Source: Trileptium ribeirensis
Taxonomy: Eukaryota; Nematoda; Enoplea; Enoplida; Thoracostomopsidae
DNA: 64,000 nucleotides
Assembly (NCBI GenBank): GCA_030248225.1
Contig: JASANE010029930.1
Coordinates: 1 to 64,000 of the forward strand
Reading direction: 5' to 3'
Within the stretch, counting starts at the first letter, position 1. Every line of letters begins with the position of its first letter. Below are positions 1 through 64,000 of the stretch, piece by piece. A model generated the notes under the pieces. That model was not told the DNA's origin. It did no database searches and saw only the letters and a program-made list of their open reading frames with translations. The position numbers and the translations under genes were made by a program.

Positions 1-3000
1 GAAAGGCGATTAAAAACGAGGGGCGTTTTCCCTACCTTAAGTATGGGGCACTAAAACTCACGCTAATAAAGAGAGTGTCGGTAAGTGGTAGCGTACTTTT
101 TCGGCCGTCCCGGGTTAACGGGCGCGGAGACCGCCGCATCTTTGAAGATGTCGACGCAACGAATGCAATGAGGCGTTAGGTCTACCTTTGCAGTTGGGCC
201 GTTTTCGGTCGGTGTGTACCGGCCTGGACTCGGTAGGCCAAATTGGGGGGCACATTATCGGCTCATATAGTAATGTGAAGCTTAAGACCGGCCGGATATC
301 GTTGTTGTTGCCAGGAGGATAGACAAATAAAAATGAGGGGTCGCATAAGCACGTTTAGGGTCTGTGGTTGAAATAATGGAGTTGGTACAAACTGAAGGAA
401 TTTTATGTTGAACTCGTGGTGCATTAGTAAACAGAGAGAAGCTATATGGCAGCGGGAGGGATGCACAATGAGACCTGCCTGGCCTCGTCCAGATGCCTAA
501 ATGGATACACTGGTTAGAAACATGGTATAGTTTCAATTCAATCGTATCCGGATGGGTCACCAGAAAACCAGTCGTTAGGGAGCGGTTAGGCCATTTGGGT
601 GTCAAACTCGGATGCTATAAAAATAAAAGTTCTGATAGGGTGGGGCGGGAATACATACCGAGCATGGAAGTATCAGGCACACACACATAGCTACATATAT
701 ATATAAATATATATCCATATATGCCTATATTAGGTTCATATCTTGGGACCATGGTCACCAAATGACCTAGCGTAAGTATTGGCTGTTGATTGAATGTTCA
801 CCTATTTGTCCCCCAGGATATTTCTCGTGACCTCCAGCAATTTGTGATGTCTTGGGTCTTAATTCCAAGAGCCTGAAACCTCTCTACCGAAAAAGTACTT
901 GGGGATTTCCGGTAAATCTAACCGTTGGACGGCCGGATAGGCTGAGGTCCGTTATTTCCGAATAATCGGAAACTACCGTACGATTTGTTTTCGCTTACTT
1001 TTGCGACGATTAAGCCTACGGTTTGTCAAAATGAGGTAACCACGGTCTCTATCTTATCACTTCCTTCCCTTAGATCGTTGTCAAAGGCCTCTGCCGGACG
1101 GTCGGAATTTTGAAATTTCTTGGCTAAAATAGGGAGAAGTAGCCGAATTCCGTTCAACTCGGCCCGTTCAATCCTATCAAGATTCCATCACACCCTTCCT
1201 CATGAAGTTACACATCTGGCCTATTTGATCTCGGCTGGGCTCACTCTGAGCCTGTCCACATATGCATAATTATACAATAATGGTAATGGTGACAAAGGTT
1301 ATAAACAAAGGCTATATAAATGAATAAATAGCAGTGACAAAACATAAAACTACGTATACAATCATCGGAACACCATGGCACCATGGTACACATGAATACC
1401 TTATTCCTGTAAATTGTCTGGTTTGATTTGAGGTGCGTTTAAGCACTTTGACGCTGAAATCATGAAAAATAAGAAACTGGCGGAACGAGCCTGTTAGATT
1501 GATCTATATTTTTAAATGAAATTTTCGGACTTAGTCACTCGGGTTGGAAGCAATTTCTTTCTGTTGTCTAGATAATGGAAATTTTCGCCTATAAGTTGGG
1601 GTCTCCAAAAAGGATCGTGCCTGGTTTCTGAAAATAAATTATACTCTACGACCAATAAATAAATTAGTCCATATACAGTAACCTGATGAGATATGATACT
1701 TGTAAATTTTCGGTTCTCCTAATTTATTGCATTAATAAATTGTTTATGTACAGGTTGGAAATGCATAAATAAAATTGCTTCAATATACAAATAAGAAATA
1801 CGGCGAAAAATCAAAAATTATTACTTATGGTACAAACAATGGGAATCTGACAGTCATTCAAAACCGCTGAAGCGTGGCGCTATGCGGGGCGTTGGAAAAA
1901 TGTAAACATTGTCCGGGGCGCTGTGCCTTAGTCCAGTAATCCCAAATTTCGCAGACCTACCGGAAATCTCCTGAGCGTTTCGTCCTTAGGACCGGTTGTG
2001 TACCGTCTTACCAACACTTCGTCTTGGGGCGTTGGCAGTCCAAAAACATGGGATTGAGATTAAGTGAGCTATGTTATACTCGCATAGGGGATAATTATCT
2101 CGTTATTTGTGAGGGGTTATCCCTATAGTGACTTCCTCTCCCAACTACAGACGTCTCCACTAGCTGTCGTCGTTTTGGACAATGTCCCCGAGGCGACCTA
2201 TTGAAGCTATTTGAACATTTTTGAGTCCGGTGACCGCGTCTGAGACTCCCCAAGATCGGGCTTGGGTTTGGCACTCCTGGGCTCGTTTGGCGTTTCGGGA
2301 TCGGGAGCAAGGGGCGTTTCTTTTTTTTTTGGGGGGGTGTCCCCCTCGTTCGGTCGTTGTTTCTTTGGGGTTCTGTCTTTTTCCTCTTCTTTGGTGTGTT
2401 TCTTTTTGTTTCTTTTCCTTTCCTTTTTTTTCCCCAGCTCTTTGCCGTCTTTTTTCTATCGGTAATGTATTTGAGATTCTATTACACTGTAATCTCGAAT
2501 TCGGAAAGTGTGTGTAGTGTTTTCGGTACTGCACTATCGAGACTGTGCAGTCGAGTTATCACGAAGATTTTAATGAATTTCCTCAGAACTCGATAGTCGA
2601 GTGGATAAAACAGAAATACCTGCAGCGGACTTAAATCCTCCGTGCAGGATCGAAACTCAACAAGGGAAAGTGAAAAAGAGAGAGAGACGAAACAGTAAAA
2701 CTCAGAGAAAGGGCCTACATAATACATAGCCTAACGGGCAAACCGAGCTAAAATCAAGAAAAGGTTAAACTCAGCGATCAAGTCGCTCTGAAAAGAAAAC
2801 GGGGTTTTGCACTTACTCGGTTTGGGGTCCAAACGATTTTCGCGAAAGGTCGCGATTTTCCTTTAGTAAAATGAGACTGTTGTGATCTCCGTTCGAACGT
2901 TGCGCACCCTATCGTGCTTTTGAAAGAGTTTCGGGTGGCCGATTTCTGGCATTTTTCCAGGCCGTTGGTTCCTTTTAGGGAGCAGGTAGAATCCGACGTC

Positions 3001-3285
3001 CCACCATTAGGCTTAACCACGTAAGCGTTTTAGTTTCAACGTTAGTAAATTTAGCAATCGGGCCGAGCCGATTCACAAATCTCGCGGAGCGAGCACCTAG
3101 TAAATTCGGACGTGAGGGGCTCTTGAAGACTCACGAAGTCGGGAGTTAATCCTTATGTAAAGCTGGTATTAACTGTCTGAATGGTGAACAAATCAAATAC
3201 TTGCAAAATCGTGTAAACGCCGGATTAAACTCGCTCCTTGCGGAGTGCAAATACCTTAACGCTCAAAATGAAATTCCGTTAAATT
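1..3285. repeat. Left arm of giant inverted repeat (foldback-like)
   Basis: This arm is the reverse complement, at roughly 85-90% by eye, of 5030-8303. Anchors checked: 780 pairs with 7500, 1250 with 7000, 2290 with 5980 and 2650 with 5650. The arm already pairs at base 1, where its start matches the complement of 8290-8303, so it continues beyond the window. No coding region is supported: open frames are short and shared by neither arm. A pyrimidine-rich tract lies at about 2320-2440. Long inverted arms around a short loop are known from foldback elements; that assignment is inference, since no target duplication can be seen. Confidence 0.85.
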
Positions 3286-4087
3286 TGTGAGTTTTACGGA
3301 CGGACTGGACACATAGGAATAGGACTGACGGGGGGCAGGTTTAGGGCCCTCCCGTGGGTTCCGGGAGCTCCTGAATAGGACCCCGGATAGACCGAAAGAT
3401 GCTTGGGATTGTGCTGCGCCCTAGAACACGAAATAAGTTCATTCCTACCCTCGGCCCCCCCCTTTGGGACGTCCAAAGACGTCCTGTCGGGATATTTGAA
3501 ATCCAGCTAGGAATGCTAGGAATTCTAGGAATGTTTGGCTTTATGTTGTAAGCCGACATATAAACGTGCAATGTTTGCACGTTTATCCATGGATAGGGCG
3601 ATAAAATTTAACCCCAGATGCCCTCCAAATAAGCTTAATTAGGTGATGGATGAGGCAGCTAACTCGCTAAATAGCAGAAATTTGGCTTTAAATCGGCGAG
3701 TTAGCTGGGGGAAAGATTTGATGGATGAGGACCAGATCACCGAAAAGACACATCCAAGCTTATTCCAAGTATTTTATAAAGAGAAAAGATTTAAAATTTT
3801 GAAAATTTGACGGGTGATTTAGCAGCTTTAGTGAGACATGTGGGGGATAACGTCCAAGCTAAGTTAGGTAATAGGTTTAATAAATCTGAGTAATGAGTTC
3901 TCGACAAGTTTCTGACAGGAATTTGGGACTACAGATGGGGTAAAATCGGCTAACTTCGGAGAAAACTCGCAGATGGTCGACCTCCGAGTAATCGGAGGGT
4001 TCAAATTTGATGTCGGCGATTTCGATTGAAGCCGACTCTCTCTAACGGGGTCCCCGGGTTTACGATAGCTGTCAAAAATAAAATTTG
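3271..4087 (+). repeat. S block, copy 1 (stem-loop rich direct repeat)
   Basis: It is nearly identical to 8897-9714, with only a few substitutions and single-base indels seen. It contains four perfect stem-loops: 3467-3484 (7-bp stem GGACGTC, 4-nt loop), 3561-3585 (11-bp stem TAAACGTGCAA, 3-nt loop), 3656-3707 (11-bp stem CAGCTAACTCG, 30-nt loop) and 3981-3998 (7-bp stem CCTCCGA, 4-nt loop). A 9-bp unit near GCTAGGAAT occurs three times at 3506-3532. No terminal inverted repeats or target duplications mark it as a known element class. Confidence 0.85.
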
Positions 4088-5029
4088 GGGAATTTTTCGA
4101 TTGGGCACCCGGGTTTGACCTCGAAAAAGTGGGCGTCAAGAGAACGTCGCCGATTGGATGGCGACAAAATCGCCATGCTTCAACACAGCAAAAAATTTTG
4201 AAGCGACGACTACCGCGTCGTCTCTTGGAATCAGTTCGACTTCGACAGCGCGGAGTTCGGTCGACTCTACTGACCGGCTCCGACGCTCTAGTTTTATTGT
4301 ATGGTTTCGCCTCGGCTTTTAGCTTTCTTGTGTTTTTGCTTTCTTGGTTTGGAACGGGATTCGACGTTGGAGGACCCGTGTAGGCGCCCTTCGCCTCACG
4401 GAAGGGGACTAGCAATTGCTGTCCCGGATCGAACCTAGTAAGTCGGGATGAGAGTCAAGCGCATGGGGGTTTATTTTCCCCATTTGTGGTTGTAACAGAC
4501 CGTTCATCAAAATAAAATTTTCATAGCAACAGTCGACATTCCCGTCCGTTAGTGGACGTTCTGTTTTACATGTTAGCTTATTCTACCTTTCAAGTTTCTT
4601 GACAAACCTCCTTCAGTCGAGTTTCGTTTTGGGCATCCTGAGCGAACGCACGGAAGGTGTTAAGTTGGGGACAACAAAGTCGAAGTAGTTCTGATTCCCC
4701 GTGGTCATAGGTAGGACAGACAATGATGGACGCCTCTCGTCCATGCTTTTACATGATTTATTTCTCTCGAGTTAGGGACGCCGAATTTTCCTGAGTTGAC
4801 CACGGTAAAATTTCCCGGTCTATTTATAGGGACAGGCTTGCTTGTTCATTGTTATGGTTTACAAAATTACAGTTTAGTAGACCGTTCGATGCTCATGCCG
4901 CTGCTTGAGCTCGGACTGACGTAGCAGTTAGGGACGGAGGATTAGCCTCCGTCGGGCTTTAGGGAGCCCCAAAATTTCGTTTATCAGGACGAGTTAAGAA
5001 AATTGGGGAATTCAAAAGACTGAACAAAT
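3286..5029. other. Loop of the giant inverted repeat
   Basis: This single-copy spacer of about 1.75 kb separates the two arms. Its first 0.8 kb is the S block, repeated in direct orientation at 8897-9714. The remainder, about 4090-5029, has no second copy here. An open frame at 4129-4383 on the + strand has no recognisable domain and is not called as a gene. Confidence 0.7.
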
Positions 5030-8000
5030 TTTAGGAATTTCAGTTTGAGCGTAAGGTATTTGCACTCCGCAAGGAGCGAGTTTAATCCGGCGTTTACACG
5101 ATTTTGCAAGTATTTGATTTGTTCACCATTAGGACGGTTAATACCAGCTTTACATAAGGATTAACTCCCGACTTCGTGAGTCTTCGAGAGCCCCTCACGT
5201 CCGAATTTACTAGGTGCTCGCTCCGCGAGATTTGCTTCGAAATCGGCTCGGCCCGATTGCTAAATTTACTAACGTTGAACATAAAACGCTTACGTGGTTA
5301 AGCCTAATGGTGGGACGTCGGATACTACCTGCTCCCTAAAAGGAACCAACGGCCTGGAAAAATGCCCAAAATCGGCCACCCGAAACTCTTTCAAAAGCAC
5401 GATAGGGTGCGCAACGTTCAAACGGAGATCACAACAGTCTCATTTTACTAAAGGAAAATCGCGACCTTTCGCGAATCGTTTTGACCCCGAACCGAGTAAG
5501 TGCAAAACCCCGTTTTCTTTTCAGAGCGACTTGATCGCTGAGTTTAAGTATTTCCTGATTTTAGCTCGGTTTGCCCGTTAGGCTATGTACTATGTAGGCC
5601 TTTGCTTTTAGTTTTACTGTTTCGTCTCTCTCTCTTTTTCACTTTCCCTTGTTGAGTTTCGATCCTGCACGGAGGATTTAAGTCCGCTGCAGGTATTTCT
5701 GTTTTATCCACTCGACTATCGAGTTCTGAGGAAATTCATTAAAATCTTGGTGATAACTCGACTGCACAGTCTCGATAGTGCAGTCGAGACACTGTACACT
5801 TTCGATTCGTACAGTGTAATAGAATCTCAGAATGACTACGATAGAGAGAGGACGGCAAAGACTGGGGAAACGAAAGGAAACAAAGGAAACAAAAGAAACA
5901 CAGCAAGAAAAGAGGGAAAAGACAGAACCCCAAAGAAACAACGACCAAACAAGGGGACACCGAAACGCCCCTTGTTCCCGATCCCGAAACGCAAACGCAC
6001 CCCGGAGTGCAAACCCAAGCCCGATTGTAATCTAGACACGGTCACCGACTCGAAAATGTTAGAATAGCTACGATGGTCGCCTCGGACATTGTCCAAAACG
6101 ACGACGGCTCGTGCAAGCGTCTGTAGTTGAGAAGTCACTATAGGGATAACCCTCGTGAGCGATTAAAACTGTGTCCTATGCGAGTATAACATAGCTCACT
6201 TAATCCAATCCCCGTTTTTGGACTGCCAGAGACGCCAAGACGAAGTTGTAGTAAATTCTTGCACAACCGGTCCTAAGGACAAAAAACGCTAGGAGAAACT
6301 CGGTAGGTCTGCGAATTAGGATTTACTGGACTCAGGCGGCACGCCGGACAATGTTTACATTTTTGGACGCCCGCATAGGCGCCGCGCTCAGGGTTTGATG
6401 ACTGTCAGTACCCCATTGTTTGTACCATAAGTAATCGTTGATTTTTCGCCGTATTTCTACTTGTATATTGGACGATTTTATTTATGCATTTCAACCTGTA
6501 CATTGGACGATTTTATTAATGCAATAAATTAGGAAACCGGAATTTTCAAGTATCATATCTCATCAGGTTATCTGTATATGGACTAATTTATTATTGGGTC
6601 GTAGAGTATAGGTTATTTTTCAGAACCAGGCACGATCCTTTTTTGGAGACCCCATTATAGGCGAAAATTTTCATTATCTAGACAACAGAGGAAATTGCTT
6701 CCAACCCGAGTAATTAAGTCCGAAAATTTCCATTTAAAAATATAAGAGATGTAACAGGCTCGTTCCGGCCCGTTACGTTTATTTTTCATGATTTCGGCGT
6801 CAAAAGTGCTTAAACGCACCTCAAATCGAACCAGACAAAGCTTACGGGAATAAGGTATTCATGTGTTGCATGGTGCCATGGTGTTCGATGATTGTATTGC
6901 GTAGTTTTATGTTTTGTCACTGCTATTTTGTCATTTATATAACCTTGTTATAACCTTTGTCACCGTACCATTTATTGTATAATTATGCATATGTGGACAG
7001 GCTCAAGTGAGCCCAGCGAGAATCGATGTAGGCCAGATGTCTAACTTTCGGAGGATGAGGAAGGTAATGGAATCTTTGATAGGATTGAACGGGCAAGCTT
7101 GAACGGAATTCGGCTACTTCTCCCTATTTCACCAGAGAAATTTCAAAATTCCGACCGTCCGGGAATAGGAGGCCTTTGACAATCTAAGGGGAAGGGAAGT
7201 GATCAGAATCAAGACCATCAAGTTTACCTGGTTTGAGCGAACCATAGCTTAATGGTCGCAAAAGTAAGCTGAAACAAATGGGTTACGGTAGTTTCCGATT
7301 ATTCGGAAATAACGGACCTCGGGCCTGTTTATCGGCCCGTAACCGTCCAACGGTTCAGATTTACCGGAAATGCCCCGAGTACTTTTCGGTAGAGAATTTT
7401 CAGGGCTCTTGAACGAGCCCAAGACATCGCAAATCGCTGGAGGATTTCACGAGATATCCTGGGGACAAATAGGTGAACATTCAATCAACAGCCAATACTT
7501 ACGCTAGGTTTGGTTGGTGACCATGGTCCCGAGTGGACCTGATATAGGCATATATGGATATATAGTTATGTATATATGTAGATATGTGTGTGCTGCCTGA
7601 TCTTCGTGTCTCGGTATGTCTATTTTCCCGCCCCCACCGTATCAGAACTTTTATTTTTATAGCATCCGTTGACGCCCAAAATGGCCTGACCCGCTCCCTA
7701 ACAACTGGTTTTCTGGTGACCATCGGATCATTGATTGAAAGTATGCGTGTTTCTAACCAGTGTATCCATTTAGGCATCTGACGAGGCCAGGCGGGTCTCG
7801 ATCTGACCAGTCCTCCCGCTGCCATATAGCTTACTTCTCTGTTCTATAATGCACCACGAAAATTCAACATAAAATTCCTTCAGTTTGTACCAACTCCGTA
7901 TTTGACCACAGACCCTAAACGTGCTTATGCGACCCCTCATTTTATTTGTCTGCTCCTGGCGAGCACAACGATATCCGGCGGGTCTTTGTCCGCCTTCGCG

Positions 8001-8303
8001 TTAGCCTCTTATGACCGATAATGTGCCCCCCCAATTTGGCCTACCGACTGCAGGCGGGTACACACCGACCGAAAATTTAACCCCAACTCAAAGGTAGACC
8101 TAACGCCCCTCATTGCATTCGTTGCGTCGAGACATCTTCAAAGATGCCCGGCGGGTCTCCTTCCGGCGCCCCGTTAACCCGGGACGGCCGAAAACGTGCC
8201 CCCCACCTTTACCGACACTCTCTTTATTAGGCGTGATTTTAGTGCCCCTCTACCCGCTGCCGTTAAGGTAGGGAAAACACCCCTCGTTTGAATCGCCTTT
8301 CCA
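5030..8303. repeat. Right arm of giant inverted repeat
   Basis: This is the antiparallel partner of 1-3285. The inner boundary is where the complement of the stretch around 5030 stops matching the sequence around 3285. The outer boundary within the window is about 8303, limited only because the left arm leaves the window. Substitutions and small indels are spread throughout, so the arms have aged rather than arisen from an assembly fold. No gene is seen. Confidence 0.85.
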
Positions 8304-8340
8304 AGGCGAGTTCAACGATGTCCGGCGGGCGTCGCTCCGC
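7930..8340. repeat. Degenerate tandem units of about 174 bp at outer end of right arm
   Basis: The motif CCGGCGGG recurs at 7975, 8148 and 8322 (spacing 173 and 174), and a CCCCTC motif recurs near 7933, 8107 and 8281 with the same spacing. Two units lie inside the right arm, so they are mirrored near the start of the left arm. The third crosses the visible arm end, suggesting that the arm continues further. Confidence 0.6.
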
Positions 8341-8896
8341 CCAACCGTTAGAGCGGGAGAGCCCGCTGAAACCCCGTATGCTAATATATGTCGGAACCCA
8401 AAATTGGGTCCCGACCCGCCACTGCGTCTACCCCCCTCGTGTTTGGTATCATTCAGCCCCGTTCTTCGTCCTGGGACCGAATTTCGCCCCAGCCCCTCGA
8501 AATTCCCTCGGGAACCCCCTGTCCCGACTCCCTTCCCTGTCCTTTCTTTTTCGTTTTCTTTTCTTTCTTTCCACTCTCTCTAACCGACTTCTTTGGTCGG
8601 TTGTCGTCGTTGCTGTCGCCATGTGTGTGTGTGTACGTGTGTGTATGTGCTGCTGGTGTTGTTGTTGTTGTTGTTGTTGTTGTTGGGTTGTGCTAATGTC
8701 GTTGTGGTTCTGCATGTTTCTAGTGTGGCCTCGAGCGACCTTTCTGTCGCTCAGGTCGCCTGTATGTCTCATGTGTAGTGTGTGTTCATGAGTATTGTAT
8801 GTGTATGTGTTTGTGGATATGGATATATATATATATATATATATATAGTATGTAAAACGACACAAAAAAACAGGACATGTAGGGACAGGACATACA
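8304..8896. other. Spacer with simple repeats between right arm and S copy 2
   Basis: No gene is seen. Simple repeats are present: GT-rich at about 8621-8650, (GTT)n at about 8657-8687 and (TA)n at about 8824-8849. A near-perfect hairpin lies around 8391-8413. The longest frame here (8288-8791) is cysteine-rich low complexity produced by the simple repeats and is not called. Confidence 0.7.
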
Positions 8897-9714
8897 AAAT
8901 TCCGTTAAATTTGTGAGTTTTACGGACGGACTGGACACATAGGAATAGGACTGACGGGGGGCAGGTTTAGGGCCCTCCCGTGGGTTCCGGGAGCTCCTGA
9001 ATAGGACCCCGGATAGACCGAAAGATGCTTAGGATTGTGCTGCGCCCTATAACACGAAATAAGTTCATTCCTACCCTCGGCCCCCCCCCTTTGGGACGTC
9101 CAAAGACGTCCTGTCGGGATATTTGAAATCCAGCTAGGAATGCTAGGAATTCTAGGAATGTTTGGCTTTATGTTGTAAGCCGACATATAAACGTGCAATG
9201 TTTGCACGTTTATCCATGGATAGGGCGATAAAATTTAGCCCCAGATGCCCTCCAAATAAGCTTAATTAGGTGATGGATGAGGCAGCTAACTCGCTAAATA
9301 GCAGAAATTTGGCTTTAAATCGGCGAGTTAGCTGGGGGAAAGATTTGATGGATGAGGACCAGATCACCGAAAAGACACATCCAAGCTTATTCCAAGTATT
9401 TTATAAAGAGAAAAGATTTAAAATTTTGAAAATTTGACGGGTGATTTAGCAGCTTTAGTGGGACATGTGGGGGATAACGTCCAAGCTAAGTTAGGTAATA
9501 GGTTTAATAAATCTGAGTAATGAGTTCTCGACAAGTTTCTGACAGGAATTTGGGACTACAGATGGGGTAAAATCGGCTAACTTCGGAGAAAACTCGCAGA
9601 TGGTCGACCTCCGAGTAATCGGAGGGTTCAAATTGATGTCGGCGATTTCGATTGAAGCCGACTCTCTCTAACGGGGTCCCCGGGTTTACGATAGCTGTCA
9701 AAAATAAAATTTGG
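8897..9714 (+). repeat. S block, copy 2
   Basis: This is the second copy of the stem-loop-rich block, in the same orientation and about 5.63 kb downstream of the first. It begins after GACATACA and ends at AAAATAAAATTTGG, where both flanks diverge abruptly from copy 1. All four hairpins and the threefold GCTAGGAAT-like unit are kept. It is far closer to copy 1 than the two giant arms are to each other, so it was duplicated later. Confidence 0.85.
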
Positions 9715-10060
9715 TCGAAAATTTAAACCCTCTCCAAGTAGGATAATGAACAAGAATGACAAGGCAAGTTTCTTGCTTGTGGGAAGTGACATGGACTTTT
9801 TGAATTATTTGATCTACTAAACTAGTTGGCTTCATTGTATTACAAAGACGTTGATTATTTTGCTAACCCTGCTTCACAGTTCCGGGGTTTAATTTAATAG
9901 CTAGATTTTGCCACTTTTACAGTGTAGATATTTTGAAGATTAGATTGCGTCTATAATTTTTTGGTTTGCTGAATACGATAACTATTCTGTTGGCATTGTA
10001 TGTATTAAACTAGTAGCTTGTCATGTGAAAATTGTGAATTCTCAGCGTTAATTATGTAAT
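9715..10060. other. Unassigned AT-rich stretch
   Basis: I see no gene, repeat or structural signal in this stretch. Confidence 0.5.
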
Positions 10061-10800
10061 TTTCAGAGATGTACACAGCTATTGAGCATTAAGTTACAAA
10101 AATAACCATGAAATGCTTTAAAAATGATAACAAAAACACTTATATAACCCGATCGGTTAAAGAGATATTACCATTTTTATGTATTTTGGATCTAGGGAAA
10201 TCTAGGGCCTAACGGAAATCCTTCTTGATCCAACCGTGGAGCGTAAGTAAAGACATTAGAAGCACACCATATACAATTACGCAAAGAATGAATTGCTCCA
10301 CAAAATCAGACCAACCATATACATAGCTCGAGGGGTTGACAGATATATACCATTTTGGGTTTTGTGTGCTCATTGAAAAACCCTTTTTGACCCAGTCCTA
10401 CAGCGTAAAACTCTGACAATCGCAACTTATTTTCAGCTTTATAAATAAATAATGACTTGCTCTACAAAATGAGGTAAAAATATTCATATAGATTCAGCGA
10501 TTGCGGATATATTACCATTTTCTTCTATTTTTGGTTCCTATGAACCTAATACAAATGTTTTGACCATACCATACAGCATAAATACCAGCAGCAAATTTTC
10601 AGCTACATGAATAATGAATTACTGTACTAAATGAGACCAATATCATTCATATAGCTTCAGTGGTTGCGAAGATATTACCATTTCGGGTAAATTGGGACTC
10701 CTGCGTCCATTCAAAAACGTTTTTGAGCCCAATTTCGCTCAGATATCTACACGAGTTGTACAGTTATATATAATATGTAACGTGATGTTTTGGACTCTTT
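10060..10800. repeat. Degenerate tandem array, unit about 165-180 bp
   Basis: A GATATTACCATTT-like motif recurs at 10163, 10342, 10506 and 10671 (spacing 179, 164 and 165). Each is preceded by a shared context of the kind 'clamped' by TGAATT, CTACAAAATGAG and CATATAG. At least four diverged units are present. The same family occurs in the opposite orientation at about 20290-20640. Confidence 0.65.
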
Positions 10801-11389
10801 TGGGACCCGGCCCAAGCACAATGGCCCCTTTTTTCGGAGATGGGGATGTTGGAATCGGTTTTCGTGCCTAAAACTAAACGTCACAAATAGAGATTTCAAG
10901 CTTTCAAATGAGCTATCGCGCGAATCAATTCGCCCAGCTAAAGTAGAGTTATGCGTGTCACATTAAAAACCCAGTATCAGACGTCAAATTTCATCACTGA
11001 CACGACTTTCAAGAAAATCATCGCTCCGCTCGTTTCACTCACTCAGGTTTCATGTGGCTTACGACATAAAAAACCAGCTCTTCTTCTTATTCAAATTATA
11101 AATTTTCGAGTAGAAACCTGCCAACTCTTCAGCGCCGCGGTGATTTAGAAGTGGTTCCACGACAAATAGCAATTTTGCACTTTGAGGTTCAAAAAGAGCG
11201 TGCTACGTAACGAGATGACTTTCACAGTTGAAAATGTACGCATTGCGTCTGTTGTCATTCAAACTCTATCATGACTTTAGCGTGAAATTTTGTCGATTTA
11301 TGTGTCCCTTGATTTCCATTCATACGCAGTTTCGAAGTGAAATTTTTACCGCATGCGATAACTCAAAGCGTACGGCATGATATATATAC
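10801..11389. other. Unassigned stretch before hAT-like copy A
   Basis: No gene is supported. A 65-codon frame at 10951-11148 has no recognisable domain. I see no repeat structure of my own finding here. Confidence 0.4.
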
Positions 11390-12560
11390 CAGGGAGTAAC
11401 CGGAATTCCGGTTCCGGCGAAAATCGTGTTCCGGTTGCGGTTCCGGCAAAGGGCAAAAACCATACCGGAACCGGAATTCCGGATTAAAAATTTTGTTTGA
11501 AATTTTCCACGTTTTTTGCTTTATCTTGTAATCCAAACATATGTAATATATATTATACAATGATCAAGCTCCAATACAACCAAGCAAAAGAAAAGATTAG
11601 CTAACCAATTTGCCGTGTAAAACGTAAGTAGGGCACATAATTTGAGCAGGAATTTTTCATAATAACCTGCAGGAGTTTGTTAAATCAAAGCCAGGTCGAT
11701 GCTTGTAGCAAGTATTTTACACATCCAGAAGTTTGTGGGATACGTTTGAATTAAACCGGTCCAACTCGGTAACATAGTATGGTTTACGCATAAGTACTTA
11801 GGGTATGCTTGGCTAACATAAATTGCGTCAGGCACCCGCCAGTGCGCTTGTAAACTTGGCAAATCAGACTAAATTGAAGTAAACTACCGTTATCTGCAAC
11901 GCAGCTAGAAACTGCTTTCTTGGCAAAGAACTGTATTTATTGAAACTGTGCGAGCAGCATCACAGTGTGTCTCATTTATAGCATTCTGATTAGAAAGTTA
12001 TCATCATTATCATCTAACTTACGGGCACTGTTTGTCCAAAACTTACGGGCACTAGCCTAAACAGTGTCCCTGACCACTTATCAGAAAATAAAATTACCTT
12101 CTATCTATTACTTTCTCATAGAATCATATAAACCAATAATTTTAAGTTTCCTACAGAAGAACATGCAACAAACGTGTGTAGTAAAGGGAGGCGACTGCAG
12201 ACAGAGCGAAAGTGTGTATTCTACGCTCCGAGCTTTGCAAGCATATTCGATTTGACGCATATATGCAATGGTGTATAGTGGAAGGTATTTTTGCTCTGGG
12301 TGTCCAAAAATCCACATATTTGATCGATAAATAAACATTATTAGCTTCCTCAGTCTCTTTAACGTTTCAGAAAGGCAATAATACCATGGCAAAACATTAA
12401 GTTTAATGTAAAAGTTATTTTTAATGCATTTTAAATCCACTAGACCTTCATTTCTTCCACCATCTGTTTTACTATATAAATTTCGAAGACCAGGTTCCGG
12501 TTCCGGATCCGGTTTAAATGGACGGTTCCGGTTGCTGGTTCGGGTTCCGGTTATTCCCTG
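11390..12560 (-). mobile_element. Non-autonomous hAT-like element, copy A (complete)
   Basis: The element starts CAGGGAGTAACCGGAA and ends with the inverted form (CCGGTTATTCCCTG). It is flanked by the 8-bp direct duplication ATATATAC at 11382-11389 and 12561-12568. It is antiparallel to the other copies. Both ends are packed with CCGGAA/TTCCGG hexamers, likely transposase-binding sites. The 1.17-kb interior has no conserved open frame. TIRs beginning CAGGG with 8-bp duplications are established hAT features; family placement is inference. Confidence 0.85.
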
Positions 12561-12696
12561 ATATATACCACTATATCACCAATTTCCCGTAATGCGCCCC
12601 GGTAGTGGCAGCCACTACAAACATACCAAACTATCTGTGCACTTTTCCCGAAAACAAAATTTATTTTGTGTTTTGCTATTATCGACCACCACTGAT

Positions 12697-13065
12697 CTGG
12701 CCTGTCAACAGCCCTCCGAAAAGTGGGCGGGGATTCGGGGGGTCCCATGTTCATTCTCGCCGGGAAAATTAAAAGTGTGGGGGATAAATTTTGCTTAAAA
12801 TACTAAATATTTCAATATTTCCATGCATTTTTACTACTGTAAATGTATTTTCAAGTTACAAAAACTATATTTTAGCAGTATAAATAGTGCTAATTAATGT
12901 TTAAAAACAATTTGCAAACAAAAAACATAAATTTTCAGACATAAAAAAATTTTGGAAATAGATGAACATGGGGGTTTTGGCTGAGTGGAGTGGGACGGAC
13001 ATGGGGAAATCTCACGAACATGGGGAGATTTGGAAAGTGGGGGGCCCCCACTGTGGACAGGCCAG
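12697..13065 (-). mobile_element. Small inverted-repeat element with 5-bp duplications, copy 1
   Basis: The ends are CTGGCCTGTCAACAG and its near-complement CTGTGGACAGGCCAG. They are flanked by a 5-bp direct repeat CTGAT at 12692-12696 and 13066-13070. The 369-bp interior has G-rich runs at both ends and an AT-rich middle with no open frame. A second copy in the opposite orientation lies at 31474-31853. A non-autonomous DNA transposon (MITE) is the natural reading; the superfamily is uncertain. Confidence 0.8.
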
Positions 13066-14574
13066 CTGATGATTTTCCGTACATGCGTTCACACAGGGAA
13101 ATATATTTGACACTCGGTCGGACGTGCTAACGTCGGTTCAGGAAAATGTGCAACGGGTTGCCCCTTCGAATACAGCTAAAACCGCTACCCCTCTTAAGTC
13201 TCAAAACCAATATTAAAAAGCCACTCTCGCCTTTTTGCTAAAGCGGTAAAATCGTAAAAATATATATATGTATTTCCAAAAAAATTTGTTCTCCACAGAC
13301 TCACGGTACCTGGCCTCTCCAAATTATGGTGGGGACCCTGGCATTTTCAAGCGCGGCATGGCAAAACCGGTGCCCCCGGTTCGTGTCTCTAGCAGGATTT
13401 TAGCCTCCCATAGTTTATCGCGCCTTACCAAAAATTTTTTCCTTCCCTCGGTAAACAATACAGTTCACAAAAATTTTTACTAAAATCCCGGTCTGAAGCC
13501 AAAAATTTCATAAATTTTGGGCAAATTTGTTGAATACGTTTTAATTGCTATGAGACATGTTTTGTTAGCGTTTACGGCGCGATTTCTGTTATATTTTCTG
13601 TTCAAAACTTTTATATTTGAAGCTGTAGTACGTCATATCACAGTCATTTTGTATGTTCATTCTGCATTCCCAGCCATAGTTTAAGGCTGTTTTTCAAAAA
13701 TAAAAATATTTTTTCGGTGTGGAAAACGAAATATGCCAGTTACAACTCCGAAGTATGGTATTTAGAATGTTTCAACTGTATTATCTAAAACTACGCTGTC
13801 TGTGCTATGCCATGTACTTGAGTTCTTGAGGTTGTTGGTAACCTGCGAAGAGATGGCATTCTACACTTTACAGTGAAGTGCAATCCTTTATAATAAATTG
13901 TAAACTTGTGTGATTGTTTTTGATCTGGCGTCTTGGGAAAGAGCTATAACTTGTCAAAGTTAATTCTTGGGTATCAGCACAAGGTTGGGCGAACAGTTGC
14001 ATTTATTACGCGTCAAATGACAGTATATACAAAAGAGACGATATGCAAATCTACCAACTCAGTGATATTTATATATATATATACACAGGTAAAGAATTTG
14101 GCATTCTTGACAAGTTTGAGTATAGGAACGCTTTCGACCTCACTTGTTCATTAAAAATAGTCTATGCTAAATTTAGTTAGCTAGCAGCTTGGTTTAAATA
14201 TTCTGAATCGAGCCTCGCTCCGATGCGAGGCGTTACCTCCCTCCATTATGGTCAATCGCTGCGCCAAAGGAACGTTACATTTCATATTATGCCTCTTCAA
14301 ATTGTACCATGGAGGGAAAATGGTACGTAATGGAGTTATAGCTTTGTACTGTGGTTTTGTTTTGCACTTAAAAGTGTCGGCTTGCACAAATCGCTAACCA
14401 ATAACAGGACACAATGGATTACACTTTCGTAACAAAGGGTGTGGACTATTCAGGAATTAAATCTGGCCCGGGAATAGATTATTTATTTAGAATTGGTAAT
14501 CTTGAGCTTTGCGGTCTTATGCAAGCATTGCTCTTTCAGAGTGATATAAATTTTATCACAGAAAGTAATTTAAC

Positions 14575-14603
<29 letters not shown>
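13066..14603. other. Unassigned stretch between repeats
   Basis: No gene is supported. The open frames 13268-13483 and 13933-14154 are short, lack domains, and the second ends in codons made by an AT microsatellite. A pure TA run at about 14579-14611 precedes the next element. Confidence 0.45.
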
Positions 14604-14611
<8 letters not shown>

Positions 14612-14614
<3 letters not shown>

Positions 14615-16959
14615 GGAATAACCGGAACCGAAATTTACCGGAACCGTCTATTTAAACCTGATCCTTAACCTGGTCTTCGAAATTTATATATAGTAAAACA
14701 GATGATGGAAGAAATGAAGGTATAGTGGATTTAAAACGCATTAAAAATAACTTTTACATTAAACTTAATATATTGCGACGGTATTATTGCCTTTCTGAAA
14801 CTATAAAGAGACTGAGGAAGCTAACAATGTTTATTTATCGTTCAAATATGTCGTTTTTTGGACATTCAGAGCAAAAAATATCTTCCACTATACACCGCTG
14901 CGTATACTGCGTCAAATCGAATGTGCTTACAAAGCTTGGAGTGTAGAATACACACCTTCGCTGTCTCCAGTCGCCTCCCTTTACTACACAAACGTTTGTT
15001 GCATGTTCTTCTGTAGGAAACTTGAAATTATGGATTTATATGATTCTAAGAGAAAATAATAGATAGAAGGTAATTTTCTGATCATTGGTCAGAGACACTG
15101 TTTAGGCTAACGTTGGACAAACAGTGCCCGTAGGTTAGATGATAGTGATGATACCTTTCTAATCAGACTGCTATAAATGAGACACACTGTGATGCTGCTC
15201 GTACAGTTTCAATAAATACAGTTCATTGCCAAGAAAGCAGTTTCTAGCTGCGTTGCAGATAACGTTAGTTTACTTCAATTTAGACTGATTTACCACGTTT
15301 ACAAGCGCACTGGCGGGTGCTTGACGCAATTTATGTTAGCCAAGCATACCCTAAGTACTCTGTTACCGAGTTGGACCGGTTTAATTCAAACGTATCCCAC
15401 AGACTTCTGGATGTGTAAAATAGCTGCTACAAGCATCAACCTGGCTTTGATTTAACAAACTCCTGCAGGTTATTGTGAAAAATTCCTGCTCAAATTATGT
15501 GCCCTACTTACGTTTCACACGGCAAATTGGTTAGTTAATCTTTTCTTTTGCTTGGCATTATTGGAGCTTGATGATTGTATAATATATATACATATATATC
15601 AGGGAATAACCGGAACCGAAATTTACCGGAACCGGAACCAGCAACCGGAACCGTCCATTTAAACCGGATCCGGAACCGGAACCTGGTCTTCGAAATTTAT
15701 ATATAGTAAAACAGATGAAGGAAAAAATCAAGGTATAGTGGATTTAAAATACATTAAAAATAACTTTTACATTAAACTTAATGTATTACGGTGGTATTAT
15801 TGCCTTTCTGAAACTTTAAAGAGACTGAGGAAGCTAATAATATTTATTTATCGATCAAATATGTCCATTTTTGGACACCCAGAGCAAAAAATGCCTTCCA
15901 CTATACACCATTGCGTATACTGTGTCAAATCGAATATGCTTACAAAGCTTGGAGCGTAGAATACACACTTTCGCTCTGTCTCCAGTCGCCTTCCTTTACT
16001 ACACATACGTTTGTTACATGTTCTTCTGTAAGAAACTTGAAATTATTGGTTTATATGATTCTAAGAGAAAATAGTAGATAGAAGGTAATTTTCTGATCAG
16101 TGGCGAGGGACACTGTTTAGGCTAGTGCCGTTAAGTTTTGGACAAACAGTACCCGTAAGTTACATGATAATGATGATAACTTTCTAATCAGAATGCTATA
16201 AATGAGACACATTGTGTTGCTGCTCGCACAGTTTCAATAAATACAGTTCTTTGCCAAGAAAGCAGTTTCTAGCTGCGTTGGAGATAACGTTAGTTTAATT
16301 CAATTTAGACTGATTTACCAAGTTTACAAGCGCATTGGCTGGTTCTTGAAGCAATTTATGTTAGCCAAGCATACCCTAAGTACTTCTGCGTAAGCCATAC
16401 TCTGTTACCGAGTTGGACCGGTTTAATTGAAACGTACCCACACACTTCTGGATGTGTAAAATAGCTGCTACAAGCATCGACGTGGCTTTGATTTGCTAAC
16501 AAACTCTTGCAGGTTATTATAAAAAATTCCAACTGAAATTATGTGCACTACTTACGTTTCAAACGTCAAATTGCTTGGTTAATCTTTGCTTTTGCTTGGT
16601 TGTATTGGAGCTTGATCATTGTACAATATATATTACATATGTTTGGATCAAAGATGATGCAAAAAACGTGGAAAATTTCAAACAAAATTTTTAAACCGGA
16701 ATTCCGGTTCCGGTATGGTTTTTGCCCTTTGCCGGAACCGCAACCGGAACACGATTTTCGCCGGAACCGGAATTCCGGTTACTCCCTGATATATATATTA
16801 GATATGTTTGGATTACAGGATGAAGCAAAAAACTTGGAAAATTTCAAACAAAATTTTTAAACCGGAATTCCGGTTCCGGTATGGTTTTGCCCTTTGCCGG
16901 AACCGCAACCGGAACACGATTTTCGCCGGAACCGGAGCCGGAATTCCGGTTACTCCCTG
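14612..16959 (+). mobile_element. hAT-like element copy B, split by copy C
   Basis: The 5' part is 14612-15599 and the 3' part is 16789-16959, which resumes the interior sequence and ends in the expected TTACTCCCTG terminus. Copy C lies between them. The outer flanks carry ATATATAT on both sides (14604-14611 and 16960-16967), but the site is a TA run, so the duplication is weaker evidence here. Short frames such as 14725-14946 recur in several copies but carry stops in others and look non-coding. Confidence 0.8.
15600..16788 (+). mobile_element. hAT-like element copy C, nested in copy B
   Basis: This complete 1.19-kb copy runs from CAGGGAATAACCGGAA to CCGGTTACTCCCTG. It is flanked by ATATATAT at 15592-15599 and 16789-16796. 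It interrupts copy B inside that copy's own AT-rich interior, so it moved after B was in place. The CCGGAA hexamers at both ends are intact. Confidence 0.85.
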
Positions 16960-17086
16960 ATATATATATATATATATATGTGTATATTAATTTTATCATT
17001 ATACATATTAACCGATGTAGAAACTCGTTATACCATGGTATGATTATCAGGAGTAAGTATAATTTGTTTCACTACTTTCTTTTTAG

Positions 17087-17275
17087 TGTCCCTTGTCTGC
17101 CGACGACATATTGGACGATCTTGTCAGTGGTTTAGACGCACTAGAGAAGCAGGATTACCAGTTAGATAATATTCAGCCATCTCTGCATCATTCATCACCT
17201 TTGAATAATGAATGTTGTAATCGTAAAGAAAATGATTTGTATACAATAGTCGAACCTCCTGAAGCTGTTGAAGAA
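17087..17275 (+). CDS. CREB3L: CREB3-like exon a (acidic N-terminal region)
   Basis: The acceptor is CTTTCTTTTTAG and the donor is GAA|GTAAGT; the exon has 63 codons in phase 0 at both ends. It contains no ATG, and the in-frame codon before it is TAG, so an upstream coding exon is required. It encodes an acidic, amphipathic DDILDDLV stretch typical of an activation region. Confidence 0.85.
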
Positions 17276-20200
17276 GTAAGTAGGTGACAAATATTTCGCG
17301 GTTTAATTTAACATTATCGTTTCATTGATCAACATGGCACAAACAGGCGTAGTTGGTAAAAGATCGTTATTGGTTGTAAAAGGTATGGTTGATTATTTTA
17401 TGTTTGTAAAAAATGACGTTACTTATCATTTAATGACCATTTTTAGGCAACACTACGTAGTGATTTACCTACGTGGTAATTATGATTTCTCAAAACTGTA
17501 AATGTTTCCGTCGAAAAATTACACATTTATATTAATTCCAAAGACAATGCGACCTTATGATTGTGTTTTCGCAACAATAGTGCCATGATGGTTCCAGCTT
17601 TATTTTTTATTCTTGAAAGCATAGGTATACATCAAACGTAAATTATGGTCCTTCTACAATTCCTGTTCCCCAATATGTGTCAGTTTTATTTGCCAGTGAA
17701 CAGGTGGATACACTATTTTTTATTTCATTGGTAGCAAGTAAATGATTGCACATTTTTTATTTATTTAGCAGAGATCAGGAGTATTGAAATAATGGTATTA
17801 AATTTCATCCTTAGCTTTGTGTCTATTACCCTTTCTATTGTCTATCTAGAAATATGTCCATTGTTTTAGCAATTTGTCTTCTACGTCCCATGTTGTGTCA
17901 TCGTCGATTTTCAAATTTTCAGACTTTGTTAAAATCCGACTTGACTATAATTTGTGAGAATTTTCCTTAAGGTGTATATTTCACATTTATTTAAGTGGGC
18001 ATTCATTAGCTAGGATTATTTTTCAAAAGATTTGCCTGCCACTTTCTCTTCCTGACACGACCAGGTCAAAATTTCGCTGTCAACTTCCAAGTCAAAGCTT
18101 TATTACACCTAAAATGTGATTATAAGGCTAGCTGCTCGCAAACCGTGGAGCATATAATAAGTATTTATTAATCGCAGCAGGAATGGCAAAGCCCAGTAGC
18201 TCAATTTGTAGGGCCAATGTGACTTATTCTTCCACCTCTCCGGGGTCAGTAAATTGAGTAGCGGACCTGCGAAAAGGGCCGCGAGGACGCCACTTGTGGT
18301 TCCCGTTACCACTCGGACCTCGTATGGGCCGGAATGTAGGGGATACGGAGATTAGTACAGTCTTGCTTTTCCAACGGGCATTTTTAATCAGTCTCATTCT
18401 GAGCCGCAAACGATGATATAAAAATAAAACTACCGAATCTATCTGAAGTTTTTAATAACCTGGACCGTCGCATTCCCGCTCGCTTGTAATATTCCAGCCT
18501 AATTAAGTGATTTTACGATAAAAGTGAACTGGGTTCAATATGCTCTAAAAATTTTGCCATTTGGCATGAACCGTTGGTAGCCCGATTTTGCCAGGGTGCA
18601 TTTTGCCAAGAGGAAAACGGTTAAAAATCTTGTCAGAAACAGTGCCAAAACGCTTTTAATGGAGAGGAAAATGGATTTGAAGCAAATTTTGATAAAACTT
18701 GGCTTCAGGACGGAAGTTTGGTACAAATTTTGATCAAATTTTATTTATTGGCACCGATTGGAAGCAAAAAATTGCCAAGAGGTGATGAATCGGGCGAGCC
18801 CAAAATTTTGCCATTGGCACTTGACAATACAAACCCCCTCAATTTGGAAACCCCAGCTGACTATAACTTTACATGTATATATTGCATAGAATGGGTTTTT
18901 ACTGGGAAATTATAATTTAGAAAAGCCCAAAATATTTTTAAATAGCCCAACGTATTTATAAACTATGATTTTTGCAGCCTATAGATTAACGTAACTTTGT
19001 CGTATGTTGCTTTAAATTGTTTTGCCCAAAACAGTATTGAATAGCCCAATTTGTTGCATAATATTTATTGTCAGATTTTACAACGTCCTTCATGGGATAG
19101 GGGCTGTGCGGCGTACTTGGTATTCGGTTTACCAAGGGCAATCCCTGGTTCATGTCGCTCACATAGGTTTGGAGCCGCCTTCCCCATCCCCCTTTACAGC
19201 GCTTGTTATATTTAGTATTAAACTCCCGAAGTGCTAACAATTACTCAAATACATAGAAACTAGACCCTTGATAAGAAGGTGCTTTGTACATTCAAAATCC
19301 ATCTCAACATTTTTATAAAATAGCTTATTCCAGCAGGTGCTGGGTTTGAAGAACATCCTTTTAATATGAGTTAGGAAGACAAAAACTTGTTTCAGAGTTT
19401 TATTCAGCCGCATGTAAAACAAAATATTCTGCGTGACACCAAGTAAAAACTGTGCTTCGTATGCCAGATTGCAACTGCATTGGATTGCAACCGTATAGGA
19501 TATAATAAACGCAACGCTGATTATTTTCACACGGTGCCAGTTTCTCTGTTCTTTCATATATAGCGCAGATAATTTTTAAGGCGATTTGTCATATCTCTAG
19601 ATCGAAGTTATAAAATGTAGTCTAAATAACAGTAAGTTCGATGATTTACCGGAATTCCTTGTCCGAATGGTGTGGTTCATTAAAACTCTTCCAAAACCCG
19701 TGCTCAGCTATTTAGGCGGTATATAGCTTGAATGGTTTTTATACAAAACTAATAAAGCCAAATATTCCGATTAATTTCGGTTATGTTTTTTTGGATGTTT
19801 TTTTATTTATCTTTCCGTCACGGCTAAGATGTTCTCGCAAAAAACTAAACACATTACCTCAGCTAAGATTATCGGTAAAATTATTTGAGGTCTACATTTT
19901 TGGTTCTGTTATGTGGAAGATGGATTCTCCGCCAAAAGTGGGGGTCGGAGTTTGGAGACCTATTTGCCAATATGGAAGGATAACCGAATTAGTTTGGTTG
20001 AGACCGATGGGGGCAAATTTTTTTAGCGTTAGAGTTTGATCCCGACTTAAAGTTTGAAAAGTTAATTTTATATGGACGGAGAGTCAACGAAGACTTCTCA
20101 TTGGTTAGGACTGTGAAATAGCGTCAGGTCACTATGGAGCACAAAAAATCACGTTACTTAATGTAAGTGTACAATCGGTCTAGACACATGAGTCAGATTG

Positions 20201-23200
20201 AGCTTATGTTGTAGAGCCAATGAGCCTCTATAATACAGTAATGATATATAAACTTCTTTTGCTACGACGCTGTTCTATGATGCAGAATTTGGGTAAAACT
20301 TTTTATAAAATGGGCCTATGATACCTAAAATACACGAAAATGGTAACATTTCCGCAACCATTCAAGGTATATAGTTGTTTTTGACCTTGTTTTGTAGATA
20401 AGTTTATTCTCTATGTAACTGAAAATGGTTTGCTGCTATTGTCATTTTTATGCTGCAGTGTTGGGCCAAAACGGCTATTCGGTGGGCCCATGGGACACAA
20501 AAAGCTAAACAATTTTAATATCTGCGCAAGTGCTTCAGCTGTATAAATGTTTTTGGTCTCCTTCTGTAGGGCAATTCATCAGCTATGTATCTGCACATTG
20601 CGAGTTAAATAATATGGTATATGTCATCACAATTACTGAAGCAACATGGCTTATATTTGGTGGCATATTGCTATGCACATCTCTCTAAATTACATATTCA
20701 ACAGCAAGAATTCAGCATCCTTTCGACAAGACAAGCTACTAGTCTAATTATTTTTGAACTCTACACGAAACAAAAGGGGTTCCGGCAGGCTCCCACAAAT
20801 ATGGGTCGCGGATTCGGGTTCGGTTTTAACCGCGTTCCAAAAAATAGGATTGCAAATACACCAAGTCAAAAAGAGCATCTACATATTCGAATGTAGCTTA
20901 AAACGAAATTCTGCGGGGATATTCCCTTTAGCTTTAATAACTCGAAACACAAAATAAAAAATGTCCGTATATAGTTAAGACATAATCAGTTTATTTTAAC
21001 TTGATAAACTTTGTTCATCCTATCTTTATATCAGCAAACGTCGGGCAGTTGTCTATTGCAGTTTTTTGAACAATTCCGCGATCCGCGGTATATTGGGAAG
21101 TTGAACTTGTTTAGCATGATGCGCACAACGGTATAATATACGCCTGGTGACACGGTGCGTAATTCGAAACGTTCAAATTTGAACACGATACCGCAGTATA
21201 AGTTTAGAATATTTCAGTGCACTTGTTTTACATAGATGCACCAACCAGTGCGTTTGGAATGCTGGAGCATCAATATTAAAGTAACGTATGTGCATTGAAA
21301 TGCAATTGCGTATGCATGCAAAACTGTGAAACAGCTAACTTGGGGAAGAAATTATTACTTAATAATATGTAAGTATATATCACATCAAAAAATTTTAGAT
21401 CGAAATTATTGATCCGACTATTGAACATTCCTATTCCACACTGGTGTCACCAATGCAGATAACCACTTCTGAAAGTAGCACGTTTAATACGTTTTCATCA
21501 CGACTTATACAAGATACACAATATAATAAGCACTGCGGTAATAATGATCGGTACCCTGATATCGAAGGTCGTCGCGTTGCAAATGAACGGGATAACTCTT
21601 CGTCAATGTCACCATCAAATAGTGATAGTGGATTTTCCAGCATGAGTGGATTATCTCTTACGGGTAAGCTTCATTAGTTGTTTGTGGGCGTTTGTAAGTT
21701 ATTGAAACGGAGCGACTGGAATTTTTGCTGACGGGGCTAGGGGGAATATCATGAAAAATTTTTTTTGTCTGTTTCGGTCATTCATAACTCATTCAGATGG
21801 ATGTATGGATTTCGGTAAATTTTTTATGTGTTGCGTGCAGGGCATCAAGAATGGTGTATACAAGTTTTCTTGAGGCTGAATACGGTGATTTGGTTATCTA
21901 GAGACCAGCACAAATACTGGATGCATTGTCAGTTGTTTTCTGTGGGTTTACGGTCGAGCATCTCATGCCTTTTCAACGTTTTTATTGGGTTTAAGGTCAA
22001 TGAACCCGATTTTCAGGATATAGTTTTCTTCAGTAGTTTGGCACATGACATCGAAAATAGTCTATATAGAGGTTTATTAGTATTCTGAATACAACTAATC
22101 GGTCGTGGAACTACATTTGTGAGCGGAGCTTGGGCTGTGGCATTACGAATGTAGGTACTCAATTTTATGTTCTTCAAATAACTACATTGCATAGGGCTTT
22201 ATCATTGGTACAAATATTATATTTGAATTCTTCGACCCAAAAAATCTTATAATGGTTTGATCGAAACGATTCTATTTCAATAAATAACACAAATATTGCA
22301 AAATTCTCTATTTTAGCTGCATAAGCTTAACTAATTAGCTAATTACTAATTAACCACTTAACATTTTTAATCCCAAATATCAGGTTCACACTCTGACATG
22401 ATAGGCTTTCGAACAAAAAAGGTTCTTTAAAATCGATTCAGTGGTTCTTGAGATCCATCGGACCGAACGATCGAACGGACGGACATCGACCTTTTTACTC
22501 CCAGACAAAATAAAAACGCTTCGATCGGCTTCGCCGAGCTCCGCTCAATTATTTAGTTATCTAGAGCCCAGTGTTAATATTTCATGTCTCACCATAGGAA
22601 TTAAATTTGTTTAGGGTCAGTGAACCCGATTTCTAGAATATTGTCTGTCTACACGTTTGGTTACGTATTGCGTGCAGGTCGTCAAGAATTGACTATATAT
22701 GTTTTCCGGTTGGCTGGATGCGATGGTTTGGTTATCTAGAGACCAGCACAAATACTAGATTCGTTGTCAGTTGTTTTTGATGGGTTTAGGGTCGAGAAGC
22801 GTTTAGATTTTCAATGGGTTCAGGGTTTAAGAGGTCTTAGGGTATATTTATACATCAAACAACCTATTACATGTGATTAAACAAAATGATAAAAACGAAA
22901 CCACGCTCGCTGTGCTTCACCCTCGCTTGCGAGTTCTAGCATTTTTTAGACTCAGCAATAGAGAGGAATTTAGTATTTATTAAGTATTGAATTCAAGATG
23001 TGTATATGTAGCTGGGTTCAGGATGGAGTGTGTTCACACTTAGATCTATCTTTACCTATTGGTTCGTGAGTTGATGTTATGAAACTAGCTACTGGAGTAG
23101 CACTTCTTTAGCTATGCTAACACCTACCCTGTTTAAACCATTTTGCCACCAGATTGTCGATGTTGAATTTTATGCGTAAGTTTTCGTTTAAGCTTCATTT

Positions 23201-26200
23201 GGACAGCTAGCATTAAACTATACTCATTGTATTGTTGAGCTTTTTTGCTTTTGTGCCAACTATCTAATTCGTTTTTGACAGCTAGATCGTGTCAAGGCCG
23301 GAGCGTCGAAAGTACGTTAATCAGCCGGCAATAAGTATTTAAAAAGATAGTACCCATTTGCTACGTGCATTCTAACATTTCTGTAATTCTAAATAGTATA
23401 ACAACTGTTCGTTCTAGCTTTACTTCGGTTGGATGAATTTGTGATTTGGTAGCAGTAATAATGTTTCACTTCGGCAAGCGTTTCCTACGACCCTTACTTT
23501 ACAAAATTGTGTAAACTAGTCTCTTCCGTATCTGTTTCTGTTTTGAAACAATTCAGCCACATCCAACAAGAGACGGCAACTACTGTAAGATGCGTTCACG
23601 AATCTAGTAAAAAGGCTGCTACAATCGACTCTTTGTATAGATTTTATTGTACTACTCGTTTAGATATATCTAGGTAATATCTGGTCAAGTTAAGTTAAAT
23701 CAAAAATTTTTAGAATTAATTCGACGTTTCTTAAACTTTTGCAGAATTCTAGTAAAAAGGCAGCAATTTCTACTTAATTTTATTTAAGGTGGCGGCCCTG
23801 ATTCTGTCTAGAATTGATTCTAGCATATATTTTTAACATCTAGCCGCGTTATCTGTTTCCATATTGATGTTGAATGTCAGTATTCGTTCGATGTTTGGCA
23901 TACTAGTATTTCAGAAAAACTGAATATACCGATACTGCTATATACAGCGTTTTTTCAAAATGGACCCTGGTCCAGCTTGCGTCCAGACCTTAAACGCTGG
24001 GTCCATAGTTACCAATTTTGGCAAAATGGAAAAAATATTTGGTTGACGTAAAAATATTTGGGTGCAGACCCATTCAAAAACCTTGCCATAGACCGTAACG
24101 ATAAAAAATACAGAATATTAAAAACCTTATTAGGAAATCAGGTAACTTATTTTTTATAAAGATATATATTGGATTAGTTACATATTTGAATTCGGAGATA
24201 GAGGAGCACTAACTTCGGAATCTAAGAATTCTCACTGGACCGCACTATTGTGAAAAAGATGGGCGTCCGTTTATTTTTATCTGTAAACAGGACTTCGTTA
24301 TTTCAACGTGAACCCATATAGACGTGTGAGGGCTCATATGAAAGCTACAATACTATAAATGTGCCTCTTGAAGGTTTCATTACGATTCCGCACACCCAGG
24401 TCCCACCACAGGGTGTCAAAGGAGGACACCCTGGGGTACATGGCTAAAATGGACCATTTTTGGGTGGATTTATTCTCATAACTCGGCAACCCTTGAGCCA
24501 ATTTGAATCATTTCGATATTGAAATAGGTGCTCTAGGAAGCTTTATTTATGGGCACATAAATTGTTTTGGTCGGGTCTCTAATGAGGATGGGAGGCTTTA
24601 GCAAATGGTCATATTTCCAAAAGTTTGGTCAAACTTTGTCGAGGTGTAGCTATGTAAGCACTCAAGCGATTCGAACGAAATTTGGTGTGTGGATAGAGCT
24701 ACTGCGCGGCTACGAGGCTATAGTGTCAGCAGATTTGATGTAGAAACCCTGGGTCAATTGGTATTAAAGGCCAAATTTGGGCCCAACGCCACATATGTCA
24801 TCTGTGACATTACCACTTCTAACGGTATATTAATAGATTTGAATCGAAATAAGATCATATCGGTTTTCGTTGGTGCTAATTTTAAATCGTTACTTTATTT
24901 AAACGTATCTCTTCGCGCAGAGGTAGTTATATCGATGGGTGACACAAGGCGAATTTTGCGAAAGGGACGAGTGTTGTGTGGTATGTAGCAAATTTATTTT
25001 TTCCGTGCTACTGTGCTTTTGTTAGGATTCTTATATATACATAGATTACATACATATGTTGTTCACGATTCGTGAGCAGTTCTGAGGTATAGTTAACCCT
25101 CGTAGGGTGCTTATTAGATATCTGACTATCAGTTTTGCTGCATGTATGCCTTATTGAACAGCAGATTAATAAATATTTTTTGTTGAGTTACATCTTTGTT
25201 TCGTAACAGGAATGTATTTTTAATGAGTTGTTCCACTGTATGTTATCGTTACAGTTTCTCATTTCTCCGAATTCATATACTTGGCATGTTGCCAAGATTC
25301 TAGTATATAGTTTTTGTTCAACAATACGGTTTTAATGCTATTCGCACTGAACAGTTGGTCAATTTCAGGGGCAAATCTAGTCATTCAGGGGTGAAGGCAG
25401 TGCTACGGGGATACTGCAGCGATCTTCTTAAAGTCAAAAAGTAGGTGTTTACAGGGCAGACAGCTTAAGATTGTCTATTCTGCAGCTAACGATGCATAGA
25501 ATAGACAACGATGAAAAGCCCAACTGACCGCTTCTCATCGACTATAACCAAGGGTTCATGTTGAACCCTAGTGTCCCACTCATACTACACTACATTACAT
25601 ATTGTGTGGGATGATGCGGTCCATTTTAGCATCATTAGTCCCACTTTTAGTGTGCGCAAGTTCATCACTTTGTCCTATCACCCAACTTTTATCTCAAATT
25701 CGAACAAAAAATAAAAAAAACGCCAATTTTTTTGTTCGAATTTCGGATTAAACATGGGGCGACAGGACGAAAGTTGGGGGTGGACAAAACAAATTTTGAA
25801 ACGTAGGACAAAAGTGAAACCTGTGTCCTCAGCCCCATCCCCCGCCAGGGAAAGTGGAACAAATGACGCGAATATGGACTGCGTCATCCCACAGCTAATT
25901 GTCGTGTATTGGTAAGCGCAACGAATTCCAACGATATGATTAGTTTGTTATTTTGTATTTATGTGTTTGCTCCTCGCCATTTTAGCGCATTGCAGCGCCC
26001 AGGCCGCTATTTCAAATCGCGAGCAAAAACGAATTGTATCAACGTGCGATTCAGTTTGGTCTTCCGCGTCAAAATCATGTGATATTATGGAGCTTGCGCC
26101 GTCAGATGATCTTAGCAGTTATTCTCCTGATAGTGTGTCAGTAGATATGCGTCTCAGTAACGCTGAAGCGGGAGCAGATTTTGGCACCGGAGATGTTAAC

Positions 26201-29200
26201 GATTCTTATACGACGGCATTTGACACATCGGTTTTGATTGAAGACATTCCGCAAAAGTCGGTGAGTTTTCTAAATATAAATTATTTCGTAATTGATTGAT
26301 TTTTAACAATTAAAACGGAGCTACCGAAGCGAGCAAAGTTAAAATAGCTAAAATGGTTTTATGCTTGTTCTGTGCCAAGTCTGGCTATAGGTGTGTGTGC
26401 TTCGCAGTCCATATCTCTCGATGGGGCATCACATCGAAAAACGCAAACCAACTTTCGAAATCTGCTAACGCCGTCTACAACTATGTTTTCTGGGACAATC
26501 CCTTAACCACTGATGGCCCGAACATGTTTCGTGATTCCTTCGGCATGTTATTGTGTTTATGTCTTGAGACGAATCTTTGTTAGGTTGTCAAGCACGCGGT
26601 ATATGACGGGTTTGTTGGTGTCTTCAGGTTAATAGTTAATATATTGCTTTCAGTGCATCAAGAAGGGTATATATATATGTATATATAGATTTTTTGGTAC
26701 AGTAAATAACTACTATCAGACAAACATAAAGTTTGTGTATTCTAGAGGTTTAGGGTGGTATATATCACACACAAAACATGTTATACCTGATTGTGATTAC
26801 ATGTATTGGCACATATATATTAAACCACGCTCACTTCATTTTACCATCGCTTGCGACATATAAGTTTTTCGATATGCCCTGTTTTATGTTTTAACCTTGC
26901 CTTTGAAGTATCATGTTATATATTCTGTGTTATACTACTAGAAATCCTCAAGGTAGTTCAACTGATTCAAAAATTGTCAGCCATGAAATTGTTATTTGGC
27001 CATTTGGTGGTTTTAACTATTTCTGTCATGGCCAGACTCATCGGTCAAAGTGGTCATTTGATACGGAAATTATGATTGTTAATTTAGGTTAACGGAACTG
27101 CAACCAAAGATTCACGACATTCATTAAAGCTAGGAAAGCGTTTCCCACGCAGTTGCAAAGAACCAAATTCACCTTTACCATTCACAAACAAAGATTTGAT
27201 TGGCGTTGAAAAGGTGAGTTTTCATTGTATTTTGCCTCATTGTGATTTGAAATATGTATATATTAAATTTCTTGTTTCACAATTTCGCTCTATGTTTCAC
27301 TAACACATGTTTCATTGCTCAGCAAGGTACAAGAATCTTTCCAAATAGTCATTCAGTACTCTACGTCTTTCAGTATTTTTAGCGACGTGTTACTGGTGAT
27401 GTTTTACATGCCTTGAGAATAGCATTAAAGGAGGCATTTTGTGCTGTTCAACGTACAGAATGGATTTTGTTTAACATGAAGGTTTCGTGTGTGTGCGGAA
27501 ACGAGCATGAGGATTTGAAATTGGCGGTACCACGATCTGAACATGCTGTGAACAGGCCAACAGTAGCTCTTGTACAGTGTTTATAACGTAGTATGTAAGC
27601 AATGTATTTTAGTTATGTAGATGTGGGAACAGTGTTTAGTAAATTTTTAGCATCTTTTCTGAATCACATAATAGCCTATAGTAAGAATTGTGATTTCACT
27701 CGCAAGATATTTACCAACATTTTGTTATAAAATATTTTAGACTTGTCTTTTGTGACAAAAATATTAAGAACGGCGCCGCATTAGTGCAGCTTGTTAAATT
27801 ATCGTCATGCTATATTCAAATGCAGTCATATATAGACACAACATACCATAAAACTAGTGTTCGTTATAACTTCCTTCGAATAACAAGTCATTATTATTAT
27901 TCGTGCAGTTTTAACTAGGACTTGGCCGGTTATGTGTATCGACTAATATTCATCATTATTGGTATCTCGATATATTTGTAACATTTGTAATATATATATC
28001 AGGGTATAACCGGAACAGGAACCAGCAACCGGAACCGTCCATTTAAACCGGAACCGGAACCTGGTCTTCGAAATTTATATATATAGTAAAACAGATGATG
28101 GAAGAAATGAAGGTATAGTGCATTTAAAAAGCATTAAAATAACTTTTACATTAAACTTAATGTATTGCGATGGTATTATTGCCTTTCTGAAACTTTAAAG
28201 AGACTGAGGAACCTAATAATGTTTATTTATCGATCAAATATGTCGGTTTTTGGACATTCAGAGCAAAAAAATGTCTTCCACTATACACTATTGCGTATAC
28301 TGCTTCAAATCGAATGTGCTTACAAAGCTTGGAGCGCAGAATACACACTTTCGCACTGTCTCCAGTCGCAATGTTCCAAACATATGTAATATGTGAATAC
28401 ATTGATCAAGTTCCAACACAGCCAAACAAAATAAAGCATTAACTCAGCAATTTCCCGTGTGAAACGTAAGTAGGGCGTATAAATTCAGTAGGAATTTTTC
28501 ATCTTAATCTGCAGGAATTTGTTAACAAAACAAAGTCAGGTCGATGCTTGTAGAAGCTAATTGCACATTCAATAGTCTGCCGGGTATGCTCGAAATACAC
28601 CGGTCTAACTCGGTAACCGAGTATGGATTACGTAGCAGTACGTAGCGTAAGCTTGGCTAACATAAATTGCGTCAAGAACCAGCCAATGTGCTTGAAAACT
28701 TTGTAAATCTGTCGACATGGAAGTAAAGTAACATCTGCAGCGCAGCCAGAAACTGCGTTCTTGGTAATGAACTGTATTTATTGAAACTGTGTGAGCAGTA
28801 TTACAGTTTGTCTCATTTACTGCATTCTGATTACAAAAATTATCATCATTATCATCTACCTGACGGGCATTGATTGCCCAACGCTAGCCTAAACAGTGTC
28901 TCTGACCGCTGATCAGAAAATTACCTTACATTATTTTCTCATAGAACCATATAAACCAATATTTTCCAGGTTGCTACAGAAAAACATGTAACAAACGTAT
29001 GTGTAATAAAGGGAGTCTATTGGAGGCAGCGAAAGTGTTTATTGTGCGCTCCATGCGTTGTAAGCACATTTAGTTTGACGCAGTTAACGCAAGTGTGTAT
29101 AGTGGAAGGCATTTTTTGCTCTGGGTGTCCAAAAACCGACATGTTAATCGATAAATAAATATTATTAGCTTCTTCAGTCTCTTTAAAATTTCAGAAAGGC

Positions 29201-32200
29201 GATAATGTTTTCGTAATACATTAAGTTTAATGTAAAGCTACTTTAATACATTTTAATTCCAGTGTGCCTTCACTTCTTTTTTCATGTGTTTTACTATATA
29301 AGTTTCGAAGACCAGGTTCCGGATTCGGTTTAAATCGACGGTTCCGGTTGCTGGTTCCAATTATTCCCTGATATATGTATATATATATAATATGTTAATA
29401 CATTAAACACATATATATTTCGTTGGCGAATAATAGTATTCTAATATCGATTATCGGTGCTCTTCAATATCTGTCAAACTCTAGGATTATTTAAAACATT
29501 CTTCGTCGAATGTTTCATTCTGACTAGAGTTTACAGTTTAGTCAGGGAATAACCGGAACCGTCCATTTAAACCGGATCCGGAACCGGAACCTGGTCTTCG
29601 AAATTTATATAGTAAAACTACAGATGATGGAAGAAATGAAGGTATAGTGGATATAAAATGCATTAAAAATAAATTTTACATTTAACTTAATGTATTGCGA
29701 TGGTATTATTGCCTTTCTGAAACTTTAAAGCGACTGAGGAAGCTAATAATGTTTATTTATCGATCAAATATGTCGGTTTTTAGACATTCAGAGTCAAAAA
29801 TGCCTTCCACTATACACCATTGCGTATACTGCGTCAAATCGAATGCGCTTACAAAGCCTGGAGCGTAGAATACACAATTTCGCTCTGTCTCCAATCGCCT
29901 CCGTTTACTACACATACGTTTGTTGTATGTTCTTCTGTAGGAAACTTAAAATTATTGGTTTATATCATTCTAAGAGAAAATAATAGATAGAAGGAAATTT
30001 TCTGATCAGTGGTCAGAGTCACTGTTTAGGCTAGCGTTGGACAAACAGTGCCCGTCAGTTAGTTCATAATGATGATAACTTTCTAATCAGAATGCTATAA
30101 ATGAGACACACTGTGATGCTGCTCGCACAGTTTCAATAAATACAGTTCATTGCCAAGAAAGCAGTTTCTAGCTGCGTTGCAGATAACGTTAGTTTACTTC
30201 AATTTAGACTGATTTACCAAGTTTTCAAGCGCACTGGCGGGTGCTTGACGCAATTTATGTTAGCCACGCATACCCTAAGTACTTCTGCGTAAGCCATACT
30301 CTGTTACCGAGTTGGACCGATTTAATTCAAAAACGTATCCCACAGACTTCTGGATGTTTAAAATATCTGCTACAAGCATCGACCTGGCTTTGATTTAACA
30401 AACTCCTGCAGGTTATTATGAAAAATTCCTGCTCTAATTATGTGCCCTACTTACGTTTCACACGGCAAATTGGTTAGTTAATCTTTTCTTTTTCTTGGTT
30501 GTATTGGAGCTTGATCATTGTATAATATATATTACATATGTTTGGATTACAGGATGAAGCAAAAACGTGGAAAATTTCAAACCAAATTTTTAAACCGGAA
30601 TTCCGGTTCCGATATGGTTTTTGCCCCTTGCCGGAACCGGAATTCCGGTTACTCCCTGAGTTTAGTATATTGTTGGTAGGACCCCTAAAATATCACATTC
30701 AATACATATATCTCAGGGAATAACCGGAACCGTCCATTTAAACCGGATCCGGATCTGGTCTTCTAAACTTATATATAGTAAAACAGATAAAAGAAGAAAT
30801 GAAGCTACAGTGGATTTAAAATGTATTAAAAATAACTTTTACATTAAACTTAATGTATTGCGATGGCATTATTGCCTCCTTGAACTTTGAAGATACTAAG
30901 GGAGCAAATAGTGTTTATTTATCGATCAATATGCTGGTTTTTGGACCGCCACAAAAAATTGCCTTCCAGTATACAGCTTGCGTAAATTGCGTCAAACTGA
31001 ATGTGCTTGTAAATAAAAATGCTGGCTTGGAGCGTGGACTAAACACTTTCGCTGTCTCCAATCGCCTGCGTTTATTACACATATGTTTGTTACATGTTAT
31101 TCTATAGGCAACTTGAAATTATTGGTATATTTGGTTCTAAAAGAAAATAGAAGAAGGTATACTATAATTTTCTGATCAGTGGACAGAGACATTGTTTTTT
31201 GTTGAGATGTTGTTGAGACAACCAGTGCCCGTCAGCTAGATGATGATGATAACTTTCTGATCAGATGCTATAAATGAGGCAAACTGTTATACTGCTCGCG
31301 CAGTTTCAATAAGTACAGTTCATTCCCAAGAATGCAGTTTCTGGCTGCGTTGCAGACATGTTACTTTACTTCAGTGTAGACTGACTTACAAAGTTTACAA
31401 GCGCACTGGCTGGTGCTTGACGCAATTTATGTTAGCCAAGCTTACAGCTAAGCACTTCTAAATAATCCATACTCTGACCTGTCCACAGTGGGGGGTGGGG
31501 GGACCCCCCACTTTCCAAATCCCCCATGTTCGTGAGATTTTCCCCATGTCCTCCCCCCACTCGGCCGAAACCCGCCATGCTCAACTAATCCCAAAAATTT
31601 TTTTATGTCTGAAAATTTATCTTCTTTGTTTGCAAATTGTTTTTTAAACGTTAATTACCACTAGTTTATAATGCTAAAATATTGTTTTTAGCTTGAAAGT
31701 ACGTTCACAGTAGTAAAAATGCACGAAATTATGGAAATATTTTGTAGTATTTTTAAGCAAAATTTATCCCCCACTTTGAAATTTCCAAAGAGAATGAACA
31801 TGGGGGGGCCCCTGAAGTTCCCCCCACTTTTCGGAGGGCTGTGGACAGGCCAGATACTCTGTTACCGAGTTGGACCGGTTTAATTCTAACATACCCCGCA
31901 GACATCTGAATGCGTAAAATAGCTGCTACAAGCATCAAGGTGGCTTTGTTTTGTTAACAAACTCTTGCAGGGTCAAGATGAAAAATTGGTACTGAAATTA
32001 CGTGTCCTACTTACGTTTCACACGGCAATTTTCTCAATTAATCCTGGCTTTTGTTTGGTTGTATTGGAACTTGATCATTGCGTATATATTACATGTTTGG
32101 ACAACGGGTGAAGCAAACATACGAAAACTTCAAACAATATTTTAAACCGGAATTCCGGTATGGTTTTTCCTTTTGCCGGAACCGCAACCAGAACAAGATT

Positions 32201-35200
32201 TTCGCCGGAACCGGAATTTCGGTTACTCCCTAGTATGTATCTGTTATAATGCAGTATAGTTTAGTAATGGGAGCACAGTTGTATATGAATATCAGCATAT
32301 TTATTTTGGTCAGTTCCGCGCAATTTTCTTTGAATTTGAAATTTTATCTTGAATTTTGTTTTCTTCAATGTGTAGAATTAATAAGCTTGTAAGAATGTAT
32401 CAGTAAATTACTTCTGTGTCTCATATGTGCAGCAACCCTCTTTATACTTCGTCTTGTCTGGGTATACTTATAGTAAATTGTCAAGGTGTCATCATATGAA
32501 CGGTAATAACACCAAACGGGCAGTTTCAAATCAGATCATTGGGATGCAAACATTATTGCGATTATCGTTTTGATATGAATAAAAGTTGATAAAGTCTGTA
32601 TAGCAAAAATGTGATTGTAGCTTGTGCCGCAGCGACAGAAAAGGAAGTGCTGTCTGGCTAAACATAAAATTTATGGCTTCGGGTGAATGTGTTACGTCAA
32701 CGGGGTTCACCTTTCGCCTTATGTCAATAGTCTTGCCTGCCAGTCTGCTTCGTATGTTTACTTGATAGAAATCAAGTATAATGTTGCAGTATTATATATA
32801 TTTTTACAACTATAGTGTAAATTATATATACTGCGTGCGTCTTATCTAGATGGCGTACACATATTATTTCGAAATTTGTTTTATTCAAAATCCATCTATA
32901 TGTATAAAAACTATATTACATTTATATGCGCAAACGAAAAAATATTAGAGTTGCTAGACAATAATACCAATAATTGTACAAGTTACATATGTCAATTTAT
33001 GAAAGAAAAAATATACTAACATTAGTAACTCTAATAACTCTACACTCAGACTTTGTAGCAAAAGTAGAACTGTAAGAAATGCAACTACAGATTATTTTTT
33101 CAATATTTATCGTTGTTTTGGAATCAAGAGTTATCGTAAACGTTCATTTTCTGGTGCATTGGGGTGTAATTGAATTCTGAGTTGAGTGTAGGGGGTGAGG
33201 TGAATAATTCTTACTGAAGTATAGACAATAGTAAGATTGTATATACCATTGAAGTGCAGTGTTTATAATGCGTTGCATTGTTAACCTTTGAATATCTTAA
33301 CATATTTATTTTTGCGCTTGTTTCTTGAAATAGTTTAACCACGGAACGTTTAGACGCAGAACTTGTCATATTATATAATTTATTATACTGAATCTGTGAT
33401 TATAGAAATTATACATAATGACTCGGCGCCCATTGTGTTGTCATGTCCGACGGGGTGAGTTTAGTTCAATCATTATATTTTTAACGTCGAATATTATTTT
33501 CATTGTTAAATTCTAGTTTCCGCCTTTGATCCTGTCTGCCGAAGAAAAGAAGATATGCGAGAAGCACTCCATTTATCTGCCAACTCGGTACCCATTAACT
33601 AGAAAAGAGGAGCGAGATCTGAAGTTCGTACGCAGAAAAATCAGAAATAAGGTTACCATTTCATAATGTTGTAGTTCGTTTGGCTAAACTGTTACAATCC
33701 GAATTAAGGGTACATAATACCAAATCCGTTTAATTAAACGCAAAATAACGTTTGCTTCATGCAAATAATTTTAATTTTAACGCATTCAAACTTCAATTTG
33801 CTCTTATTAAAGATCAAAAAATTTGCTTTTATGTCCCTAACTGTAATTCTATTGCCCCTGTATCTTATATGTATACAACAATGGATTACCGGCGTTGCGA
33901 GCTATATAGTACATTATGTTTATTATCTTTTCATGTATCAAAATTTATATTCTTCGGATGGATGGATGGATAGATGGTAGATTCTAGCAACAGATAAATA
34001 CGTTTTAGTTAGTTAGCTACAGTAGTGCTTTCTGGGCGACTTAGTATTCATTTCGTACCAGGGTATCTCCCTGTTAAGTGCGGTTAATTTTCATTAAAAA
34101 AGAACGATTCGACAGATGCAATTAAAACACCATCTCATAACTCTAAGACAAACGTAGATACCGATACGCGGCAAAGTTATGTATATGTATGAATGCCGAA
34201 AACTTTGTGAGTATGAAGGCGCAAGCGTTATATCATTAAATACGGGTTTATTTTTAGGTATTTTTTACATTTTCCACAGTGCGGTTCTAAGATTACTGGT
34301 TGTGTCTAAACGTTGATTTTTGAATCTAGGTTGAAAATAGGTCAAAAATCTGGTTTATTGTAGCAAGAGCCGACATGATGTAAAATTGCAGCATTATTTG
34401 GTTGCAGGTTATTCGATTTTAGCTGCATGGGTTGAGATATTCAAATGTTCAGCATTTCTGGTCCTGGTATGTCTGCAAATATTTCCAACTAGTCTGCAAA
34501 ATTCAGAATACAAAAATGTTTGTGAAAATATGTGACTTAGCACCTCAGGCCGTCATTTACCCACATGTCCTTTGAATCTGAAGTGTCGCGTAATTTTGTG
34601 CCCAATTTTGAAGGCTTTTATTTCGCTGGAGATCCCATTTAGAAAACGAATAGACTATTCTAAGATTGTGTGTATAATTATGAAATAACGGTAATTTTAA
34701 AGCTTGGTGCTGGGTTTCGATCGCAGTATTTCAGCGCTTATTTTCACCAACGAAATCGGAATCGCTGTATTTATGTTCAGTTACGCGGCGGACAAGAATC
34801 GCAAAGATAAATTATTTCAGTGCCGAATTGTGTGTGACAAATACAAAAACTATTTTTGCATAGTTCCCATGTTTGAGGAAATCCTGCTTGCTATTGTTCG
34901 CGCTAGTTCAATTAAATTCATGTAGCATATATCGTGGGAACTACTGTTTCATATTATTTGTAAATATTAATGTTTTCCGGTTCAGCTTTCGGCGGAAGAA
35001 AGTCGTCGGAAGAAAAAGTTGTACGTTGATTCGTTGGAAACGCGAGTTGACGCGGCAACCGTTGAAAACCGAAATCTCAGAAAACAGGTCGATACGCTCA
35101 CACAGCAGAACAGGTGAATTTTATTGATTGGGCAATCGCTGAGATTTAATATACATATAATGTGATGTAATATTTTGATGAGTGTATTGTGCAGTGTTAA

Positions 35201-38200
35201 ATCTTAGGTATATATAGCTCTGAAAGTGCCTCGAACATAGCCTCGGTGCCACATAAATATTCAGCGCATTAAACTGCTTTTGGCTCACTTAACGCAATGA
35301 AAAGTTTGGTCGTATTATGACCTTTTTAATATAAGCAACATAACAACGCAAGAATATTTGTTTTCAAAATTGAGAATTTTAGGGTTTGCTTTAATTTTTA
35401 GGTTGTGTAAAGACAAAACCAGGTGTACAATAATTTAGACAGTCGACAATCGCATAAAATAGTTTGCGAAAGTCAACACAGTTTATGTGTTAAGAGTTCT
35501 TCAACTAGGTCAGCTTCTATTTCGTTGTTAAGCGCTATTTGAGGATTCTGCTTTTTATTTTGCGTTTTACATGATACTGTATTTATTGCGGCTGTGGAAA
35601 TACTAGACCGTGAAGGTCCATCCGTTTATGGGGTAAAGCCGCACGCATTCGTGGAAAAATTTTTGCAAAAATTGGGGCACAATTGGCAAAAATCGAAGTA
35701 AAATGCACAAAAAAGTCGCGAGAGGGAGGGCAACCTAAGGCTTAGGGGTACACTCTCATCGACACCTATGTACTAGAGCCCTTAAGGAAGTGAACTGTGT
35801 TTGTGCTTGTGTCTTAGGTCTCTGCTGGGAGAGTTGAAGAGGCTTCAGGCAATGATTGGCGGAAAAAACAGTCGAAAGGCTGCTCAAACCGGAACATGCT
35901 TAGCGGTGAGTTTTTTGTACTTATATAATATTTTTGTTTGACTCTGTGTCATTTCATCACTTAAAAGTGTGGTGGTAATATTATACGACGTTTTCTGATC
36001 GTTTTCGCTGTCACGAGAGAGACACAGTTCAGTACTGTTGATGTGTTTTGATCCTGGAAAAGCCCCATTTTTTGTTCTAAGTGTCCAACTTTAGTCCTGC
36101 CCATCTCCAATTTCGTATCGATTACCTGTTTTCAGTTGCAGTATCATGCGAATGACCTTTTAGGTGCAGAATGTTGTCCTGTATTTAAAGGAAAACGATT
36201 ACCAGTCACTGCGCGTTTTATGAATAATATTGCTGATTTTTATTTTCGTAATGTTTATTGTAAATTGTTTCTGAGCGATGTCCAATTTCATTCAGCTAAA
36301 TTATAGGTGGGCTCAGAATCTGGAAAATGCATTGTGATAAAAAAACTGATAGTTTTTAATACGAGGATATGGTCCCTGATTCATCGGAGCTCGAACACCT
36401 ATGGCCTGTAATGTTAAGTTGTACATACATTTTTGTGAATTTGAGACATCGTTGTTTTCTGAGCAACGAAATTATTGTTCATGCAGCCATTGTAAAGATT
36501 TTGGGGTCAATTTTATCCATTATGATTTCTGATGGTCAACTGCATCTGATATTGTCGTTTGATTATGTGCCCGCGCATTATTACAGTTAGTCAGACCCAT
36601 CTTTACACATGTAATTTTGTATCATCAACTATGTTTCTTGTTGACAATTATTGATTGAGTAAGTTCAAAGACGGTGCATATGTATAATTAATGTCGGAGA
36701 ATGTTTAGATATGGCCTAAAAGGGTATGTACATTATTTAGTTGTTCAGTTACTTAATGCACAAATTGGTTATAACTTTTAATTAGTTTCCTCAAGAATTC
36801 GGCTTCTCAGCTAATGCCAAAATTATGAAAATCACAGTGTTTTAGCACTTATAAGCATAATGTTCTTGAAACGTGGCTAACTATATTTACTGCAATAACA
36901 TAGTTAACTTTAGACAAAGTTTTTAGTTCACTTTTCCCGATGAGAAAACATAAACAGGCAAATGTGTACTTTCTTGGATGAAGACGGAGCATGATGTTTG
37001 AACGCTTGATGGCTTTGAGTTGCACGCAGTGGATAACCTCTATTTACGAGGTTCTGAAGTGGAAGTGTAAATTAATCACCATAATTACAACTGGATTACG
37101 GTCAAATCGTCTTATTAGCTCTGACATTAATTAATAGTTCCATAAAGTTACCTTTGCGACGTATTCTATGTTAACTAAAATACGTAGAATGAGTGTCCAC
37201 AAAAACATTTTTTAACCTAGTAAATCATTGTCTTCTACAAGATTCAAATTCATTGGCCAAGAGCTCTGCAAAAAATACTACTTTTGATTTGTACGGTACG
37301 CACAACGTGCGCTGATGTGCAATAAACTAGTATCAAGTATTGTAATAGTTTAATAACGTGATTTATTTTTATTATTTCATCAAAATTTGCTGCATGGTAT
37401 AGATAATTTTTCGTTATATAGCATTGCTCCAGTATACGCTATTTGAATTTCAGGTTATTTTGTTGTCGTTTGCATTACTTGTTGCTCCAAGTTATAATCC
37501 TTTCGGCAAGGGGAAGATGTCAAAACGCACACTTCAAGCATTACGACGCACACCTGTCAACGGTAGGCTTTATATTTGTTTTATTAGTATGTTTTGCACC
37601 AGTCAACAAAACATCAACTACCAGTCAATAAGGAGTACAAATAATCCTGGTCGACTGCGGTTGCAACAAAGAATATTTATATTAGACTGCCATATTATTG
37701 CGCCAGAATTGGTAGAATCACATCTATGTTGTGCAACGTTATGTTGAGCGTTCGTAGGTAGCTACTTTATTTATTTTTGGCATGCAATAATGTATACTAG
37801 TCTTTCTATGGTCCAAAGCAGTGCTACTGTATCAGCTGTGTGTACACATGGAGTTAATTTCTCCATTGAATTGGCAACATTGCACCCAACTTATATTTGG
37901 CTCCTTTAAACGTAATGTATCAATTTGTTATGGTTTTACAATACGCCGTTTTTGTTGCACATGCCTTGTATATCTGTAAATAAATTGATATTCTGAAAGT
38001 TTTTAGATTTCGTAGCGCCGGCCCAACCATGGCGCTCGAATTCACGCACACTGGTCTTAAACTGGGAGGTTCCCCGGCTCACGCCCTGTGGCAAAAGTTA
38101 CAACGAATAGGGAAACCAGAAATACATTCAAATATATACGTATACATATAAAATATAATTATAATAGTACGGTACACGAAAAACAATATTTTTCAAGTAT

Positions 38201-39546
38201 GTTCTGAGATTCTTTTCAAGTTACTTTGGATGAATGTGCAATCTTAAAAGCCTTAATTGCAAGTATTTGGTTTTCGACCAAATAGTAGAGCTACATATTT
38301 GGTCTAATACCGAATAGGTTAATATTTGGCCGAATACCGATTATTCGGTCGAACCCTAACAAGGGCAGTATTTATAACGCTATAATTGGTACTATTGCGC
38401 TTATCATATAATGTATTTGTAGCACTTATTTGTTGTATAAAATTGTTTGTTGGCATTATGACTATGTATTATAGGATTAGGTAAAATTAATGGGTTTTAT
38501 CATGGGTCCATGAGACCTGGAATACACCAAAGTTGTCATGTCTATATATAAGTATGAAATGTTCGCCGCCTGGTGTACTGCTAAGTTGGGAATGACGTAT
38601 AAAAGTAATCATAGTCTGCTTACTGTATGCAGCCGTCTAGCGCTACGAAATTCTTAGTTTGTACCTTGCTCCCAAATTTTTTCGCTTTTGCGCCTTTCTT
38701 TGTATTCGGCAAATGTATTTTATGTAAACTGTTTCAGGATATTCGCGAACTTTACTTCAAGCACCGTACATACCACGAGAAGTGGATGGTGTTGGTGTAC
38801 CTTTAGAAGATCAGGAATCACTTGACAGCTTTGACCTTGCTTCTGAAGAACTATCTGTGGAGCAGAACCTTGGAGAAAATATGGTGCTCAGGCAAGTGCA
38901 TGAGGATGATGTCGGCACCACGGAAAATGTTCTTCAGGGTATCGATGCTGGCACGGTTTTCACTGCAAGAAATGAGTACAGTCTAGCGCAGCAAAATGTA
39001 GCATTGCATGGCAGCAAAGATACACCACCGGTACTTTACAGTAAGAGCAGTGTGCCTGTGGTGATTTACGGGAACAAGCCTATGTCTACAACTATTGGCA
39101 AAACAAAAAGTGGAGAGTTTACCCCAGACGATGAATATGACGTTCACGAATCTGCTACCAATGTCTCAGATGGACACTATTATGGTTACAGGAATATGTC
39201 TTCTGAGAATATTGGTGGCACGTCAGGTGTTAAAGAGGAGTTGTTTATCGATATTCCGAAGTCTGGCGGCGCTGACAACTATCGCCTAACTAAAAACAAT
39301 AGTAATGTTGAGGATGTCCTATTTGAAGGAATTAAAGCTTTGGCAAAAACTGCAAATAATGAATATCCGAAGCGTATTAAAATTGACAGGTCGGATGCTG
39401 AAGTCAATGATTACATGCTGTCCCAATTTGTTCAATCGGAATCATGGAACGAAAACTACGATGTTAACGACAAATTTAATATGGCCAAGGACGATATTTT
39501 GGTTACAATTTCAACGAACCGGGTTGTGAAAATGGAAGAATTGTAA
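17087..39546 (+). CDS. CREB3L: CREB3/OASIS-like ER-anchored bZIP transcription factor (nine exons, 5' partial)
   Basis: Nine exons join in matching phase to give 707 residues, without a start. In order: an acidic N-terminal region ([18 protein letters not shown], about residues 3-20) and a Ser-rich region to about 285. The family block [13 protein letters not shown] precedes a basic region with N-x7-R (about 320-345). A zipper with Leu/Ala every seventh residue follows, then the QTGTC block and one hydrophobic segment at about 399-415. The luminal tail has an RTLL site at about 442-445 and three N-glycosylation sequons (NVS, NMS, NNS). In known CREB3 family members, site-1 and then site-2 protease release the N-terminal half from Golgi membranes to activate secretory-pathway genes. 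That role here is by family. Which paralogue is ancestral cannot be told. Introns hold several transposons. Confidence 0.92.
17276..21398. other. CREB3L: CREB3-like intron a-b
   Basis: No exon is seen. Around 18550-18820 a TTTGCCA motif recurs at least four times on both sides of a short unique stretch. 20290-20640 holds two inverted units of the 170-bp array family seen at 10060-10800. Confidence 0.5.
20290..20640. repeat. Two inverted units of the 170-bp tandem family
   Basis: It is read as the complement of the 10060-10800 units. It keeps the AAAATGGTAA, GTTTTTGACC and GTAGATAAG-like landmarks in the same order, with divergence. Confidence 0.55.
21399..21663 (+). CDS. CREB3L: CREB3-like exon b (Ser/Thr-rich)
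   Basis: The acceptor is AAAAATTTTAG and the donor is ACGG|GTAAGC; it enters in phase 0 and leaves in phase 1. The encoded stretch is rich in Ser, Asn and Asp (for example [18 protein letters not shown]), with no folded domain visible. Confidence 0.8.
21829..21960 (+). repeat. Dispersed repeat, copy 1 of a pair
   Basis: It is similar to 22668-22800 in the same orientation, sharing the run around GGTTATCTAGAGACCAGCAC and the GGGTTTA.GGTCGAG end. The two flank the small element at 22120-22547. More distant relatives may lie around 26730-26870. Confidence 0.6.
22120..22547. mobile_element. Small inverted-repeat element (MITE-like)
   Basis: Eleven-base perfect inverted ends, TGAGCGGAGCT and AGCTCCGCTCA, bound 428 bp with no coding capacity. 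No clear target duplication is visible, so the class is open. Confidence 0.5.
22668..22800 (+). repeat. Dispersed repeat, copy 2 of a pair
   Basis: It is the partner of 21829-21960, with the shared TTGCGTGCAGG start and the GGTTATCTAGAGACCAGCAC core. Identity is visibly below that of the S blocks, so the duplication is old. Confidence 0.6.
23000..25980. other. CREB3L: CREB3-like intron b-c, 3' part
   Basis: No exon is supported. A 99-codon frame at 24689-24988 has no domain and no convincing splice sites. Inverted simple blocks around 25690-25740 (TTTTTTGTTCGAA and its complement) are the only local structure noticed. Confidence 0.45.
25986..26260 (+). CDS. CREB3L: CREB3-like exon c
   Basis: The acceptor is CTCGCCATTTTAG and the donor is TCG|GTGAGT. 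Two leading bases complete the split codon of exon b (G+CG = Ala), and it leaves in phase 0. It encodes acidic and Ser-rich sequence. Confidence 0.8.
27088..27213 (+). CDS. CREB3L: CREB3-like exon d
   Basis: The acceptor is TTAATTTAG and the donor is AAG|GTGAGT; it has 42 codons, phase 0 at both ends. The product is basic with a KLGKRFPR stretch. Because both ends are phase 0 it could be skipped without a frame change. Confidence 0.75.
28000..29370. mobile_element. hAT-like element copy D, refolded snap-back form
   Basis: 28000-28370 is a forward 5' part. From about 28373 to 29370 the sequence runs in the opposite orientation and ends with a second 5' terminus. Both ends are therefore the same end of the family, and the usual CCGGAATTCCGG 3' terminus is absent. 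Flanks are ATATATAT and ATATATGT. The two halves pair over roughly 370 bp. Confidence 0.8.
29543..30658 (+). mobile_element. hAT-like element copy E (complete)
   Basis: It runs from CAGGGAATAACCGGAA to CCGGTTACTCCCTG. It is flanked by a perfect 8-bp duplication AGTTTAGT at 29535-29542 and 30659-30666. This site is not a simple repeat, so it is the cleanest proof of the 8-bp duplication for the family. Confidence 0.92.
30714..32232 (+). mobile_element. hAT-like element copy F, with nested small element
   Basis: It starts CAGGGAATAACCGGAA and ends in a mutated terminus (GGTTACTCCCTA). The interior is more diverged than copies C or E and is interrupted by the small element at 31474-31853. Confidence 0.8.
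31474..31853 (+). mobile_element. Small inverted-repeat element with 5-bp duplications, copy 2 (nested)
   Basis: The ends are CTGACCTGTCCACAG and CTGTGGACAGGCCAG, flanked by ATACT at 31469-31473 and 31854-31858. It is inserted in hAT-like copy F and antiparallel to the copy at 12697-13065. Removing it and one ATACT restores the interior of copy F as seen in copy E. Confidence 0.85.
32233..33516. other. CREB3L: CREB3-like intron d-e, 3' part
   Basis: AT-rich intron sequence with no exon or repeat that I could support. Confidence 0.5.
33517..33651 (+). CDS. CREB3L: CREB3-like exon e (family block and start of basic region)
   Basis: It encodes 45 residues matching the family's (L)T.EEK...LP...[15 protein letters not shown] pattern. 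The acceptor is TTAAATTCTAG. The donor is AAG|GTTACC, weaker than the other donors of this gene, but the reading continues exactly into the next exon. Confidence 0.92.
33652..34985. other. CREB3L: CREB3-like intron e-f
   Basis: No exon is seen. A short GGAT microsatellite lies at about 33957-33978. Confidence 0.5.
34986..35113 (+). CDS. CREB3L: CREB3-like exon f (basic region and zipper)
   Basis: It starts [18 protein letters not shown], completing the N-x7-R basic signature, and carries the first zipper heptads. The acceptor is TTCCGGTTCAG and the donor is AACAG|GTGAAT, phase 2. Confidence 0.93.
35818..35905 (+). CDS. CREB3L: CREB3-like exon g (end of zipper, pre-membrane block)
   Basis: One leading base completes Arg (AG+G). 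It encodes the last zipper heptads and the [10 protein letters not shown] stretch that precedes the membrane segment throughout the family. The donor GCG|GTGAGT is in phase 0. Confidence 0.92.
35906..37453. other. CREB3L: CREB3-like intron g-h
   Basis: AT-rich intron with no gene or repeat noted. The open frame at 36369-36590 has no recognisable domain. Confidence 0.5.
37454..37562 (+). CDS. CREB3L: CREB3-like exon h (transmembrane segment)
   Basis: It encodes [17 protein letters not shown], the single membrane segment, followed by a basic luminal stretch (GKGKMSKR). The acceptor is GAATTTCAG and the donor is AACG|GTAGGC, phase 1. Confidence 0.9.
38255..38360. mobile_element. Possible remnant end of a second hAT-like element
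   Basis: A repeated TATTTGG/CCGAATA motif ends in GGTCGAACCCTAAC, which resembles the complement of hAT-type ends (GGGTTCGACCGAAT). No second end or target duplication was found. Confidence 0.35.
38738..39546 (+). CDS. CREB3L: CREB3-like exon i (luminal domain and stop)
   Basis: Two leading bases complete Gly. GYSRTLLQ gives a site-1-protease-like R-x-L-L motif. About 260 acidic luminal residues follow, with sequons NVS, NMS and NNS, ending in KMEEL and TAA. This is the longest open coding exon of the gene. Confidence 0.92.
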
Positions 39547-39590
39547 AAAAAGTTCGGTTGTTGGTTGTAGTTGAACTTGCGCTACAAGGT

Positions 39591-39596
39591 AATAAA
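39591..39596 (+). promoter_or_regulatory. Possible polyadenylation signal of the CREB3-like gene
   Basis: AATAAA lies about 45 bases after the stop codon. It would give a very short 3' UTR, so a more distal site may also be used. Confidence 0.3.
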
Positions 39597-39799
39597 TTTA
39601 TTGCTGGTGCAGGATTTTTTATTATTTATGATAAGTTATTGGTAACTGTAATGTTATGGTGTGTGAGACGGTGTATATGTCATGGCGGGTCTGGTGTTAT
39701 AGGACAAGGATGTACCACTGCCTACTGTTTTATTGATCAACTGCACGTTGTGCTTATCTTGTGCTGATACCTTGTGACTAACTAGCTTACATAATGTCA

Positions 39800-40395
39800 T
39801 AATTTTGCTCATTGTGATGAATACTCTTTGATTTGCAACATTATAGCGAGCATTGTTTAGCACTAAAAGGTGTCGGAAAGTAACGTGCAAAATATGTTTA
39901 CATTGATGTAGTGCCACAGCGTTAATGATAACATTATCAATAGCCATGTGTAATAGCAACAGTTACAATGCTACATGGAACCAAAGCAAATAAGCAGGAA
40001 AAACTCAGCATATATATGAAGCTGAATTGTACTTAATTTAGACGTTCTTAAGCTACGGCAGTGTATAATTATACCTGTTTAATTATAAATTTTGTTGTAA
40101 GTTTGTCTTCATGCGGTTTTTTCAATCTGTATTTGTATTTTCATATATTCCGTACCTTATATGACCGTAATTCTGTGTGAGTACAGCACATGCCTTTTCA
40201 TTTAGGTGTGAACTTTACAAATATGGCTGGTCTTTATGTGGAACCCTATAATCTGTTTAAGCCCACAATTTCTGAAACCTTTTATTGGTATGATATAAAT
40301 ATTTATATACTTCGAATAAGCAGGATATGGACGATACTGACAGTGAAAGTGTAGGTATAATAGATACTTGATACATAAGTCTGTTAACAATCTCC
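39800..40395. other. Unassigned stretch downstream of the CREB3-like gene
   Basis: I see no gene or repeat here. It may be 3' UTR if a distal polyadenylation site is used. Confidence 0.4.
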
Positions 40396-41679
40396 CAGGG
40401 AATAACGGGAACCGAAATTTACCGGAACCGCCCATTTAAACCGGAACCGGAACCTGGTCTTCGAAACTTATATATAGTAAAACGGATGAAGGAAGAAAAA
40501 ATGAAGGCACAGTGGATTTAAAATGTATTAAAAATAACTTTTACATTAAACTTAATGTATTGCGATGGCACTGTTGCCTCTCTGGAACTTTGAAAAGACT
40601 CAGGAAGCTAATAATGTTTATTCAATATGTTGGTTTTTTGGACCCCCAGAGCAAAAAATGTCTTTCACTTTGCAGCCTTGCGTAAATTGCGTCAAACTGA
40701 ATGTGCTTGTAACTAAACATTCTTGTATGGAGCGTAGAGTAAACACTTTTGCTATGCCTCCAATCGGGTCCCTTTCCTACACATACGTTTGTTACATGTT
40801 ATTGTGTAGGCAACTTGAAATTATTGGTTTATGTGGTTCTAAAAAAATAAGGGAAGGTAACTATCACTTTCTGATCAGTGGCCAGAGACATTGTTTACAC
40901 TACCGTTTGGCAAGCAGTACCCGTCAGCTAGACGATAATGATAATACCTTTCTGATCAGAGTGGTCTAAGGCGTAGTTAGAGGAAGTTGCGGGGGTCGCG
41001 ACACCTCCTTTCGTTCAACCCTAAACAAAATTTTTTTGAATGATTCCGGTTGAAAATTATGTCGGAAATTGTCCTAAAACTAGCCTCTCTCGCACTAGAA
41101 AACAATTTCTTTCAACCGTATTTTTGAACAAACTTTTATTCCGAGCTAGGAAATGTAATTTCATTAAAACTTTGTCCGCTCGTACACGGATAAATCGTAG
41201 CAAGTGCATCACTGAATGACCTGCCCTCCTGGACCCCGCTTTCACATTTCTGAGCGCGACCCTCTCCCAGACCCTAATTACATTCATTAAATACAGCTCA
41301 CTGCAAAGAACGCAGTTTCTGGCTGGGTTGCAGATTTGTTATTTTGCTCCGATGTAAACTGATTTACAAGGTTCGCAATCGCACTGGCTGATGCTGGACG
41401 CAATTTATGTTAGCCATGCTTACAGCTAAGTACTTCTAGTCAATCCATACTTTGTTACCGAATTCTAACATATCCCGCAGACTTCTGAATGTGTAAAATA
41501 GTTGCTACAAGTATCGATGTGGCTTTGTTTTGTTAACAAATTCTTGCAGGGTTAAGACGAAAAATTTGTACTGACATTACTTGTCCTACTTCCGTTTCAC
41601 ACGGCAATTGTCAATTAATCTTTTCTTCTGTTTGGCTGCATTGAAACTTGATCATCGCATATAATATATATTATATTAT

Positions 41680-41713
<34 letters not shown>

Positions 41714-41795
41714 TACATATATGTATATGTTTGGACAACAGATGAAGCAAAAGTATGAAAACTTCAAACAAAATTTTAAACCGGAATTCCGGTTC
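40396..41795 (+). mobile_element. hAT-like element copy G (3' truncated, with internal insertion)
   Basis: It starts CAGGGAATAACGGGAA after TCTCC and follows the family interior to about 40965. An unrelated block of about 0.3 kb interrupts it at 40966-41285. The family resumes and stops after CCGGAATTCCGGTTCCAG near 41795, without the terminal CTCCCTG. The 134-codon frame at 40565-40969 is accidental: the other copies do not keep it open. Confidence 0.75.
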
Positions 41796-42016
41796 CAGTT
41801 AGCATTTCTAGTAAAATTAAAGTTTATAATCGTGTAGCCATTGATCACGACCGTAACTCATTTCGAGTGTGCTTCAGTTATTGCATTTCATTAAATGCAG
41901 TGTTACAGCCCTGGAGCAGAAAATATCGTATGATATTATTTTGTAAAAATACATTTTGTTTGCAAATACAGTAAACAATAAATGATATTAATAATGCACA
42001 GCTAGTACCACATGTC

Positions 42017-42812
42017 TCATGCAATAGCGGGCACCTCTGGCCGCTGGTGCAATATTAGCGACCAAATGTACAGCTCGGGGTCACGCACGAGTAAACTTAA
42101 CTTGCGTTCACCGACTATCCTATTTTGTAATAGCCGATAACGAGTCGCAAACCGTTGTTACGAGACAAAAGGGGAAATTTCGATAACAGAAAATTGGCAA
42201 AACCAGAAACAAGTACCAAAAATTACATTCTGTGTTGTAACATATTTTGACGATTTTGAATTTGCAATGAAAACTGTTGCATATCAGCTATTGATTTCTA
42301 TTTGTCGATGTTTACGAACAAATTTAACGTAATAGTGACGTCACAAATTATTCGGTAATTTTCGTTGAATTTTCGCGAACACAAATTTACCGGATTACTA
42401 TCGCAGAGCTGTGTGTTCGCGAACGTTTTTGCGCCAGATTACTTTTTACCAAAACACGTTCGGGAACAGATTTTTAACCGCAAAATAAGATTATTGATGG
42501 GCGTCGGTTAAGTTTACTATCGCATCAATGGTAGCCACCATATAGACAGCCGGCATGCAATGGTTGCGGCCATATCTGCTGATAGTGTTTAATGCAAGCG
42601 ACAGTGTATAGAGCTTGTGTGCAATGGTTGCGACTATACCAACAGCTAACGCTCAATAATAACGACCATATCTACAATTGCAGCGGAATAACGGTACTCA
42701 TTTTGTAGCTTCGTGCAGTGATGGCGACCATATCTGCAGCTAGCGTGTAATTATCGTTGCTGGCTTACAGCTGCATGCACTGGTAGTAACTATACCTACA
42801 ACTCGTGTGCCA
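42017..42812 (+). repeat. Array of degenerate 32-bp units, left
   Basis: A unit of about 29-34 bp, approximating CAATGGTTGCGACC then ATATCTACAGCTAGCGTG, recurs about nine times between 42525 and 42812. Two earlier units lie at about 42017-42085. An unrelated stretch separates them. Confidence 0.65.
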
Positions 42813-42839
42813 TCAGCTAGCAACTTCTGGAAAATGAAC

Positions 42840-43837
42840 AAAGACGCGAAGCTAGGAATCTGAGGCTTAAAAATTGCACAAGCTCGTATGAAGATACAGA
42901 TTTTGAGCAACTTAGATGAAGTAAGTGTTTTTGAGTTGCTCGTGTCACTAAGTTCATCGTAATTAAATGTTGTAAGGACCAGCTTGCCAGTAGGTAGTAG
43001 GGAATACTCTTTAAAGCAAGTTGTCGCGTCACAAAGAACATTGTTGCCAGGACAAACTCTTATAGATTCGCATTGAGGCCGAATGCAAAGTACAAGTTAC
43101 ATATAACTACAAAAAAAGCATAAATTCGGTGTTTAAATAGGATTATTTTCTGGTAAAGTGGGTATATCTACACCTAGTATTAATACCATTAAAGGTCCGA
43201 CAAATAACATCTGAGGAATTCCGAGAATTTGAGACCAATTGCTCCAGGAATTGCCAAATTACTGATGTCACAGATATTTAGCTACATGAAATGAATAAAT
43301 ATAGTTATGTATAATTCCACAATATATTTTATGTTAACATTATATTTATGAAATATAGTAATAATTTTATATCATATCACTAGTAAACGTAATAAACCAC
43401 AAACAGTGAGCGGAACAATTATTAAATTATTTGGTATCTTATTTGTGTATAGATGTATTTCAACTAAATATTTAATCAATTTATAATAAGTATCACGTTA
43501 TATATAGAGAGGTGATGTCAAATATACCATACAAAAAGCTATCTAGCTAAAAATTAACTAATTACCACCTATGGTAAAATCAAAGCACTTTAACTACAAC
43601 ATATTCATGATCATTGGGCGACATCGAAAACGCCATAACCCAAAATATTAGCAATTTTTAGATGACCTTAAAATTTGCATAAAATTAACAATTAGCTAAT
43701 TAGATGTCTATCATTTTGTGCCCATAGAACTATAGCGTAAAAATCATGATTTCCAATGAATATACCAAAGAATTAAAGAATTTTCAGGTTCTAATAGGTT
43801 TCCCATTTCTTTAACCTTCGCTATTCTGTACGAACTG
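42840..43837. other. AT-rich centre between the two 32-bp arrays
   Basis: No gene is seen; the frame at 42817-43041 on the - strand has no domain. Confidence 0.5.
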
Positions 43838-44125
43838 CATGTCCCAACGCAGTTTATATGGTGCCAGTTATTGCACGCTAGCTGTAGATGTGATCGCTAC
43901 CATAGCACGTCTGGTGTAGACTCGGATTCCAGCATTGCTCGTGGGCTGCAGATATTGGCAACTTTACTGCACACACGTAGAGCACTGTGATTGTGCGAGC
44001 TGCATAGAGATGGTGCTAGCTATTCCACAAGACATGTGGCAATAGCTGTGGATTATTAACAATACGCTGCAATGGCAGTGCATTGCCCACGATTTGGGCT
44101 ACATCGCGAGGCGTGAAAGCTGTGC
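43838..44125 (-). repeat. Array of degenerate 32-bp units, right (inverted)
   Basis: On the complementary strand it shows the same unit, for example GCGATCACATCTACAGCTAG and GGCACCATATAAACTGCG. Together with the left array it brackets about 1 kb of AT-rich sequence, like the arms of a foldback element. Confidence 0.6.
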
Positions 44126-46530
44126 TATTTGTGTACGCATCTTAATGAGAACGACCTATAGTTTTATGATTTTATCGTAATCTTGTTTGAAGAAAATAAT
44201 TCTTGAATGTCTTTTGTGAAACTGATATTCTGTTTATTGTAGTCCCCGTTATTACTTTCTCGTATCTGCCAAGTTGATTACAAAAAATTTATGTAACCGA
44301 AAGTTTGAATTACGTGCAGATTTCCGTGTTGTTAAAATTTAAATGTATTAGTAAATTTTCGAACGCATGTGTGCGGGTTGTATATATGTATAAAGAAATT
44401 TGGATTTATTGGTTTATATGTGTTTCTATTGTGTTATGGTTTTCTTTTGATTTGGTATTGTGTTGTTTCGTTTTCGTCAGAAGATTTTTTATGTTATACT
44501 ATTTGTGGAAGGCTAGGCAAACCTTTACCGATTGTATTTACCCCACTTAGTGCTATTGCTACTTTCGTGTGTTTTACAAAGACACCTTGTAAAGATCTGA
44601 TCAACAGATGTGACAGTTCAGTCGCTTGCGTACGCCGAGCCATGATAGCAGACAACCCGTTCTTGACTTTTCAAGACACACGGTCACTCTATTTAGACAT
44701 AACGTATTAGACGGTATCGCATATTTTCATTATATATTTTAGAATTTAACAGAAGTTTGACAATATTCGGCAGGTCAACATCGATGACACTGATTTTCCT
44801 CTGTAATGTATATAAGATTACTGGGTACATATATAATATATAAATACTATAGTCAGGATTGCATGGAAATGGCAGTGGTTTAAATTTTCATGCAAATCTC
44901 CATCCGTTTGTAAATACATTTACAACGATCAGCAGTGGGTGTACCTATACCACAAGCGAAATTTACGCAGCAGTAAATGTTTTATGACGAAATGTACAAA
45001 CTTAGCTGTGTAAAATAATCTCGTTTTAAGTAATTTGTATTTTTCACAGAAAAATTTGTGTATTTTATCTTTTTCATCTAAATGGGACAGTTCTTGTTTG
45101 GAATTATATCGGCCGGTAGCGTTGGTCGCAACCTAGAATTTAATTTTTATTTCGTCAATGCTAATGTCACCGTTCCAAATAGTAATAAGAAGCAACTCTA
45201 AGGTTTGGTACAATATGGTTTCTATAACTAATAGTGGAGTAGCTTACAGTTCAAAATGTTGCTGTTATGTGTATTTTTATACCTGCATCGAAGGCGAACA
45301 TTTGTCGCTTAGGAGCGGTATATATCTCTGGTTAGCTGTACAACTGAGTTTAACTTTTGTGTTTGCGATTGTTAAGAAATGGCGCGGGAAAAATTGATTA
45401 AGCAGTGCAAAAATCATTAAGCCAGAATTAGCTCATTCCCAGTCCCATGGGGCTACCTCGATTTCATGCTAGGCCCCAGCAGGCTCAGCTGTTTTGCAGT
45501 GTGGTATAATGTATGATTGTATTTGTTTAATGTTTTGATCATAGTTTTTCTGGAAGGGCTTTTAAAATAGTATTTATTATAAAATATATATGTTATAATA
45601 TATTATAAATTATTATGTATATATTTCTGAAATATATATGTTTATGTTCACCAAGCGATAAGTTTGTTTGTGCATATGTTCAGAGACCTTGTGCTTGTGC
45701 GTTTTTTATGGTGACTTAGAATCCCAACATGTTTTGTTTCGTTGTATTTGTGTAATTTTTATTTAATGTAAATTTATTTTCAAACTGCTTTTTGTGGCTT
45801 TGAGCGAAGTTTTTGTATTTTATCGAATCTACGATGAAGTAGCGATGTTAACTTGTTAGGATCTGAGACAGCTTTCGAAATTGTAATGTAATATTCATAA
45901 TGAATAATTAAGTAGACTTTTCAGCGTTGTTTTCGCTAGTTAAATTATTTTTTATGTTAAGATAATATTAAGCATCAAATTTTGCTAAAACCTTGCAAAA
46001 TTAAGCATGATTTTGCTGCATTTATATTTGCGTACGGTTAGGAGTAACATATTAAACATTTTTTGTGTAGTTGGGAATTCGACCTCAGAGACAGTATATT
46101 TACATATGTATGACTATGTCATATACATAGTATAAATTTAGTATGTAAATATATGCTTACCATATGCTATTCATTTTTATGAGCAATTTAGATACAAAGC
46201 AAACGTACCGGCAGCCTAGCAGTGTTAAATTCTAGAAAAGCGTTGCAGATTGCGTGCTGCCTCTGTAAACCTGAGTATTTGTAGTCGTACAGGGAGCAAA
46301 ACCGAAGTAGTAAATATTGGGGAGCATTTTATTCATACAAAATTTATCAAGATAGCGGTGAGTGTGCTAGTCCGAAAACGAGGATCTGGATTTGTTGTCA
46401 ACTTCAATAAAAAAATGAGAATGGGTGAATCAGGATGCAATTTTCATTTATATAGTATTCTTTTGTTGTTTCGTTATCGGAAAGGTTCACGAGAAATATC
46501 CTAACCAGAAGCAAAGTCCTGAACTTTAAA
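44126..46530. other. Unassigned intergenic stretch
   Basis: Open frames at 44305-44710, 45158-45397 and 46250-46504 are short and hydrophobic or of low complexity; none carries a motif I recognise. AT repeats occur around 45575-45640. A TTAAGCATCAAATTTTGCTA motif near 45970 recurs near 54165. Confidence 0.4.
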
Positions 46531-46533
46531 ACA

Positions 46534-49500
46534 CAAAATGTTTGGTTACATAAAACAGCTTGTGCAATCGACAAAATATATACAATGTACTACCCAGCTG
46601 CACCACGATTTTCCTTGGCGTGGTACCGGACAGCCACGGCCTCCCTGTTGAACCGCTAGCTGACTTAAAACAAGAAGACTCATCACCATTAAAGATTTAA
46701 ATAAGACGAGGGAAAGGCGGGTCAGCCTTATTACCTGCGAGCAGGCGTAGGGGTTGACCCTCCACAGGGGGACCGTCATATCACTAGATACGTGGGCCAA
46801 ATATAGGGGCCAGGCCGAACACCATGGCTAACCCGCCGGCGACCTGCTAAGCTAAGCGATTCCCTTAATCTGGTACGCGTGAGCCTATATCCGACGGTGA
46901 GTTTGATTCAGTAAGAGATTTCTTGCCAAAATGATAACTCGGGGGAACACCTGGAGACTGATCCCAAGGCCGTATTTGGTCTAAATGGTTCAAGGGGAAC
47001 TGGAGCCTGCCACAAGGTCCCAACATTGCGTTAGTCTCCAAGTTGGCGGGATTGCCTACGGGGTGGTGCCTAATCGGTCCGCGAGATTGCTCAAAGACTA
47101 AATTTTTATTTGTGACTCCTACCGTCGTGTCATTGAGTAATGAACCCTAAGTAGCTACATTTATTTATCCTAGGGGACTACTAACTATTTTGTAATACCT
47201 AAATAAAAGCGTATCGCTGGAGGATGTACCAAACACTCTATCACTTTATTCATATCTAAAGACAAAATTATAAGTACATTCAAAAATTACGAGCGTGGCA
47301 GTTACATAAGGTTACAAAATGGTACCTCGCAGTGTACCCTTTATGTATATATACATGGTGATGTGAATCCTGATCGGCGTGCCCCTACGCGGGGAATCAT
47401 GAAAAAAATCAGTTCGGCGCGCCGAGAATTTCGGCACCTTGGAACAGGCGTTGCTCTCTCTACAGTGTACCTATGACCATCCCCTGATTGACCACTTGTT
47501 GAAGGAGCTTGTAGAAACGCCCTCGGCTATCATCCTTCAACACACGCTTGTAGTGAGCCTCTCTTTACTCTGCTTTCCATTCAGGTGGTGGTCGTTACAC
47601 TGAGCCCGGATGTCAGCTGCGGGTCTCCTGAAATGCCAGTTTATGGTCGGAAGGTGTACCTGCGCCGGGGTCAAATAGAAAAACTCTGGTCTTTGTTAAA
47701 AGGGGAGGCACTGCTGCGTCTCCCGGGTATCGAGCAACGTTGGCTCCCTAGAATTTGTTGGGACTTGTGGTTCGGCATGAGAACAGATGAATATAACGAG
47801 GACCCACCGTGTCTACACGGGGTGAGGGACCGCGCCTACGGATTCTGTTTAGAAGAAAAGCTTGGAGAGACAATTACTTTGTATCCTACTCAGGGCCGTA
47901 ACTCGACTAAGGGGTGCGGTTCTGAACGATTTTCAATTGTCTTATTCAACTAAACATTACACCTGACTCCGTCTCACTTCATAAATTGTGGTCTACTTCT
48001 CCGAGCGCTTTCAACTCAAGTTTGAGACCCCAGTTCCTTGCAAGCATCGATCCGGCGCGGTTGCTGCCGAGCCTCTCAACCGAAAAGATTTAACTTGAAA
48101 TACGAAGGGAATTGCATAAAATTTTACGCTTAAGACACTTCGAAAAACCCCGCTTTGCGAAACAGCAACAACGTTAAAACAATGAAAAACTGTGTGGACA
48201 TAACGCACGAAAGGTCGTGACACGTCGCTCCCTGTGGAGCAGCCGCGTCGACCCAACGATAGTTATCTATTGTTAAAATTTGTGACGGAGTGCTCTACCG
48301 TTTGCTCACGGCATGAGACCCGCCTGAGTTTTGAGGTTGAGTTGATTTTATCTAGGTATAATCAAAGCACAGGGCAGGAGCTCGAATCTCGGAGCGGGCG
48401 GCGGGGTTCCGTTCTTCAGATCTTTGAATGACTTCGCATAATGCGTGCAAGTGACTACGTCCGTCTCGAGCGTTTCCCCAATAATTGGGTCTTTAAGTCG
48501 TGTGACCTGGAGCCGTACACGTTTTACTATCCTACAATGTGAGCTCAACTCATGTTACTAACTCGGAAGCGAACACGGGTGGAGCACGAATCGAAGCGGG
48601 GTTCTATAGTCTTTTACACGGACGTTTGAAAATGCGATGACGTCCTATCATGTCGCGGCCGGGCCCTAAACTATTTGATGCAAATTATTGAAGTCCCCTA
48701 CCGTGTCTGCGCGGCATGGAGAACCGGTTTTGGCAATAAATTGACAGAAGTATACTACTCAAGATGCTGAGGGAACAATTACTCTGAATTTTAAACGGAT
48801 TGTCTAGCAACTGTGTCCTACCTATACTCAAGTAATGTTCGCACTAGCGGTTGCCTCCAGGTCAACACGCCACGTTTGGCTCCTTACCCCTCCCGTTGTC
48901 TTTCCGCTTCCCCGTGTGTATTTTACTCCCCTACCCCCGATCACATCACTAAACTAATTTTCGCCCCCCGGGTCTAGAAAACAAAAATTGCGACCCGGCG
49001 AGCGGGGAATCAGTCGAGAACTTTTGTAAATTTTAAACTTTTTTGTTCACGTGCACGCTACAATTTCGGGGTCCCCATGCCCTTGCCCCTTACCCGTGTG
49101 TATTTTACTTCCCTACCCCCGATCACATCACTAAACTAATTTTCGCCCCCCGGGTCTAGAAAACAAAAATTGCGACCCGGCGAGCGGGGAACCAGTCGAG
49201 AACTTTTGTAAATTTTAAACTTTTTTGTTCAGGTGCACGCTACAATTTCGGGGTCCATAACCTTACGGGTGCGCGGAACATCCACCGGACGCACCAGCAT
49301 CCGCAAGGGCGACCCTTGCTAGTTATTTTTGAAAGGTGGAAAAGTCGCCAGGGGGAACTCCACCCTGTGTCTACACAGCGGGAGACAGCCCTTAAAAAAG
49401 AAAACGAAAAACATAAAACCAAATAGGAAAACCAAAAACCTGCGAAAATTTTGAAAATTATAAGTGCGACAACCGCCCGAACCAAAACAGCCGACTCTAA

Positions 49501-50110
49501 AGCGGCTCATCTCGACTGGTCCCGACGCTGCGTCGATCCTTTCCTTTTATACCCCGACTCTAACCACCTTTTGGTATCCTTTCCCCATTGTCCTGCTAAA
49601 CTTTCAAAATTTCGAATTCCTAATGCCGCTAAATAACACAATAAACATAAATATAAAACAACTGTGTCTATAGATAAGCGAAAACTCAAATAACTAATAT
49701 CATTGCCGGCCGCACTCTAACGGGCACTGTCGCTTAATATAGTGTAGGAAAACAACACTGTCGCCGGGCACAATGCGAGAAAACTGCACACGTAGCAAGA
49801 AGTCGCCGAAGGGTGCCAGGGATGCCAAACCTCGCGCTGGTCGGCACGGCAAATCTCAAACGGCACAATATACGAGCGCTCAGGGCGCTGTAACTTCATC
49901 AAGGTTTAAGCATGTTTTCAGCGATTATGGGTTAACGAAAAACAGTAGGTGGCCGGGGCGGGATCAGATTCACGCCCTGGCTGGTCGTCTACTGATAGGA
50001 GTAGAATTTCAAGCCTAAAACCAATAGGTGGCCTGTTAGAGGCCATTTTGCGCAGTGAGGATGGAGAATTTTTGGCGTCCTGAGTGAGTTATCGGGGCCC
50101 TGCGCGGACC
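46534..50110. other. GC-richer island of unknown nature
   Basis: Composition changes visibly at about 46534 and returns to AT-rich near 50500. An imperfect palindromic motif like CCGTGTCTACACGG recurs near 47808, 48298, 48703 and 49366, with weak similarity around each. That suggests decayed repeat units or a decayed large element. The open frames 47585-47953 and 49773-50018 match nothing I know. Confidence 0.4.
48911..49256 (+). repeat. Tandem duplication, unit about 164 bp at period 182
   Basis: 48911-49074 and 49093-49256 are nearly identical, both starting CCCGTGTGTATTTTACT and ending TTTCGGGGTCC. An 18-bp joint of CT-rich sequence separates them. Only a few substitutions were seen. Confidence 0.85.
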
Positions 50111-50639
50111 AGTGAATATATTTTTACAGCATTACATAGGATATAATCATATTCAGCTGGGGGCCGACCAGATACTACAAGTCAAAATCACGATGATTCC
50201 GTTGTGGTGCGAAAATCACCCCGTGTACCTCCGGCGGGTGGAGCGTGACGTTACAACAAATTATAGCCATGATACATTTTTATTTTATAACAACGATAAA
50301 ATGGTACACAACATAATACTCGAGTCACGCTACACCGGTATCCGATCGCCCTTCGCGTCAAGTTTGTCCCTTTTTGATCTTGATAGAGATGTTTTCTCCG
50401 TCTTAGATACCATGTTAAAATCCCAAAAAAACTCAGGCTGTTACACTATATATCACAGGCCCTAGAATAGGTCAATTTACAATGACGATGCGCCTTTAAA
50501 ATTGATGCTGGTTGGCGTTAATGCGTCTCTCTTTGCTAAATGAGATACAAATACCCTGGTAACTGGACTATAAATTTGCTAAGTGAGTTTTAGTATAGAA
50601 AATCAGCCTAAAAAGTAGCAGGTTTCTTGTTTTTTTCGC

Positions 50640-50890
50640 AAGTACACTAAAATTCTATCGATGCATTATATAACTACGTAATTGGATATTATACTTATAA
50701 TATAGTTAAATTGTGTATTATCACCATATAATTGTAATAATTAAATTATAAAATATAACTGTATTATATATAATATATGTATATTATATTATACAATATA
50801 AATAAATATTATAGTAAAATATTATAATATGTAATTAAAATATAATTATATATATCTTATAATTGTCAAATATAATAGTTTAACATTATA
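50640..50890. repeat. AT-only low-complexity block, left
   Basis: Near-pure TATAATTATA-type sequence. Its last part (about 50812-50850) is close to the start of the right block (about 51625-51665), both containing AGTAAAATATTA and AATATGTAATTAAAATA. Confidence 0.7.
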
Positions 50891-50899
50891 GTGATTATT

Positions 50900-51625
50900 A
50901 GTAGTTCATGAACGCTGCCTGCGTCATCTGACGGTATGTCGTTGGCTGGAATGAAGTTGGAGGTGTATATTTAAAGAATCACTGGTCCAGAGAGGAGTTT
51001 CAGCTGAAAACAGCAGGAAAGTTAGCTTGTAGCTCTCGAGTGGAACTGGTGTCGATCAGTTGCGTTAGACTAGATTGCAAAGCTCTCAGAATACGGTTCA
51101 TAACTCGGAGAACGCATAAATCTGTTTACCCACCACAGAGCAGCTATCCAGAAAATAGTTAATGAAGCAGGAAACGAAAACCTGCACCATACTAGCGCTG
51201 ATCAATACAATATCAGCAAAACCGAAGATCTCTGGCGCAACTATAGTTACTCTACAGAGAGTAGATGGAATGACTGCAAGCGAGCAAACTTTGCTTTCTA
51301 GACTAAGAACAGGTGGCCACACGCCGCATTTGCAATGGTCTATAGGTTTAATGAAGAAGAACCAAGCAGCGCCAGAACCGCCAACCTGTCCGATATGTGG
51401 AATGGCCGACAAAACAATGGTGCACGTTATGAAATAATGTCTATCGTGAGCAACGGAGCGAAGACTGTGCTTCCCCAACGAAGATCCGGTGGAAGCACTA
51501 TTCAAAAACATAGCAGCGCCAGTCGGTTACTTGTGGAAGACTCGCATCCCTGCAAGGTGGCTATGATTGACAATATAAACCGTCCCAGAAACAACTACAG
51601 CATAGTAATTATAAAGTTTTTATAG
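50900..51625 (+). mobile_element. Degenerate 3' tail of a non-LTR retrotransposon
   Basis: In the frame 51162-51437 the product shows LSRLRTGGHTPHLQWSIGL, then PPTCPICG and a following His (MVHVM). This is the Arg/Thr-Gly-His and C-x2-C...H tail that follows reverse transcriptase and RNase H in many insect-type non-LTR elements. The frame stops just after the zinc-knuckle, and the next relatives appear in another frame. It is a dead 5'-truncated fragment. Confidence 0.7.
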
Positions 51626-51880
51626 TAAAATATTATTATAATATGTAATTAAAATAATATAACTATAATTTATAACATATAATAGTATGTTATAATTATT
51701 ATATAATTATGTATTACAATTATATAGTTACATAATTATATATTATAATATACAATTATAATTTATAATTATATAATTGTAATATGTAATTATATTATAA
51801 TTATAATATTTATATAATAAAATTATTATGTATTATAATAATAGAATTGTGTTATATAATTATAATTTGTGATCGTCAAT
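51626..51880. repeat. AT-only low-complexity block, right
   Basis: Palindrome-rich TATAATTATA sequence. It begins with a near copy of the end of the left block, so the retrotransposon remnant sits inside, or between duplicated parts of, one AT array. Confidence 0.65.
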
Positions 51881-53010
51881 ATGATACAGTGATAGAGCTG
51901 AGTCAAAAATTTTCCGAGCCAACGGATCAATTTGCTAATCCTAAAAATAGAAAAAACTTTCGTTGTAAATTATGCCCAAATTGATATTTTCTGAACCGGG
52001 TTGCCGATCTAACTCGAATAGTACCAGAATCACTGCAACTATTTTCAAAATAGGCGATTTTTGTGTTTTAGGTACTATCGAAAAGTCCACTGTCTTTTTG
52101 TCGATGTCATTATGATAGTGCGTAGTCATATTATGTATGTAACAGTGAGTAATCGGAATCAGAACCTGGTTTTTTTCAATCTTCATGTAGGGCTAAACAA
52201 AAGGTACGATAGCTGTTTTTCCTGATTATTGAGGGTGCTTGATGGGGTTATTTGTTTGTTTATCCGGCTAATTTCTTGGTTTCATAAAACTTGTGATTTA
52301 TAAATTGAAAAATTCATCTTTTTGGTCCCTGATGTTACAAAAAAATTCGATACAGATCTAGGATTTTCGGCATTTTTTCGACCCCGCATTCCTTCGCTTA
52401 TGCGTCGTTCACATTACACTGCGTGCACCTGCTGCACACGGTTACGCAAAGAACTGCAGTGTTTGTTACACTGCAGTTTTTACATTGTTGTCGCTACAAG
52501 CTTCGTGCAATAGTTGACATTTTTAACGACGCCTGTAGCGAGCATTGCGATTGCCTTTACATGGCTTGTAACAGCAATGTTTAAAATTGTACGCCGAGTG
52601 TAAGGATAACAAACGTTGTCGCACGATTGTGTAATGAGGAATAATATTTTTGCGCCGAAGTTGTTACAGAAATCCCAGCCGCTGCACGGCAATGTAACAC
52701 CAATTAAGAATATATCACGCCAGCTTTGTTACGTTAACAAAGCTTATTGAACGCTGGTGTAACGAGCGGCTAAATTTTTCAACAAGTGTTATCGACACCA
52801 ACTTAGCTGCATGGTGCGCGCCAATCGAAAGCACTGCATCATGACGTAACCTGGTAAACGGAGTTCCGCTCACCGTCTGTACACAGTCAGGTACAATTGT
52901 TGCCTGGGAGTTCAGGGGCAATCTATATATCTTTACATATTATACACTTAATATATGACAAGATGGGAGAAAAAGCCTTTCGTGTTGGTAATAGGTGATT
53001 GTACATATCA
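51881..53010. other. Unassigned stretch with two perfect hairpins
   Basis: No gene is seen. Perfect stem-loops lie at 52454-52476 (9-bp stem CTGCAGTGT, 5-nt loop) and 52722-52744 (10-bp stem AGCTTTGTTA, 3-nt loop). TGTTACA-like words recur between 52400 and 52780. Confidence 0.5.
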
Positions 53011-53018
53011 AAAAGTTA

Positions 53019-53454
53019 TGTTGGTCGCTTTTAATTCACTTGGCATACAACAGTAAAAGTATAGACCACAACCGCAAAATCGGTGGCCCATAATTGCTGA
53101 TCAACGACTTTTGTGACTGGTAACGACAGAAATTGTTAACGGTCGGCCGTCGGTCAATGGCTTCGGAAACTGTAATAGGCCGACCGACTAACAACCTGCT
53201 GAAGGCTTTCACGACCGTTTCAATACTGTTGATGCATGTTGGTCGCTTTTAATTCACTTGGCATACAACAGTAAAAGTATAGACCACAACCGCAAAATCG
53301 GTGGCCCATAATTGCTGATCAACGACTTTTGTGACTGGTAACTACAGAAATTGTTAACGGTCGGCCGTCGGTCAATGGCTTCGGAAACTGTAATAGGCCG
53401 ACCGACTAACAACCTGCTGAAGGCTTTCACGACCGTTTCAATACTGTTGATGCA
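53019..53454 (+). repeat. Tandem duplication, two 218-bp units
   Basis: 53019-53236 and 53237-53454 differ at a single base as far as I can see (GTAACGACAG against GTAACTACAG). Each contains CGGTCGGCCGTCGGTC and its near-inverted GGCCGACCGAC. There is no coding potential. Confidence 0.92.
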
Positions 53455-53809
53455 ACATTGTCAAATTTCACGCATACTAGCTATATCTAAATGAGCATTA
53501 TACTATATGTATGCTTATGTAGGAGCACAACAAGAAAGTGTGGCTGGGATGGGGGATACTGTCGCGTACTATTCGAAACTTTTCCCTAGCCCCCCACACT
53601 CATTTTGGAGTGCGCCCACCTCGCTTTTGAACAGGGTGCTGTAGGCTTGTGTCTATCTTTGATATAAATATATGTAACACAATGTATAGGAATGTCTTTT
53701 CTTCTCTAAAACCTTCATTCCTTGATTTGAAAATGCTAAAATCACATACGGCAACGGCTAATAGCAAGTATGCCCTAAATTCCGAGCTACCACTTTTTCA
53801 CATCAAAAT

Positions 53810-54215
53810 GTTTATGCTGAATTTAGCATATAGCATAGTTTAACAACGTTATGCGATTTTTAAGAATAACTGTGCTAAATATCATGCAGTCCTTAAGCTT
53901 TGCTAAATATTAAGTAAGAACTTATGTTACCTATTTAGTGTAATATTATGCTAAATATTCAGCATAATTATATGAAATGAGGACCTAAAATGTTTAGCAT
54001 AAATTAAGTTTAATATTTAGAGCAATTATATATGCTTTAAAACTTAAGCATAATATTTCTAAATATTAATTAGATTTCTAGATTTGCTATTACTACTTAA
54101 GATGTTTAGCATAATTTATTATGCTTGATATTTGTCTAATTATTAATATTAATAAAGCTTATATTAAGCATCAAATTTTGCTAAATGTCTGCATTAAGCA
54201 TTATCATGCTTAAAA
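53810..54215. repeat. AT-rich array of the palindromic word TTAGCATAA / TTATGCTAA
   Basis: ATGCTAAATATT, TTTAGCATAA and related words occur many times on both strands without a strict period. No gene is seen. Confidence 0.55.
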
Positions 54216-54219
54216 TTTA

Positions 54220-55299
54220 TTAAGATTAGTTACGCTGGATTTTTATTAAGAATACGGCTATGCTAAATACATTAGGCATAAACATTTTTGTTGCAAGGAA
54301 CAGCCGCGTGATAAAACTACAGCCAATGTTTCGCTTAATGTATTGTGGGTATATTATTGCCTTTATGTGCCTTCCAAGAGGTTCCAGAACGTCGTTTTTG
54401 AAACCTCGAAATAGACAAAAATAAACGCAAAATAGCAACGCACACACCTTTTCGCCTCACCGCACGAACTACTAGATTGTGATAGACATATTCACAATAA
54501 TCTGGGCTTAATGTTCTCGGTCTCATTGGTATTATGTTTACTCATTTTCAGTTGTTGCTTGTCATAATGTAAGTGCCTTTGCACCTTAGCTTAAATGACA
54601 GTATAGCTAACAAAAGTGCTGCGGAAAGACTTCAAACAAAAACGTAAATTATGGTAGTGTTTGATTGACTAGCGCTGTCTCGCTGTGCCTTATAAACTGT
54701 TTAATAGAGATTGAGAAAATGGCTGCTGCGAAATAAAAACAGCAGCCAAAGGTACCTGAAGGAGCATAAAACAAAAATGTTCTGTTTTATTGCGTACAAA
54801 CAGCACCACAAACGGTGCCGAACTTATGGTTCACAGCTTGTTAGCTAGTTTTATTTAGGAACCGTGAAAATTGTATTACAGATCTCGGGCGCATATATCC
54901 GAAAACATGAAATCGGAACTTCCATTTCGGCAAAAATAAACCGGAACCGGAATTCTGATTACTCCCTTTTGCGTAAACAAGTTAACTCGGCCATAGCTCA
55001 ATTCTAAAGATTTAGAAATAATTTTACAGTGCGGAATGAGGAGCTGGTTTGAATTATAGTTGACAAACAACTTCTGATATATACACCGGAAAATATTTTA
55101 TTTAATCTGCTTTAAAAATAGCTCGAATTTCGATATTTATTTGGTGAAATCTGGAGCCGGTAGTCTATTTTCAGTATTGAATGCAAGAACTCGTTGTTGC
55201 CCAACAAACTCGTAGGTCACCAAAATTTCAAGTTCTATATGCGGATCTTTTTGGGGAACTGATGGTGTCTATTAAATTTTTACAAAATTATTCTTGCCT
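54220..55299. other. Upstream region of NUS1
   Basis: No other gene is seen. The NUS1 promoter should lie here, but no TATA box or initiator could be assigned with confidence. Confidence 0.45.
54917..54966 (+). mobile_element. Fragment of the 3' end of the hAT-like family
   Basis: AAACCGGAACCGGAATTC followed by TGATTACTCCC matches the terminal part of the family seen at 11.4-41.8 kb. It lacks the final TG, and the rest of the element is absent. Confidence 0.6.
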
Positions 55300-55510
55300 A
55301 TGGCTGTGTTCGTATCAACACAACGTAATTATATTTTTGTGGCTGCAATTTTAGATTTATTCGCTTATCTTAACCGATACTCGTGTTATTACAATAATGG
55401 CATTGGTATACGAGCTGTTGCTATTGTTAGCGCAGTTTCTCTTTGGAACATACTTGTTCATTGGTTTCGTTCAATCGCGCCTATTACAATTTGTTATCTG
55501 GCTGCGCGAG
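55300..55510 (+). CDS. NUS1: NUS1 exon 1 (membrane region)
   Basis: From ATG to donor CGAG|GTAAGA, phase 1. It encodes 70 residues with hydrophobic stretches around NYIFVAAILDLFAYL and VAIVSAVSLWNILVHWF. Confidence 0.85.
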
Positions 55511-58500
55511 GTAAGATGTAGAAAAAATATTTTACTTTGATCTGTATTTCTTTGGTTGATGCTTACGGGAATGAATATATAGAACTTATATAACCCGTTT
55601 AGTCTGACAGCCTTTAATTTTGATAATATAATATTGGTTTAAGAAGCTTGTGAGAAATGAATTAGTTATTTCTTGTTGTGGAATTCTGTGACAACATGAA
55701 TTGAAGGGTTGAGAGTAAGAAAATGGTTTGCAACACAAACTCAGTTTTGAGATAATGGCATAAAACATTTTTTGTTCTCGATTTTTTGAAAGATATGATT
55801 TACTGCAGGCCCTTTCTTAGCAATCAAACGGCAACACCTAAGCCCTTATATTAACATATGTTAATATTTTCAAGTGCATACACATAACCACTGCAGAGGG
55901 ATTTTGTCGCATACCATTTTTTGATTTCAAGAAATTCACTATATGCCCAGCTGTAAAAAAATGGTTTGTGAATTTATGCGCTCTGTTCAGCTTAAAAATG
56001 TACACCATATCCGGTATTCAAGAACGTTTACTAACAACAACGATAATACACTGGCAAAAACAAAATCAGACAAGAGAACTATATTCGCCAACGGCACTGT
56101 CTTGAAGTAGCTAAGGCTCAAAAATTCCATGCCAAGATTCTTTAGCCAGAATGAATGACTACCGTGTCTGAATGAATGATGCTGTAGCCCAATACTAACG
56201 AGATTCAAAACAACGCTTTAGACCTAGTGATTTCTATATTGTCGTGACACTTAGAAGCCTTAATCAATGCATAAATGCTCCACAGTATCTAATTCAACGT
56301 TTTTATCTAATTCGATGTTTTTGGAATTTTAAACCATTTACAAAAACGTAAATGTATTTACAAAACTATTCAAAACTGATTAATTGCTGTCGCAGAGCAG
56401 TGCTAAGTGTAGCGCGGCTTTTGTTGTAAACACAGCAAAAACAAAATAGAGAGATTGAAAAACCGCATTAGAAATAAGTTTTCCAGAGCAATACGCCGAA
56501 CAGTTCAGGAACTATCAACATCACAATGACTTAAGCTTGAATAAAACGCTCGTGCCTCCCTAGAAACAAATGGAATTTGCTTTTGTAAGTCATTAAATTT
56601 AGACGTTTTTATATCCCGACCTGGTGAAACTTGCAGCCCATCTAATATGTCGTCGCTCGATTCCGGCATTTCTCCCCTTTTACGTAACAATTTTACCGTT
56701 TTCCACTCCTCACTGTCATCAAACGAATACCGGTATGAGTATTCCCGAATCGTTCAATACGAAACCAACGAATGCTTCGCATTGAAATTTTTATCCCCTT
56801 TTTCGTTTTAGTGCGCATTACCAGATTAAGGCGCTGTGGATCCGTTTAACATCGCCTTTCTTATTCATCACCACAAGCGCCGCGCGGCAGGATCATACCG
56901 TGAGTCATATCCTTGACAGAGTATGGATTTACTCGACAGGCAGTGCGGATAATGTCAGAATAGTTCTCAGGCATCATTACAGTTTGGTGTTTCTTTACAG
57001 CCAGTTCAATAATCCCGAAATCACGGTCCGAATCTAACCAGGTATGCCCAACCTCGGGAAACTTATGCTCTATGAGTTTAAACCGCCCAATCAAAATTAA
57101 GTACTGCCAAAGACTCATTATTGTATTATTTTTATTCTGGCCTCCGCAAGAATCAGACCAAGCAATTAAGTGATCCTTATCTAATGCTTGGTTTTCGAAG
57201 AAAACAAGCAAACAGGAACCGATTTCCCCGCTCCCTCGACCGAACTGGTTTTCCGTCCACGAAAACATACTTCCGTGGCCAGACTTTCCTGTTTCACTAC
57301 TCACAGCGTGAATCCCAAAGTTATAATACCACAACTGCCGCAAGTAAAACGCAATTCCAACACTTAACTTTGGCAGCGGTAGAGTCTTCTCCAAGTCGAA
57401 CGTGACATAGAGCAGATTACGCTTCAACACGGCTTCGTTTTTATCGGATGCCATTGCTTCTGCAGCCTGTTTTACATTCGCCATGTGGTCATTCTGATCG
57501 GCTCCAGCTGCGTCACAAACGGCGCAAGTGTCACTGGCTGGAGTTCCAAATCCCAGATTTCGTTCTGTACAGAACACGTCCCGGTAATATTTCTCGTTTA
57601 CCGACTTTGTGTTATTATCATTACATTTTTTAACATACAGTTGGTGCATTTTTCTTATTGTCAATATTGGCGACAGATACAACCGGTTCGGGTTGCAGGC
57701 TCGTGAATAATGAGACCGTTCCACGGGGAACGAATCAATGTGAGCCAGAACAGCAGCTCGGATACTGTCAGGAATTTTTGTAGGACGGTTGCTATGTTTG
57801 CCTGACATAATTTCTGGGAGACCGACAGCCTGCCCAGGACTTGGTCGCAAATTGTCGATCATCGTTGTACTTATTTGAAAGATTCTGCACAGTGCTAATT
57901 TGCAAACGCGTTTGGTGACGTTGTTGCATGTAACGAAATATTGATACGACGTCTTGTGCTTCTTCTTTGCTCCAGTAACGTGCCGTTTTATTTTTTCAGG
58001 TTTGACGCAGCTATTGATGTACTGGCGCTTTTCCGCCCTTGAAGGCAAATTATAATAATGTTTAAAAAGTTCGGCTCGTTCTTCGTCGCTAATTTTATTC
58101 GTGCATTCCCATCGACAGTTATCTCGCTTCTTTTGATTTTTCTTGTCATTTCGGCATAGTGATTTATGCAGGAACGGTCGTTTAGCTGGTAGAAGCTTTC
58201 CACACGCGGTCGTTCTCGCCATTCCGGCATTTACCGCTGCTTTTCGAATATTCACCTTCCAATTTTCTGGATGTCGTGCACGGCGACGTGACTTCTTACT
58301 GTTTGGCGGCTGCGGCTCCACGTTGTTTTGCTGCAACTCCGGCTCGTTTTGAACGAGTTCAGGTGCGCTGTCTGATTCCGTGTTGCTGGACCTGCTGTCA
58401 CTTTCCGTCGTATCACTGTATTCGCCGCTACTAGGCTCGTATTTGCTACTAGTATTGCTGGGATCAGAAACATCGTCGTCGCTGTATGGAACTACCTTGC

Positions 58501-61500
58501 GGGGACACGGCATGAAGCGAGGTCTGCTTGTTGATACCCTGGTCGCTGGCGAACACATGCTCTCTATAGCTGGACATGCTAGCAAACGTTGATCGACACA
58601 CACATCGACTGACGATAAAAAGCTGAGATTCGGCGTCGGATTGTCGACATCTGCCGCATCAACAGGTTCCGTCTGCCTAAAATGTGAAAATTGTGTGTAT
58701 TATTAAATTAAAGTTATACAGAAGACATCATGGTGATGCATAACACGGTGTTCCCTTATTCGACTTGGTTCGCTCCACCATTATGATGCACCGGGCAACC
58801 TGAAATATATTGTAAAGGTAATAGTCATTTATGATGCATAAATTTTTACAGTATGAGCACATCACGGGGTTTGTTGTATTATTGCTTTTTAGCGTCACCG
58901 AAAAGACTAAGTACCAAATATATCGGCAACACAGCATGAAGTAACCCTGGTTCGACTCGTGGTGCTTAATCCTTCTGCTGCTCCTAGTTATTGTTTGTGT
59001 ATTAATGTATATAAAATTATATGTATATATACATAACAAAGCGGCTGGGCTTACTTCAGTGTATTCTGATCAGAACGCGATATATCTTGGACAGCGCTTG
59101 AAATTGCCTTTACTACCATGCCGTCCACAACTGCTTTAACGTCGATAGCGATGCTCGCCAATTTGAACATGTCGTAGTGATTAAGTCGACTATATTCCAA
59201 CAAATGCTGAATGGCATCAACATACCGCTTAGGCGTCTTCTCAGTTACAGTTAATAATTTCGAAAGTTCGCAGTTATCAAATGGAATACAAGTCGTATTA
59301 GCTGGTTCATGCGAATAACGATCGCCGAACCACCAAACATACAGTTTCCCATGTTTAAACTTTGGCGCAGCAGTTGGGTTAACTATAACCGCGGGCCAAA
59401 ACCTATTACCGTACTTTATCCAGACCCAATCGTCAATCTCTGGACTGTACACATTACTAGTTTCTGTCAAAACTTGGCGTTTTCGCTTACCGCGCATCGT
59501 TACAATTTTTTAAAAAACTATTACGGTTATTATAATGAATTACAGTACATAAGACACAGATTCAATTAGTACTTCTACTACTGTTACTATTAGCGATATC
59601 TTTACTACAACTTCTACTACTAGCAACCCTGTCTAAGAAACATCTAAAACAAAACGAAAGCTAAAACCAATCTAAAAACAGAACGATTTTACCTATAACT
59701 GTGTCGGATAAATAAGTCACAGATTCTGACATTAACGGTCATCGAATATTGTAATGTTATTTATAGGAAGTTGTTGCGCGGACTGCTGTTTAGCGCTGCA
59801 GGGTCGTATCAGGGCGTAAATGATATTGGTTCATGAGGGTTCTAGACGCTTATGCGTTCACAAATCTGAATTTTCAGACGCATTATTAACCCGTCATAAG
59901 TACATACCATTAAATTTTTCTTAACCTTCGGCTACAGAAAAGTGGTTTGCGCTCATACCATTTTTTTACAGCCGAGATGCCTTAAAATCGAGTACAAACC
60001 ACTTTTTGATTGTCCATAACTTCATTAATACGTATCCTATTCGCAAACCACTTAGTTTTTCGGAAAGAGCGCAATTTTTTGAACCACCTAGTGTTAATAA
60101 CTCAATTTTTGCCAAAATGTCGCAAACCATTTTCTTACTCTCAACCCTTCAATTGTGAAGTGGTGACTTGTATTTATTCAGTTTTGCCATAACTGGTGTA
60201 TAGTTTTGGCAAGCATTCGGGCAAATGTATTCGATATAAAAGCGACATGATATTCTCAAATGTGTGTAAGCTACGCAAACATGATCGGGATACTACCATT
60301 TTAACTTGTTAAAGCTAACCGTCAAGCTAGCTCGCGTTTACACGCTGATAAGTTCAGTGGAGTGACAACAGATCTTATAAAACTGTTTCTGTTAAATAAA
60401 TTTGATCATGTTAATTATACATAACCCCTAGTTACTGGTTAGTATTTTGAAATTCAGTTATGTTTTGCAGATATACATACAGTTACGGACATAAATATAA
60501 GCAAATCTTTCGGGAATAGCTCGTGAAAAGTTAGCAGTTATTTTGTTAGTATTTACAAATTTGTCGAACATTAACGTTTTTGGAAAGATTTGCATTTATT
60601 TCTGTCTTTAGCTATATGGCTTGTATAAAGTTTTCACCCTACGACGCATGCGACATGCACATTAATACCTTTCTAGCAACTTCATTTGATTTAGAAGTGT
60701 TGAACCGATTTTAATCTTGTGTCTATATATTTTCTTTAAAAATTTTATGTTTTCAGGCACTATGGCGACTGTTTGTTTTAGTCGTAGCACCTAGGATTTA
60801 TTCTGTGCCGAAAGTTCCCCATCATATAGGTATTGCGGTTTTGGAGCACGCGGTTGATATGGAATCTGTGATAGGTATTGCTGTTGCGTTTGTGGAACTA
60901 GGAATTAGACGGTAAGATATTTACATTTGGCTTTCTTTTAGGTTGGCCAAGGGACCTTAAACTATGAAATTAAAATTACAGATTGTCCGATCCTAATAGA
61001 AATCTTTCCGGGAATTCTCTTATGTTGTATTTTATAGAAGGATTTTTTTCAAAACTGTGTAGCCTTTAAACACTGCTTGTTACATTAATCGCCACAATTT
61101 ACCGTAGCTCGCTCGTACCTTGCTCGGGGAAAAATAACATTTTACTGATTTGCTCACTCAGTGTTCACTCGTAAGATGACAGTCAATTACGGCGAATATC
61201 GCGTGCTCTGTATTTCACTAGTTCCATTAGTTATAAACGTTTTCCGCTACCTAGAATTAATATCCTTGTTATGTTTAATACAAATGTCTATTATAGAGAT
61301 ATTTCGTATATATGTATGGCACATATTTGAAATGCACTCCATGGCAGAATTTTACGCTCTGGTGGAACATTTATTACAAAATTTTACACGCACGTGATGT
61401 AAAAAAAAGAAAGCCCTTGATAACATACATGTGTGACATTTGCGAGTGGATTATATACTATTGCATTAATAAAATGTATTAGGGATGTTTTACTGTTTAG

Positions 61501-62240
61501 CGCCATAGGGAATAAATTTAGGACTTTTGAGCCAAACAGGAAAAATTATATTTTTTGCCTAATTGTGCAAAATCGACTAGTTTTTGCTGCACTAGAAGGT
61601 GCTCAATGAAATTAAAATCCCTGTTACTATGAACTAGAGGAGGTAGCGATATCCTGGATTACTTCACATTTGAAGAATTGAATGCTTTTGGTTTATGTTT
61701 TTCAGAATAACATTTTACGATCCCGGTGGTCAGATGAAACTAAATGAAAAGAAATTACGCCGTCGTATTTTGACAAGCTGGAACGAGGTACGGTTGAAAA
61801 ATTCATACACCAATGTTGACTGCAGTAATAATGGGTGTGTTCTTGACGGAGGGCTGTTAGCTAATATTGAGATGACGTTTTTTGAAGCTACCGACGGACG
61901 ACGAGCGCTGGTGGATGTCTGTCGGCAAATGGCGTACGATATCAAGGCGCGTAAAATGTCAGTTAACATCGCTCTTCACCTGGAAACTGGCGATGTCGAG
62001 AAAGATTCGACCGGTAGCAGCTGCTGTGCTCTTATCACCGACCGCTTGGCTGAACATGGCCATGTTGAGCCTGACGCGATTGTTACTTTTGGTTCGCCTA
62101 GTAGTATGTGCGATTATCCCCCATGGTCGCTTCGCGTTTGTGAGTTGCTCGTTTACCCGAGTCATGTGGGCTTCGGTAAACGTGGAGTGATACAGGCACT
62201 TGATGCATTCGGTCGCCGTTGTCAAAGATTTGGAAAGTAG
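55300..62240 (+). CDS. NUS1: NUS1 / Nogo-B receptor, cis-prenyltransferase regulatory subunit (three exons)
   Basis: Three exons join in phase to a complete 291-residue product, about the length of known animal NUS1. In the family, NUS1 pairs with DHDDS at the ER membrane to make dehydrodolichyl diphosphate, the dolichol precursor for N-glycosylation. Residues 1-70 are hydrophobic with at least one membrane segment. Residues 71-291 follow the undecaprenyl-diphosphate-synthase-like fold: VPHHIGIAV, then GIRRITFYDPGG, PDAIVTFG and PPWSLRVCELLVYPSH. The C-terminus is QRFGK, with the RxG motif that NUS1 subunits use to activate the complex. The catalytic DGNRR-type motif is absent, as expected. 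The ATG at 55300 is preceded by an in-frame TAA at 55273. Intron 1 carries an antisense transposon. Confidence 0.93.
55703..55731 (+). repeat. Left terminal inverted repeat of the PWWP transposon
   Basis: It is identical, as reverse complement, to 60122-60150, and the match extends through the flanking AATT to 33 bp. It contains one TGGTTTG word at its inner end. Confidence 0.92.
56505..56760 (-). pseudogene. Out-of-frame remnant of the transposase C-terminus
   Basis: After the stop at 56861 the same strand holds EYSYRYSFDDSEEW...DILDGLQ and FNDLQKQIPFVSREARAFYSSL. This looks like the final 'DLQKLL..IP...FY..L' part of the family as I recall it. A frame break between 56860 and 56820 and a TGA at about 56754 (possible former CGA) separate it from the main frame. 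No splice pair restores the phase. Confidence 0.5.
56861..58676 (-). CDS. PWWP-transposase exon 2 (transposase region)
   Basis: The acceptor is TCACATTTTAG. The frame is open upstream of the first internal ATG as far as this acceptor, which supports splicing rather than an independent start. It encodes 604 residues to TAA at 56861. Confidence 0.85.
56861..59497 (-). CDS. PWWP-domain transposase (two exons)
   Basis: Two exons join in phase 2 (AA+G = Lys) to 752 residues. Residues about 18-76 form a PWWP domain: DDWVWIKYGNRFWPAVIVN, then YVWWFGDRYSHEP and IPFDN. PWWP domains bind nucleosomes with methylated H3K36 and DNA. After an acidic Ser-rich linker (about 212-255) and a basic stretch comes a transposase-like region, as in many uncharacterised invertebrate proteins I recall as DUF7869-type. 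Candidate catalytic residues are D575 (YVTFDLEK), D656 (WSDSCGGQNKN) and E705 (DFGIIE), with a C-x2-C at 532-535. The role is inferred: mobilising the element bounded by the TIRs. The end looks shortened: family-like C-terminal sequence continues out of frame at 56505-56760. Confidence 0.82.
59055..59497 (-). CDS. PWWP-transposase exon 1 (PWWP domain)
   Basis: ATG at 59497, with an in-frame TAA 13-15 bases upstream. The donor is CTGAA|GTAAGC, phase 2, after 147 codons. If unspliced the frame would end at the TAA inside the donor, giving a PWWP-only protein of 148 residues. Confidence 0.8.
59498..60121 (-). other. 5' region of the PWWP-transposase gene inside the transposon
   Basis: No further frame. 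It should hold the transposase promoter and contains several CAAACCAC/GTGGTTTGC words that could be transposase-binding sites. Confidence 0.5.
60122..60150 (-). repeat. Right terminal inverted repeat of the PWWP transposon
   Basis: It is the exact complement of 55703-55731, followed by AATT. Homology to the left end stops at the inner edge apart from scattered TGGTTTG words. Confidence 0.92.
60782..60911 (+). CDS. NUS1: NUS1 exon 2
   Basis: The acceptor ACTGTTTGTTTTAG at 60781 gives G+TC = Val and keeps the frame; the donor is GACG|GTAAGA. An equally good-looking acceptor, TTTTCAG, ends at 60756. It would add 25 bases and hit a stop within the exon, so it was not chosen. Confidence 0.88.
60912..61705. 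other. NUS1: NUS1 intron 2
   Basis: No exon or element is seen; the 78-codon frame at 61161-61397 has no domain and no flanking splice pair. Confidence 0.55.
61706..62240 (+). CDS. NUS1: NUS1 exon 3 (C-terminal domain and stop)
   Basis: The acceptor is ATGTTTTTCAG; one leading base completes Arg (CG+A). It encodes ITFYDPGG through the terminal RFGK and TAG, the diagnostic part of the protein. Confidence 0.94.
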
Positions 62241-64000
62241 AATTCTTTATTTTCTTCCTGCTTGCCGGAACCTAAATTCAGTTTCTTCTAATTTTATTAC
62301 ACGCCGCGACGCGTTTCACAAGAAACTATTTACAGAGACGTCTTTATCTAGCGGACGATGTTTTCAAAATACATCTCTCGTGTTAACTGATGCGCTCAGA
62401 CATACTTAACTATTAAACACAGTGTTATGTTCATATTGTTAGTTTTCGTTTATCAATTTTGCCTTTCCAATATGTACTGCTGCACGGGAACTGAGCATGT
62501 ATTAATATGCTTTAGAAGTTTGCCCACTTGCATACTTTAAAGAATTAAAATTGAATATAGCTCATTGCTGTCTGAGTGCGATGATTTAAGAAATCCCTTT
62601 TTTACTTTATTATCGGCTAATGTTTAAAAATTCACTGTGAAATGAGGTCATGTGACTGTGATGAGTTCGTTTTTCCTCCATATACTGACTACAATTCATC
62701 CGTCAGTGATCTGTTGAGATGTTCAGTTTGTGGATGGGGTGGTAGCCATTGCTTTGTTGGCAAGATCATTGTGTGCTGGCGCCGTCGGTAGCCCAGTATT
62801 CACTCTGGTTGTGCCAATTGGCTGGTTTAGAATAGTTGGCTTTTCTTTAAGTGGTGACTAGACTAATACCCCTGCTTTACTTGCCAATATATTTTCATTG
62901 CTTCAAGACACTGGGTGCCACATTATCCTTCAGATAATAATGTAAACCGGATTATTTCTATTTTTAACTTATTTGCGAAAGGACATTTTCAAAAAAGGTT
63001 TATTGCGGTTTAAAACAATGCAAATTAGCAGCAGTAAATTTTTAATATAATTTTTGATATGATTTTTGATATATATTTGATATATTTTTGATTAAAACAG
63101 ATAATTTTTTATATATGAAACAGCTCCCGTTGTTTTAACTTCTGTGAGATTCAATCATCTTGTACGCCACTTGGTAGAAGACATTCATGTGGGTATTTGA
63201 GTACCTACTCACTTGTGTCATAGTGCATTGTTCGGTTCAGTTTTCTGGTTCATTTTCAACTGTTCCAGTAAATTTTGATATAATGTTGCATTTAAAACTC
63301 TAAATTCGTATTAAAATGTAATAGGAAAGGTAAATAAAATATAATTAACGACGTAGCTTTAACCATCGGGGTTGTATTTATCCGATGTTTACCCGGAATT
63401 TATTGCTGTCAACTTGGATTTCGGTATACATTTGTTTATCGCATTTCTATAACAGCATAGTATTCATGTGTAAACGATAATGTTCACTTCTGCTTGTTAT
63501 AAGAGTTTTAACTGATATTTGACTGACTCTTGAACGCACTTTTTTGTCTTCTTTGAATGCAAAAAAGATGTGAACCTTCCTCACTATGTGTTTTTTCTTG
63601 GAAACCAGGTAAATATATAGTCATAGTTGATAATGTGGATTTATCTATTTGTTGCCAACGCAACGACGGTTCATTGAATGCTAGTTGTTTTAGTACTTCA
63701 ACTGTATAATAAATAGAAACTGTATACGATATATCCGGCACTTTATAATTTAGAGTTTTTCGTTAGACCGAGGACAATAAATTCATAACAAAAATTTCGT
63801 AGGAGAGTATGACTCTCGGTCGTATTCCGTGTTCTTTGGCGCATCGGATGGCGTGTACGCTTCTCGGGTTACCGCAATCCCGAAACAAGAATAATAGTCT
63901 CCTCTAAAGTTTAAACTGGTAGCTCTACTTAATTAAGCAACTACTTTTCATAAAGTTTCACGTTTAGCATCAGAATGCCATTTTTAGATTTTTAACGTAT
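62241..64000. other. Downstream of NUS1 (3' UTR and beyond)
   Basis: No further gene is seen. AATAAA words at 63333, 63708 and 63776 are possible polyadenylation signals. A tandem ATTTTTGATAT-like run lies at about 63045-63095. Confidence 0.5.

What the first reader, a model, noticed from the sequence alone, without database searches (positions are those of the whole stretch)
56861..59497. Transposase fused to a PWWP histone-mark reader
Seen: a PWWP signature in exon 1, a donor and acceptor in matching phase 2, and a long transposase-like exon 2 with candidate D, D and E residues. Known: PWWP domains read H3K36 methylation over active gene bodies. Inference: the element may target or recognise transcribed chromatin. 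I do not know of a described transposon family with this architecture, but I could not search.
Basis: partly seen in the sequence, partly recalled or inferred. Interest (0 to 1): 0.86.

Follow-up and report, generated by a model that had tools for sequence, protein, structure and literature searches.

The report
Transposon with built-in PWWP chromatin reader
A mobile DNA element in an unnamed eukaryotic genome carries a gene predicted to join a DNA-cutting transposase to a PWWP domain, a likely reader of marks on active genes, and dozens of related loci in the same genome show the same pairing, so such elements would carry their own targeting device.

Summary
Confirmed and extended. On the minus strand, 55703-60150 is a 4.45-kb transposon with near-perfect terminal inverted repeats and AATT on both sides (a sister copy shows non-palindromic AGTT on both sides). 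Exon 1 scores as PWWP (PF00855, above cut-off). A GT-AG, phase-2 intron leads into a long exon with DUF7869 (PF25273), modelled at pLDDT 87 as an RNase H-like DDE core resembling Mos1 and retroviral integrases (triad D301/D382/E431). The pairing is not chance: in the 687-Mb genome 62 of 169 DUF7869 loci have a PWWP upstream on the same strand (about 0.1-0.6 expected), and in 5 loci both domains lie above cut-off in one uninterrupted frame. 0 of 71 database relatives scanned carry PWWP. The window copy's own C-terminal frame is broken near 56890; it lies antisense in an intron of a NUS1-like host gene. Reading of H3K36 methylation and gene-body targeting are inferred: three cage positions are aromatic, but no binding or insertion-site test was possible. 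No paper listed in our searches describes a PWWP-bearing DNA transposon; chromodomain integrases and LEDGF-tethered lentiviral integrase are the nearest mechanisms.

The parts
55699..55702 (.). target-site duplication AATT (3' side of the element's gene)
   Evidence: sister copy C14730 has AGTT on both sides
55703..55735 (+). terminal inverted repeat GAAGGGTTGAGAGTAAGAAAATGGTTTGC...
55722..55970 (.). subterminal repeats ARTGGTWTGN (3 sites, the first inside the TIR); likely transposase binding sites
   Evidence: 9 sites in the element, all within 300 bp of an end; 11 in the whole 64 kb; motif chosen by eye before counting
56505..56753 (-). C-terminal coding remnant of the transposase, out of frame with exon 2 in this copy
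   Evidence: same segment in the C17213 open frame
56861..58676 (-). exon 2: transposase; frame runs to a stop at 56861 but is family-like only to about 56891
56909..57415 (-). predicted RNase H-like DDE core (model residues 295-463); DUF7869 match 56930-57250
57395..57397 (-). candidate catalytic D1 (model D301, TFDLEKT)
57152..57154 (-). candidate catalytic D2 (model D382, AWSDSCGGQNKN)
57005..57007 (-). candidate catalytic E (model E431, DSDRDFGIIE)
57485..57526 (-). invariant C-x2-C-x9-H motif (model C258, C261, H271), possible zinc site
   Evidence: invariant columns over 58 sequences; zinc binding is inference
58677..59054 (-). intron GT-AG, phase 2, 378 bp (predicted); read through, the frame stops at once (TAA inside the donor)
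59055..59497 (-). exon 1, start codon at 59497
59192..59431 (-). PWWP domain (residues 23-102); cage positions Y29 (59411-59413), W34 (59396-59398), W56 (59330-59332)
   Evidence: cage positions recalled from LEDGF (M15/W21/F44)
59900..60131 (.). subterminal repeats ARTGGTWTGN (6 sites, the last inside the TIR)
60118..60150 (-). terminal inverted repeat, 5' side of the element's gene
60151..60154 (.). target-site duplication AATT
55397..55510 (+). host gene NUS1-like, exon 1 (inferred)
   Evidence: splice donor and membrane-type peptide, no database match of its own
60757..60911 (+). host gene NUS1-like, exon 2
   Evidence: no match alone; included in the match of the joined exons from residue 54 on; the element lies between exons 1 and 2, antisense
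61706..62240 (+). host gene NUS1-like, exon 3
   Evidence: PDB NUS1, E 7.5e-7; joined exons, E 1.4e-10

Best explanation
This is a 4.45-kb terminal-inverted-repeat DNA transposon, flanked by AATT on both sides, whose gene is predicted to splice a PWWP domain onto a DDE transposase, and the PWWP domain likely tethers that transposase to H3K36-methylated nucleosomes so that the element would insert mostly into transcribed gene bodies. Shown: TIRs and matching 4-bp flanks, PWWP and DUF7869 matches above the curated cut-offs, dozens of loci with the same order and strand, single-frame fusions in sister subfamilies. Predicted: the splice, the RNase H-like core and its D-D-E triad, the role of the subterminal repeats. 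Inferred and untested: binding of methylated H3K36, targeting of active genes, transposition activity. The window copy itself has a broken C-terminal frame and is probably not autonomous.
Against: No transcripts, no binding data, no genome-wide insertion map. One intronic insertion can be chance. 107 of 169 DUF7869 loci have no PWWP found, from truncation, divergence, unscored candidates or real absence. PWWP and transposase identities do not correlate over 10 pairs (Mantel r 0.05, p 0.38), so a single fusion followed by simple co-inheritance is not shown. The AlphaFold model of exon 1 alone is unusable (pLDDT 36). Foldseek's best match for the transposase core is only E 1.8e-3. PWWP domains also bind DNA and other partners (recalled), so H3K36 methylation is not the only possible ligand.
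Confidence: 0.6

Rival explanations
1. The fused PWWP is a general nucleosome or DNA tether, or a protein docking site, that keeps the transposase on chromatin or helps it find its own expressed copies, without steering insertion to H3K36-methylated gene bodies.
For: PWWP domains have DNA-binding surfaces (recalled); in LEDGF/p75 the chromatin-binding part can be replaced by unrelated chromatin tethers, and a PWWP-deleted form keeps 44% of the HIV-1 cofactor activity (PMC2706977, passages). The cage is imperfect: C at the M15 position in one of nine aligned members.
Against: Cage positions are kept in nearly all nine members compared, and the profile's best PDB relatives are PWWPs of DNMT3B, NSD2/3, HDGF and LEDGF, several of them H3K36 readers (recalled).
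Confidence: 0.25
2. The element makes two proteins: a PWWP-only product when the intron is retained (the donor GTAAG contains an in-frame TAA) and the fused transposase when it is spliced; the short form would act as a regulator, as the intron-retention repressor of the P element does.
For: The in-frame stop lies exactly at the donor. The P-element comparison is recalled.
Against: Sister subfamilies (C8546, C6368/C8188/C6574, C18548) encode PWWP and transposase in one frame without an intron, so a separate short form is not a general feature.
Confidence: 0.1
3. Exon 1 is a neighbouring host or independent PWWP gene and the fusion is an accident of reading.
For: PWWP is very abundant in this genome: 777 candidates, 150 scored and all 150 above cut-off.
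Against: Exon 1 lies inside the TIRs and is present together with the same TIR in C17213, C14822 and C14730; 62 of 169 loci share order and strand; 5 loci have both domains in one frame.
Confidence: 0.02

Closest known systems
Sola superfamily of eukaryotic DNA transposons (Sola1/2/3)
   Same: 4-bp AT-rich target duplications (Sola2-type elements of slime moulds AWWT, with short TIRs; PMC3627910, passages) and multi-kb length (Sola1 curated mean 5445 bp in bivalves, PMC10294476, passages).
   Different: No Sola transposase sequence was available for comparison, so kinship was not tested; no paper in the library holds PWWP together with a Sola1/2/3 or 'Sola superfamily' term (9 papers listed of 9, PWWP 0 times in each).
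DUF7869 proteins of beetles, an aphid and metagenomic contigs
   Same: Same transposase body: 78 relatives, 28-54% identity to the window's exon 2 over the aligned part; 60 of 71 scanned carry DUF7869.
   Different: 0 of 71 scanned carry PWWP. Caveat: many are single-ORF gene calls that would miss a separate first exon.
Chromodomain- or Tudor-bearing Gypsy retrotransposons
   Same: A histone-reader domain fused to the enzyme that integrates the element, associated with targeted insertion (PMC12477816, passages).
LEDGF/p75 and lentiviral integrase
   Same: A PWWP-containing chromatin tether for an RNase H-fold integrase (PMC2706977, passages).
   Different: There the PWWP is on a separate host protein; here it is part of the predicted enzyme.
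SETMAR (SET methyltransferase-Hsmar1 fusion)
   Same: A chromatin domain joined to a DDE transposase; SETMAR's transposase domain is among the structural matches.
   Different: SETMAR is a domesticated host gene whose SET domain writes marks (abstract start, PMC6326780; rest recalled); this is a multi-copy mobile element with a predicted reader.

Membership tests
PWWP domain (PF00855) | score above the Pfam gathering cut-off | tested here: met
   29.6 bits against 25.6
PWWP domain (PF00855) | W-P core motif and aromatic cage for methyl-lysine | tested here: met
   W34-P35 invariant in 9; Y29, W34, W56 at the cage positions; cage numbering recalled
PWWP domain (PF00855) | beta-barrel plus helices fold | tested here: inconclusive
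   single-sequence model pLDDT 36
PWWP domain (PF00855) | binding of H3K36me2/3 | not testable with these tools
   needs a binding assay
DDE transposon | terminal inverted repeats | tested here: met
DDE transposon | target-site duplication | tested here: met
   AATT/AATT in the window and C17213, AGTT/AGTT in C14730
DDE transposon | RNase H-like core with D-D-E | tested here: met
DDE transposon | demonstrated transposition | not testable with these tools
   near-identical copies at different sites suggest recent movement only
Sola superfamily | 4-bp AT-rich target duplication | tested here: met
Sola superfamily | sequence kinship to Sola transposases | not testable with these tools
   no Sola sequence or profile in the libraries used
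Chromodomain Gypsy retrotransposon | reverse transcriptase and integrase polyprotein | tested here: not met
   Pfam finds only DUF7869 in exon 2 at E up to 1

The most novel reading that the evidence does not exclude
A whole radiation of cut-and-paste transposons carries its own H3K36-methylation reader, a LEDGF-plus-integrase in one protein, and inserts into transcribed gene bodies; in this genome PWWP domains have been swapped between transposase lineages, and a second multi-copy class of ~1100-aa open frames has acquired PWWP too, at its C-terminus in the one frame examined, so that mobile elements account for most of the genome's hundreds of PWWP domains.
Probability: 0.4. Interest if true: 0.87.

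Novelty: new variant of a known kind. Interest (0 to 1): 0.74.

Why it matters
It would show that cut-and-paste transposons can carry a built-in reader of transcription-linked chromatin, making insertion-site choice in a DNA transposon directly testable by mutating one cage. It would also help to explain why one genome holds hundreds of PWWP candidates, and would offer a natural single-protein alternative to LEDGF-style tethering for integration into gene bodies.

Tried and rejected
Tried without result: protein-database search with the joined window protein alone (none) and with the PWWP profile (none); viral-contig scan (none); PDB sequence search with the transposase profile (one weak hit at E 0.33); exon-1 structure (unusable). 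PWWP/transposase co-divergence: no correlation over 10 pairs. In it L006 has only a partial PWWP and L064's PWWP is below the Pfam cut-off; L013 was dropped because its locus starts inside the PWWP and my text filter did not take the partial piece; near-duplicate or partial loci (L005, L009, L011, L012, L014-L016, L018, L019) were not entered. dN/dS of PWWP among close copies is below 1 in the 18 of 20 pairs with a defined ratio but rests on a handful of changes, so it is not used. Insertion context of other copies: six pieces of flank from four contigs were fetched and only two were looked at as ORFs; with no gene catalogue no count of genic insertions was made. Rejected: chance adjacency of PWWP and transposase; retroelement origin of the window's exon 2.

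Literature: the searches were read as listings and abstract starts, several of them capped: 0 papers; 11 of 11 listed; 30 of 169; 20 of 465; 20 of 52; 9 of 9; 15 of 52; 15 of 637; 10 of 11. Passages only were seen of PMC3627910, PMC12460157, PMC4455052, PMC10294476, PMC5199201, PMC12477816, PMC11385659, PMC2706977 and PMC3978060; no paper was read whole. PMC3978060, the paper with most PWWP mentions, reports a Pot3 transposon inserted in a fungal gene for a PWWP protein, not a transposon that encodes PWWP. 'Not described' means not found in these listings of an open-access library; Repbase Reports and most subscription papers are not held.
Full report
Observation. The coordinates hold. On the minus strand a start codon at 59497 opens a 148-residue frame that Pfam scores as PWWP (29.6 bits, cut-off 25.6, E 9.7e-7). 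Exon 1 ends at CTGAA|GTAAG (59055). The next long frame begins after TTTTAG at 58676; both sites are phase 2 and the joined frame is open. Exon 2 matches DUF7869 (41.3 bits, cut-off 26). The element is bounded by inverted repeats at 55699-55735 and 60118-60154 (97%).

Element ends. The outermost four bases, AATT, are palindromic in the window, so on their own they could be part of the TIR. Among the relatives, C14730 has AGTT on both sides in the same orientation and C17213 has AATT on both sides, which marks a 4-bp target duplication and puts the TIR start at GAAGGGTTGAGAG. A search with the 5' end found 17 TIR ends in the genome; the adjacent four bases are AATT in 14 of 17, AGTT in 2 (the two ends of C14730) and GATA in 1 (several are the two ends of one copy). 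Inside, the motif ARTGGTWTGN, picked by eye, occurs 9 times, all within 300 bp of an end, against 11 in the whole 64 kb: likely transposase-binding subterminal repeats.

State of this copy. The C17213 copy aligns end to end at 99.2% and 97.8% except for window bases 56855-56890. There the window frame leaves the family sequence; family-like coding sequence resumes in another frame to 56505, while the C17213 frame is open through the C-terminus (719 aa). So the window copy is probably not autonomous, and related copies are less damaged.

Is the PWWP part of the element family? The window's own genome (687 Mb, 20,229 contigs) answers this. Searches with exon 2 (75 matches; 72 of 1025 candidates scored) and with the DUF7869 profile (148 matches; 150 of 313 scored) merge to 169 loci. 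Searches with the window's PWWP exon (145 matches; 150 of 216 scored) and with a second PWWP (54 matches; 150 of 272 scored), plus four found by local tblastn, merge to 195 PWWP loci. In 60 of 169 the PWWP lies upstream on the same strand within 6 kb; two more appear with matches of the Pfam PWWP search, making 62 of 169. By chance about 0.14 would be expected, about 0.6 if all 777 PWWP candidates are counted. Three neighbours within 6 kb were in another arrangement; each of those contigs also has a correctly placed pair. Among the 20 best transposase loci 18 have the PWWP (some only in part, as the locus is cut); C10716 lies near a contig end and C6142 showed none. The counts are lower bounds, because only the best candidates are scored. 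Neither family rang in the 14 control genomes that the tool searches alongside.

Direct fusion. Six single-frame candidates were scanned (the 874-aa frame of C9189, a relative of three of them, was not). Five carry both domains above the Pfam cut-offs in one uninterrupted frame: C8546 (850 aa, PWWP 60.1 bits, DUF7869 44.5), C6368, C8188 and C6574 (879 aa each) and C18548 (1102 aa scanned); the sixth, C18468, has neither above cut-off. No splicing is needed there, so the joining predicted for the window has single-frame counterparts.

Where else? A profile search found 78 relatives, mostly metagenomic, with named ones from Callosobruchus, Acanthoscelides and Brassicogethes (beetles) and Uroleucon (an aphid) (7987 best candidates scored; the common names are recalled). 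Of the 71 scanned (7 left out for size), 60 match DUF7869 and none matches PWWP; a plain W-P motif scan of the first 300 residues of all 78 also found none. The PWWP therefore seems to be added in the lineage of this genome, with the caveat that separate first exons would be missed in many of these records.

One fusion or several? Over 10 PWWP/transposase pairs the two identity matrices do not correlate (Mantel r 0.05, p 0.38). The PWWPs are short and close to saturation, but some closely related transposases (C8546, C16237, C18468; 49-55% identity) have PWWPs only 15-18% identical, with the reserve that the C16237 piece is partial and the C18468 PWWP is below cut-off. Domain swapping or repeated capture is possible and unproven.

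What would the PWWP do? By alignment with HDGF-type chains, the cage positions known from LEDGF (M15, W21, F44; recalled) fall on Y29, W34 and W56. In 9 family members the first is aromatic or Met in 8, the second W in 9, the third aromatic in 9. That fits a methyl-lysine reader. PWWP-dependent tethering of an integrase is known from LEDGF/p75 (PMC2706977, passages), though there other chromatin tethers can stand in for it; reader domains on Gypsy integrases have been linked to targeted insertion (PMC12477816, passages). The mechanism proposed here is the same in one protein: the transposase binds the subterminal repeats and TIRs, the PWWP holds it on H3K36-methylated nucleosomes, and strand transfer makes a 4-bp staggered insertion, mostly at AATT. 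Binding, targeting and activity are inferred.

Site of this copy. On the plus strand lies a NUS1-like gene: joined exons match NUS1 chains at E 1.4e-10 (last exon alone 7.5e-7; exon 2 alone finds nothing). The element sits antisense between exon 1 (inferred) and exon 2. NUS1 is a housekeeping gene (recalled), so this is what gene-body targeting would give, but a single intron insertion is weak evidence.

A wider oddity. The Pfam PWWP search gives 777 candidates, 150 scored, all 150 above cut-off, and 27 of these 150 lie in open frames of 1000 aa or more. Apart from C12419, where the two lie far apart on opposite strands, their contigs have no DUF7869 match, which scored 150 of 313 candidates. 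In C714 the PWWP is at the end of a 1149-aa frame, the opposite end from the transposons described here. What these frames are could not be read.

Known kinds. The element is a TIR DNA transposon with a predicted RNase H-type transposase; its 4-bp AT-rich duplication resembles Sola, but kinship to Sola could not be tested. Searches of the paper library for PWWP with transposase and transposon terms, for DUF7869 and for motif strings of the protein listed no paper that by title, abstract start or the passages seen describes such a fusion; the one paper rich in PWWP mentions is about a transposon inserted in a PWWP gene (PMC3978060, passages). I rate it a new variant of a known kind.

Noticed in passing
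own genome, e.g. C714:36053-36244, C16487:53697-53951, C9116:59469-59723: 777 PWWP candidates (150 scored, all above cut-off); 27 of the 150 lie in open frames of 1000 aa or more, and in C714 the PWWP is at the C-terminus of a 1149-aa frame: probably another multi-copy PWWP-bearing element class.
   Followed up: partly
L008:3537 (-) on C8546 and L072:1644 (-) on C19323: A 2A-like motif (GDIEPNPGP) lies in frame directly before the PWWP, so this subfamily may shed an N-terminal leader by ribosome skipping.
   Followed up: partly
window:55397-62240: A NUS1-like host gene on the plus strand hosts the element in its first (inferred) intron.
   Followed up: yes
C18992 (L047, L048): Two copies of the element face each other in opposite orientation on one 13-kb contig, with similar flanks and a tandem array of about 144-bp units nearby.
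   Followed up: no
L058:6696-7121: An open frame that looks by eye like an ISXO2-type transposase lies near the C17213 copy; not tested against any profile.
   Followed up: no
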